64,000 nt of DNA from Ischnura elegans (Eukaryota > Arthropoda > Insecta > Odonata > Coenagrionidae): NCBI RefSeq assembly GCF_921293095.1, contig NC_060252.1:79256866-79320865 (forward strand). The letters run 5' to 3'. A program made the position numbers and the translations under genes. The notes below the pieces were generated by a model. That model saw only the letters and a list, made by a program, of their open reading frames with translations, was not told the origin of the DNA and did not search any database. Positions 1 to 64,000 of this stretch are shown piece by piece. Within the stretch, counting starts at the first letter, position 1; each line of letters opens with the position of its first letter.

Positions 1-146
1 GCATTTCTTCCTCCCGGCTTAAATATCAACCGATAATCCCTTAATTGCCTCAGCACACTCTTATCCCCCCTTTGGACCCTACCTCCCCACTATTTCCCCT
101 TTCCTCAGCTATCTTTCATCCTTTACCTACAGTCTCCTACCTAACT

Positions 147-180
147 CTGAGGAAGGTGGTGATGCACCACCGAAGATTCA
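147..180 (+). other. Hammerhead-like core motif, solitary
   Basis: CTGAGGA, then a hairpin GGTGGT/ACCACC, then GAAG: the layout of a hammerhead core (CUGANGA, stem II, GAA) with imperfect boxes. The rest of 1-700 shows no gene. Confidence 0.25.
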
Positions 181-709
181 GTTCTGTGAGTGTTTTTGAA
201 AATCTTTTTGTATACTGTGATTTTGCCCAACCTGCGGTTTTTTTATGTTTTTTACATATAGTAGGTATACGTAACTTCGATACTTATTTTTTTTTCTACA
301 CCTCGGAAATTGAACCTAAATTTCCGAGTCTACCTCTCGGCCAAAAATAAAAGAATGGGTAAATTTAATTTTACAAAGGCCTTTGTAATGCGAAGATGTC
401 GTTCTCTCTATGACAAAATGCAATAAAATGCTTAGCCAATCAAATATTTTACCCGTGACGAGATAAAGAAGACGACCGTTTCGCCGTTATCATAGTTTCT
501 CGCGTGATCATCTTCACTCTTTCGACCGTAAAAGCTAAAGGTTTACATTAAAACAATGTTTAATTATTCATTGTTGTAGTCAAATAAACAATGAGTAAAA
601 CGGAGTATGGCAGGACTCTTTGGAGCTTCGGCAGGATTTTATACAAATTCTTAAAGTTCAGCGTTCTACCTTTTTTGCGCCGATTGTAGAGAGACAATGG
701 ATGTGGATG

Positions 710-1140
710 TTAACCCGGTAACGCCTGAATTAAATATTTCATCCGAACTTTTTCGTAATATTCAACTTTAAAATCTGATTTCTAAGATGCAAATTTAATA
801 CACTTTGCACAAAATAGTCTTGAAAATACAGCCAGGTACAATGTGGTACCGCTAGGCCCTTAAGGGGTCAAATTAGAAATCAAATAAGCGTTAGTAATTT
901 CACATTTCAATGCCAGAAGCGTTGAATTTTTTTTTATTTTGCACAAGAAGTTATCAAAATTGCTCAAAAATGTCAAATCTTGCTTAAAAGGCAAACTTTT
1001 CTGGAAAACGTAATTATAAATATGCTTATTAGTTTAAAACGCTCAAAATCCCAAACAAATCAGAATGAATAACACAAAAGGCTCGTTTAGATTGCACTAC
1101 CAGCTGGTATCATATGGTACCGCTAGGCGTTAACGGGTTA
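710..1140. mobile_element. TTAA-type (piggyBac-like) MITE
   Basis: Begins TTAACCCGGTAACGCCT and ends with the inverted match AGGCGTTAACGGGTTAG. A second copy of the right end (GGTACCGCTAGG, then CCTTAAGGGG) lies inside at about 846-868. No coding capacity. Confidence 0.5.
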
Positions 1141-2700
1141 GTAAGGGGATTTTGAAGACTATGCTGGAGGATAGGATATTTGGTATAAGAAGCTGGGAAA
1201 GGAAGAAAATGATGTCATCAGAAAGAATCTATAAAAATAGAAATATTATCAAATTCCAGTAGAAACCTGGTTTGATTATCAAAGTGTTTCAAGCAGTTCT
1301 ACCTCGAACATTGCATTATCCTCAAAAAAATTACTGAGAATGGTGTTTGGAAGTTCAGACCCGAAAATCTTAATCATTATTTTCAATTTTTGCTGATAAT
1401 TACGTATTCTGGAGAGAAATATACTGAACTGGGACAACGTCCCAAAAATTGGACGCGTTTTTTTTTTTTGCACCAAATATTGATATTTTTCGTAAGACTT
1501 AGTTTTATCATCCTTACGTGATTATATCTTCAAATCAAACCTTTAAAACCTATTTGTGCTATTAAAATTATTTTGACCCTTAATAGATTAAAGAATATTT
1601 CCAAACGGAAGCATTTTTAAGCGTTCCGAGCAGTAAAACTGAAAATAAAATCGCAATGAAAATTCCTTTTTCTGATTCACGGCAGTTCAAATGGGATATA
1701 TTCCTTACGCTCCCGTTCATTCCACCCATAAACCCGAGGCTTGGAAAATTCCTCAACTTTTCTCTTATTCAGCAATGTATTGCGTAAGTCTTAAGAGCAT
1801 ATGGGCTTGGATAATCTCTGCTGGTGTCATCTGTGTGGCGGATTTACATCTGCGAGGATCGTAAGTGAATGAAATGTACTTTATTTAGAAAACGTTGGAA
1901 ATTTTGCACTTCGGCCTGCTCTCAAATAATGAAGACGCGCTGATTCCAGAAAGAATTTTAGCCGAAATAAATAATAAATGGATGACATTAAGGGAAGACA
2001 TGCCTAGATTACGCACGTAAACGGATAGGTTTCTTCGAACTTGAATACTTTACCATTGTCCAGACTTCTGGATTTACAGTCAGCGTTACTCGGTTATAGT
2101 TTTGCACAGTCGTAATTAATGTGTAGTAGCTGCTCCCTTGCCGAGTAACTGGGCTCTTCTTCTTTTAATACGGAAAAAATTTCCGGTATTGTATTTATTT
2201 CTACTTTTTTCCATTTCTGTTTTTTTTTGGGGTTTACGAAACGGATACGAAATGCATTTGCATACCATATTGAGACAAACTTCATGAAAGCCCTTGGAAA
2301 CGATGCTAAATGGTGTAAGTGTACTAATGCTCTGTGATAGACTATAGGGGTTCTAGAAGAGGGCGTTTGTTATAATTACTACCGTTGGTTGTGAAGGCAG
2401 GGGGTGAGGGTTTTCAGTTCGTCCGCCATGTTGTCTTCCCTGCATGAAGCACATAAGAAGAGACCCTTGTGATACATTTACCAAAGAAAACTCATACCCT
2501 CATTCAAGATACTTTGATATATTCTAATCGAGGTAAAATTGACGATTTATTTAATACTCTAATTTAATAGAGCCGTCAAATAAGTTTAATGCTGTAAATT
2601 TATTTCATGGCTGTGATTTTGGTAACGTAAAACTTAGCAACTCATCTACTAGCTACACGATTTTAGGTTTAGAGGGTTGGCGGGAAAATAAATGTATAAC
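1141..2700. other. AT-rich intergenic, nothing recognised
   Basis: Short open frames on the minus strand (1279-1476, 2094-2285) have no recognisable domain and include low-complexity Lys runs. Confidence 0.5.
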
Positions 2701-2710
2701 GCGTTCATGT

Positions 2711-2716
2711 TTTATT
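2711..2716 (-). terminator. poly(A) signal of TIL-1
   Basis: AATAAA on the minus strand about 95 nt past the TIL-1 stop codon. Confidence 0.5.
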
Positions 2717-2810
2717 TTTAAACTTTAATCAAGTGGTATTAAATTTGGCAGAAGTCAAATTACTCATAAATATATCATCATCATCCCTGCTACTCTGTAT
2801 CGTTGGCACT

Positions 2811-5800
2811 CTACTTCAAGTCGAGCACGCGTTGGCGGCCGCTTTCATTGCTCCTGCGCTTGTACTTTTTCCGGTTGTGTTCCTCACTGCTGCTCCTGCT
2901 GTTGCGGTTTGGTCGTCTCCTCAGCGCCCTGCACCGGTACGGCCAGACGCACTGTCCCCCGTTCCACTCGTCGCGGACCATTCCGTCGATGCAGAAGCAC
3001 CCAGGGCGGCACCCAGTCGGGCAAGTAGTCGTCTGTTGCAGGAAGTTGCCGCATGTCCTCGTGCACCTTGAGCCGCAGGCAAGGAATATCTCGTTTCGTG
3101 CGCAGCGGGGTCGTCCCGACACCGGGCCGGAGAAAAGGCGGTCCAGGATGCTATTTGTTGTAGTACTGATGTTATTATTTATATTGTTATTATTGTTGTT
3201 GTTGTTATTATTGTTGTTGTTGTTATTATTATTATTGAGCTGATTTAAAATGTTGTTTATAATACTCTCGTCTGTCAACACAGCTTGCGGAAGTATGTTT
3301 CCAGCAGTTATGGTTGCTTCGCGGCTACCAGTGAGAACATTACTGTTTGGGATAAGGATGCCAGTGCCCGTGTTACCAAGAGTGACTTCTGGGAAAACGT
3401 TTCCATAATTGTTTCCGTCGATGTCCTGCAAGTTGCCATTGGGATCTATAAACAAGCCGTTAGCGCCAAAAGGCACATTTGATGGCACGGGCCCATAATT
3501 GTTACCGTTGCCGTCCACCAAGTTGTTATTGGCATCTACAATCACGGGTATATTATTATTTCCGGTAACCTGGATATTAGCTCCATTAAGCAGGTTATCA
3601 GCTCCGATTACACCGTTGCTGGGACCAATGATGGCATTTTGGGGACCTGTGAAAGAAAAATGGCAGAAGTTAATGATATATAATTGCTGGGCTTGTTTCG
3701 ATGTAAATAAATTCAACGTTTGCTATGCATCATGGGGTATAAGTTATTATTCTGAACAATCTGGAAGGTTTGGGAACTTGACTGTGCGTGGTAAGTGATA
3801 GAATATTTGGAAATGATAAAGGTAGATATGGCAAAATCAATTTCGTTGTTGAAATCAATTGGTAAGAAAATGAGAATGACTTCGCTATGTAGGAAATTTT
3901 AGATAGGGCTGATCATGATTCCAAGTAATGAACTAATTCTGCTATTCACAATGTACTAAAAAGAGATAGGTATGCAGCGAGTATACGCCTAAGTAGAGTT
4001 ATAGAAGGAGAAGAGGAAGCTAATCAAAGGTATGTAGGGGTAAATGTAATCTTCAAGGAAAATAATCACGTGCCAGTTAATAGAGGTTCAGTGGTTAATA
4101 TCGTGATATTTGATTGGAATAAATTCATGCAAATCGAATTAATCAAGTTCTATCCGCCAGAATGCAAAATAAAAAATTAAATGAAACATTTATGGTTGAT
4201 TGCGGGCACAGTTTATTCCACTAAATGGGTCGTACATTGCAGTTGGCTCAGGACTGCCGAAGATAGTTTTCATACCTTAATTTTTCATGCCTCTTTAGTG
4301 AATGAACGTTAGCCATTAAGTGGAATCATTGCTACTTAGTTGTTGATTTAGTACTTTGCTCCGCAGATAAGTGTCACTTATCTGCGAAGCTGAGTACTAA
4401 ATCAGATCCGTCTTTTGAGCAGTGAGTTACAAATTTTCTCCTTTAATTGTCATAACGTGATGAGAAGAATATACAATAAACCGTTTCTATTGTAGAGGAC
4501 TTTATTTGCTACTGTAATGTGAACATTAAAACAAAAGGCGTATGCATAGAATTCCAAACTATAATGCTACAAATAGCAAACTAGAGAGCCAGAAAAATTA
4601 GCTTTATATTTGGTGATAAAAATCTTATTCTAATTCGAACTCATTTAAAACTTAGCAGCATATTATTATAATTCGCTTCTAATTATTACTTCAGCTGTTT
4701 AAAGTCATGCGACATATATAAGGTTTCTTAGCATTGTATGCTATAAATAAGACTCTATCGATTAAATCACTTTTGGCTGGCATTATCGATACCTGTAGAA
4801 GTTAAATTTTTATTTCTGTAGGTTTTTAATTTAAGAAATATTGCTTTTGGAGGATTGTCACAAACTACAAATTGTTATCGCTGTAAACCTATGCATTATT
4901 GCCTTTTTACATGATTCTCTTAACTTTCCTCGTCCGTTTGTTTGTTTCTTCGGTGGAATGATGAAATTGATTCCTAACCTCCTTCCCAATGTCGGATCGG
5001 CTTGAAAATTCGCATACGTGCTTGCTTTCAGTAAAAATACAATCAGACACTTGAAATATTGATCTATCATGTTCTCATTAATTAACTAAATTTCCATATG
5101 GAAAATTTGTTCTTAATTTTCTCTTTTGATATAGAGTATAATTATTAATAACTCTTTTTCAGAAAGTTCTTAATTTAAGGTTAAAGGTTTAATCGATTCA
5201 CCACTACAAAGTAGAAATTAAAAATAAATTAAATCAATATTAAAAAAACACTTTTTTCCAAATAGTGTGTAAAATGCAATTAAAAGTAAAATATATAAGA
5301 TTTTCATCAGGATAAAGCGTGGGTGCTAATTAAGTTTAGATATTAATATTGTGGGTCAGTCCTCACCCACCCGCCATATAAGGTCTCTTCAAAACTCATT
5401 TATAAATATGGTAGGTAGAGGGTGTTTGCTTTTCTGTCCGCTATGCGTTTACATATGGCTCCACGGATTGGGACCAAAGTTAGTGCATAGGTGCATCTCA
5501 TGCTCCTGAACCCCAAAGTACTAATTTTAGTTGCGTCCGACGCGTCCTTTGCGTCATTTCTCATTACAGTTTTTTACGCTACGTCATACAACCTCTGTAG
5601 GTGGACATCCTGCCGGGTAGGCACACCTCTTGACACAATGAATGGGAAAACATAAAGATATGGTAGTTATGGTATTTGGAGGAGACGGCCGAGAGCTGAG
5701 GTCATTTGCGCCATGAGGGAAGGGTAGTTAAGGAGGGATGGAGAGAAACCCGGCGTCGGCATTAGCCTGCTCTTAAAGAACAGCGCCTAGGGGACCACGG

Positions 5801-6309
5801 ATTAACGTCCCATCTGACGGACGGAGTGTTACCCGTGAAATGTCCTCCACACAGCACTCAACCAGGGATCGGGCAGTCTCTAAAAATTCTCTGCTACCGC
5901 CGGGATTCGAACCCGAGACCGCAGGCTGGGAAGCCAACACTCTAGCCTCCACGCCAACCCGATTCCCGAAAACATAAATATTCTACTATGTGATCATGAA
6001 ATGAAAGTTTCACGTTTCCCTTTTCTCTTGGTACCACTCTTTCCGAGGAACGCCAGGGTGACTGCTATTTCCCTATAAACTTTATCAAAGGCTTATTTTA
6101 TTTACTATTCAGTGCGTTTTCTAATGTTTTGGAAAATTTGTGTTTTTTTATATTTTAAAAACTAGAACTCTAATAACACCAATTTACTTCTCCCTATCTG
6201 TCGTTGAAAATAGATGAAGTTTGATGCTTACACTCGATATGGAAGAGAACTCACCTGCACTGACCGATACAAGGACCGCCGCAAACAGCACTGCTAACTT
6301 TATCGCCAT
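2811..6309 (-). CDS. TIL-1: secreted TIL-domain protease inhibitor-like protein, 2 coding exons, poly-Asn
   Basis: Exon 1 is 6309-6255 (55 nt): ATG plus a hydrophobic 18-residue leader (MAIKLAVLFAAVLVSVSA), then a GTGAG donor. The acceptor (pyrimidine tract, ACAG) puts exon 2 at 3646-2811, stop TAG at 2811-2813. The phase-1 join makes a Gly codon; total 296 aa. After the leader comes an Asn/Gly-rich linker with two 18-residue repeats (about residues 55-72 and 85-102, sharing D-x-N-x-N-L and G-N-N-Y-G), a GNILPQ motif, an 18-residue poly-Asn run (about 156-173), then a TIL domain (about 200-257) with all 10 cysteines, and a 39-residue Arg/Ser-rich tail. In the TIL family (Ascaris trypsin inhibitor type) the reactive bond lies between Cys5 and Cys6; here the loop is C-P-T-G-C, so P1 would be Thr229. 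Likely a secreted serine-protease inhibitor; a structural or antimicrobial secreted protein is the alternative. Splicing is inferred, not observed. Confidence 0.85.
4344..4404. repeat. Near-perfect 61-bp palindrome
   Basis: Two arms of about 30 bp (starting TGATTTAGTACT and ending AGTACTAAATCA) with three mismatches and almost no loop, inside the TIL-1 intron. Confidence 0.7.
5085..5360. repeat. Dispersed repeat, copy 1
   Basis: Shares an ordered series of matches with 57935-58215: CCATATGGAAAA, GATTCACCACTA, TTTTTTCCAAA, AAAATGCA and GTTTAGATA. Unclassified; lies in the TIL-1 intron. Confidence 0.5.
5657..5967 (-). mobile_element. tRNA-derived SINE, copy 1
   Basis: Flanked by an 11-bp direct repeat GAAAACATAAA (5646-5656 and 5968-5978). 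The minus strand begins with a tRNA-like head: A-box-like TTGGCGTGGAGG and B box GGTTCGAATCC. The body matches the copy at 29747-30037. Lies in the TIL-1 intron, in the sense of the gene. Confidence 0.8.
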
Positions 6310-6385
6310 GGCTTAGAGTCTAATTTGCGTGCGACTCGTATGTTTCTGCTAGAGCCACTGCCGACTGTAGCACTTAACAGAACGC

Positions 6386-6393
6386 CTTATAAG
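6386..6393 (-). promoter_or_regulatory. TATA box of TIL-1
   Basis: CTTATAAG, about 80 nt upstream of the TIL-1 ATG. A CAGT-containing initiator-like sequence lies about 30 nt downstream, near 6356, the expected TATA-to-start spacing. Confidence 0.5.
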
Positions 6394-6399
6394 TGGTTT

Positions 6400-9300
6400 C
6401 ACTATCTCTTGTGTTTTTGAGCGAACGGATAAAATGAAATATCTTAACTGGGTCTTCTTGCTAAGTCAATTTTCGCCCGAAGCATTATTTCGCCTGACCG
6501 GTGACCAACGGTGACGCTTCAATGAGCTATCTTGGGTTGGGAATTGCTTATCTATTATATTTCATGAACTTATAATTTATTTTAACCTGGTTCTGTATGA
6601 TAACGGTAATTACGGGAAGCGATAACATTTAAAAGGCCCGTTTTTCGACTTGGACGCATTAAAATTCGTAGAATTCTTTTATTGGTTGCGAAGGAAATGG
6701 AATCAAGGTTTACGGCATGCTTATATTTTGCGTGAGTAAGGATCACGCATATACTTTTTTCGATAAAGAAAAGTGTTTTCCTAAAAACTATTCTTAAGTT
6801 AAGAGGCCGTATCATTGGTTTCCATTTTTCTCTGATCAATTTTTAGTATACCTTCAAACGACTATTATTTCGTATCATTGATAAGACCAAGGTATGGAAC
6901 AGTACCTATGGCATATGGTGGAACTGTATGGGATATTTTATTTTGCCCGTAATTTTATGCGTGGATGACTCCATTTCAACTAGGACTGAAACGGAGATGT
7001 AATTATATCATTCAACGAACTTGAGTTTATGGATATTCTATAATTTGCAGTAAAATTGCGTTAATTAATGCTATTCGTAATATTTGTTGCTCCCAGATTT
7101 CGTAAAACTAAAACAATTTTTCTCGTAGAATATCTCTAAATATGTGCTCAATGCAATTAATTTTTAGGAAATGGTTTTAATGTCATTCCATATATGTTAA
7201 ATATCGATTAACAAATATTTTAATTAGCATTTATTAACTTTTCGTTATGAAAATCGGCTGAACCCTTTATAACCCATATCGGGCATAAGCATTTTCGGAT
7301 CTTGAGTAAGTTTAACATAGTGTTTTAACATTGACAATTTCCTATCTCGCTGGCTTCGGCCCACCCATTGAAATATATATAGGTGCTTAATATCACTAAA
7401 TATGGATATATATACGGAGGAGACTCCTCATTCTAAAGATACAGAGGAGCAAAAAAAGAAAAATGAGCAGCCTCTGAAATATGAGGTTACGAGTTTCAAT
7501 CATATTTTTTCCCCAAATATCCTCCACGACCTTTTAATAATATATTGTTTAAATTTCAAATAAATTAATCACAAAATTTATAAATATGAAGTATGAAATA
7601 ATATAAAATTAAAATAAAGAAATCATTTAATTTTTTTTAAACAATTAACTTTATTAAATGACATTTAAAATGATTTTTATCTACATTTCGGATTTTTAAA
7701 GGTCGGATTAAAGCTTACTATATTGTCTTCAAACACCGAATACATTAATTAATCTCATAAAAATCTGGTTTCGCGCTATCAGAAAAATGCTATATTGGAA
7801 ATACTCCTTATTCAGCTATGTTTTTGATTCCCGCTAAACAATTCAAATTGTATTTATTGATAAGATGGCAACATATATTCTAATTTTCATCAAAATCTGA
7901 GACGTAAATGGTCTCTACTTTAGTCGAGAGAACCAAATACTCGTATTCTTTATTGGAATCCTTACAATGTTCAACTGCTTCCTATGAATTGGACGTACTT
8001 ATTCATCTATCGGCGTGCAGCTAATGAAATAAGCTTCAGATTGTGAAATAAGTGTCTGTTCAATGAATCATGATTCAATTTCAGCAAAATTCCAAATTTG
8101 TTGCAGGAACTAAGTTGTAAGATAGTGACTAAGGTGAATGCCTTTGCTATACTTTTTTGTCACCGCATCAAGGTATATAGATAAAATATCTCTATCGAAT
8201 GGTACGGTGAAAAAATCTTCATGCAACATGACCTACGCTGGACGGAAACTAGGAACTCAAAACTTTTCATTTATCATTTACATTTTAAGGGAATCAAAGA
8301 CTGAAATTCTTAGTTGAACCTCTTTTTTTCGTCATCATTCGGTAGGACTTAGGCATTGGATGGGGCGTTTTTTTCTGCTCCTGTCTTCTTGCAATCAAAT
8401 ACACGATGTTGTTTCACAACGGATATGTTTCTAAGGAAATTATCCAATGACGAGGTAACACTACGATGCAGTGTTAGAAAGAAGAAATTATGTATCGTTG
8501 GGCAACTATAACATGGAATATATTTACAGCTATTTTATATTATTTTTATTATATTATTCATATTTGGAGGGATGTTTGGAGCTACAGAGAAAATAAATAT
8601 TCTGATATGAGTCGATAGTTGAGTTTTTACTTAAATTTCAAATCATTCATTTTTAATTTTGTATCCAAAATAAGGTTTATTGGAATTACTGATGAAGGAA
8701 CGAAGCTGTCATTAATCCACATTGTATTTTTTATGGCAAATGAATCTAAACACCAGCTAGGCTGAGTGGTCAAACAAAACAAAAGGCTAAGCGACCAAAT
8801 GAATTGTAAATTGATCAAGAAGAATCATTGTACTAGCAGTGTACGTCCGAAGCTGTGGAGGCTCTTTGGGGCAGTGGAGTAGATGGAGAATTCTGTCACA
8901 CTCATTCAATTGAATCCAGATGAGGAGTGGCAAGGGTTGAAAGAATAAGAGTTGGGCGAAGGGTGCCTAAAGCATTTTATAATTTGATATCCTTTGGGAT
9001 TAATTTTTATGTCAGTAGCTAGGTCATTATAGAAGATGTTGTGTTTATGTAACATTCGAAAAGCTTTACTCCGCATCGTTTCTTGGTCATTTAAGATGCA
9101 CTCTAATTCCCCAGTTGACTATGAATATATTTTTCACTATCGTAACGGTTTTCCTAAACACCTTGTCGTATAAAAGTTTTAATGAAATACATTTTTAAAC
9201 TAACCATTTTTATCCAGGGATGTAAATTATCGCAACACACGCTCATCTCCTGCCAAATGGAATCAATTTATTTATCGAAGAAACCAGTTTTATTTTGACT

Positions 9301-10215
9301 CTTTAAGGATAGCGTCTGATCAATCCAATGGGTTAGGTGTTTCCTTAACATAACGACGGAAGCTCTTGCCTACTATTTATGAAGATGTAACTTTCCAGGC
9401 GTAAATGACATCAGTGTGTTCTTCAACTGGCAACAGATTTCTCTGTATGCATTTTTTCATCACGAAGGTGAAATTGCGTTTATTTCAGGAGTGAGAAACA
9501 ATTCAACAAAGAAAGAAAGAGGTGTTTGGTGGTAGGTTTGAATTCTATAGGGTAGAGCTCACCCATACTTCAAAAGTGTGTGAATTTCATGCGCCCATAG
9601 TATAGGGCTAGAAATTTCCGCTGTGCGCCTCACTTAGTGAAAATTTTAATAGATGGTTTAGTAAAGCTCCTTAACTTTCACTGTTCTAAATCCATAGTCC
9701 CTTGTGAGAGTGATAACATTGAGAAGTTGGCTCATTGCTGTACCATATAAGCAGATAATTGTATGGATTAAAGTAAATTTACCCTAGTTTCAAAGAAAAT
9801 TGACCGAATTTCAGTTTAAAGTTCTTTTTCCTGAAACGTTCGTAACTTATTTGCTATCAGCATACTAATGATATTTAGGTCGAAAACACACCATTTTTAA
9901 ACTACAGAAATTTTGGAGCAAGCGCTCCGATTGGTCACGAGTATGCTCTGTTGCCAGATGCCTAGGATACCTCGTAATCTCCGATTGGTAAAGCATTCGA
10001 AGTCATATGTTGTCCAGAACATCCCTCAACATGGCAAACTGGCGGCTAGCCGGAGCGTTTGGCTCAAAGTTTCTGTAGCTAAAAAAATGTTGCGTTTTTG
10101 ATCGAAATATCGTCAGCAATTTTGGTTCCAACTGGCAACAACTATACCTACGGTTATCTTCGAAAAATCGTAGGGTTTTTCTTCCCCATTGGAAAGTCTT
10201 TCCTTTCCATGAAAA
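6400..10215. other. AT-rich intergenic, nothing recognised
   Basis: No open frame with a recognisable domain, no clear terminal repeats. Confidence 0.4.
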
Positions 10216-10219
10216 CATT

Positions 10220-10280
10220 TGTAGCGATTTCTACGCTGAATAACACTTTTCTAACGATTACTACGCTGAATAACACACTT
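10220..10280. repeat. Short direct repeat
   Basis: CTACGCTGAATAACAC occurs twice about 32 bp apart (near 10230 and 10262). Confidence 0.5.
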
Positions 10281-10359
10281 GTGTGGTTTCTGCATTGGAG
10301 CATTTATTACCACCTCAAAGTACAGACTGACTAATTGTGTGCCGAGATGGCTTGTTTAG

Positions 10360-11361
10360 TAGGACTGTGCGAGGCTCTCGACCACCCGAGAGTCTCGGCG
10401 GTCGAGACGAGATTTTCATTTCTCAGCGCGGCGAGAGTCTCGCCTGGGTCGAGAGTCTTGACGAGAGTCGAGAAGTCTCGCCCCTTCGAGATTTCTTGAC
10501 ACCCGTCGAGACTCCCGGCTCCTCGAAAAAATAAAACTATTTCTATTTCAGACATTGAAATTAATTTAACAAAAAGATTATTTTAAGATATGTTATATAT
10601 TTCAAAAACCAAAAATAGTTGTAATGTAAGATCGAAATTGACAATTTAAGCATATTTTATTATTTAAATAACCAAAATTGACTGGAAACTATGAACCTTA
10701 GTTGACATAAATAAACATTGCAAAAATAATTATGTAGAATTCTATATAATTAGAGTACGATCTCTTCTTTTTAATTAATTTACAAGTGAATGTTTCTTTT
10801 TAATTATAGTACTATGGTAAGAAACATTGATGTAACCCTTTAACATGCCTATGTATCAAAATTATATGCTCAATTTAATTTTAAGCCCTGATAAATGTTT
10901 GTAAATAAACGGAAACGTCGGCAAAATTTTCATTTCAATTCAAAGACCTACGCTCCAAGATTCAAATTTTAAATTAAAAATTGAGGCCAGGAAAAGGAAA
11001 TATATTTTTTTCAAATATCTCGTTGGGAACTCTATTATTATCATAAACAATCTTTAAAAATTGGATGCAGAGGATAAATCATCAAATAAAATATTTTTAT
11101 AATTTGAATAAATCCGTAAAGGTCGTAAGGGATACCTTAGTAAACTCTATCATCGACTTATTGCGGTATTCATCTGAAATTCTCGCCTTGCCCGGGAGTC
11201 TCGACCGGTGTCGAGAGATCTCGAAGGGACGAGACTTCTCGACTCTCGTCAAGACTCTCGACACAGGCGAGACTCTCGCCGCGCCAAGAGTCTCATCCCG
11301 ACAATGCCGAGAAATGAAATTCTCGTCTCGACCACCGAGACGAGATTCTCGCACAGCACTA
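10360..11361. mobile_element. Non-autonomous hAT transposon with long inverted arms
   Basis: 1,002 bp bounded by an 8-bp direct repeat TTGTTTAG (10352-10359 and 11362-11369), the hAT target-site length. Termini are TAGGACTGTGCGAG and, inverted, TAGTGCTGTGCGAG. The arms (about 10360-10525 and 11180-11361) are inverted copies packed with the motif GAGAGTCTCGAC and its complement, probably subterminal transposase-binding repeats. The centre is AT-rich and non-coding. Confidence 0.85.
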
Positions 11362-11589
11362 TTGTTTAGACAGTGACGGCGAACTCTCTCGAACGCCGCG
11401 ACGGAACTTGCTGATTGGTAGTCGAACAGTTTTGTGGTGGATACTGCGCCACTTATTAAATTTCGGTTTCACCAGTAGTGGTCTACGCCGCCCTAGTGAC
11501 GGCGTTGGGATTTCCCGATCCCCTCCCTTCCAACACTATCCTTACCCTGGAGGCGTCGGCGGACTCCCTTTAGCAGTGGTACTTCTTTC

Positions 11590-12035
11590 CTTTTTCCTTC
11601 CCCAACAAATCCGCGAACTGAATAAAATACCAAGCAAGGCTGCGCGATTCGTCAAAAACTGCCACGGACATACAGCGTTACCAAGATGTTAAGCAAATTT
11701 GGCTGGGAGCCGCTGGAGACTCGGAAGCTACGCGCTAGGCTTAGATTGCCTGGACAACTGAGAATAGATACTTTGAAGAGCGACACGGAGAACATAATAT
11801 TAGAGCCCCACTATATTTCCAGTTCCAAAAGAAGCGATAAATTAAGAGACATATATTTCGCCGAACGGATAGATATGGGTATTTGTTTTTCCCACGAACC
11901 ATAAAGGAAATTAATAAATGCTAGTAGTAATTTTGTTTTATAATTTGCCTTTTATGTGTAAAAGGCTAGTTTCCTAACACCCCCTGCCACACGCCTTTTA
12001 GGTGGTTTAGTAGGGGGTAGTGTGTAGATGTAGAT
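11590..12035 (+). mobile_element. LINE 3' end, family A, copy 1 (truncated)
   Basis: Reads as the C-terminal tail of a non-LTR reverse transcriptase: KAARFVKNCHG, then after a frameshift GWEPLETRKLRARLRL and LKSDTENIILEPHYISS. A 3' UTR follows with CTAACACCCCCTGCC. Copies lie at 21985-23020 and 26480-26905. 5'-truncated and frameshifted. Confidence 0.75.
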
Positions 12036-12492
12036 GAAACAGCTCCCCGTGATAACTGGACGAATGGGTTTTGGTTGTATTCTTTTAAGGGCCCACCCTG
12101 AGTCCTCATCCGCTGGAAACATCTATCCATGGTTGAAATTTTGTTGATAATTTTTCTCCAAATAGTATACTATAGCGTCAGTAATCAATAAATCCACCCT
12201 CTAGTCGAACCCACTTGCACAAAGGAAAATAATTGAACCACCCTTAAAACACCACACCTCCTCACCTCCTTACCACCTCAGGGGGGGATTATGCATTTTT
12301 AAATGAAAATGACCACTTTCACAGATCTTTACATGAATCTTTCAATGAGCTATATTTCTCAAGGCAACATCGATGATATTACAGAAAGGAACAGTTCCCG
12401 TACGAATGAGTCCTTTGAATCAGCCCTTGCGTGCTTGTAATAGACGGTTTCACTCATATAACGTCTGAATAATGCCCGTATTCGGCTAAACA

Positions 12493-12747
12493 ATGACTGG
12501 CCATGCTATGACGTTATCAGAATTCGAGCAAAAAATTCGGCTGTACAAGACCCAACGGGTCAATGTCCAGACTGTGGACATTATTCTCCATATCGTCGTA
12601 CTTTTTCAAGTGCTTTTAAATGCGACGTATTTTGTCGACGAGGCTCGTAGTATAGTTCACTGGTTATGGTATGTTGTACTTCATCGTCCCAAACCTAAAA
12701 AATTAGCTCGCCGAGGAAATACTTTCTTCAAAGATCAGAGAAAATGA
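12493..12747 (+). other. Unrecognised 84-aa open frame
   Basis: Open frame with a hydrophobic stretch (VDIILHIVVLFQVLL) and a basic C-terminus. No family recognised, no splice context. May be chance or a transposase remnant; 12040-13790 otherwise shows only AT-rich sequence. Confidence 0.15.
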
Positions 12748-13342
12748 AAAAAAAATTATGCCGCTTTGAAACAAAAAGCATAAAAAATTAGAAAGTTAAA
12801 AACCTTTAATAACATAGATTTATACACCCAATCAAAGAAATTTAGTATAATAAAGAAAAAATATGCCAAATTCCTTTTTTCTTGCGTAAGCCTTATACAT
12901 TAGTTTTCTTTTTGTGTAAAAATTTCATATTAAGGATGCTTGGATGAAAATTGGTTGATGATGTGAACAAATTTGAGCCAAATTAATTTTCAGCTGTAAA
13001 TTTTCGTGACAGAGACTCGTTACTTTTCCAATGGGATTCTCTTAGATTCCTATGTTATGGTTAATGATCCGGGCGTTGAAGTCTCCAATCATAGCATGTA
13101 TGTTTATAATCTTCCGTTGCGTGGCTGGGATTAATTTGTGCCATTGTTATTTGAGGTAATATGCCGCTTAAAATAGGTCTTTATTATTCATTTTACCAAG
13201 ATTTCCCATCTGTCTCCATTCTCCATTGAATTTCTATCTCTATTTCCACGTAAGGTGGCTGTCGTTCTTATTGCTGAGGTCTGTTATTTTAGTTGACTAT
13301 TTACTGAGTGTATCTATATTCCATAAAGCCCCTTAACGACCA

Positions 13343-13381
13343 CTCACTCACTCATTCATTCATTCATTTACTCACTCATAC
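13343..13381. repeat. Microsatellite (ACTC/ATTC)n
   Basis: Runs of CACTCACTC changing into ATTCATTCATTC and back. Confidence 0.7.
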
Positions 13382-13793
13382 AAATGTTTGGGGTGAACGA
13401 GACGAGATACGACAAAAAGTCTTATAAAGACCCCCTCTAAAATTGTCTGAAACCCCATGAAAAATTATGAACACACTAAATTTTCAATTATTTATCTGTC
13501 TATTCATATAAAATTGAGTATGGGGATTAGTTCAAAAAATGGCCACCAAATTCCAATGGCAGCGCGGCAGTCATACAAACAAACAATCATAGCAACATAT
13601 TTGTTTATGCAAACAAGAGGAGCTAAATTGGGAAAGAAGATAAAGGAATTAAAACGAAAGGATGATAAAGATAAGGTAGGATATTTACTTAGTAATTTTT
13701 GAAAAGTCAATCTTTTAATGGCGTCTTTCCATATGAATTAAAATTTTACCACATCAAAGCGTATTCAAAAGAAAAGAGGAGAAATATAAGGTA

Positions 13794-14242
13794 AACAAAC
13801 CTTCCTTAAAAGATAGGTAGGTAAAAATGATTTTATTTTCATTCTTTGTGATGGCGATAACGTTTTATTTTTCTTTACGTCCTTTTTCTGTTACTAATCT
13901 TTTTAATGTAAAATGTTATCCGTGAGCTGGTGCATCAATGGCAGTGAATTATAGAATATGGAGGATAAGTGCGATTATAGAATCGAAAGTGTGGTTGTTA
14001 TTAATTCCATAGTTAACAAGTGCACATGATGCAGTTCCTCTCTTGTTGCCGACACACGATTTCAGTAGAAAGATATCTAAACAACCTTTCCTTAAAAGAT
14101 AGGTTGGTAAAAATTATTTGTAGCGCTTTATTTTTCTCTACGTTCTTTTCCCGTTACAATTTTTTTAATGTGCAATTTTATCCGTGAGCTGGTGCACCAT
14201 AGGAAGTGAATAATAGAATATGGAGGATATGTGTAATTATAG
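13794..14242. repeat. Tandem duplication, about 287-bp period
   Basis: CCTTAAAAGATAGG occurs near 13805 and 14092. Each is followed by TTTATTTTTCT, TTAATGT, ATCCGTGAGCTGGTGCA and AGAATATGGAGGAT. The second unit is shorter. Confidence 0.7.
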
Positions 14243-14734
14243 GTATTTCTTATTTAATTATTTGTCTTACGAAAAGCACGTTTCATTGAGTGACTAAGTT
14301 ATTTAGCTAATATATTCTAAATCATGACATTGATGATGACATGTTCATCAAAAGTTGTCATCAGCTACTCACCAGATGATTTAATTTCGCATTATATTGG
14401 ATATTAAATCTGTAAGGAGATGTTTGTGTATAACGACTCATTAAAAAATTTATAGAGGTTTTCCTGAAGTGGTATCATTTGCGATCATGACGAATAATCT
14501 TTCAATAAAATCGTCATTTCTAAATTCGTTATACTAGGCCCAATTCATGCTAAGGATCTCCACTTTGTGCATTTTCTCTAGATATTGATATTTATACCCT
14601 ACGTAAATAATTGTGTGTATCGTCCTCACTTAAACTTACGTAGGGGAACTGCGGTCACACCTTATTCCTATTTCAAGAATTTGGTTGATGTGAAAAATAA
14701 TTAATAAACGTGTTTTTAATATTTATCATGACAA

Positions 14735-14806
14735 CCGATTAGCTTGGTCGATAGAGTCTGTTATGACGCATCGGGGGCCCGTGTTCAGAACCCTATGCAG
14801 GCACAT
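14735..14806 (+). repeat. tRNA-like SINE head
   Basis: A-box-like TAGCTTGGTCGATAGAG followed about 35 nt later by B-box-like GTGTTCAGAACCC. It does not fold as an intact tRNA, so a SINE or tRNA pseudogene is likelier. Confidence 0.4.
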
Positions 14807-15504
14807 CTCTTCTCCGCTTTTTTGTATTTATTTTGAAGTAACCTACATTGAACTCCTAATTTTATGATTTTCAATCAGAGCAATGTTTTTCTGGGAGGAA
14901 ATTCTTTCATATGCTCACGCTACGTCGCGTTTATTATGCATTTGGTCTTTGTTGTTTCATCGATCTGATGGGTGCGATGTTGATAGTATTTATCAAACTT
15001 GTTTGTTAGAAGTAACAGAAGTACCTACTATTCAATACTCGATATGAATCAAAATTGCGAAGAGTGCGATCAGAAACTGGTATTTCTATGTTTTTTGCAG
15101 TGCTTACTCCTTTTCTATAATTCTTTATCAATTAAAATGTAGTTTACTGTAGTTCATTGTATTTCGTAAATTCGTTATGTTATGATATTAAGTAGGTATA
15201 AATTGAGTGTTACAGGGGAATATGCTCTCAACGTTATTTTGTATTTGAATTGAATAAGTTGGAAACTCTGTCACACTCATAGAAATCCATTTTATTTTTT
15301 TTAGTCCCTCAGAAAAACGTTCCTCTTCATTAATATTTTATTTGCATATTGTAACCCACGTACCATACGCTCGTTTTACTTGAAAGTGGAAATATTAGTT
15401 ATATCTAATCTAGCCAAATGAAAAGTAAAAGATCCGTAAGTAACAAGCGGCATACAAGAAGTATAAGACCTTCTATAGCGACCATAACAAGGCCGAAGGC
15501 CTTT

Positions 15505-15545
15505 TTCGGGGGGTCTGGGGGGCAGAGCCCCCCTCAGCGAGCAAA
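15505..15545. repeat. GC-rich hairpin (G-run/C-run palindrome)
   Basis: GGGGGGTCTGGGGGGC pairs with GAGCCCCCCTC, flanked by AAGGCCGAAGGCCTTTTTC (itself a short palindrome), in otherwise AT-rich DNA. Probably part of a repeat. Confidence 0.5.
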
Positions 15546-15577
15546 GCGTGTTTATATTATAGGGGAGCGTGATAGCA

Positions 15578-15950
15578 TAGTGCAGGGGTCTCAAAAAGTT
15601 TCAATGTAAGGGCCACATTACATATGTATTCCCCACTGTTATGCTGGCCGAAGGAGTAAAAAAAAAAAAAAAAAAATTAGTCAGAAATTTAATTTCCAAA
15701 AAAATAGAGTATAATTATGGAAAATAAAATAAATATCTTGATAGATTCATGTCTTTAGCTTCATGAAAACAAATTAGTTTGACGAATGATACTGTTGTTT
15801 TAACTTTGTGTTAAAAAAATCAGGCGCCAGATATGATGAGCCAATTATAAGATTTGTAAGTAAATACACACGTTTTTTTTGCGGCCCAGATGAAATTATG
15901 TGTCGGGCCGGATGTGATATAGATGCCCTTCCAAATTATTATTTTTTAAG
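15578..15950. mobile_element. hAT-like remnant
   Basis: Starts with CAGGGGTCTCAAA and GGGCCACATTACAT and later has GCGGCCCAGATG and GTCGGGCCGGATGTG, wording typical of hAT-type (Charlie/Buster-like) ends. No transposase frame. Confidence 0.4.
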
Positions 15951-17970
15951 CGGCATCTAAATTAATAGGCTAAAGCTAAAGAAGTTGTCAGTTATTAATG
16001 TATACTGTAATAAATCGGGTATAGGGAGTAAGTTTAGATTTTTGTAGATTTTATAGACATTTCTCTCTGTTGGATCCAACTGCATTTCCATTTTATTTTG
16101 CATTTTTTCCACCTTGTTCAACAGAGTTTTATTTGTGGTGCCCCATATTGCGATTCCATATCTGATTACTGCTTCACCAAGTTATTCCTTTTTTGGCCAA
16201 GTTTAACAATGTGAAGGCATCTATGCGTGTGAAACCTTAAGCTAATTAATTTTCTCGTTTCCTTGGCATTTCGAAATTGCATGGTTACAGTTTTTCTACC
16301 GTTGATTACTAATTTGTTGTCATGGCACCAGTACTGTATGGCACAGAAGTCAAGTTGCAATTTTTCCTTAGCCATCAAATGATTTGCTGATTGAAATTAG
16401 TGCAATGTCATCCGCATACATGTATATTTTAGAATACCTGATATATTCTGGTATGTCATTTATATATATGCAGAATAGTATTGGCCCTAAAATAGAGCCT
16501 TGTGGCACGCCAGAGGCGACAGATTTAATCGTACTACTCTGATCGAATAATTTAAAGTAACTTTCTATTGGTGAGCTAGCCTTCTAACCATGAAAGCGGT
16601 ACTCCTCGTATTCCGCATCGTTCCAGTTTTCTCAACAGGACGTTAATATCGATTGTATCGAAAGCTTTAGAGAAATCTATATATACGGCAAGAATGGACC
16701 AGTTCTTATTTAGGCTTTTACGTACGTCTTCACTGAAGTTCTCTAGATGCGATCGTGTACTTTTGTGTCTTTGGTACCCATATTGATGTTTTGTAATGTT
16801 GTTGAATTTGTCTACGAAGTTAATAAGTTGTTGCGCAAAGTATCTGTTGGGATCCAGGTGCCGGCCGAGGCAGTCGACTGAGGCGGCAGACTAACGCAGA
16901 GCCTGTGCGTCATCGCCTGCCGTTCGTAGAAAAGGCTGTGGCCCGGCATGACGGGGAGCAGTCTACAACTCAACGTCTTCCCTCGATGTAACTCAGAGAC
17001 AATAAATTGTTAAACCCGGAGTTGGTGTTTTTATAATTAAGAGAACGCTACAGTATCTTTCAATGATGTTCATTGAAGAAAGGATAGAGATGGGACGGTA
17101 ATTATTTGTGTCATTTTTCTTGCCTTGTTTATGTATCGGTCTGATTACAGCTAATTTTAAATCGTTGTGTAATTTCATTTATGCTTAGATTTACCCAGTG
17201 GGATGTTGCAGCAATGATGTCGTGCTTATAACAGAGATCATTCATTCTCATACTATCGTGCCATGGACTTTTATTTTTTGAATGATGTAATATATTTTGA
17301 ACATCAACTGGAGTTGCTGGCAACAATAAAAAGGTGGACGGAGTTCTTTTTTTAGCACCAAGGTTAAGGACAGGTTGTGAGCATTTGGGCAGTATCTTTT
17401 GTATATCATTAGTGAATTGTGACGCGAAGGATTTGCAGACATAGTTTAAATTGATATTCTTAAAATTTGATTTTATTTGTACATCAATGCTAGTCTTTCT
17501 TGTGACACCCCTAAGGCTATTAATTAATGGCCAAGTCTTCCTAATGTCTTTTTTGTTTTTTTTTTTCGAAATTAGAGCGAACATGAGAGATTTTTGACCT
17601 CCTTATCAGGGAAGTCACCTTATTTCTTTAAATTCTGTAGTTTTTTCTGTGCGCTTTGATTGCTGGGTTCGATTTATATTTTTTTAATAAGATGTCTCTT
17701 CTCTTTATTTCTGAATAAACACTATTATTCATCCACTGAAGTTTAATTGTTTCATTAATGATTCCCTCCTGTTGTCTAATCTTAAGTAGTGATACATGCT
17801 GTCAGAATCCTTGAGTGTTAACAGTGTAACCAGTTTATCCTATTCATTCATTGTTTCACTCTGGGGCCACAAAGATGTGAGGACTGTAGATTATCAATGC
17901 CATCAGGTATGTCCCTGTTTGTATGTATGAAAACACCAGCAGGAAAGTGATCAGATATTTTGGTTTTTAT
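15950..17970 (-). mobile_element. LINE (non-LTR retrotransposon), decayed, YADD box visible
   Basis: Reading on the minus strand from 17970: an endonuclease-like SDHFPAGVFIHTN, the linker region (17584-17129), RT block LKLAVIRPIHKQGKKNDTNNY with RPISILSS (near 17130-17060), IDFSKAFDTIDINVLLRKLE (near 16680-16620), GSILGP-like block (near 16500) and the catalytic MYADDIA (near 16425-16405), then a C-terminal segment at 16378-16166. Several frameshifts and stops. About 190 bp of foreign GC-rich sequence (about 16858-17010) interrupts it. Jockey/CR1-like. Confidence 0.8.
16855..17015. mobile_element. GC-rich insertion inside the LINE
   Basis: Separates the RT block around SSMNIIE from the block HQYGYQRHKSTRSHLENF, which should be nearly continuous. 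Unclassified sequence with CCGGCCGAGGCAGTCGACTG; possibly a SINE. Confidence 0.4.
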
Positions 17971-18943
17971 TATGATAGTAAAATAATAAAAAATTATTAT
18001 AATTTAAAAAATTTATTTATATAATAATTTATTCAAGAATACGAGAATAAAATGTACATTAAAAGGTTAAATTTAAATACATCAACCTAGGTCCCACTAA
18101 GCCACTTGGACTTGTCAGTGGGTTCCATGCACATTTGCGAGTAGTGCTTACAAATATAAATATAAATCATAGCAATGCATGTCATCTGTTATCACAATTA
18201 GGTCATCAGGAAAAACAAATATTAAAGGATACACATACATAAGTAAAGGATACATTTCGAAAAATGTGTAGTCGATAATTTTTACAATTATTTTTACAGT
18301 TATTTTTACAATTAGGAAACCCGCTGAGCCACAACAGGCTCATCAGCGTGTTCTCTTTAATTGAGTTGCAAGTAGTTAAACACCTAAAACAATAAAAAAA
18401 AACTCATATTGCCTTAAAAATTACAGTCCTTCAGCAGATAATTAAAAAGGTTACTTTTGACAGCCAAATATGTTTCTAATCCATGCATTTCCTTAACAAT
18501 AATAATAGATGTCTTCATTCGGGGAAGGTTGAGACTAATAAGTCCTCTCTTCCACCTAACCCCTCGATAGCGTCAATGAAAACATATTTAAAATCGGTAA
18601 ATCATCGTTTAAAATTCGAATAATGTATACAATATATACTATGAGTTTAATGCCAAACAAGATAAAAAAAAGTACACTTGGAAATTTAAGTAAGAAAAAA
18701 GATACCTGTTTGCGGGAAATGGAGGAAAACGTCCACATAAGAAAGGGGGAAAGACAGACCTGCGAAAACCCACTGAGTGACTACTATGCCATTTTGCACG
18801 CAAAAGACAACATAGTTAATGGGGTACATAGTATACACAAATATTACACATGCAAGTAAGACATAAAATATACCATGAATACATATAAACTTTCAGTGAT
18901 ACATATTACTTGGTCGTAGGTGCTGTTTAGTGGCGTGTATATT

Positions 18944-19250
18944 AACCAGCTCCTTGTGAAGTGAAAAGTGCTTTCTGTAGCGTATTCCTAAAAGATGCCA
19001 ATGATGATGATTTCCTAGTTGAAAGGTTAAGATTATTCCATTCCCTATATGAAGTAACGGTAAATGATTTGCCATTAATGAGAGTTCGGTGATGAGGTAT
19101 AACAATATTGTGATTCCCTCGTGTATTTGTCATATGGACAGTGTCAAGACTACTAAACTCACATGGTAGGTAAGGGGGTGTTATTGTGTTTAAAATTTGA
19201 TAAAGGAGAGAAAGAGTATGCCGGCATCGAGAGTCGTTATTGTTGTATTA
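18944..19250 (-). mobile_element. LINE reverse-transcriptase C-terminus, 5'-truncated
   Basis: Minus-strand frame reads LLYQILNTITPPYLP, then HMTNTRGNHNIVIPHHRT and YREWNNLNLSTRKSSSLASF, the pattern of CR1/L2-type RT tails, ending in a stop near 18946. The AT-rich DNA to 18000 may be its 3' UTR. Confidence 0.65.
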
Positions 19251-19259
19251 TTGTAAAAA

Positions 19260-20830
19260 ATGTATGTATGGGTTTTTGCCAACTTTTATTGTTTAAACGG
19301 CAAGGTAAATTTTGCGGAATTGTTAATTTATAATTTGGGCTTATTATGCGGAGGAGTATTTGAGAAAAGTATATTAACAATTTTCGAAATATTTAAATAT
19401 TACAGTAATAGGGATGGACGTTTAGTCAATATTTTTTACACATTTATATTCTTACGCAGTCTTGCATTTAAAATAAGCTATAAATCTTGGCTTAACGGCA
19501 ACGTTGAGGAGATCCGGAAGGAAATATAGAATTTAGGGCATGATTCTTTGCCATTAACGCGAACAAATTAAAATGCGCGCAAAACGCATATATATTTTTT
19601 TTTAAATCGCCAACCGCTTTCAGGTTTAGTTTGAGATGAATATAGACTCCAAAAAAATTTTTTTTGGAAATTTAAAAGAAAACGTTTTACAGAATTGAAT
19701 GGAAATCAGCCTATAAAATTAATTAATGGACAACCGAAAAAAAAGCGATTCAAACAGGAAATATGTGAAATGGCTGCGGAAAAAATAAGGTATACGGACA
19801 AAAGCACTATTACGATATAAAATATCCATAATTAAGTAGCTATTGATATTTAAATATTTAAGATCAGTCCTATTTAGTTATGATCAGCTTTATGAGAAGT
19901 TGATCGGATTATAAAAGTGGATTGGATTTGGTCCTACTTGGAAAATCGTTATAATGAGTCGAAATTCATTGACCGGTTTGATATTGTTCTGAAGTTGGCT
20001 CACTAATAGCTGACCTTATATTTATTTATTTTCACCTACCCACCTTGAAAGTGGCTTGAGAAGAAAATGGGAGTTTAAATCAAGACGTGGTCACCAAGAA
20101 TGACATACATGTGGTGGTTTTACAGAGAAAGTAGTTTTGCTAGAAATGCGAGCAGTTTGCCAGAGGTATTCTTACTTTCTATGTAAATAGTTCCATCGAA
20201 CGAAATCGTAACACGTATTTGAAAACGCTCGGCATCCATAACAGTTCAGTGGGCTCGAAAAATAACTAGTATGTGGAAAATATTTTCAGAAACGTTCTAA
20301 TTATTATTTACCTTACCTCATATCATACAATGGTTAAGAAAGCATTTTGTGACTTGAAATAGTGAAGCTGCATTCTTTGAATGCCTGTACTTCAGCATCG
20401 AAAATCTAAATCCAGGCAAGCATAAATTCACAAATTTGTGAATCCATGCACAGGTGTTTTCTGATCAGGAAAATTTAGATTCTGAGACGAATCATTAGGA
20501 TTCTGAACATATTATCAGATGCTGTATTCTAGTGGTTGCCATCCCTATTCACTATACATTTGATCCGGTCCCAGTTTCGTAAGTGGCCCTTCCTTAAGTT
20601 GCTACGCTCCAAGCTGCTGCTTTGACTACAAGCAGGAAAATATAATTCGCCTTATTTTTTCAACGCCTTTGCGTGAACATAATCGTTGGTCGACAATTTA
20701 ATTTGAATCAACCGCACCTGAACCACCTAAATAAGAAAACCTTGAAGACATTATAGTGGGAAAAAATTCACAGGTATGCTAGGGGTACCGAATAAGAAGT
20801 GATATTATTTCCCATCAAATCTAAGCTTGA
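19260..20830. other. AT-rich, nothing recognised
   Basis: Contains an 89-aa open frame (19260-19529) without a recognisable domain. Confidence 0.4.
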
Positions 20831-20984
20831 CGTACTTGCTCTGCTCCCTCAGTACCTCAAATGCGATATCTCGCTACTCTTAATATATCAGGAGGGTCCC
20901 ATGAGTAAAAATACGTTTCGTGATGGTATGTAGACTAGGATGTGCTCTGTCCTACATCGAGAAAGCCATTAGAAAGAAATAAAT

Positions 20985-21295
20985 AAGGGCAGAGGGGAGC
21001 CGTGCGAGAAAACAACGCACCAGGGCCGGGACCCAGCGATCGTGCTGATTCGCCCGATCACCTAGGAAAGGGGTTGGAAGGGAAGAAACAAAGAAAGAGG
21101 CGCCCGCGCCGCCACGATTGGAGCCGGACGACGGCTCTGGGGTAGGGGAAGGGTTGGAAGGGATGGGACGGGGTAAAACACCTTAACTCTATAGAAACGG
21201 AAAGGGCCCACTTACTAGTGAAACCAGGGATCAGCCATTAATGCGCCAACGATTTTGGAGGATTTTCCTATTAAAGAGAAAAATCCACCGGTCAA
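20985..21295. repeat. GC-rich insert between LINE pieces
   Basis: Distinct base composition (GGGCCGGGACCCAGCG, GGCGCCCGCGCCGCC). It is flanked by two similar LINE pieces reading ATCGAGAAAGCCAT (near 20957) and ATCGAGAAAACCAT (near 21303). Confidence 0.4.
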
Positions 21296-21296
21296 A

Positions 21297-21920
21297 TCGT
21301 TGGATCGAGAAAACCATCAATGAAATCAAGGATAAGGCTTTAAGTGTCAATATCGACGGATAAAGAATTACTATGCTGCGATTTGCGACGACATAGCACT
21401 CATAGCCGAGACAGAAAAGGATTTTACGAATACTTTGACAAATACGTAGAAAACAATGGCCAGATATCAGCTGAAAATCAACAAAAATAAGACTAAGATA
21501 TTAGTTTGCAACATGCAAGCTTGAAGAGGTGAAAGAGTTTTGCTATCTAGGAAATCGAATTACCAACGACGGACGAAACAAGAGAAAAATAGTCTATAGA
21601 ATAGTGCAGGCGAAGAGGGCTTTCTATAAAAAGAATAATAATCTTACAGCTGAGAATACAAGCATAGAAATAGGGAATAAATTCATCAGATGCTGCATGC
21701 GGAGCGTGTTTCTGTATGGGAACGAGGCTTGAACGTTGACAGCAGCAGAGAGGTCGAGAGTGGAAGCATTTAAAATTAATGTTATCAAAGAATCATGAAG
21801 ATAAAATGGCTCGACCGAGTATGCAATGAGGAAGTGCTGAGAAGAGCGGTCTTCTAAGATCCTTACGGAGAAGACGGGGACAACTTACTGACCCACACCA
21901 TGTGGCCTGATGTAAACAAT
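21297..21920 (+). mobile_element. RTE/BovB-like LINE, RT 3' half, copy 1
   Basis: Plus-strand reading: INEIKDKALSVNIDG, a frameshifted catalytic box (RFA then DDIALIAETEKDF; one base missing near 21396), EVKEFCYLGNRITNDG, RIVQAKRAFYKK, CCMRSVFLYGNEA and later WLDRVCNEEVLRRA. Same family as the minus-strand copy at 59850-63125. Confidence 0.75.
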
Positions 21921-21984
21921 CATAGTAGGACAAGTGAAAGGGAATGCCGAGGTGCGTCATAACAATCTTGGGATTGTTGACTAA

Positions 21985-23020
21985 TGATCTATATACTAAC
22001 CTGCGAGCCACCTTAATAGGCGTTTGGCGGGGGGGAGTTAGAACACCAGTCGTTTACACATAAAAAAGAAATTCCCCAGCAAAATTACGCCTAGCATTTA
22101 TTAGTTTTGCATTGTGCTGATGATGATGCTAATGACGGACGAGAAAATGGGGAAAAATGAATTCCCGTACCAATCCGTTCGGCAAAATATCTCTCTTAAT
22201 TTATTGTTTCTGTCAGACCTGGAAATGAAGTGGGATTCTAATGTGATATTCTCCGTGTCACTCTTATAGAAACCCATTGTCAATCGCTCAAGCAATATAA
22301 GCCTGGCGACTAGTCTTCGAAGTTCTAGTACTTTCCAATCAAATCCGTTTAACATCTGTGCAACGCTTCCTGTACGCCCGCAGCAGTTTTTGACGAATTG
22401 CGCCGCTTTCATTTGTATTTTATTCGATTCACGAATTAAGTCTTTCTGCACCAGATCCCATGTGCCCGCTGCATATTCAAGATGCGGCCGGACGAGTGTG
22501 AAATAGCACCTATCTTTTGCTTTCTCGTTCGGAAACCTTCCCACAATACGCTTGACAGTCCTAGCTTCTCTAGGGCTCTTTCACAAATGTTTCTGATGTG
22601 TGTACCCCACGATAGGCTCGAAGTAATCGTAACTACTAGACACTTAACTTCATATATCGCCTTTATGTTCACTTCATCCGCAGCATATACATGGGGATAG
22701 TTGGACGACCCCCGCAAGAAATGTACCGATATGACTAATTTCGCGATACACGACAGCGCCGTCAGCAAATCGACGTATTTTACTTCTAATTTGAGAGCAT
22801 TGGCCATTTATGTTTATAATGAACAAAATGGGGCCGATTACGCTTCCTTATGGGACACCTGATGTTACTTTCACTACTTGTTTGCAAAAACTTCTTTTTG
22901 TTTACGATCTCTCAGAGAGTCGCGTTTCTAGTTTACTACTGTTTCATTTAGCCCATACGACTCTGATTCGCATAAAAGTTTATTGTGAGGTACCGTGCCG
23001 AAGGCTTTTGTGAAACCTAG
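21985..23020 (-). mobile_element. LINE 3' end, family A, copy 2 (longest)
   Basis: Minus strand: VTSGVP plus GSVIGPILFIINI (near 22870-22815), HIRNICERALEKLG, then LVRPHLEYAAGTWD, KAAQFVKNCCGRTGSV and SDTENITLESHFISRSDR, ending near 22101. The 3' UTR runs to about 21985. Frameshifted around 22500 and interrupted by stops. Confidence 0.8.
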
Positions 23021-23023
23021 AAA

Positions 23024-23354
23024 TTTTGAATGAAAAATTGAACTTTGGTTTCCCACAAAATATTTTTATTAGTACACCCATGTTCAGGGCAAGTTGCCTC
23101 GGCAGGTGAGTTATTACACACTTCTTAGTGGATTCCGACTTCCATGGCCACCCTCCTGCTGTCGTAAACAACCAACACCTTTCATGGCGCCCCATGACCG
23201 TCGATTCGGGCGCCTTAACCTGTCAGCCTAGCGGGTACAGCATTGGTTTTCCTTTTATCATTACTCACCTGCCGAAGCAACTAGGCCCGAAAATGGGTGT
23301 GTACTAATAAAAATGCTCTATGGAAAAACTAAGTTTCATTTTTCATTCAAAATT
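23024..23354. mobile_element. Fold-back MITE with about 85-bp inverted arms
   Basis: The left arm AATTTTGAATGAAAAATTGA...CTCGGCAGGTGAG (23024-23109) is matched in inverse by CTCACCTGCCGAAG...TTTTTCATTCAAAATT (about 23266-23353). The central 155 bp is non-coding. It directly abuts the LINE at 21985-23020. Confidence 0.75.
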
Positions 23355-23633
23355 AGTAAATTCCATAAAGTATCGCCAGGAACCATCAACTTCAAACCTG
23401 GAAATAATGAGTCGACTTGTCTCTTCGAATCACTGGACTGTGACGAGAGCATGTAGAAAAACAAATGATCTTTCTGAGACGAATGGGAAATACTTTCAGT
23501 TCTAGTTCTTTGTGAGAAAATTATTTGGTCTTGCCATCGGAGTCGACTGCTTAAGCAACATGCGCACCCTGCATACACATCGATTTCGGACGGCCTGTAG
23601 AATATCGGCCGATATTTTACAGGTGGAGCGTTG

Positions 23634-23768
23634 CTTGCACACACGCTGGATTTTAACCGGCGAAACGATCACTTACTTGGTTTTTGTACCGGTGCCGGTG
23701 ATCCACAGTGGCAATGACCGGCTCATAACCAGCTTTTTACCGGTGCTGGTGCGTGGTCGGTGTGCAAG
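23634..23768. repeat. Possible small MITE
   Basis: CTTGCACACACGC at the left faces GCGTGGTCGGTGTGCAAG at the right, with several ACCGG motifs between. Confidence 0.3.
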
Positions 23769-23922
23769 ATTCATTGCACACTGAGCGGTCCAAAATCGAT
23801 GGGTCTGCAAGAAGCCTCAGGGATAAGGAGAGGTAGGAAATTTTAAAATATTCCATTTCCAGTGCAGTATTTATTCTTTAGTCATGTGCTACATTCAATA
23901 AATGCTAGCTCTCATGAGCTGC

Positions 23923-23928
23923 TTTATT
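23923..23928 (-). terminator. poly(A) signal of TIL-2
   Basis: AATAAA on the minus strand about 53 nt past the stop; a second lies at 23870-23875. Confidence 0.45.
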
Positions 23929-23980
23929 TTCTGTGTTATATTGTTTTGCTAGCCGTTTCTGTTCGCTCCCCATTTCGTGC

Positions 23981-26900
23981 TCAGTTCCTTTCTCCCTTCC
24001 TTCGGCGGCGATGTTCCTCGCTGCTGCTGCTGCGACTGCTTCTGTCTCTTCGGTTCGGGCGTCTCCTCAGCACACTGCATCGGCTGGGCCTCACGCAGAG
24101 TCCCCTATTAAACTCGTCGCGGACCCGCTCGCCGGCGCAAAAGCATCCCGGACGGCACTGGCGCGTGCAAGTCGTTTGCAGCAGGTAGTTCCCGCAGGTC
24201 CTCGTGCAACCGGGCCCACAGGCGAGGAATACCTCATTCCGTCTGCACCGAGGGTTACCGGAAATTGGTCCGTTGAATAGATTGCCTAAGTCTGGAATAT
24301 TATTGTTGTTGTTTCCAGTGCCCTGATTAGGTATGAACACGTTTGGATTTGGATTTGCATTTGGATTTGTATTTGGAATTACTCCCGAAGGGTTGAATAC
24401 ACTTTGTGGCAGTATGTTTCCGCTTGTTATGATTGCTTCGCCGCTGACTGGAAGAGGCCGCTGGATAAGGTAATTGCTTGCTACCTGTGGGTCTGCAAAT
24501 AAAAAAAATAAAAAACAAAGTTAGTCGTTTGGTGATGCTCGGTGAAAGATATCGTATGGAGATATTCAAACCTTACATGATATGAAATTAATCAATCAGT
24601 CACATTTCACAGTAATTGTAATGAGAAAGCATTACTCTGGAGTGAGAAATGACAGACCGACCTTTGGCTTTCCGCAACCTCAAACTATCGGTGGCATCCG
24701 AATTCCGTACCATTTATTACCGTCAAAAAAGGTCGCAAAAAAGTCCACTAATTCGTGCGTCAGTATTCCGCAAATTACCAGTAGCTAGTTGTTCCGAGCG
24801 GGTGTGTTTCTGCCAGCTGCAATGTGTGCTAGGTGTATAGCATAGTGCGAAATTATTAATTTTTAGAATTGCTGTTATACTAACTAAAAATTCGCAGAAA
24901 CTTGAAAAATAAATTTAAGTTTGGCTTTCGATTTGGTCAATTATGCCTATTATATGCCTCGAACAGCTAAAAAAAAATGTTTTGCGCCGCAAATCCAGAT
25001 GTTATCTGTCCATAGGTACTAGACATTTATAAATTCATGCCTAATTTAGATCTGAGAGACGACGCATTGTCGCTGGCATAGCAGTACTATTCGAAGTTAA
25101 GACGCTTTCGGTCTGGAAAGTAAGGTTAGGCTGTGCATGTGGATGAGCCGAATCTATCATGTTTAGGGGAAAGTTTCATGATCAAGGGAAAATTGCGACG
25201 GAAATCAAGGAACTTGGCTAGCGTAGTGGAATGCGTTGTGGCCCTGATAGTCAAAGTCATGTGGCTTGACTTCCAGTCCAGAGGAATTTTTCTCCCGAGG
25301 AACTTTTGTGAATTTCAACGCCAAAATTATGTGGTTCGATTCCCGGCCAAGAGGAATTTTTACCCGTGGAAATGTTTTGTGAAATTCAACGCCGTTCGCG
25401 TTGCCGGTTGTAAACGAATCGCAATGTATAACTAGTTTTCTGGTATTAATGTTAAATAATCATTTAAACCATCTCATATTTGATCGTAACGGTATCGTCT
25501 ACTTCGTGAACAGTTCATAGGATCATCGCCGGGTTAGGAATTGCATTTATGTAACGTTTTGATGTCCAAATTGTCGGCAGAAATCCATTTCCTCACACGG
25601 TGGCGATCCCGAGAACTCTTCACATAGTCTATTCGCCGCTATAACTAAATACACTCAGAAGTGAGGACACACATTTATTCACCTAGAAATCCCAAAATCT
25701 TTCCTTCTCCACTACTTCCTTGTCGTCATCTTCCCATTATTTTGCAATTCCTTGAAATTTCATTCCCTTCTCAGATGACTACTAGTTGAATTGGACTGCT
25801 GGATGCTTATTTAACATCGGGTATTTTGGTGACTAAAATCAACTACATCTGAAAGAAACTTTAGCATGGCGTCCGCGTAAATTCTAAAATCTTGAAGTGA
25901 GAGTTTTAAGACCGATGGAAAACAGGAGAGAAAGTTAATGTACATCTCGCGTTGGTCATAGCCGAGAAAAGGGTGCAGCTTTTACAGTAAAGAACCAAAT
26001 TATGCATTGATTTGCTGATGGACGAATGTAATGTTAGTTGATTAAGGGGAGAATTTTAATGCTGCGATATTGGGGAAAAACTCTGTCCTAGGCCGACTAA
26101 GTCCTAACAAGCTGTGAAAGTGGGCCTTGTCGAACGTGAAAACCATGTATTCCCAAGAAGAACAAAAGTTAGCACCCTAAATTCCGTTTTTCTTTTTCTT
26201 TGAAAGTTGTGAACTCATCGCATAAATGTGTGGAAAATCTCTGTTTTTAATTTAAAATACTTTATCTAAGGAATCTCTTATTATCATGCATCTAACAAGA
26301 GCCAAAGAAAACCATGCCAGAGGCTAAGCCAAATCTTTGCCTTTTGACGCGATCTGTATTACAGGTATTTAATTCTGCCCGTGAAAATTTTTGGATGAGA
26401 AAGTAAAAGAAGTGCACTTGTCCGACCACACCTTTAATACGCAGTGAGCATATGAGATCCGGCGCAGAAAAACTTTATCCGTGAATGGAATAAAATACAA
26501 AGGAAAGCTGCCCAATAAGTCAAAAACTGCTACGGGCGTACCGACAGCGTTACCCGGGTGTTAAGCGAATTAGGGTGGGAGCCGCTTGAGACTCGGAGGC
26601 AGCGCGCTAGGTTTAGATAGCTTGAATAATTGAGAATAGTTATCTTTAATAGCGACAGGGAGAACATCATCTTAGAACCCACTATATTTACAGGTCCGAC
26701 AGAAACTAAAATTTAAGAGAGACTTATTTTGCCGAACGGATTGAAATGGGAATTCATTTTTCCCGCGAAACTAAAATGACTTAAATAAATGGTAATCTTA
26801 ATTTTGTTTGAGCATTTACTTTTTATATGCATATAGCTGGTGTCCTAACATTCCCTGCCGCAAGCCTTTTAGACGGCTTGCAGAGTAGTATGAAGGTGAA

Positions 26901-27028
26901 GATGAAGTACTTCCTGTCACTGAAAATTTCCAGGAGATGATCACGTCAATGACTCAAGTGAAATGAAACTCACCTGCTTTGGCCAATGCAAAGACCATTG
27001 CCGAGAATGCTACCAGGATGATCGCCAT
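23981..27028 (-). CDS. TIL-2: secreted TIL-domain protease inhibitor-like protein, Arg at P1
   Basis: Exon 1 is 27028-26974 (55 nt), leader MAIILVAFSAMVFALAKA, GTGAG donor. Exon 2 is 24492-23981 after a T-rich tract and TTTGCAG acceptor; stop TGA at 23981-23983; 188 aa. The phase-1 join gives Asp. The linker carries GNILPQSV, matching GNILPQAV of TIL-1, then an N-P repeat (Asn alternating with Pro, Thr or Ala) and a short Asn run. The TIL domain (about 101-157) has all 10 cysteines. The reactive loop is C-T-R-Q-C, so P1 is Arg129 and P1' Gln130, which in this family predicts inhibition of trypsin-like proteases. The tail (158-188) is Arg/Ser-rich. The 2.5-kb intron holds a tRNA-like SINE and a LINE fragment. 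A GTG at 24340 is internal to exon 2 and is not a start. Confidence 0.85.
25211..25393 (+). repeat. tRNA-like SINE with 70-bp internal tandem duplication
   Basis: A-box-like GGCTAGCGTAGTGG, then GTGGCTTGACTTCCAG and, 70 bp later, GTGGTTCGATTCCCGG (a good B box). Each is followed by AGAGGAATTTTT and TTTTGTGAA(A)TTCAACGCC. Confidence 0.5.
26480..26905 (+). mobile_element. LINE 3' end, family A, copy 3
   Basis: WNKIQRKAAQ, VKNCYGRTDSVTRVLSELGW, EPLETRRQRARFR and SDRENIILEP, then a 3' UTR with CTAACATTCCCTGCC. Stops and frameshifts. Lies antisense in the TIL-2 intron next to exon 1. Confidence 0.75.
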
Positions 27029-27069
27029 GACGATGGAAGTAGTGCGACTTGACTGCTGCTTTGGAAACG

Positions 27070-27106
27070 ACTGATGTCTGTACCGCTTTACTTCTCCCTT
27101 TTAAGA
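27070..27106 (-). promoter_or_regulatory. Core promoter of TIL-2 (TATA-like plus TCAGT initiator)
   Basis: A TTAAAAGG TATA-like element near 27098-27105 is followed about 30 nt downstream by ACATCAGTCG at 27067-27076, a match to the arthropod initiator TCAGT. Both lie upstream of the ATG at 27028. Confidence 0.5.
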
Positions 27107-28339
27107 GTATCCTTTATCTCTGTCTTTGGTATAAAAAAGAGTCAAACTTCATTTTCAGGCCGAGCGTGACGAGTTAAATTTTGCAAACCGAATTGCATTT
27201 GACTGGAAATGGTAGCAACTCTCTAGCTATCTTAACGGATTATGCTATCTTGTCGGTAAATGCTCATGCAAGATTTTTTATATAGTTTCCAAAAGTATTC
27301 CAAGCGAGCTTTCCGTGATAAATGGAATGACAGGCTGAGATAATTTTAAAAGGCATACTTGTTGGGCCGATCTTATTAAGATTAATGGAGTTCCTCTTGA
27401 CATACATAGTGAAGGTAATAGGGTTCGTGATCTATTTCATGTCATTCTGTCCATAAAATGTTATCATAATGTCATTGATGATATTTGGATGATTTGAGGT
27501 TAAATGCGGTATATTTATTATAATTCGCTTGTAATCATAAAAAAGCCTTTTTGCATGAAAGAACAAATTTGAATGTGCTAACGGTGATACCTCTCCTTAA
27601 AGGGAGTATTAATCAGTTTTTAAAAAGTGTCGCTTGATATCTTTTTACTGGGTTTTGAACATAGGGAAAGTGTGGCATTTTAAATTTAATTACTTTTTAC
27701 ATTCATACTCCTATACTCACATATACTTGTGTGAGAAATAATTCTGATATTCGTATTTATCCTGTACATTTGTTTTAGCCATAGAAATTAAGTTTGCTGT
27801 AAAATTTTCATAGCAAACTGCTATGCCAGTTGTTTGAGTAATGTAGGGCTCCGTCGTTGATTCTCCAATTTCCGTGGCTCAATAAGCAAAATAAATATTT
27901 ATATGCATGCAAAATATGTTTGACATACTTGATAGTAAAAATGAATCAATCAAAACAATTTTTTACACTTATTTTCCAATTATCTACCGTGGAATTAGAT
28001 GTCACGAAAACTAAGGAAAAGAAATACGAGTGGAATTTTTGATTTTTGTGCTATTCATTTTTCATCGAATGGATAGCAACCTCAAAGCCAACTGATTTTG
28101 ATGTATTTTAATGCATCCTGGATAAGTTTTACTAAGTGCTGAAATTTTCTTCCTGTGTTTTAATGAAATAACCAAGATTTTTTGTTTCGTATGTATTGAA
28201 AATTGGAATTAAGGTTGCTTATAATAACTAGTTGCATTAATCGAACTAGAAGAAATTGCCGATTTGTATTTATTGAATACCATACCATCGAAAACAGTAG
28301 GTGCTACACATTGGAACTTTACATCGGGGATTTCAACAA

Positions 28340-28465
28340 AGTTAACAATTATACGTGCGCGAACAACCATGCCCTGGATAGAGTCACCCAACCCAGGCGG
28401 AACTCTAACCCACGACCTCCTGTTTGGCAGGTGAGGGCTTTAACCTGCCGCCACCGAGGCCGACA
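28340..28465 (-). mobile_element. tRNA-derived SINE, family B, copy 1
   Basis: Minus strand: GGCCTCGGTGGCGGC head, ACCTGCCAAACAGGAGGTCG, B-box-like GGGTTAGAGTTCCGCCTGG. Similar to 37184-37372. Confidence 0.55.
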
Positions 28466-28944
28466 ATCAGTCCATTTCATTTCTTCATCAATCCATTTTA
28501 TTTTCAGTATGATATCGCTGCCATCTGAATCGAACACCATTTTCCCTTACATTACAACTAGCAGACCCAGAGTAGAGATGGATCCCAGAAGTACTGATAA
28601 CCTGCAAATTCCTAGGAATGCAGATCAGAGAGGTGTGTAGGAAGAGGGTAGATATCGCTTTCCGCCTTAGCGTAGCCCTGCCGTTATCTTAAATGGTGCG
28701 GGGGCGTTTGAAGGAGAACGAGGTTATATCATTCCCGGAATGTTTATTTATCACTAATGCGTTCTGTGAGGGTTAATTACAAATGTGGGATAAAATTCGG
28801 TAGTTTTTTTTAAAACATTTTGAAGACTTATATACGGCGAGGAAATGTATATAGGTTTCATTACTGGCACTGCTCATCGTTTGGATGGAATGCAAGTTGA
28901 GCTTTGTCGCTTAGGAGGACGTCCTGCCCGTTTAGCGCCTAATT

Positions 28945-29625
28945 CTTCATCGGCACCAACCTCGATAGCGGTTTACTCATTTTTTTCGCCCTAAAATTAT
29001 CATATTAAGGTAACCACGCTGAAAGAAACTATTAAAACGCTAGTTACCATCCATCCCAGCGTTCATTTGTGGAATGTCAATGGTAGGCGTCTTATGGGGG
29101 ACACGCTGTCATCCTAGGTTTCATTCACGGCTGTGCCTATATTGAATCGTCTATCTTAGAGTGATAGATCTTCACAAATTTTCAGCACCAACCTCAATAG
29201 CTGTATACTCATTTATTTCGCCCTTAAGCTTTTCAAATTAAGTTATCGGCGCTGAAATAAACCGATAAAAAAGGTCTTATAGGGCACGTTGTTAAACAGT
29301 AAATTTCAGTAAGTAGCGCGTATATTAACTCAGTCAGCCTATCTAAAAGTGATACATCTTTAACCTGTTTTCAGCAACAATCTCGATATCATTTAACTCA
29401 TTTCTTACGTCCTTAAGCTTTTCAAATTAAGGTACTCCGAAAATAAACTGATAAAACACTTGTCTGTAACCCTCTATCCTAGCATTCGTCTGGAACCCAT
29501 ATGATAGGCCAATCATAGGCGTCTTATGGGGCACGTCGGCATACAGTATTTTTCATTCAAGACTGTAAGTAGCGATTGGATTAACTCAATCAACCTATCT
29601 TAATATGATAGAAATTCCAACAATT
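28945..29625. repeat. Degenerate tandem repeat, three units
   Basis: CAGCACCAACCTC(A/G)ATAGC and variants occur near 28950, 29187 and 29371, each followed by ACTCATTT, a CCTTAAGCTTTTCAAATTAAG-type block and GAAA(T/G)AAAC. The segments TAGGCGTCTTATGGGG and CTATCTTA..GTGATAGA also recur. Confidence 0.65.
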
Positions 29626-29746
29626 TCAGGGCTATGAGTACTCGCAGTAGAAAGATCTAGAATTTCCTGATTTACAACGAGGTGTTTTTTTAATGATATT
29701 TTCCGTAAATATTACTTTTATTAATTATTATTATTTTATGCTACTT

Positions 29747-30037
29747 GGTGTTGTATTTGGACGAGAGAACCGACAGCTGAGGCCATTTGCGCCATGAGGG
29801 AAGGGGTGGGGAGAAACCCGGCGTCGACATTAGCCTGCTCTTAACGAAAGGCGCCAAGGGGACCACGGCTTACCGTCCCATCCGACGGACGGGTTATAGC
29901 GCTTGTAATGTCCTCCACACAACATTCAAGCAGGGATCGGGAAGTCTTTGAAAATTCTCTCCCACCTCAGGGATTCAAACCCCAGTCCATAGGGTGGGAA
30001 GCCAATACTCAAGTCACCAAACAAACCCGATCCCCAG
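29747..30037 (-). mobile_element. tRNA-derived SINE, copy 2
   Basis: Direct repeat TTTATGCTACTT (29735-29746) and TTTATGTTACTT (30038-30049) flanks it. The body matches 5657-5967, including CCATTTGCGCCATGAGGGAAGG. The B box on the minus strand is GGTTTGAATCC. Confidence 0.78.
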
Positions 30038-30049
30038 TTTATGTTACTT

Positions 30050-31990
30050 ATTTCTCTTTCGTAGATCCCTTTTGATTAAGAGGCATTTAATCCTAGATTA
30101 ATTGGTTGAGATAGGACCATCTGGGGCAATTTGCCGCTCTAAGGGTGTTTCACACGTCGAATTGCATATCACTCGCCTTTTTAGCTCAAAGTTGTGGTTG
30201 GGTCCTTGCAGGGAAAGCTGGAAACTAAATTATGAGGCAAGTTGCTACTTAAAGGAAAATACACTTGTCGAATTAAGTATCACTCGTCTGTTTTGCAGCT
30301 ATCTATCCAACATTTTTTTTACTATTTGTCAGTTTCTTGCCTTTAAAATGACATTAGCATCATAACGTCTATTTTGTACTCATTTATTATTCAAGTGTTA
30401 TTCTATATCATTTCAGTATCCTGTTACCTGTTATATGGAAATATTTTCTTTGTTAACCAAATTATGTTTATCCCTCAGTTCCGAAGAACCAGGAAACATT
30501 TCCCTGGAGTGTACCAAATAGTCCACTTGCATGGGTAAGTTGGTTGTTAGTGATGAAAGCTATGTTTAATATGCTGGAGACATTTGATATCAGTAATTGG
30601 AAAAATATTTAGTGTATCATATTGATTATGCATAAATACAAATTTTCCATTATCGGTCACATCGGCTACATTAGTGAAAGAGAGAAAATATGAAAAATCC
30701 AAATTATAAAACCGTAAAAACCCATTTATCGTTTCCTCTCTCTTATTTAACTATAGTATGAGCCGCTGCAGCTAACCATTGAGCTACAGAAAGCTAAGAC
30801 ATATATAAGTTCTGATTCTCTTATCAAAGCTATGAAATGCGTTCACGCCGCAGTTTAGCCTCCTAGGTTCACGCCGCAGCCGATGAGGTTTAGCCTCCTA
30901 GGTTATTCTGACGAATAGTTGCATATGATTATACTGTTTCTCCTATTCCCGACCGCGCCTTGCTTCCCAATATTTCGGTGAGGTGATTCGTCGTATTTTT
31001 TATCTCAGTTTGTCGATTAGAAGACAGTTTTGTTCTTAATGTAGGAAAGATTCAAAGACTACTATGGAATACTCAGTTAATTGCTTATGACAGCGAGTTA
31101 TGACAACGTTGAATGTGGTCAAGTTCCTCTGGTGCCAACGTTCGTTAATCACTTGTATAATTGATTCACTTATTGCGGTAAAATGATCATTTCTGGTCAT
31201 TTAAAAAGGACATTGGTTGCGAAAATACTCGCACCAGGGGAACAAGCCACCAGGGGTAAGTTTTCCGTGCTTGTAATTTTTAAAATCTAGGACACATTAT
31301 CAGCACCGTTACTACGTTATTCCGTTTTTCCGCAAAATATCATATATAATTTATTTTAAAAAAACAATGAAAAATAAGTAGTCATGTCAAGAAAATATTT
31401 CTGATAACATTACCATGAATATTTAAAAGGGACTGTATCATTTCATCATCATTTTAGCTACTTTTGCGTTGGTTTTAAACTTTATCATTTCAAACCACTA
31501 TACTTTTCCAGTTAGTGCTTATAAGTTAGCATTTCTAAGTTATCCTTATACTCTTTTGCAAAAAAAAAGATTGACCAGGGCATTACATAGTTTTTTGTGC
31601 TTAAAACGTTACTTACTAGCGGTATAAATGTGCATTACTGTTTGAGGTCGCATAGCCAAGTATTAACTCTAAATCGGTTTACTTGGTAGGTTTTCCAACC
31701 TTTCACATGGGCTTTTATAAAATATCTACTAGATTACGGACTCGCCTGGGGGAAATTAAGCGAGTAATTTGTAGCACCGAGTACTACATTGATATTTGGA
31801 AGAGTACCTGCTATCTAATTGAGCTAATTTTGAAGCATACTTCAAAATTTTACAGGAGAAAGTTCATCCCTTAACTTATAGCGGATTAAATTTATCCCTT
31901 TTTCAGTAGGTTGGATGACAATAACTTGCTGAGGCTATGTGTAATATAACGATAACTTCTCTATAAATGGGAGATGGGATGGATGGGAGA
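30050..31990. other. AT-rich intergenic, little recognised
   Basis: A tRNA 5'-half-like stretch (TGTAGCTCAATGGTTAGC, minus strand, near 30775-30792) is the only RNA-like trace; no B box was found at the right distance. Confidence 0.35.
30843..30902. repeat. Short tandem duplication
   Basis: GTTCACGCCGCAG and TTTAGCCTCCTAG each occur twice in order, the second unit having an extra CCGATGAGG. Confidence 0.7.
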
Positions 31991-32007
31991 AATGAAAATT
32001 GTCGTTG

Positions 32008-32013
32008 TTTATT
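32008..32013 (-). terminator. Candidate poly(A) signal of TIL-3
   Basis: Nearest clear AATAAA on the minus strand, about 220 nt past the stop. Confidence 0.3.
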
Positions 32014-32232
32014 ATATTTCAAAAAGTATTTTAATCTTAACTTCAAAACATGCTGGGAATGACAAAATATCAATCTTGCGGCACAATTCCACACTCCTTG
32101 AAGATCTTCCTGCGTGTTGTCCAAGGCTGATACTCTTCATTTTCGTAGTCGATGGTTTTCTACGCTTCCAGACGAGGTTTTTAAGATGCATGCTGGTGCG
32201 GCACCTCCAATATCTTGTCGTTGAGATCCTCC

Positions 32233-34375
32233 CTAGTTACTGCTTCGGCTCCTGCTCTCGCTGCTCCTGTGCTTGTGGTGACGGCGCCTCTTCAGTTGGC
32301 TGCACTTGTTCGGCCTCACGCACAGTCCCCGGTTCCATTCGTCGCGGACTAAATCGTTAATGCAGAAGCACCCGGGGCGGTTGGCAGCCGTGCATGTCGT
32401 AGTCGTCGTCTGCTGGAAGAAGTTGCCGCAGGTCCTTGTGCATCCGGATCCGCTAGCGAGGAATATCTCGTTCCTTCTGCAGCGTGGATTGCCGGCAACC
32501 GGCCCGTCGAATATGGTAGCTCCCGTAAAGGTCTGGCCAGCGATTGTCTGGCCAACGAATGTCTGCTGGGGCACTATCGTATAAAAAAAGGACAGCATGG
32601 ATGAGAATCAGATTACGTAAAAACGGCAACCGTCACATGGCTAATTTTTCCCCGGTTTGAGAAACATATTTAATTTCATCCAGCATAATTCAATCGCGTG
32701 TATTGGAGGAAGAATTAATTCATTTAAAATTCTTTATATTCCAAGGTTATTTATGTGCTTGGCATTAAATTTGTAGTATTGGAATGGCAGTATTCAAAAG
32801 CTGAATCATAATATATATTTTCGTTCAATCTTTATTCATGGATTTTTTCCTTACTGTTTAATGAAACATGAAACAGAAATGACAGACCTTACTTATGCGT
32901 TTTATGTATTCCATTCCTGCCTTGAATAGTTGGTACATGCCTCTGAGGCTCGAAGAAGATTCAATTTTCTTCTCTTAATTTCCTTTGCAATCGCTAACAC
33001 TATATTCTTACACATGGCGAACTAGGGGGTTTAAAAACTCATCTATCAAGGGTGGACACTAGTATGGAATATTTCTGATGTAAAATGATTTTAGCCGTCT
33101 ATACCTCCAAGTTGGTTCGTTTTTTCGGTATTTGTGAACCCCATTATACTTAATCTTCCCTTACACTTGGCTCGACCCTGTTGGACTGCACTCGGTGCAT
33201 TGAAATCTCTGGATGTATGGAACGTTCGTAAGTTTCTATCTACCTCATGTTGAGCTCTATCTCACTCGCTTTGAAGTACTAGCGGTAACTTGGGATAGGT
33301 GTATCAAAATTCAAAATACTCTTTTGCTCTGTTCTCTTGGGAGTTTTTTTAAAAAACGAATGTCACACATATTACACTCATTTACCTGGGTTCTTGGTCC
33401 CTCAGTCAGGGAATGCTAACCGACATTCCTCCAACTGATTAATGAAATAGAGATTCGTTAGTATCTACAAAGAGTGACTGTGTTATCTGAATGAGTTTTT
33501 ATAGTGCTTCTTAAAATGAATTTAGATAAAGCAAAAAATAGCCAACGGTACCAGTTATGACTTTTAAAACTCCAACTCTAACGCCATAATTCTGAAAGAT
33601 ATCTGTTCTACGTCTCCTTTAAACTAAGAGCCTACTCAACCAGAATTGCTACAACATGGAACATGTAGAGTGGACGATTTTGAAAGAGAGGCGATGGCTC
33701 GAAAACATCTCACATTGTGATAAAGATCATTACTTAAGTTCCAAATGTATTGTTTTTCAAGACTTACTGGAACTTCATTTTTACACAATCTTGGTGGTTC
33801 AATTGTAAATCTTTAACAACTTTATTGAATTATATTTCTGTTAATTTATTACTTCCCAGTGCAATTTAATATTTAATAAACTGAATGAATTTAAATAAAA
33901 TATGAGATTTAGTTATTGGTTGCAGTGGGCGATCTTGATGCCTTATTAATTTGAGGTCTTAGCCACAACCGTAGTGAATACCACTCATGAAGTCCTAAAG
34001 TTGATCTAATTCCTCAAGATTTCACAGCTTTCTTCTTTAGCTTACCACGTTAGCTGAACATAATATATTTGCCAAATATAGTAAATTTTTAAAGTGGGAC
34101 GCACAGTAATAATGATATTTGGCTGCTGGCTCGACAGATTCAAGAAATTCACTAGTCCTTAAAATAAAATACACGTTACCTGAGTTTATTGCCCTCTTTG
34201 AAAAGGCAAGCCGTCTTAATTTTATCTCTAAGAATATGTACTGGCTTCATTACAGCATGCAGCTAAAAAAATGGAATGGCAAGAATACCTAATTTGCTTT
34301 TTTTTTGGGAGACAACTTACCTCCATTGGCTGATACGAAGGCCAAAGCCAACAGAACTGCTACCTTGAACACCAT
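32233..34375 (-). CDS. TIL-3: TIL-domain protein lacking one disulfide pair
   Basis: Exon 1 is 34375-34321 (55 nt), leader MVFKVAVLLALAFVSANG, GTAAG donor. Exon 2 is 32573-32233 after an acceptor ending GATAG; stop TAG at 32233-32235; 131 aa. The phase-1 join gives a Val codon. The linker is short (about 30 residues, with F-x-G-x-T and G-Q-T repeats). The TIL domain (about 50-109) has only 8 of 10 cysteines: position 2 is Ser59 (AGC) and position 6 is Asn83 (AAC). In the Ascaris-inhibitor fold these two form the C2-C6 bond, so one complete disulfide is absent. The reactive loop reads C-T-A-A-N, so P1 would be Ala81. The tail is His/Arg/Ser-rich (22 residues). The reading frame is intact, so this looks like a diverged gene and not simple decay. 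Confidence 0.8.
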
Positions 34376-34443
34376 GACTACGCTTAATGAGTTGACTTTT
34401 CGCTGTCTGCTCGAGCTTCTGTGGTGTTATGCCCTGGGTTGCT

Positions 34444-34452
34444 CTTTTTATG
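34444..34452 (-). promoter_or_regulatory. TATA-like box of TIL-3
   Basis: CATAAAAAG on the minus strand, about 70 nt upstream of the ATG at 34375. Confidence 0.4.
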
Positions 34453-35099
34453 AGAACATTCGTTATCTTCCTTTTTTTGTGATAACATTTTCGAAAGAAA
34501 TATCACTCCCCTGTGCTCTGGGCCAAGTTCTCCTTTTTCAGAATATTGGCGTGAGTCGTGTTTTGCTAAACCGGAATGAACTGGCGTTGCTAACCCAATA
34601 GTTGGAGCTATCTCTGGACGAAATATGCTTATCTAATTCGTTACAAATACTCGTTTCTAATAATTAGCGAATTTTTTTCCTGTCCAATCACGGTAATAAA
34701 ATTTAGGACGCGTATATAATAAATAATAGCAGCAAAATGTCTATAGTTCTCCTTGTTACTTCCATCAGACTTGGAGCGTAGCTTAAATTATGCCTTTAAT
34801 AGCGGGCATATAATGCCTTTTTCGCTTTTAATGAAATGTGTTAAGGACAAAAAAGGTAAATCAAACTAAAATATTAGATTATGTATGGTATATCCATGTT
34901 AAAGGTTTCATTACGATGACCGAGTTTTAAGATAAATGATCAAATGGTTTAAAAAGGTGCAGTGAAGTTTACAATCTACTTTCAGTGAGAATCCATGGAA
35001 GAATCACTGAATATTGTCAAGAGATATTCAATATAAATAAATTAATTAATTTATGTTCTAGGAGTCTGACCTCCTTCAGAACATAGTATTAAATTATTA

Positions 35100-35465
35100 G
35101 GTGTGCGTTGGCAATGCACATAGGGATATTAAAGGAACCATACAACATTATGAAAAAAGGAAAAAAATGAATGTCTTCTTCTAGCACTACATGAACAATA
35201 AACGTATCCATAAATAATTAAATCATTTAACTCAGTTGACAATATACGTAGGAGCAGCAAAAGAATCATACAGCAATATGAAAAGACTGAATTTCTTCTT
35301 CCAACACGAAATGAACATTCACGTATCCATAGCTAATGAATTAATTAACTCAGTTGACAATAGACTTGGAGTTAACAAAATATTCATACAACTGAATTTC
35401 TTAAAAGATAAATTTATTTTTCTGACTATAAATGAACTTAAACTTATCGATAAATATATAAATCA
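35100..35465. repeat. Tandem repeat, about 120-130-bp units
   Basis: Three units recur with ACTCAGTTGACAATA (35232, 35348), CATACA(A/G)CA/CATACAACT, GAATTTCTTCTT and ATGAAC..ACGTATCCATA blocks. Confidence 0.5.
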
Positions 35466-35504
35466 ACAACACCAGTCTCAGTCAGCATTTATGGGTCACT
35501 GGAA

Positions 35505-35830
35505 ACAAGGGTGTGCCCTGGGTCAAAAGTAGGGGGGGGGGGCAAGCCATAGTCGTTCAAGTCTGAACATTTATACATGGAAAAGGTGAATTAAACCAAA
35601 ATTTTAAGAAATTTATGACTGCGCTTAATCTATGAAATTATTTTCTTGAAAAAAAATATTTTTGCTACATGCCTTAATCTAATATCTCGTTCATTTTTCA
35701 TGGGTTAAAAGCAAATTTGTTGAAAACTTTCCTTCCAATCCAGTCATGATTTTCGTTGAAGACTTCTGAGATTTTTGCTTCTAGGGGGGCAGCTGCCCCC
35801 TCCTGACCCCCGCTGGGTACGCACATGACT
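35505..35830. mobile_element. Short element with G-rich inverted ends
   Basis: The left end GTGTGCCCTGGGTCAAAAG plus a G11 run faces CCCCCGCTGGGTACGCACATG at the right; next to the right end is the palindrome GGGGGGCAGCTGCCCCC. Non-coding. Confidence 0.35.
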
Positions 35831-36129
35831 GGAAAGTAAGTAAGTGATGGTCTTCCTTTTAAATATTTCAAGTGAAGCACTGTCTTTTGCCTGTTTAGGC
35901 AAATTGCTTCACAGTTTTGAGGCAAAAGTTGCAACAGATTTGCCGACTGTGGTTGTCCGCAACTGGGCTCATACTCGAATATAGACTCATATGTAAGACC
36001 AAGAATGCACATATTAATTCATTGCCCATCGCACACGAGTTACCTCGGATTCGCACAAGTTCAGCATGGAAGAAATTATATCTATTCTATCCATCTAGTT
36101 CTCTAACTTAACTAGAAATGCAATACGTG

Positions 36130-37050
36130 ATGGAATTACCTGGTCATACTTCATCATTATCATCATATTGTGGTGTTCTGCCCGTCGGCAGGTCCCCCGC
36201 GCCAATGCTGTCTCCATTCCCTCCTGTCTCCGGTCATCTCCTTGAAGTCTCCATATCTTCGAATTTTTACGTTGTCGATAACCTTTAGCCTTCTCCTTCC
36301 TCCTCCTCTGATCCCTTCCACCGTTCCCTCCGAAGCTACTTTCAAAATTCCATTTCCCTCATCAAATGCCCCAGCCAGTTACCCTTCCTTTGATTTATTT
36401 GGTCCATCAACGTTCTTTTCTCATCTATCCTATTTAACACTTGCTTATTCCTAACTCGATCCGTCCACCGTATTCCCTCCATCTTCATCCAAACCCACAT
36501 CTCAAACGCCTCAATTATGTCCCTGTCTCTCTTCCCCATCGTCCAAGTCTCATATCCATACATAAACGCACTCCACACATAGCATTTCATCAATCTCTTC
36601 CTCAATTTTAATTCCAGTGCCTTGTTACACAAGGCTCTTTTCTTCTTCTTGAAAACTTTGTTCGCCATTCCTATTCCTCTTTTTATTTTTCCTATACGTT
36701 TCCAGTCTTCAGTTATCGAAGTCCCCAAGTAGCTGTAGGTTCTCACATTCTGTACTTCACCTTCTTTTGTCTTCACCCTCATACCATCTACATTTCTCAC
36801 TTTTATCACTTTATTCTTCTCAACGTTTATTTTCATTCCACATGTTTCCATTCCTTCCTCCAACCCTGTTACCAATATCTGCAGTGACTCTATGTCCTCG
36901 GCTAAAAGCAGCATAACATCAGCAAATCTGATGCATCTTATTTATACTCCACCAATACTTATTCCCTCTTCTCTTTCATGCAATATCGCACTTATCATAT
37001 CTTCAACATACATGAAGCTTGAAAAAAAGTTAGGTCTTATGCTTGTGAAG
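36130..37050 (-). mobile_element. LINE RT C-terminal half with (ATGATG)-type tail
   Basis: Minus-strand open frame of 190 aa (36914-36342): LLLAEDIESLQILV, MKINVEKNKVIKV, YSYLGTSITED, KCYVWSAFMYGYETWTM, IRWTDRVRNKQVLNRI and GNWLGHLMR. Just upstream the catalytic box reads RFADV where RFADD is expected, so the second catalytic Asp is lost. The element ends in an ATGATGATAATGATG tail near 36150. RTE/BovB-like but a different family from 59850-63125. Confidence 0.8.
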
Positions 37051-37183
37051 TCTAGTAATGTGATCTTGAATTCGGTTTTAAGCAACATTTACTCACATTT
37101 TTACATCGAAGAATATATTGGCATGAAGATAAAGCAAAACCTGTTCCCCAACCTCAGAGGCAATACTTGTGGCAAAAAAGTTT

Positions 37184-37372
37184 GCCGGCCTTGGTACAGT
37201 CCTCGCCTGCGAAACGGAAGGTCGAGGGTTCGAGGCCCGCCTGGATAGCTTACTCCTGACCAGTGCGTGGATTTTTGTGGTCGCCCATTGTTATCTGTTA
37301 TATCTCCCCCGGTGTAAAGGCCAAAAAGTGCCTTTTTTGGGTTGTTGGATATAAATAATGAAAAATAAATAA
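37184..37372 (+). mobile_element. tRNA-derived SINE, family B, copy 2
   Basis: GCCGGCCTTGGTACAGTCC head, GGTCGAGGGTTCGAGGCCCGCC (B box), body with CCCCCGGTGTAAAGGCC, A-rich end. Confidence 0.65.
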
Positions 37373-38004
37373 ATGGAGAGACTGTTGAAGAGAAAAAGAT
37401 ATGAAAAATTTGTTACACAGTGTCGACAGATTCAGGTTTCTTCGTGGTAAAGGTTTCCGTCGTTGAATTACTTGTGCATTTCCACTTATTTATTCAGCAA
37501 ACAACTCCATTCAATTCCATTCGTTTCGGTTTCTTGTACCTGAAGGGTAATCTATTGAAATGCGTTGCGTGTTTGATTACGCTGGTGTAGAATTCGAATT
37601 ACGCTAGTATATAATTGCTAACGGCAAATTTCAATAGGCCAGAGGCCAGTTTTAATAGGCCAATTTTTTCTATCCCGACAAATTTGCTGAATGACCAATA
37701 ATCAAGGTAAAAACTTATGATCAACGATGATTCTGTTAATCAAGAGGTTGAAGTTCAATAAAGAATGTTATACATTCATCATCAAGTACTAACGAAAACT
37801 TATGATAAAGGAAGAGTACCATCCCAGCTTATATTGGGAGTGAATAGAAGAATTTAATATTATTTTAGCCTGTTTGAAATGTAAGCATACCTAACTCGCG
37901 GCATATTCACTCCCTGCCCGACGGTGCAATTTTTGCGCATTGGGTATGATGGATTGGAAATTTTTAGTCTTCGAACGGAAATAAAGAGCAATGAAGGAAT
38001 TTTA

Positions 38005-38250
38005 TTTAAGTAAATAAAAGATCGTAGTACTTTTCCACAAGAGTTTTTAATGCGTACAACGCGTTTCGGCTCACTGAGCCATCATATGGTACAAGACGAT
38101 GGCTCAGTGACTGAGCCATCATATGGTACAAGACGATGGCTCAGTGACTGAGCCATCATATGGTACAAGACGATGGCTCAGTGAGCCGAAACGCGTTGTA
38201 CGCATTAAAAACTCTTGTGGAAAAGTTGTACGATCTTTTATTTACTTAAA
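38005..38250. repeat. Fold-back palindrome 1 with triplicated 37-bp core
   Basis: Arms of about 80 bp (TTTAAGTAAATAAAAGATCG... and its inverse ...CGATCTTTTATTTACTTAAA) differ at only a few bases. The centre holds three 37-bp tandem units (CATCATATGG phases at 38081, 38118, 38155), each with a GAGCCATC/GATGGCTC inverted pair. The right arm has hairpin GGCTC/GAGCC followed by GAAAC. Confidence 0.85.
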
Positions 38251-38914
38251 TATGTCTAACTTCCACCAATTGAAGCCTGAATCTGTTGAACTTAGAAGGA
38301 ATTTTAGTCTAGAGGTTTTTTTAATGCGTTCCTGGACTCACGCTAATGCTTTAACTTGAAGCTAGCAGGAGCCTGTCTACAATTCCTTATTTATCAACCT
38401 CCTTTTTTGTGTTTCATGCACGTGTTATTGTTGAACAAATCGTCAATTTTGCTGCAAATAGACACTAATGAAGCATTCTGAAGGGGTGCTCGAGTTTTTC
38501 TCGTCACAATAATCATAATAATGTGTTTATTTCTCTTTCAGTCTAGGTAGAACAGCATGGCAAAGTGGATGAAATTTCATGCTCCCTCACTTCACTTAGG
38601 AACGGTGGGTGGAATAGCTAATGCCCTCGTCAGAAACCTCTGTGTTTTCAGAAAATCCTGTTGGCAAATGAAATCAACTCAAATAAAGCCATTTAATGGA
38701 AAAGGGTGAGAGCTATTTGCCTAGAAAACAATTGGTAATAATAATATGCAAAGGAAGCTATATAGTCTTGGCTCGTGGGTAACAATAAATTCTTGTAATC
38801 CGATCGTTATTGTGTTAGACGGTTAGAACGCTGTCGTCGGCGAAGGTGAGGATAGAAGAATAACCGGAAAATATGGTTTAGGAAATAGAGATGAAAAGGA
38901 AGAAATACTTTAGG

Positions 38915-39094
38915 ATTCATGAGGATAAAATAAAATGGTTAACTTCCACACACTTTTTTATTAACAAACTACCGACCCGGTTTCGACACGTAGTGTCATT
39001 ATCAAGGATAATGACACTACGTGTCGAAATTAATAAATGTCGTGTTAATAAAAAAGTGTGTGGAAGTTAAGCATTTTATTTTATCCTCATGAAT
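38915..39094. repeat. Fold-back palindrome 2
   Basis: Outer arms ATTCATGAGGATAAAATAAA / inverse match almost exactly, as do the inner GTTTCGACACGTAGTGTCATTAT and its inverse. A roughly 15-bp stretch between them differs. GACACTACGTGTC then GAAA recalls a hammerhead stem II. Confidence 0.8.
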
Positions 39095-39169
39095 ATAAAA
39101 CATTTCCACTGTATATCGCCGGACACTGTGAATTATAAATACTTTAGGAATTCTGCACTGAACAAAAAT

Positions 39170-39640
39170 TAGTGAATGCCAACACAGAGTTTGAGAATCA
39201 ATTGCGAAGAAGATATACATGGAAAATGCTAGGAGACAAAAGAAGATTTCAATTGGAATACAGCCACTTTCACTTTCAGTGAAGCAGAGGTTTAGGAATC
39301 ATATAAAGGACTGCAAAAGCTAGCCAGGGGCAGATATCGACAGTGATCATAATCAATTGATGATGAAATACCATCTGAAATTAAAGAAATGAAGGAAAAC
39401 AGCAAAGAATTCATGGCAATTAGAGAAACTGAAAGAGCAAAAAAATCGACATGCCTTTAAAAAAGTAGTGGAGAGAAAGATAAAATTAGATTATACTGAG
39501 AAATAAGTGGAGAACACTTGGGAAAATATCAAAAGTGGGCTTCAGGAGGCCCCTAGAGGAATTTTAGGGAGGAGAAAATTTGTCAAGGAAATGCCATGGA
39601 TCACCAGGGTGAACCTATGCGAGGATGTGCAAAATAACAC
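39170..39640 (+). mobile_element. RTE-like LINE fragment (endonuclease-RT linker)
   Basis: Interrupted plus-strand frame with EIKEMKENSKEFMAI and ENTWENIKSGLQEAPRGILG then MPWIT, the usual linker wording (kW-x-x-IK ... e-x-LG ... W) of RTE-type elements. Degenerate. Confidence 0.4.
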
Positions 39641-41295
39641 CCCCCTCCGTCCTCGTAAGCTTCGCCTTAGGCCGTATTTTCGAAGCTACAGCCGGCACAC
39701 GTATCATTCTTATTTAATAATTTTATATCACACTTCCTTACCTTAGATCACCTATGATGAATGGCGGTAATATTAGGCTATATCATAAATGATAGGAAGA
39801 TGGTTAAACTTTGTCAAATATATTTAATTCCTCTCTTTATTCTCGCTATCATCTGGTACCGTAAGCAAGTGCTTTATTCAGCAATTCCAGCTTCAGTTTG
39901 GCTGAAGTAAGACTAATGCGAAAAATTGTGTGCTGACTTATTATTCAAAGAAATGACCGCAGACTTGCAAGCCGTCTACCTTTACCGAGTCACCCGTAAG
40001 TGCAAATTCATTGCGAAAATTCCACTGAAGAAAAATCATTCCCCTTTTCATGGATTAAAAAAATATTTCATTGCCTTTGTGTGTATGGATGGTTTTTCTG
40101 AATGAATCGAGTATTAAGGATTGATATATTTTAAGGTATATATGAGCAAGTTTCGGTAATCGACTAAGAAAAGACGAATATCATCCTGTGCATCAATGAG
40201 GAGTGGAGGATATGAAAATGAAGTACGTTTAGTCCAATTCAGAATTAAGTATTTTGAAGTTTACATCGCATCATGTTGCATCTGTTATATTCGCGAGTAC
40301 TAGATATATTTTTCAGGGGATTCTCCAAGACACGGTAGTTCAATAGATTTTTTGTAGGCTTCTATATTGGACTTGGTAAATTCATCAGTATGCAGTTTTC
40401 GCTGAATTGGTCTCGGACATTAAAATTCAGTCAGTTTTTATGAATTCTTTTCTGTAAGTTTCTCATACGGCCGAGGAAAAGATTGGGCTCTTATATGTGT
40501 ATGTGAGATCCCTGAAAATAGTTACTTTTTCGTGACATCGCATGACACCGTCGTGTATCATTTTTACTGCCAGAATTTTGATGGATATTACATGGCAGCA
40601 TTAAGCTATATTGCCCGAATATAGGAAATCGTGCATCGATTGAACATGTGGGAAAATTAGTTATTTTTTAAGTATCACAAGTGCCTTAATAGAGCTGTTA
40701 TGATGCTCAGTCACTAAAGATCCCAAATGATGATTGACTTCTCATAAAGGAGGAACATGAGCAATCCATAGAATAAGTGAATTTGTATGGAGTCACGCGC
40801 ACGGGTGCAAAGTTAAATACGCCAAGGAGAAAGTTGTGCGAAAGGGAAGAAACACGCAGGTGTGAAAAGATTAGCTGATAGAAGAATTGAAAGGAAATAT
40901 GCGTCAAACCAATCTCAGTATTGTTGACCATTGATGATGACCTGCGTATGCTGAGATGACACCTTGCTTCGCGGTGTTACCTCTTCCGAGGCTCACAGCA
41001 TTGCGTCAACGAATTTAACTGTTTAACACGGGGGAAGCGTTGTGGTCTGGGGAGCGCTTGTCGTCTAATGCACGGAGGTGTAAGTGACTGTTTTACTGCT
41101 TTACGGTGTATTTTTATACTTAATATTCCATATCAAAGGGATTAAAAATATATATCCTACATATTTGCGAACAATTAAACAATTTATCCCGATTTAATGG
41201 CAGAATTGAGAAAGCTTCCAAACATTCATACAAGGAGGCACATGTTTGTAGGCCGACAAATCCACGCAACGATGAATAAACGGGTGCTGTACTAC

Positions 41296-41478
41296 CTAAC
41301 CCATTATCGGCCAAGGCTAATATTCGGTAGAAATTTTTTAATTTATCATCATATTTAGTCTTAATAGATACTAGAAAAGAAATTTTGAAAATTTTGAGGC
41401 TCTAAAAAATTTATTTATACCAGAAAAATAATGGTGCGTTTTCGCTCCTTTGGCGGAATGTGGGTAGTTCGGTTAACA
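41296..41478. mobile_element. piggyBac-type MITE A
   Basis: Left end CTAACCCATTATCGGCCAAGG. The right part is ATGGTGCGTTTTCGCTCCTTTGGCGG, near-identical to the terminal repeats of MITE B at 43024-43420. Ends near GGTTAA. Confidence 0.45.
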
Positions 41479-41914
41479 TACCGTGAAAATCTAAAATCTT
41501 TTTCTTTTCCACTGTTTTATTTATAAACACATAGAAACGCATAAATTAGTATTTAAAATCATTAAGTAACCGTTCATACTATAAAAAAATGACTGTATTT
41601 ATGAAAATTATTTGGATATTAGGGCACATTACATTTTACCCAAAAATATGCATTGTGCCTATTACATTACCTGCACCTTTTGCTTGATGCCTTTTTCTCG
41701 ACAATATGACCTGCATTATCTGCTTTAGTGTCTGCTAGTAAATAATTACGAGAAGGTTTGTCTTTTTTCGGGCTTGATGGTCCTTCTGCATGTATATCTT
41801 AGTGATTGCCAATACTGAATCGGTCACCTTTGATTGACGTTAGTGCACCAAAACATCTTTGAGAAATGCGATGCGATGGTGGTTGGCGTAACATGGTGAA
41901 ACTCCTTCATGATG

Positions 41915-42079
41915 CACAAAGGTTAAGAAAAGACTTAGCTGTTCCACAAAATAAAATATATTTGCGACCGGTTTTGATACAGCGTATCATCATCTGGCAG
42001 ATGATGATACGCTGTATCGAAACCGGTCGCAAATATATTTTATTTTGTGAAACAGCTAAGTCTTTTCTTAACCTTTGTG
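41915..42079. repeat. Fold-back palindrome 3 (hammerhead-like core)
   Basis: Arms of about 82 bp, CACAAAGGTTAAGAAAAGAC... and inverse, with about two mismatches and almost no loop. At the centre the plus strand reads CAGATGAT, hairpin GATAC/GTATC, GAAACCGG: one base off the hammerhead CUGAUGA box. Confidence 0.85.
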
Positions 42080-42109
42080 GATCTTTGAGAAATCAATTGG
42101 AGACATTTT

Positions 42110-42610
42110 GAGCCAACTAGCCTTCCCATAGATTTTCCATGAATAAGTAAACACACTTTCCAGTAAATTGGTAAACAATAGCCACCACCTCGTTTTCCCT
42201 CTGATTTTGATTCTATAAATCGCGTTTGTATAATCGTGATATATACTCCACCTATGGGATTATTGCAATCCCCAATAACGAGAAGCTGGGGAATAGTTAT
42301 GCCTTTTCTTTCAAATGGTAAATTGGCTGTGTTTCTGGCTACAATTACAACAGAGGATTCATTCCATTTGACCGCGAACAATGCAGATTCCTCGTCAAAA
42401 GCATAAACAATTGAGCCTCGAGGCTTTTTCCAAAAGCTTTAGAGTTTTCAAGCGGGCACTTTCCAGTTCTATTTTCCCGAATGGTTCAAGTTGCAAAGGA
42501 TCGCCTTTCCTTCAGTGTTTGGAACATGGAACATGTATAGGAGAAGTTTTCAAAAAATTACCGATGCTGAGTAATATCGGGAATTATTTTCAAGAAATGT
42601 GAAACAACGA
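42110..42610 (-). pseudogene. piggyBac-like transposase C-terminal remnant
   Basis: Minus strand: SFATxTIREN-like, then (other frame) KPRGSIVYAFDEESALFAVKW, NESSVVIVARNTAN, and NPIGGV ... CLPIYWKVCLLIHGKSM. These match the order of the piggyBac DDE region (K-PRG, VKW-D, N-x-x-MGGVD, WPIF). Frameshifts break it and the Met of MGGVD is Ile. Confidence 0.65.
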
Positions 42611-42861
42611 TAGCTCCTAATCCTACCTTCAATCCATGAGGATTTGTTTTATTTAGACCCTCCATACAAAAAAAATTGGGTTAGGTAACCATCTGAAGAG
42701 GAAAGGCACCATAATTTGAACCCAAATCAAACCGGTTTATTTTATATCAACATTTTCACTTATACATAATAAATAAGTTATTTTTCCAATAAAACATTTT
42801 TCGTAAAGCACTCCATGCATTAAGTGACTTTGTGGTAAAACCCATCCTGAAATTTTCTATG

Positions 42862-42940
42862 AGGGGATGGCTTGGTGATTAGTTTCCACGCTTTACCGGT
42901 AATCGGAGATCAGATTTCAAATCCCGGTCAAGTCAAATAT
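42862..42940 (+). repeat. tRNA-like SINE head
   Basis: A-box-like TGGCTTGGTGATTAG, B-box-like GATTTCAAATCCCGG, then GTCAAGTCAAATATTTTTT. Resembles the 56.7-56.9 kb copies. Confidence 0.45.
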
Positions 42941-43023
42941 TTTTTCATCGCGAACTTCATTTTTGTTGCATAATATTCGTAAAATTTGGTTTCTTCTAAA
43001 AGAATAAATATAATTCAATACCT

Positions 43024-43420
43024 TTAACCCATTTACGGCCAAAGGTGCGAAAACGCACCATTTTTTAATTAGTTCGTAAAAAAATATCCACTCGGTTATT
43101 CAATAGTTTTTCCTTGTTAATTCATTTGATGAGAACCTCATTTTTAAAACCATTTTCTTTAAAAATTTTGACGTTATTATTTAATTATAAAGTTTCAAGT
43201 TTACTAAATTTCATGCTCTTCGAGGTCTATCAACTTAATATTTTTTTACGAGTTTACTAAGAATATTTATGAATCCTAATTCTAGTATTATAAATGTACT
43301 ATTATTGCTTAATTACTCTGATTTTTTTTAAATCAAATAATATATTTAGAGATGTATAATTTTGACACTTGTATATAATGGTGCGTTTTCGCACCTTTGG
43401 CGTTTGGGGGTATGGCAGAT
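43024..43420. mobile_element. piggyBac-type MITE B
   Basis: Starts at TTAACCCATTTACGG. Inverted copies of GCCAAAGGTGCGAAAACGCA lie at both ends (from 43038 and ending near 43402). Each terminal repeat is itself a GGTGCG/CGCACC hairpin. Confidence 0.7.
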
Positions 43421-43904
43421 TAGGACTGGGGTACCGTACCAAGAGACAAATCTAGCAAACCTCAGTCACTAATAATGTACGCCACCCTGTAATTATTCGG
43501 TGAATCAATTTAATCATTGTTGGGTTTTAAAAAACCATGAAATATATTTTTTTATCTTATTGGTCTCACAGCTGTCGTCTTCTAAAATGTGGCTTCATTT
43601 AGTCATTGCGTACTAATGAGCAGCTCGATTCCCCGCCACGAGACCTATCGATTTTTAACCGTGTGTAAGTTTCTCAAACAGCGCTGGTCGTTCAGAAATG
43701 GATTACTGCTATGTACGCATTAATGGATCTCACCTCCCAATTCTAGAAGAAAGCTTCAAGAAGTTAGTCTCATAGGTCTATACGCATTCGTTAGGTATGA
43801 CGGGTGTAACTGGATGATCCCACAGCTTCAAGATCAACGTTTCAGGCAACGTAGGAGTGAAAAAATTATCTTTTTCATTGCATCAAATTTTCCGAGACTA
43901 CTGT

Positions 43905-44760
43905 AGATGGATAATAAAAGAAGGTGTGTGTCCACTCAAGATATCTTGACCACTCTAGAGGAAACCCTGGATTCTGTGGATGACGCCACGGATGTTGTCT
44001 AAATATCGCCAGACGTTAAGAACTTGACTGATGAAGAAGACATCGGTGATAACATATGAACTGCGAAGCCAATTAACAATGACATCGCGGTAACATTGGA
44101 AACGAATCGAGGCGATGGTATAGTGGAGCACCGGCTAGGTGCGCAAGAAGAAGAAGGAAGGCCATCAGTATACCAAAAAAGATATCCAGTCGTCTGATAA
44201 AAGGGACTAATTTTCCAAAATGGAAAAAGGATATTGATACAAAGTTTTTGTGTCGTCCAATATCTAAAGAGAAGGAATATGACGAATAAATAAGACGTGA
44301 ATTTGGAATTATGTCTCCATCTGATATTTTCCTCCTCTTTCTTGATGATGAGGTTTGGAGGAAATGGTATATTTTTCAAAAAAGGTATGTTACTGATAGC
44401 AATAGGCATCAGTTACAATTAGTATTGCAGGCATGAAAAGTTTCTTGAGATTTTGATTCTCTCTGGTTATCATATGCTCCCGCAGCAGGATTTGTATTTG
44501 TCTATAGATATTATAAAGGTAAATGGGTTGAATTAGTTCGTCAAACTATGAGTAGAAAGAGATAAAGGAAAATATCCACCTTTTTTCTCGACAAATCGGA
44601 CAAATTTGCAAAGCTGAGACCAATATTTACAATGTTGAATGCTAATTTTTGCAGTTGGGAATTTTTTCTCTTAACCTTTCTATAGATGAGCAAATGGATC
44701 CGTATTTTGAACACCATATGAATTTCTGCATTATTTTCACAAATAATTGTTTTCTCCTCA
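43905..44760 (+). pseudogene. piggyBac-like transposase N-terminal remnant
   Basis: Plus strand, with stops: TLEETLDSVDDATDVV, LTDEEDIGDN, SKEKEYDE then IRREFGIMSPSDIFLLFLDD, EVWRKW and VTDSNRHQ, followed by LSIDEQMDPYFEHH, recalling the piggyBac LF-DDEV...SNRYA and LSIDE-M-PY-GRH blocks. Opposite in orientation to the remnant at 42110-42610. Confidence 0.55.
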
Positions 44761-44799
44761 ACATTTTCATTCCTTAATTTCTAATTTATAACCTAGGTG

Positions 44800-45530
44800 G
44801 GGGAAAATTCAAAATCCTGTATGAAAACAAAATCAAAATAAGAATAGGGGACCTTAACGTTCCTCCTCGAAATTTTGTGAATAGTATTTTTTTATTGAAT
44901 CCAGTAACTTTTGATTATTTAAGAATTTTACGGCCATAAATACTTTTGGTACCAGAAAAATGTTTAGATATCTTCATCTCTACAGCTCTACTGACAGAGA
45001 AAGGTGGAAATATGCATAAAAAATTTCAGCTTATGGAAAGAAAGATGCAGGTGAACGGTGGGTTGGAAATGGAGGATTAAAACCTAAGGTTATGACTTGG
45101 TAACGTATTGAGCGGAATGCTTGACATACCGTGGAATAGGGAAAATAAAAGTGAGTGTATATCGGGAATGACCGTGGACACCCTAAGTAAAAATCCATTA
45201 TTTACGAGGTATCACAGGGTAAAGAACTTACCGCCACATCCTTCTGGTCATTTTTTGAGATCATTATTTTTACGGATCAGAATTTTCATGGTGGGAGAAG
45301 GAAGTTTGACACCTATGAAGCTGAGATTGAACATCTGCTACCTTGGATTTTCTTGCATTTCAAGGGAAATCGTCTAGGCTCCTTTAGTGTACGTCGTCAA
45401 AAATTCTCGGTAAATATACCTATTGATTCATAAGAAAAATTTTATCGAGAAGAAAAAGCTATATATCATATTTTCCATTCAAAGGAAATTGAGGTTTCAA
45501 ATTTAAAAATAAAAAGTTTACTGCATTTGA
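44800..45530. other. AT-rich, nothing recognised
   Basis: An 89-aa open frame at 45108-45377 may be transposase debris; no motif is clear. Confidence 0.3.
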
Positions 45531-46730
45531 CTTTTTATTTCATAAAAATAAAATATTGCATGGACAAAACAACCCAATATTTTAGACTTATCGCAGTCCT
45601 TACAATTTCTTCATTCTTTGGTATTTTTTATTTTATTTTCATTGGTCTTCTTGTAGTACCCATAAACTTTCGCATAAGGAGTGTCTAACTCTCTGCTTTT
45701 GTTTAGATTGTGATGGATTCTTAGTTTTTGCTGTTATTATTTCGGCTTCCATGGCTGCTTCGGCTATCCTCCTTACAACTGGAGAAGGATATGCTACCAT
45801 ATATTTTCCATTCGAGGGAAAACGAGGGTACTATACTTCATTTTAGGTTAAATATTTTGTTCAATAAAACACTAAAAAATATTTGACATTTATTTCAGGA
45901 AGAGAAAATATTGCACGGACAAACGTCCTAATATTTTAGACTTATTTCAGTCTTAACAATTCTTCCGTTTCTTAGTATTTTTCATTTAATTTTCATCGGT
46001 CCAATTGTAATATCCTTAAACTTTCGCCAAAGGATACTCTAACTCTTTGCTTTTGTGCGGATTGTGATGGATTTAGTTTCTCCGCTAATTCTATCACCTA
46101 TTTGTAACTGCTTCGGCTATGTCTTTACTGCCACCCCTGATGGAGAAGAAAAAGCAATCATGTTTTTCATTCGAAGGAAAATGAGGTTTCAATTTTTTAG
46201 GGTCACTGCATTTCAAATTTTGACTTCAGGAAGATTTATTATTGCTCGGACAAACAACGCGAGATTGGCGATATATCTCAGTCGTTTTAGTCCCTTAGTA
46301 GTTTTTATTTAATTTTTATCGGTCTTCTTGTAGTACCCTTAAACTTTCGCATAAGGAGTCACTAACTCTCTGCTTTTGTTTGGATTGTGATGGATTCTTA
46401 GTTTTTGCTGTAATTCTATCGGCGTTCGTAGCTTCTTCGTCTGTCCTCCTCACTACTGCCTACGGAGAAGAGCAAGATACCATATTTTCCATTGGAAGGA
46501 AAATGAAGTTTTTGTTTTCTAAATAAAATACTAAAATATATTGGAAATTTTTATTTCAGGAAGAGAAAATATTTCACGGTAACACAACCCAAGACTGGCG
46601 ACTCATCTCAGTCCTTTCAGTTCCTTTGTAGTTTTTATTTTATTTTCAATCCGACCTCTTCTAGTACCCATGAACTTTCGCCCAAGGATTGTCTCTTACT
46701 CTTTGTTTTCGTGTGGATTGCGACGGATTG
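45530..46730 (-). repeat. Tandem copies of the TIL-4 3' end (period about 320-355 bp)
   Basis: The terminal exon tail plus 3' UTR of TIL-4 is repeated three further times downstream. The marker TGATGG (CGACGG in the gene) occurs at 45711, 46065, 46388 and 46721, spacings 354, 323 and 333 bp. The copies keep a remnant of the Arg/Ser-rich tail codons and the 3' UTR but contain no cysteine-rich domain. The copy near 45.72 kb still reads as a tail ending in TAA; the one near 46.40 kb meets an earlier TAG. Confidence 0.75.
46634..46644 (-). terminator. Poly(A) signals of TIL-4
   Basis: Two overlapping AATAAA hexamers on the minus strand about 90 nt past the stop. Similar T-rich TTTTTATTTTATTT-type sequence recurs in the duplicated copies downstream. 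Confidence 0.45.
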
Positions 46731-48503
46731 TTAGTTATTGCTGCGATGTTTTCTGCGTTCGTTGCTGCTTCGGCTGTCCTCCTCACTACTGCTTCTGTCA
46801 CGGATTGGGCGAATCCTCCATCTCCTGCAGCGGAGCGGATTCACGCACAATCCCCCGTTGAGTTCGTCTCGCACCGTTCCTCCAACGCAGAAGCATCCTG
46901 GCCTACACCCAGTCGGGCAAGTCGTCGTCGTTTGCAGGAAGTTGCCGCAGGTAATCGTGCACCTTGAACCGCACGTGAGGAATATCTCATTCCTACGGCA
47001 GCGGGGGTTGCCGGAGACAGGGCCGGAGAAGAGACTTGCCAAGTCAAAATTTGCCGTGTTAGCTGCCGCGAGGTTAGGGCCGGCTACCGCCTGGAACGTA
47101 TTCATCTGTGGCTCTTTGAGAGAAGATGAAAAGATTAATTTTTGAAAAGGATGCAATATTATGGTTTACAATCTGATTAAAATTTTAGACTTCAATTTTT
47201 GCATACACAGAACAGAAAAAGACAATTCACTTATTATGTTCCACTTTGACTTTTTATTTCTGTAAACAGCGCTGTGGCTCTTTGAGAAAAAATGAGTGCA
47301 TTCACTTTAAAGAGGATTCTACTATGATTTAGACACCGTTTAAGATTTGAGTCTTCACTTTTTGGAACCACGGAATAGAAAAAGAACATTTACTTTGTAT
47401 ATTACACTTTGACTCTCTATATCCGAAGATAACGCAGAGGCTCTTTGAGAAAAGATGAGGAGATTAATTTTTATGTTAATGCAATTATGATTCACATGTT
47501 GATCACCGCCTCCGAGTATAGTCTAAGCATGATATGCAAAGTTTTGGCCAACGTTTCGATACATTTTTAAAGATCTTCTGCAAGGGTATGAATGAATATG
47601 ATCAATTTTTGCGCAATTGGATTCTATTTATTGTTTATTTTACTATAGTAAAAACATTATAATTATATTTCATGGCATCATGTATTATTTTAATGTAATC
47701 ATATTTATTCATAGTCCTGAAGAAGATACTAAACGTATATCGAAAAGTCGGCAAATAATTTTGCAAATCATTCTTCGACCTATACTTGGAGGCAACATTA
47801 AAAAATTAAGATCAACATAGCAAAGAAAAGAAAAAAGAAATTGGTTAATATTAACATACTGTTTAAAAATTGAGTCTTAACCTTTTTTCACGTACATGCA
47901 TTACAAAATTCAGACGAAAACATAGAAAAAGACCGAAATACCTATAAATCTAGGGAGCAATGTCAAGAATGACAAAAAAATTGTGCCTAAGGAAGCTAAT
48001 CTTCCGAAGCCGCGAAATTTTTTAACTTGTCAATGAGTGTTTCCGTGTTTTTCCATAAGCTACTGTTAGCTGCGACTTCTGAATATTGCTGGCTTGGCTT
48101 GCGGCAACATAATGGGTTGCCTTTTGTTTATGTATTTTCAACAAGCTATACTAGTCCAATAAATTCAATATGAAATATTCAATATGACTAATAGTAATGG
48201 ATTAGAATAAAGATCACCACTAAATATTCGCACTCCGTACCAATGACCATGCGATGGAATGAACCGAAGTAATTAAGCCACGTTCCTGATTGCTCTTATT
48301 GGGGAAAGTTTCTCAGTTGCGCCATTAATTTCCGTAAAAGATTGCGCTGTGGTATTTTTAGATAGGTGAAAAGATTGCCCAAAGAATTGGTTCAAGAAAA
48401 GATTGAAACAAAAAAGGTCATCTTGCGCTTCTTTGAAGGACAACTCACCCGCGTTGACTGCCGCAAAAGCCAATGCCGAAGCAACAAAAAGTGCGATCCT
48501 CAT
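46731..48503 (-). CDS. TIL-4: secreted TIL-domain protease inhibitor-like protein
   Basis: Exon 1 is 48503-48449 (55 nt), leader MRIALFVASALAFAAVNA, GTGAG donor. Exon 2 is 47113-46731 after the acceptor TCTCAAAG; stop TAA at 46731-46733; 145 aa. The phase-1 join gives Glu. A linker of about 35 residues (Ala/Asn-rich) leads to the shared F-S-G-P-V-S-G-N-P-R motif and a TIL domain (about 57-114) with all 10 cysteines and a C-P-T-G-C loop as in TIL-1 (P1 Thr86). The tail is Arg/Ser/Glu-rich (31 residues). The exon-2 acceptor lies in a roughly 165-bp tandem repeat with two more copies upstream, and the 3' end is repeated three times downstream. Confidence 0.83.
47105..47510 (-). repeat. Tandem repeats carrying copies of the TIL-4 exon-2 acceptor
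   Basis: GCTCTTTGAG (plus strand) occurs at 47111 (true acceptor), 47277 and 47440, spacings 166 and 163 bp, within similar flanking sequence. Each upstream copy keeps CTCAAAG/AGCC. If used, either would open an exon in the normal phase that meets a stop within about eight codons. The next unit is interrupted by a fold-back element and resumes near 47830. Confidence 0.65.
47508..47815. repeat. Fold-back element 4 inside the TIL-4 intron repeat
   Basis: The left arm GCCTCCGAGTATAG...TTTCGATACATTTTTAAAG faces CCTGAAGAAGATACTAAACG...CCTATACTTGGAGGC in inverse (about 47509-47590 and 47717-47796). It splits the acceptor-bearing tandem repeat, and GTTGATC/GATCAAC marks its outer ends. The right arm has CTGAAGA, hairpin, GAAAAG. 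Confidence 0.65.
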
Positions 48504-48572
48504 GACTGAGCTCGAGTTCCGACGTGTTCCCTGTTGTCCTGTCGTCTGCTTGTCCAACAACTTTGTGCGAAC

Positions 48573-48580
48573 CTTATATC
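48573..48580 (-). promoter_or_regulatory. TATA box of TIL-4
   Basis: GATATAAGG on the minus strand, about 70 nt upstream of the ATG at 48503. Confidence 0.45.
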
Positions 48581-48599
48581 ATCCCTTCTTATCTCCCAT

Positions 48600-50205
48600 T
48601 TTACAAGTGGAAGGGTGAAAGAAAATTTTGCCTGAAATTCTTGGGAAAAGTCCAAGGCTAGCCAAACTTTGCGTTCGCATCAGGTTAAACCGAGCTGGCA
48701 GATAGTGACGGAGCTTATCGTTAGCATGAATTATATCACTTCAGTAAAATTATCAATTTGGATCAACTTTTAGGCGCTATCCTTTAATTAGTAGTTAAAA
48801 TGTATGACGAAGATATTTACTGAAAGTCTGCATGAGCCAAATAATTTATTTTTGCCTAAGGAAACGTTAATCCTACTACCTATGAGGCATGTTGGGACAG
48901 GTTTAGGATTTCCAAGGATTCTACGAGTAGGACCTGTGAATTAACTCTATTCCAGCTGCAGTTGTATAGAAACTACATAATTTGCCCTAAATGTATTAAT
49001 ATTTAACTTTATTCTTAGTAGTCACGAGCGATGTATAGGATCATATTGTGTTTATGCAAGGAGAATTCATTCACCCTCTTGAAATACCTATGTGAAATTA
49101 CCGTGGGTAGGTTTGTTGGAAAAAGATACCAAAAAAATTCTGATGGACATCCAACACAGGTTAGAATTGACTCATTTTTTTTAAAAAATCGTTCGCATTG
49201 TGTGATTCGTACATAATCCTTTAAAGCTATGTTTACACATTTTCATTCTCCTCCTCGTAAGAATGATTTGCGCACCTGAAATTGAAGCTGTTTTTATCTT
49301 CAGCTTCGTTATGCAGCCGACCAGTTGTACCGAATTCGGGACTTGGTGATTATTTTATAACGTTTTTACGAACTCGCTTTGTTGTTTTTCATTTTGTCCG
49401 GGTCAAATCTAGCAGCTTAATGCTAACCCACTTTCCGATTAGTTATCAAGCTAAAATTTTCAGGATTATTCAGAACCAGATAGCAGCGCAATATTCCAGC
49501 ACTTTTATTTATTATTTTAACTGTATCTCAATTGTTATTCAGAATTTAAAGTTAAATATGGAGATTTGTTCTAAACTTTTCCACCAAAATCCGACCATTT
49601 AAAGTAACGAGAATGATAGAGTCATGACAACATATTTGTTTACTTCGAAGTTCATTGAAAAATTGATTGAAAAAAAATTGACTTCATGATTTTATGTTAG
49701 CGATAAAAACTTTGGCTTTTATAAAAATATTTTTATACATTATTACTATTATTATTGTATTTTAAAATAGTTATATTATTTATGCATGCATTTCGTAACA
49801 TTTGTTGCGAAAATGTTTCAGAGTTCACTTCCATATATTTTCCATGGTACTAATAAAGTGTCAATAGACTTCCTAAAATTCTCTGTACTGGCCCCACTGC
49901 ACTCTTGTGACCTTGACTGAAAGCTGGCTGAAATATCCTACCCACTAATACCAATCAGTAAATTTTGAGAATTGAACTTTAATACAACCTGATATACTAT
50001 CCCCGATTTCAACAGTTTACCTTATAAATCGGTAGCTGTCTTTTATATTGCCGGGATGGTATAGCCAAATGCGCTTGTCAGTGTCACAACCATTCTCGTA
50101 AGTGGGACTTGTTTTAATATTTTATTGCTGTAGTTGAGGATGCCTATGTAAATAAATGTTAATTATTTTCATTGATGAAAATTTTCACTAGACTAGCTAA
50201 ATATA
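48600..50205. other. AT-rich intergenic upstream of TIL-4, nothing recognised
   Basis: Short open frames only; none with a domain. Confidence 0.4.
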
Positions 50206-51030
50206 TCAATTCGGATAATGTGGCTAAAGATATGAATATTAACTTGAATATTTTGGAGTGAAAATTTTACTCTGCTTGAAAATGAGGCCTTAGTTTGCAT
50301 CAATTCAATCCTGAATGCGTTAAAAATGTTGAATTAAACAGATCGTAGACTTCAAAGCTCAGTATGTGCTAAATGTAATTATAACCAATCTGGATATTGC
50401 GTCGACAGGTGTGAATATTACCCAGAATATTTTAAACTAAAAATTTTACTCTGCGTGAAAATAAGTTCTGGATTTGTATAAATTTAATGCCGAATGCGTC
50501 AAAAATGTTAGTAGAAACAGGTCGTAGACCTAAAAGTTCAGTATATCCTAGCATAACCGATTTGGATAATACGGCTAAAAGTATGAATATTAAATCGAAT
50601 AATTTAGGATACAAATTTTACTTTGCTTGAAAATAAGGTCTTAGTTTGTAAAATTATATCCCGAATAGGTTAAAAATGTCGATATAAACAGGTCTTAGAC
50701 TTCAAAGTATACTTTTTATCTGGGCAGTAATGGAAAATGTACCTTAGACTTCAGAATTTGCCAGTTACCACAGAACACACGTAGCCAGCGACTCGGGCCA
50801 AATGTAAAGGTCGTAAGGTTCAAAGTATACTTTTTATTTGTGAATATTACCTAGGATATATTTTCATGAAAAAATTGCCTTGCTTGAAAATAAGGTCTTA
50901 GTAGGTATAAATTCAAACCTGAATCAGTTAAAAGTATTACATAAACAGGTCGTAGACTTCTAAGTATACTTTTTATCTGGGTAGTAATGGAGAATGTACC
51001 CGTGGTTTTAAATTTTGCTAGTTACCACGT
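50205..51030. repeat. Satellite-like tandem repeat, four units
   Basis: GCTTGAAAATAAGGTCTTAG or close variants occur near 50276, 50453, 50629 and 50883 (spacings about 177, 176, 254). AACAGGTCGTAGACTTC and AGTATACTTTTTATCTGGG blocks recur. Confidence 0.75.
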
Positions 51031-51139
51031 GGTACACCACATCCTTAGTCATAAAGTTGGATCAGATGTAAATGCTTCTGTAGTCTTGTAAGCATCCCTC
51101 ATGGAGCCGTTGGGTTAATCCATGGATTATTTGGTCGTA

Positions 51140-51385
51140 CAGATCAATGCGGATCAAACCGTTTGGAGCAGGATCTCATTGCGTGATCGCATCGGCTTCC
51201 CCGCACCTTGCAGGTTTCGTCGACAACGAACCAGTCTGACAACACGGCTCGGTTATCACGGAACCCGTGCCGTGCGGGGACACGCGTCGCATTCCCAGTG
51301 AGCTCCCTCTCCACACGTTGCCTCTCTCTCTCTCTCTGATCGGCCATCGCGCCCACCATAGATGCGTCGTTTACCTGCGGATGAA
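51140..51385. other. GC-rich patch with (TC)n
   Basis: CpG-rich sequence in AT-rich surroundings, with a CTCTCTCTCTCTCT run near 51328. A minus-strand open frame (51437-51144) crosses it, and TTTCATCCGCAG/GTAAAC could be an acceptor, but no protein family is recognised. Confidence 0.3.
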
Positions 51386-51399
51386 AAAAACAAGAGGTC

Positions 51400-54300
51400 T
51401 CTGTAACGTTTTTACGTGAAGGCAACAGAGCCCACATTGATCAACCGCATCTTTTGCTAATCTTGTGAACTTGAGCTTTAAATAAATCGTCAGTTTTGAC
51501 GTAATCCGAGGTTTGAGTTTCACCATAGAAAACACAAATGAGAACAAATGTATGCATTTCATATGCCTTCAAAGATCTAGTATGGCATCCAAAACCATTC
51601 ATAAAACCGTCTGCAGTCCTAAATCATTCATAAAACCATTTAGTATCCACTGTAACTCACTCTTAAGCATTCATTTTTATTGCTGTAACTGCCGAGTTTA
51701 ATTATTGTGCCAGCTAAGGAGATGGGTCCCTTTGGAATAGAGTGAGGGTTTAGGATAAGTCCGAACTAAAGTAGCTAGTGGGTCTAGCGGTTGCGCACGG
51801 AGGAAGAAACTGATGAGGGATGAATTAAAGACACCCATAGCAGTGCGCGCTGCGCTTTCATCGGCACTGTTATAAACTATTCTACGAGAAGGTGAATTTG
51901 ACGAAGAGGAGGATGAACCACGAAGTGCTGGACATGATGGATGAGGAGAAGCAGCTTCCAGGTGAGATACGGAGGAGAAAGAAGGTATGGATGGAGCGAG
52001 TAATGAGCGGGGAGGGGATGTTGAAAACAAAATGAGAGAGCAGAATGCTGAGTAAACGAAGGAGAGGCAGAAGTAGAATGGAATTTTCATACGAATAGGC
52101 ATATGTATAATAAGAACCCATGTTCTTCTCCTGCCTACGGTGGAAGAAATAGCTAAAGTTCCATCCAGGAAACTACATTGGTGAAAAAGTGCTAGAAGAC
52201 CGAGGCAAATACCTAGAGAAGGGATATTTACAATGCTGTCCGCAGTCACGTGGAGATTTGCACATGTATTAAAAGGTATCAAAAGGTTGCCGGTCCCTTC
52301 TTTTTGCGTGAAAGCATATTGAGAGAAGGCATATTGGAAAAAAAAGTTTGAGATAGCTAATATGGAACGAGCTGCATACCAAATTATTGAACGAAGGAGA
52401 TAAGCGAACAAACTTTCGGGATGCCATGGAAAAGTCAAATATGATTGGGAAAAATATTAATTTAATTATTTAAATATCATACACTTGTTTCTTGGATGGT
52501 GGCTTTACCATATGCTACTATTCAAAGTTCATATAATAGGTGAGGGTACAGTTCAATAAAGAAAAAACCATTGCTGAGCAAATTTCTCGCTATCAGTATG
52601 TGCCCTGAGTCACCCGCTTTGATCAGAAAACTATGCTTCAGTGACAATTTAGTAGGGATGGCTTCAATCGAATGTGAAACTGACACCCGTGAATTAGCGA
52701 CCCATCGCTTAATTTATGCATCCAGATTTGTGGGTGTATTTTTACTGCCACCCTTCAGCATCAGTATTCATTTTAAATACCATTTACTGCGGCAGTATCG
52801 TTGTTTATCTTATTATTTTTCCATTGCTCTTCCAATTACGTTTTCAATGATTTCAGCTGCTAACCATAGGGACGCCAATCATGCTTTCGGCGAAAAATTT
52901 GGATGCATATAATGGAGATATTTTTGAGTTGCATTCCTAGCGGCGCTGGATCCTTGAACTACAAATCGCGCCTAGGGATCATTAGGTTTTTATCCCAATT
53001 AAGAGCCTCTATGTGCTTCGTAAACTCTCTCGTTTCAGAATAGACTCGTACAACAGTATTCTTTCATTATTGCTTGTGAAAAAGTTTGACAAATAAAGCG
53101 ACCCGTATTTTCCGTATCTCTAAACTACTTCTCGATCTATTAGCGGCAGTGATTCGATGGTCTTGACCCTTTGGAAATAATTTGGTGACGTCACGGACTC
53201 ATGCCGTGTGTGTCGCCGCTTCTCGATACTCGTCGGCCTTACAAACGGCTCTAATCGAAAGAGAAAAGGTACTTCGCAAACTTAATGTCCCGTTGCCTAA
53301 TGAAGCTAAGTCCATTGGTTCGAAGACACACCGAAGGCATTAACCTTGGGTGAGAGATTATACGCAGGCAAAATACGGCTTGAAATCAGCAATGCGTTAA
53401 AATATGAACTCAGAGCCCACAGTAGAGTGAATAATACAAACAAATGACTCGCACCTGCCCAAATTTTAAAGCATAATTCGTGGATTGATAATAATCGGGT
53501 GGCGCTGTTGTTGCAACAAAAAATGGTGCTTTGTTGTTTACACTGTTTTGAGGCATTCCTTACATCAATGGGCGGTTATGCCCGAACGAGTTAATGAACC
53601 GGAACTTTAATTAAGTCACCAAGTCATGAAAAGTCTGCAGCAACTTTCGCAGATTTTTTTATTTTCAAATGATGAGATAATGGCTGAACGAGGACGACTT
53701 CATTTTCGTACCTACTAATCTTTACCTTTCATGTAACGAATTACTTAAATTAATTGCGGTTTCGGGTCTCATTGAAATCTAATTACATTCCTTGTATTAC
53801 CGAATCAGCTAGTTTCACTTTTGTTTCCTTTGATCCTTCCCACTGATACTCCTTTGGTTTTATAAAGGAGTGTGTTATGAAGTCAGTATCAGATTGTTAC
53901 CGCGTTGATAACAGGGTGTTTGGTGTGAATGGTATAAAGTTTGCAATCTCCGCTTCAATACACAACTCAATTGAAAAATATTGATTTTTTATTCGATTTA
54001 CTCGGAAAAGAGCCAAGAAGAGGATACCTTTATCCATTATCGTATTCAAAGACAACGGAATGGATTCATTTTGTATATGTAAAATCGGGTTTTTCTATTT
54101 TCAGTCAAATGCATTTATGCATGGAGAACGTATCTATGAAGAATACTCATAGACGTTCAAAAGTCTTCAATTTTCATTGGCGCAAGCTGCCGAATACAAA
54201 CGCTGTTAGGTGTGTTTATATAATATTGATGCAAAACGATTGGAGTCCTGTAGAACTTTGCTTCACTTAAAGATATAGATTAGAATTTACAGTTAGTCGC

Positions 54301-54845
54301 TCGAACAATTGTAGCTTTGGTATACTCATATACACTAATACTTGTCAAGAACCATGTGCAGTGGTAAAAACGTTCAGAATTTTGGCTTAAATGTCAGAGT
54401 GATGTCAAATATTCAGGATAGGAGTAAAAATGGCGATGAAAAGGGAACAAAGTCGGGAAGGGATGCTAGTCAGTGATTTCCAAATCCCCTCTAGGCAAGA
54501 ATTCCACAATACCCTAGCGCGAGTGAAATTTTTAGAGAATGGTTTGTCATTTAAAAATACCTCGTGCTCAAGCTGGTAGGCACACCAAGTGCAAATACAC
54601 ACACGGCTGACTTTTTGCAATCGTTGGATATGGATTGACAAAAATATTTTAATGGCAAACGATACCATTTCGGAAAACTTTCCAAGCATTATTTAGAAAT
54701 GATGAATGATGCACAGAATTTTGATTCCAGCGTCGGGATCCCGGTTGCAAATAGTCCACTTGTTCCTCCAAAAGAGCAATCGAATTCAGACAGTGGATGG
54801 ATTGCGTTCAGGGATGATTTGGTGGAAACTATCATTGAATTATCA
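51400..54845. other. Long stretch without a recognised gene
   Basis: The largest open frame (52438-51698, minus, 246 aa) has Ser/Leu-rich low-complexity content and no domain. Its plus-strand complement is purine-rich. Others (52571-52912, 53941-54270 plus) are unrecognised. Confidence 0.4.
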
Positions 54846-54849
54846 CCGA

Positions 54850-55500
54850 TAATTTTTTTAATCAAAACTTAAAATATCTTCAATTAACCAATACTGCAGT
54901 TATCATCTCTTTCTGATACAATTTATTTTTGGGCACAACTGTACTCTGAATTTGAGTAAATTTCCTACAGGAACACGGTTGTTTGTTTGGGTGATCTGCA
55001 TATCAAGAACTTTCAACCTGTCCTCGAGACAGAAGGAATTTCCATTTTTACCACGTGGTAATATTGCGCCGACCTTTTTTTTAATCAAAACTTAGAATGC
55101 ATTTTTTTAATCGACCAATGCTGCAGTTTTCATCACATTCTGGCGAAATGTTTGGGGACGCCTCCGTTTTGAATATGAGTAACATTTCAATAGGAAAACA
55201 GTTAGCTATTTGGGTGAGCTGCATATCTAGAAATGCCAACCTGTCTCTGAGACTGAAGGTATTCCCTCGTTCAGCATGCCACGTGACGAACTGGCACCAA
55301 TATTTTAAAAACATTTTTGGCAAAACTTAGAATTTTTTTTAACCAATGCCGCAATTTTCATCTCTTTCTGGTGAATTTTTGGGTACGCCTCTGCTTTGAA
55401 TTTGTGTAAATTTCCAATAGGAACAAGGCTGGGCGTCCGGGTGAGGTGCATATCAAGAATACCCACACGTTCGCTTAACACTTGAAAGGGCCAAATGGCC
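54850..55500. repeat. Tandem repeat, three units of about 224-235 bp
   Basis: AAAACTTAGAAT-type starts near 54858, 55081 and 55316. Each continues through AACCAATRCYGCAGTT, CATCTCTTTCTG, TGAATTTGAGTAAATTTCC, GGTGAKCTGCATATCAAGAA and CCTGTC..GAGAC. Confidence 0.75.
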
Positions 55501-55579
55501 CAAAGTTGTGTGTATGCAGTTAAATGAAAGAAGGCCAGCAGACACTCTATAGAGTTGTGTGTTCGTACCACAGGGTCGA

Positions 55580-56245
55580 CCTTTTAGCCCCACTCCGCGA
55601 TCGGAGGAGTGGGGAAATGAATGCAGAGCAAGGGAATGGTGGAAAGGGGGGGGGGGGGTTGGAGTTTATCGCCTTCCTGCCGATGCTCATTGTTGCTCAA
55701 CACACACCCGTCACGTGACACGGGATCGGTGGAGGGGTGGTGTAAGCTGGGGGATGGAGGGGGAGGTTGTGTGCTCCCTCGTTTTTCTCTCATCTACTCT
55801 CGAGCACATAAAAAAAAGTAGCCAAAGGGTGGCGGCACTATTTCTCTCCCCCCACACCCCTCATTGTTGACCAACCCCCGTCGCCGTTGTCACACGTAAA
55901 TGTGTCCGAGCAGCCCTTTGAGGACGCTGGCTTGCTGTTCATCCATCGGATCCCTGCTCACTCGACCGGAAATCCTTTTCAATCCAAAGCGCTAACGAGT
56001 CTCTCTGGGTGGACGGACGGACCTGCCCATTCTTTTCGAGTATATCGAGGGCAGCGTTCGCTGACCGGTCCGCACGCAGCGGCCACAGTCCTGCTGCCCC
56101 TGATAACGGCACAAAACAGCGAAAGAGTAGTATTCAGACGGGGCCCGTCGATAGCATCTGGCAAAACGGAATTATGGCAACCGATTTTCGATGATTCTTC
56201 TTTTGTTCGGTCGAATTATTGAGCGGCACGTAAGAGAAGGATTAG
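55580..56245. other. GC/CpG-rich island, possible promoter or first exon
   Basis: The longest GC-rich block of the window, with a 14-G run near 55648-55661, CACGTGACACGGGATCGG, a CATAAAAAAAG TATA-like element near 55805 and GGACGGACGGACC. Open frames overlap in all frames and none is recognisable. It could be the 5' end of a gene transcribed rightward out of view, but that is conjecture. Confidence 0.3.
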
Positions 56246-56714
56246 CGGCGCTCGATGTATGTAATTTTAGTCAGGGTACCTATGCCTAAACAACCCGCAA
56301 AGCGTTACCATATGCTGACAATGTTAAATCATTCTGAACTTCTTAGCTTATTCATTCGAAACTCCAGTGAAACAATTGAGGAAATGTGTTTTTAATGGCC
56401 ATTCAGGTTAATGGTCTGGCCATTAACGTTCATTTTCAGGTCATTTTAGACAGAATACCATATTTAAAAAGAAACAATTTTTATGTAATTTCAGAGTTAA
56501 TTTTTTTTACAAATTAGTGCTAATTATATTTTTACGTACGTTCTATATCCTTGAAAATTATGAATGTGGGTATTTGAAGCCAGCATCGAATAACACGCGT
56601 GCTTTTTACTTTAGATCCATGGTGGTGAAATGGGAACGAATTAACATAAATAGCATATTCAGACTGATATTAGCTAAGCAAACATTCCTCAGGGAAAAAA
56701 ATCATTCGCTTTTA

Positions 56715-56782
56715 CCGGGATTCAAACCCGGATCTACCAATTTCCGGTCGAGTGCTTTAGCCTATTAAGCTACTGAAATTTA
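56715..56782 (-). repeat. tRNA-like SINE head, minus copy of an inverted pair
   Basis: Minus strand: TAGCTTAATAGGCTAAAGC, CGACCGGAAATTGG, GATCCGGGTTTGAATCCCGG, then TTTTTTTCCC. Same family as 56846-56925. Confidence 0.55.
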
Positions 56783-56845
56783 TAGAATATTCTGGGCAAT
56801 CATCTTGCCTGGTATACTTCACAAATTTCCACAGAGGTGAAAGAC

Positions 56846-56925
56846 GTCTCGTTAGTTTAACTGGCTAAGGCATTCGACCGGAAGTGAGAAGATCCGAGTT
56901 TGAATTCCCGTCAAGGCGAATGTTT
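56846..56925 (+). repeat. tRNA-like SINE head, plus copy of an inverted pair
   Basis: GTCTCGTTAGTTTAACTGGC, CGACCGGAAGTGAG, GATCCGAGTTTGAATTCCCG, then TCAAGGCGAATGTTTTTCC. Confidence 0.55.
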
Positions 56926-56999
56926 TTCCTCTGTGCAATTTTCGCAAATTTTATGTATTGCGGGTGACTCCCTTAATTTTTAACCGTGGCTAGCCCCGT

Positions 57000-57925
57000 T
57001 ATATTTAAATTAATACGAGCTAAAACTGAATCAGGGATAATAATGAAAAAAGAAATTATTTCTCATGGGTGATTGATCATCATGAAATAGGGGCTTTTAT
57101 GATAAATTCAATTATAAGAGAGCTTGAGTTGTTCTCTTTTTGAGGAGCGTGTGAAATACTATAAGGTCTTAACGTTTCCCACCGTGATATGCTTGGAATG
57201 ACTGCAACGATGGATGGCATTTGGCACCAGGGGCACAGCTAAGAATTAAGGCTAGGGTGGGGGTTTCTGGCGCAGCTAATACTGGAGAGTCTGGGGGGTA
57301 TGGAATACCCGCCAGGATAAGTGAGAGGTGCCGGGACCTCCCCAAGAAACAATTTAAGAGAAATGGTTCATAACGGTAAATTTTACGGCTTTTCTAAGTT
57401 ATGTTACTAATTCTCACACTATTATATAATAAATGGGAATCCAATTAAGTGAAATTGATTACATTTACAAATTTCTATAAGCTCTTTACCCCTCAAAATC
57501 CCCCCCTTGTTTGGCGTTTTTCCCCTTCACTATCTCAGTTTAATGTGAGCGGATGCATCCAAGCATATATTTTCGATGAATCAGTGGGTTGTTGGTGCTA
57601 GTAAGAAACAATTTCAGCGCTAACTTTTTGGGTTTGTGGGAAAGTTAACCTTCTTTTTCTTGCTCGATTGGTGTAAAGCCATGTTTGCCGTGATGAAGGC
57701 ACCGTTGGGGTAATTGTGACTCAAAGCCTCTGTGGCAATGGGCTCGTTGACCAATATTTTACACGATTTTTCTTAACTTGCTTCGTCTTTCTATTTTCTT
57801 AACTTTCATCTTTGGAATCTTTTAATGGATTTACAGTCCACTTCTCGTCGTTGCGTTAAAATTTTGCAAACTAGCTTGATTATGATAAAAATGCAATATT
57901 CAATAATGAGACTTTTTTCCATCGC
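57000..57925. other. Nothing recognised
   Basis: AT-rich, no open frame of note. Confidence 0.4.
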
Positions 57926-57934
57926 GTTCTAATT

Positions 57935-58215
57935 AATTATTTCTACTTCCATATGGAAAAATAGTTTTCATTTTTCTCAGTAGATGAGGCGTTATTTACA
58001 ACATTTTTGGCAGATATTTCTTTGGAAGCTCTGGTTTAATAGATTACATGATTCACCACTAAAATGTCGAAAATAAAAATAAAATAAAAAGATTTAAAAG
58101 AAACATTTTTTCCAAAAACACTATAAAATGCAGTAAAATGTGAAAACTAATATTTTCATTTTCACTCGTAGAAGAACGCGAGGTTGCTGATCAGGTTTAG
58201 ATACTAAAGTTACGT
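57935..58215. repeat. Dispersed repeat, copy 2
   Basis: Direct-orientation relative of 5085-5360: CTTCCATATGGAAAA, GATTCACCACTA, ACATTTTTTCCAAA and GTTTAGATACTAA in the same order. Confidence 0.5.
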
Positions 58216-58681
58216 GCTATCTTTTCCACTTGTCTTCGTCTTGTATCTTCTTCACTCCCTTCTAATAAACCAAATCAGCACCCACGATTTTATCTCCGAA
58301 TGATAAAAAAAGCATTTATTCGTTTTTGGTGCATTTTTATTCGTTTGGAAAATAGAGTGTTTCTTAAATATTTTAATGTTATTTATTTTTAATCTCGATC
58401 GTGATAGAAATTTAATAATATAGAGACCTCAGCTTTTCGTTTCTTAAATCTTCGCTTCCTTATCGATCTGTTCGCGGGGAAAATCTTCGGCATAAACCCT
58501 TTTTGCAGGGGATTTCATGACTTTACGAGCTCCTATGGAGCGACTCACCACCTATCCCATACTCTTCGGCCTCGCACTTCTGGCTCACGTGGCTTGATGT
58601 GGCTTACCTTCTTTTGAGCGATTATTTCCTTAATGAGCGGTTTTCCCTGAACGAGTTCAGATCAATGGCCATGAGAAAAAA

Positions 58682-58762
58682 AATCCCCTAGAATGGGAAT
58701 CGAACTATGGACCTTTGGAAGGTCCGACAACTGCGCAGAGCACTACGCTATCCCTGTTCCTT
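58682..58762 (-). repeat. tRNA-like SINE head
   Basis: Minus strand: GGGATAGCGTAGTGCTCTGC, paired GGACCTT/AAGGTCC, AGTTCGATTCCCATTCTAGG. Close to tRNA form but the arms do not pair properly. Confidence 0.5.
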
Positions 58763-59388
58763 AATTCCTACTGCATTTTTACCGAGGTTCAACGGTGATA
58801 GGTGTTAGGCCCTTACGGTCCATCATGGATGGCAACGCGAGGACATTCAAAGAAGCCACTACCGAGATGTGGACCACATACCAGCGCTTTACGCCGCCCT
58901 CGGCGTTCGTAGGGCGATTCCCGGGTCACGATAATATTTTCTCATGGCCATTATCCCGTAATAACCCAATTTATCTTCTAAGCAACATCAGCAATGTATA
59001 TATCTTCAGCTCTTTTGAGGACGTATGTAAACGACGTATTATTTTGTGGTTTATGGTCTAATGACGAAAAATTTAGCTGGCACAGTAATTATGATTCAGT
59101 GCAAAATTTCAAAATTTTCAAAATGAAAAATCTTGAAATTGGATTTCTTACGAAATCAGCTCCAGCTTATAAAGGGTAAATGTGAATATCATCGCTGTTC
59201 ACGCGGTAGGCTTGAAATAAACGTATACCTCCAAGCGCGGCGTAAGCGATGGTATGGGGTTCACTTTTCGGTAGTGGCTTCTTTGAAGCCCATATTCCCT
59301 TGCGTCGCCATCATTGATACTCCGGGCAAAGGAATAAGGGGCAAACATCAAGCACCGTTGAACTGCAGTAAAATTGGCAACGAATCTG

Positions 59389-59458
59389 GATAGCGTGGTG
59401 GTTAGCAAAGTGAACCGGAAAGCCAATGGTCCGTGGTTCGATTTCCGGTATTGAATCA
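59389..59458 (+). repeat. tRNA-like SINE head
   Basis: GGATAGCGTGGTGGTTAGC, then GGTCCGTGGTTCGATTTCCGG. Confidence 0.5.
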
Positions 59459-60384
59459 GAGCTCTAGTGACATTACCGTCTGATGAAAAGTGGGCGGCAA
59501 CTTTCGCGCTATTTTATATTCCAATTGTTAAAGAATGGCGGAATTAATTTTTCAGACTTTTTCGTCATGAATCATCTCTCCTTTCTTTTATTGATTCACG
59601 TTTTCGGTTCTGAGTGAAGGACCCTATTGCTTGATCCATTGCTGCTGGCGTCAGTGGTCTCATGCTATCTGTATATGTAATGGCATACATTCTTGCAAAG
59701 CTGCTACCACTAGAAATGGCTCTTCTTTAACATAAGGTCCTTGCCTCTTTTTTTATTTGGGTGACCATCGGAGGGAAAACTCATTGCTGTATTAATGCAG
59801 GTCTGGGGTGTAAGTAGAATTTGTAGGGGGAAAAACATTCCCAGAATATTATGAAATCATCATCATTAGTGACCAATCCTAAGATTGGTTTGACGCAGCT
59901 CTCAATTTCTCTCTCCTATCCGCTAACATTTTAATAGCCACGTATTTCTTCTCTTTTACATCCTTTATAACCTGTCCTATGTAACTCATTCGGGGCCGTC
60001 CCTTGCCCTTTTTCCCTTCCACTTGTCCTTCAACGATTGTCTTCATCGCGGCTGAGCTTTAAGCCACCGAGTGTGTCCATCGGGTTGCGGATGGTGGGTC
60101 AACCTTCATCAGGCCATCAAAATGCCTCAAAATGTGGCCAACTAAGTTGTCCCGTCTTATGCTTAACGTTTTTAGGAGGCTTCTCTTTTCTCCCACTCTT
60201 CTTAGTACTTCCTCGTTACTTACACAGTCAATCAATTTTATCTTTATCATTCTTCGGTAGCACTACATTTCGTATGGTTCCACTCTTGACTTCTCTGCGG
60301 CTGTCAACGTCCAAGCCTCGCTCCCATAGAGAAACATACTCCATATGTAGCATCTGATGAATTGTTTCCTTGCTTCTATGCTTA

Positions 60385-62033
60385 CTGTAAACTGGGATAA
60401 CTTTGCCAAGTGGGACAACTTTGCCAGGTTTTGAAAAATATTATCTTGGGTGCCCTACTAAGTTCCCTAATCATCCTTGAAAGGGCCTATGTTTTCATCA
60501 CTCAGAAAACATATTGAGTGATAGCCTTTCCACACACTTGTAGTCTTATGAGTTTTTTGCAGGTCTTTATTAGTGTTTTGTTTTCGTCGCGCCAAGTTGA
60601 ATATTTTGGTAGGCTATTTAAATGTCTCGCCCTGCTCATTTTCTCAAATGTAAGTAAAAACTTCTGGTATCGTTCAATAGAGCATATAATTTACTTTCAG
60701 AATCGCTTTAAATGGTAAAATGTACGTTGCAATTAGGTTTATAATGTAACTTGGCAAAGGTGCATCAGGAAGCTTGGTGGAAATGGGACAACTTTGCCAA
60801 CTGACAATATTGTTATTTCTCAAATTCTAGTTCACTTTTTCCTAAGAGTGCGTTTTTCATATACGTTTTATAGACCGCTCAGATGCCAAGACGCTTTAAT
60901 ACCAAGTTGGGAGGCCGCAGGTATCAAAATTATGATGACACTACGCTGCAACTTGCTGTCACTGCAGTGATTAATAATGAAATGAACAGTTGAAAAGCAG
61001 CCCTGATATATAATATTCCACATAGGACAATTGGCAGTAAGGTGAAGTGTCGCCATTCAATGAATACAAGGCGCCAGACGGCATTGACCAAGGATAAGGA
61101 AGAAGAGATCCTCGAACATGTGCTTGTTTATGTAGACCGGGGAATGCCTTTTAATGTCATTGATTGATGATTGATTCGTTTTGTGTTTTTACACCATCGT
61201 CCAATCATTTATGACAACCTTTTGATTTTTTAGTTTTCACTCCTTGTAAAAAATAAATGGAGAGCCACACTGACAGACCGTAAATTGAGGAACGTTACTA
61301 ATTATAAAACTATCGAAAATAGAGCATTTCCATCACTTTTGGCAAAACCTCTCAGTGCTTTGGATGACGGAGGTAAAATGAACTCAAACATCATATCAGG
61401 GTTCGAGAAATGTGGCATCGTGCCACTAAATCCTAAAGCAGTTTAGTCTTGAATTCCGGATACATAGAAAGCTGATCGTAATGACACTCCTACAAGAGTA
61501 AGTGCTTCATTTTTTAATTATCTTCAAACATGTCGTCGTAATCCAACTAAAGTTCGCCATAGAGAAGAAGATGGAAAGTTAATGTGGCCCCAGGAGAAAC
61601 CGTGGAAAAATCACGCTTGATCACTTCCAAGCACCTCCACACAGAATCATATTGGAGGAACTTGTAAATAGAGGAAAAATTAGGGGAAAAACCATAGGAT
61701 ATTACGTTCAGTGTTTTGAGTATCTGCGTAACATTCCCCTAAGTGCGTGCAGAGTTTTCTAAGTTAAAATTATTTATTCCATTGTTTTATTGAGGTTTCC
61801 GCTGAATATAACTCCGTTGGCAAAGTTGCCCCAGTTTCAAAGAAGCTTTGCCAACTATGTTTTCAATTTTTTTAACGTATAAACTTTTACTTAAGTTGTA
61901 ATTTTTTCACATATTTTGAAAGTAGAGATCAAGAGTAATGGCTGATAATGGTTTTAAATAATTTTCGTACATTAACTTACGAGAATGCAGTTGAAAAAGA
62001 AAAAAAAAGTGGCAAAGTTGTCCCGGTTTACGG
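60385..62033 (+). mobile_element. pogo/Tigger-like DNA transposon, internally deleted
   Basis: 1,649 bp with TA duplication (60383-60384 and 62034-62035). The 24-bp terminal repeats CTGTAAACTGGGATAACTTTG... and, inverted, CCGTAAACCGGGACAACTTTG... have three mismatches. GACAACTTTGCCA also recurs subterminally. It sits cleanly inside the LINE, whose RT wording resumes on each side. Confidence 0.85.
60883..61450 (+). pseudogene. pogo/Tigger-like transposase remnant
   Basis: From ATG 60883: MPRRFNTKLGGRRYQNYDDT..., then an in-frame TGA where a Ser is expected, then KAALIYNIPHRTIGSKVKC and a segment ending MPFNVID with two stops (near 61166). This is the N-terminal psq-type helix-turn-helix region. 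The DDE core is missing. From about 61255 a C-terminal part follows: WRATLTDRKLRNVTNYK, FPSLLAKPLSALDDGGK, IISGFEKCGIVPLNPKAV. Confidence 0.7.
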
Positions 62034-63129
62034 TATCTCAGATGTGACAAGATACTTCTTTTTGTAGGAAGCCCTCTTTGCCTGCGCTATTCTACTCCGT
62101 GGATATTGACACCCAAAGCTTTCTCCTTGATTTCATTGATGGCTTTCTCTATGTAGATATTTAAAATGATGGGGGAAAGTGCACACTGCACACCCTTGTC
62201 TCACCCCTTTTCTTTTTCTTGCTTCTGCACCGTTGGGTCACAACTACTTGGTTTTTATATAAACTATGAAAAATTCTACGATCAATGTAGGGCACTCCGA
62301 TTTCTTTCATAATTCTAAGCATTGAATTCCATTCCACGTTATCAAATGCCTTCCGTATATCGACAAATGCTATGAAAGTCGGTTTGCTTATCTCCATTCT
62401 CTCTCTCTATGAGCAGCCTAAGTGCCAAAGTTGCTTCTCTTTTGCCCTTGCTTTTCCTAAATCCGAATTGATCCTCATCCAGGAATTCTTCTGCTCTTCG
62501 TTCTATTCTCCTGTAAATGATTCTTGTCAGAATCTTCGACGCATGTGTCGTCAGGCTTATGGTCCTAATGTCTTTGCACTTCTCTGCTTTCTTCTTTTTG
62601 TGTGTGGGAATGATGACGTTTTTTTCAAAGTCACTAGGTATATCTCCTGTTGTGTGCATATCGCAGACAGTTTTATTCAGTTGAGTTAAGACCTTTTCTC
62701 CTGCTTTTTTGATTATCTCTGCTGGAATTTCATCTATTTCTGAGGCCTTATTCTTTCACAGGTCTCTTTTTGCAGCGTCAAATTCCGATCTTAAGGTGCT
62801 CGCTCCCATGTCATCCTTTTCTACTTCACTTTCCTTTTTGATAATTTTTTAGCTGAGTTTGCTTCCGCTGTATAATTCCTCCAGGTATTCCTTCCATCTC
62901 TCGGCTTTGTTTTCGTTTTCAATTAGAATATTTCCATACTTGTCCCTAATGGTATTAAACCTTGTGCTTCGTTCCATGAAATGGTTCCTCGCTATTCTAT
63001 AGGCCGCTTCCACTTTCCCATGTACGAGGTCATTTTGCTCGTCCTCGCATAGGTTCCTCAAATACATGGCTTCTCTGGCTTTCCTCGCTTTGCGGAAAAT
63101 CTCGTTCTTTATTATCTTGTATCATTATG

Positions 63130-64000
63130 GAATAAATAGCTTAAATGCTAATTGCAGCACTCAATTTTACACTATTTTGTTTATTCTTTCGAACCATTTC
63201 CTAACCACATGTCTCACTAAAAGTCAAGTTGCATATTAATTACAATCAGCTGGGAGTCACATAATACCTGATAATATTTGCATAGATTAGTAAAAAAAAG
63301 AAATCCAATATTTCACGACTATACTTGAATGCCAGAAAAATAATATCTTTGAAAGAAAAATTCAGTTAATCTACGATAGTTTTGGCCAGAAGAGTTTTAT
63401 CATAGTTTCTTAAAGTAAGTCATTTCCAATTTTTTGTCTCTTCACATAAATAGGCAGATAAGAATCGAAATCATGCCACTAAAATATAAATTATATAGGT
63501 CTGTTTCCGCTTTCCTCTCAATAATTTGAAAACATGACAATTCTTGGAAACCTTGCCCTCGATTGCCATTGTAGATATGAATTGGTTCATTCTGTTATCT
63601 TCAGAAGCAGGTTCCGAGTGTTTTGCTCGCGAGTTCATGATACATAAATTTCGGTATTTCCATGTTAGTACCTAAGACGTACTCAGCGATTGTACTATCT
63701 CTTTGAAAACCCATTACATATTGTTTTGCAAAGTGTGTCGTCTCCGATTTCAGGCAATCTTAATCCGTTTTTCATTTTTTTGCTCAAATTACGTTGGTTG
63801 GAATCGGTTAAACACCTGAAGGTGGAATTATTGTCTGCCATAACATCCAGCAGTTTCTTACGCGGTGAGTACCTACCTTGGTGTAATGCAGTAGTTTAGT
63901 GCAATAGCACTCAAGGAAAAGTAAATAAAGTAGATTTGGTTGATCATCCTACGTGGAAGCCTCTTATTTGGCACGAAACTCCAAGAGCAGAGCCTAATTG
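63130..64000. other. AT-rich, nothing recognised
   Basis: A 69-aa open frame at 63690-63899 has no recognisable domain. Confidence 0.4.

Follow-up and report, generated by a model that had tools for sequence, protein, structure and literature searches.

A gene on chromosome 7 of the damselfly Ischnura elegans, TIL-3, encodes a TIL domain that has lost both ends of a single disulfide bond, C2-C6, and has kept the eight other cysteines. TIL-3 has a consistent gene model, is a paralogue of the ten-cysteine genes among which it lies and was under purifying selection in the past. With modest confidence we infer that it is a working gene for a secreted serine-protease inhibitor, folded on four disulfides and directed at a target of the elastase or subtilisin type.

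A tandem array of TIL genes on chromosome 7

The genome searched is an assembly of 1,722,721,009 bases in 110 contigs. The window, i.e. the whole 64,000-nucleotide stretch of DNA that was analysed, is located on its chromosome 7 (C7:79256866-79320865). Four TIL exons were identified in the window, all on the minus strand (Table 1). A fifth gene of the array, L001 (C7:79243007), lies about 14 kb beyond the window; it encodes ten cysteines, with Asn-Val as putative P1-P1'. In each window gene, exon 2 encodes a linker, then the TIL domain, then a basic Ser-rich tail, and in all four a Pro-Gln motif stands at its start, in matching phase. Each of the four genes also has a candidate first exon, 18 codons long, which encodes a hydrophobic signal-like peptide and ends at a phase-1 donor. 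The predicted introns measure about 1.3 to 2.6 kb.

Table 1. Exons and other features of the TIL genes in the window (coordinates are those of the window; P1-P1' residues are putative)
Feature	Coordinates	Strand	Description
TIL-1 exon 2	2811..3646	-	ten Cys; P1-P1' Thr-Gly; long Asn-rich linker
TIL-1 candidate exon 1	6309-6255	-	from gene-model search
TIL-2 exon 2	23981..24492	-	ten Cys; P1-P1' Arg-Gln; pairs with TIL-3 on the best topology
TIL-2 candidate exon 1	27028-26974	-	from gene-model search
AATAAA polyadenylation-signal-like motif	32008..32013	-	3' of the TIL-3 stop; motif only
TIL-3 exon 2, including stop	32233..32573	-	short GQT-repeat linker, eight-Cys TIL domain, basic/Ser-rich tail
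TIL-3 domain, C1-C10	32302..32481	-	Ser at C2, Asn at C6; P1-P1' Ala-Ala
TIL-3 candidate exon 1	34321..34375	-	ATG, 18-residue signal-like peptide, phase-1 donor GTAAGT from 34320
TIL-4 exon 2	46731..47113	-	ten Cys; P1-P1' Thr-Gly
TIL-4 candidate exon 1	48503-48449	-	from gene-model search

The predicted product of TIL-3 has 131 residues. Upstream of its exon 2 the last base of an acceptor AG is found at 32574, and its candidate exon 1 is similar at the nucleotide level to the TIL-1 exon 1 region (73% over 74 nt, E 4e-7). A TATA-like motif upstream of the gene was spotted by eye. By the curated cut-off of Pfam PF01826 the domain is a TIL domain (30.9 bits vs a cut-off of 24.5, E 3e-7), covering positions 1-55 of the 55 of the profile. 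The paralogues share 60-63% identity with TIL-3 over the aligned exon and 67-71% in the domain.

Several repeats were observed in the window. The GQT-containing pentapeptides of the TIL-3 linker are encoded by a 15-base tandem repeat (32531-32565), and the long Asn-rich run of the TIL-1 linker includes a repeat at 3170-3238. A 163-base tandem repeat of 2.4 copies (47110-47496) extends from the splice-acceptor region of TIL-4 into the intron, so that acceptor-like sequence may occur repeatedly there. A 37-base tandem unit is present in three perfect copies at 38073-38184. Two RVT_1-like fragments on the minus strand (36345-36941 and 62345-62755) score below the Pfam cut-off and are probably old retroelement remains.

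The PF01826 search of the genome recovered at least nine TIL exons, a lower bound in that only the best candidates were scored. Five of them form the chromosome 7 array and four are located on C5 at 2.75-2.92 Mb. Ten cysteines were counted in six of the nine and eight in two (TIL-3 and L007); the last, L009, is partial and contains a stop. In this search TIL-3 scored below the four other genes of the array (32.2 bits vs 40.7-52.5), in part because two of its cysteines are gone. Protein searches of the genome with TIL-3 and TIL-2 revealed no further array members: the array accounted for five of eight and five of seven matches, respectively, and the others had E above 1. A genome search for VWD domains was also carried out, and none of the 12 matches listed falls in the chromosome 7 array. 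Four of the 12 map to C5 (2.75-2.94 Mb), interspersed with its TIL exons or close to them: three are separated from a TIL exon by no more than 14 kb, and the fourth is interrupted by stops and about 19 kb distant. This proximity makes it probable that the C5 TIL exons are parts of hemocytin-like or mucin-like genes. The eight-cysteine exon among them, L007 (1501-1674, C5:2753519-2753692), has a VWD match about 1 kb away and, as judged by eye, is devoid of C3 and C5, which are another bonded pair.

Cysteine pattern and past selection

Most TIL domains contain ten cysteines, joined in the bonds 1-7, 2-6, 3-5, 4-10 and 8-9 (PMC10004685). All ten are kept in the four other genes of the array, i.e. 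the three in the window and L001. TIL-3 is without this canonical five-disulfide form, as are published eight-cysteine TIL domains. In the codon alignment C2 is replaced by Ser59 and C6 by Asn83, and the remaining eight cysteines all align. The initial annotation had given these two residues, the count of eight and the exon coordinates exactly, and its pairing of C2 with C6 agrees with the published scheme (PMC10004685). The C2 codon is AGC in TIL-3 and the C6 codon AAC, vs TGC or TGT at both places in the four other genes; they are one and two substitutions away from TGC, respectively, so a minimum of three nucleotide changes separates the two codons from TGC. Only three of the 23 C1-C10 positions invariant in the four ten-cysteine genes differ in TIL-3, namely C2, C6 and one Leu to Phe. 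In addition, TIL-3 has two or three residues more between C4 and C5 than its window sisters, a difference that could change the loop.

The eight retained cysteines are exactly the four remaining bonded pairs. Two random losses among ten cysteines would strike bonded partners in 5/45 of cases (0.11); the pairing on its own is thus only mildly surprising and constitutes weak evidence. As a stand-alone argument, the proposition that partner loss proves selection was rejected on this ground. The initial annotation had seen in the paired loss a sign of selection on a working four-disulfide fold: a working domain of this kind is supported by constraint and gene structure.

Constraint was estimated with a codon model (own code) fitted to TIL-1 to TIL-4 over 83 of 111 alignment columns, with a separate omega for the TIL-3 branch. 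The pre-domain linker, most of the tail, columns with fewer than three of the four sequences and the distant L001 were excluded from the fit, and dN/dS was computed between paralogues. On the best topology, ((TIL-1,TIL-4),(TIL-2,TIL-3)), omega was 0.095 on the TIL-3 branch, an average over a long branch that is blind to very recent relaxation, vs 0.129 elsewhere. These omega values are only rough because synonymous sites are near saturation, with about 3.5 neutral substitutions per codon on the TIL-3 branch and four sequences only; the rejection of neutrality is firmer. Fixing the TIL-3 omega at 1 cost 5.96 log units on the best topology (2dlnL 11.9), and the corresponding 2dlnL on the two other topologies were 16.5 and 16.1. 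Neutral evolution, against which the initial annotation had set its proposal, is thus rejected for the TIL-3 branch on all three topologies. In a neutral-branch bootstrap on the best topology only, none of 80 replicates reached 11.9, the largest value being 4.16. Leaving out one gene at a time, changes at positions invariant in the other three amounted to 4/36 in TIL-3, 2/34 in TIL-1, 5/37 in TIL-2 (one of them a gap) and 3/35 in TIL-4. Two of the four in TIL-3 are the cysteines themselves. By these counts TIL-3 is not unusually divergent.

Reactive site and competing readings

We take P1-P1' to be the second and third residues after C5 in TIL domains, and all P1 assignments presented here use this rule. 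Position after C5 designates Ala81 as the putative P1 of TIL-3. Under the same rule C6 corresponds to P2', beside the residues of the scissile bond, in line with the earlier remark that C6 borders the reactive loop. The P1, P1' and C6 residues of TIL-3 all differ from those of TIL-2. A P1 Ala, Val or Gly is taken as elastase-type (PMC5309989).

Within the tandem array of five genes on chromosome 7, TIL-3 would have been duplicated from a ten-cysteine ancestor, most likely one common to TIL-2 and TIL-3. After the duplication it would have lost the C2-C6 disulfide, and its putative P1-P1' would now be Ala-Ala. The domain most likely folds on the remaining four disulfides and inhibits elastase- or subtilisin-type proteases as the silkworm inhibitor BmSPI39 does. 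The loop that follows C5 would act as a substrate-like canonical inhibitor of proteases accepting a small P1, and the targets would be elastase-like or subtilisin-like proteases, including microbial ones, as for BmSPI39. The AlphaFold prediction of TIL-3 (mean pLDDT 54.4, pTM 0.38, four aligned sequences only) is too poor to inform on disulfide geometry or on the flexibility of the loop. The ten-cysteine TIL-2, used as control, was equally poor (mean pLDDT 45.8, pTM 0.24, also four aligned sequences only), so the low pLDDT of TIL-3 is not specific to the missing bond.

TIL-3 might instead be functional and secreted but no longer an inhibitor, its four-disulfide scaffold serving in binding or structure while the loop drifts, as in TIL domains of the mucin/VWF type. 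We consider this unlikely, although it finds some support in the best single-sequence PDB match of TIL-3, the TIL domain of MUC2 (E 0.004), which is without C2 and C6, as well as in the residues by which TIL-3 departs from TIL-2 at P1, P1' and C6 and in the longer C4-C5 stretch. The array is nevertheless composed of single-domain TIL genes with none of the 12 listed VWD matches, and the silkworm relatives with the same C2/C6 loss are active inhibitors (PMC10004685).

Even less probable is that TIL-3 was constrained for most of its branch and has recently been relaxed or is dying, the cysteine losses being the onset of decay. Such a recent change would escape the branch test, in which it is averaged with the long time before it; the TIL score of TIL-3, below all others in the array, would also fit it, though the missing cysteines themselves contribute to that score. 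However, the reading frame is open, the splice sites are in place, the signal-like peptide and the AATAAA motif are present, only two of 34 positions invariant in the window sisters are changed besides C2 and C6 (L to F, R to K), and two random losses would rarely have fallen on partners. An assembly or base-calling artefact that erased two cysteine codons is highly improbable: such an error would have had to introduce three or more substitutions, spread over two codons, without disturbing the frame, and the I. elegans assembly is long-read, curated and chromosome-level (PMC9975421). A working inhibitor with four disulfides is the reading that we retain.

TIL domains with eight cysteines in other proteins

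The initial annotation had implied that the loss of C2 and C6 was novel, but the same variant was already published. The silkworm inhibitors BmSPI38 and BmSPI39 are without exactly these two cysteines (PMC10004685) and, compared by their published description, resemble TIL-3 in keeping the eight others. A study cited in the same report (Li et al. 2016, Peptides 86:13-23) names the lost second and sixth cysteines in its title. BmSPI38 and BmSPI39 inhibit subtilisin, proteinase K, Aspergillus melleus protease and elastase, and neither trypsin nor chymotrypsin; their putative P1 residues are Gly54 and Ala56 (PMC10004685), the Ala of BmSPI39 being also the putative P1 of TIL-3. The introduction of C2 and C6 into these inhibitors lowered their activity on microbial proteases and altered their polymerisation, with specificity unchanged, whereas replacement of P1 by Arg or Lys conferred trypsin inhibition (PMC10004685). 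These experiments give no support to the idea that loss of the bond by itself determines specificity. They also speak against a simple link with the changed inhibition mode that the initial annotation had suggested for TIL-3, together with a possibly more flexible loop. BmSPI39 also blocks the conidial germination of Beauveria bassiana (PMC10000547).

Other eight-cysteine TIL domains have different targets. Egf1.0 and CvT-TIL contain eight cysteines with a P1 Arg and target the trypsin-like PAP3, and CvT-TIL also acts on subtilisin and, in some measure, on elastase and trypsin (PMC10004685). Eight cysteines thus do not define the target. A published eight-cysteine single-TIL inhibitor of subtilisin and fungal proteases is like TIL-3 in its domain and cysteine count (PMC10004685; PMC3278429); its P1 is Thr, as is putatively the case in TIL-1 and TIL-4 and unlike TIL-3. 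Silkworm TIL domains have four or five disulfides, FPI-F containing eight cysteines (PMC3278429).

In the alignment with TIL-3, the positions of C2 and C6 are occupied in the MUC2 TIL domain (PDB 7prl, 6tm2) by Ser and Arg, respectively; a further MUC2 match in 6tm2, a weak one, likewise has no cysteine at either position. A TIL domain lacking C2-C6 therefore occurs in a solved protein. MUC2 is a large mucin with a VWD-C8-TIL architecture, and protease inhibition is not the known role of its TIL domain. TIL-3, in contrast, is modelled as a stand-alone two-exon gene and does not have a layout of the mucin/VWF type, given the VWD search described above. The best profile match of the four window domains is the chymotrypsin inhibitor 1ccv (E 6e-7), presumably honeybee AMCI-1, which belongs to the TIL family like TIL-3 but has all ten cysteines.

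Since the C2/C6-less variant is published, the interest of TIL-3 lies in recurrence: it is a further, possibly convergent example. No paper on a damselfly or odonate TIL gene array was found among the titles and abstract openings listed. The Plutella xylostella TIL family is described with five disulfide pairs, and no four-disulfide form is named there (PMC5309989), which speaks against C2-C6 loss recurring in insects. The silkworm TIL family is comparable to the damselfly array in that nine of its 15 genes are attributed to tandem duplication (PMC5309989). TIL-3 sits among ten-cysteine sisters in one array, so its loss of C2 and C6 may be independent of that in silkworm. It can be proposed, tentatively, that C2-C6 loss and a small P1 evolved independently of Lepidoptera and made TIL-3, from a ten-cysteine ancestor, an antimicrobial-protease inhibitor of the elastase/subtilisin type; in its closest sister, TIL-2, the putative P1 is Arg. 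If so, dropping the C2-C6 disulfide would be a repeatable route to microbial-protease inhibition. Should TIL-3 inhibit microbial-type proteases, C2-C6 loss would be recurrent in insect antimicrobial-protease inhibitors, beyond silkworm. TIL-3 and its sisters offer a clean natural comparison in this respect, i.e. tandem paralogues of which one is without a disulfide kept by the others.
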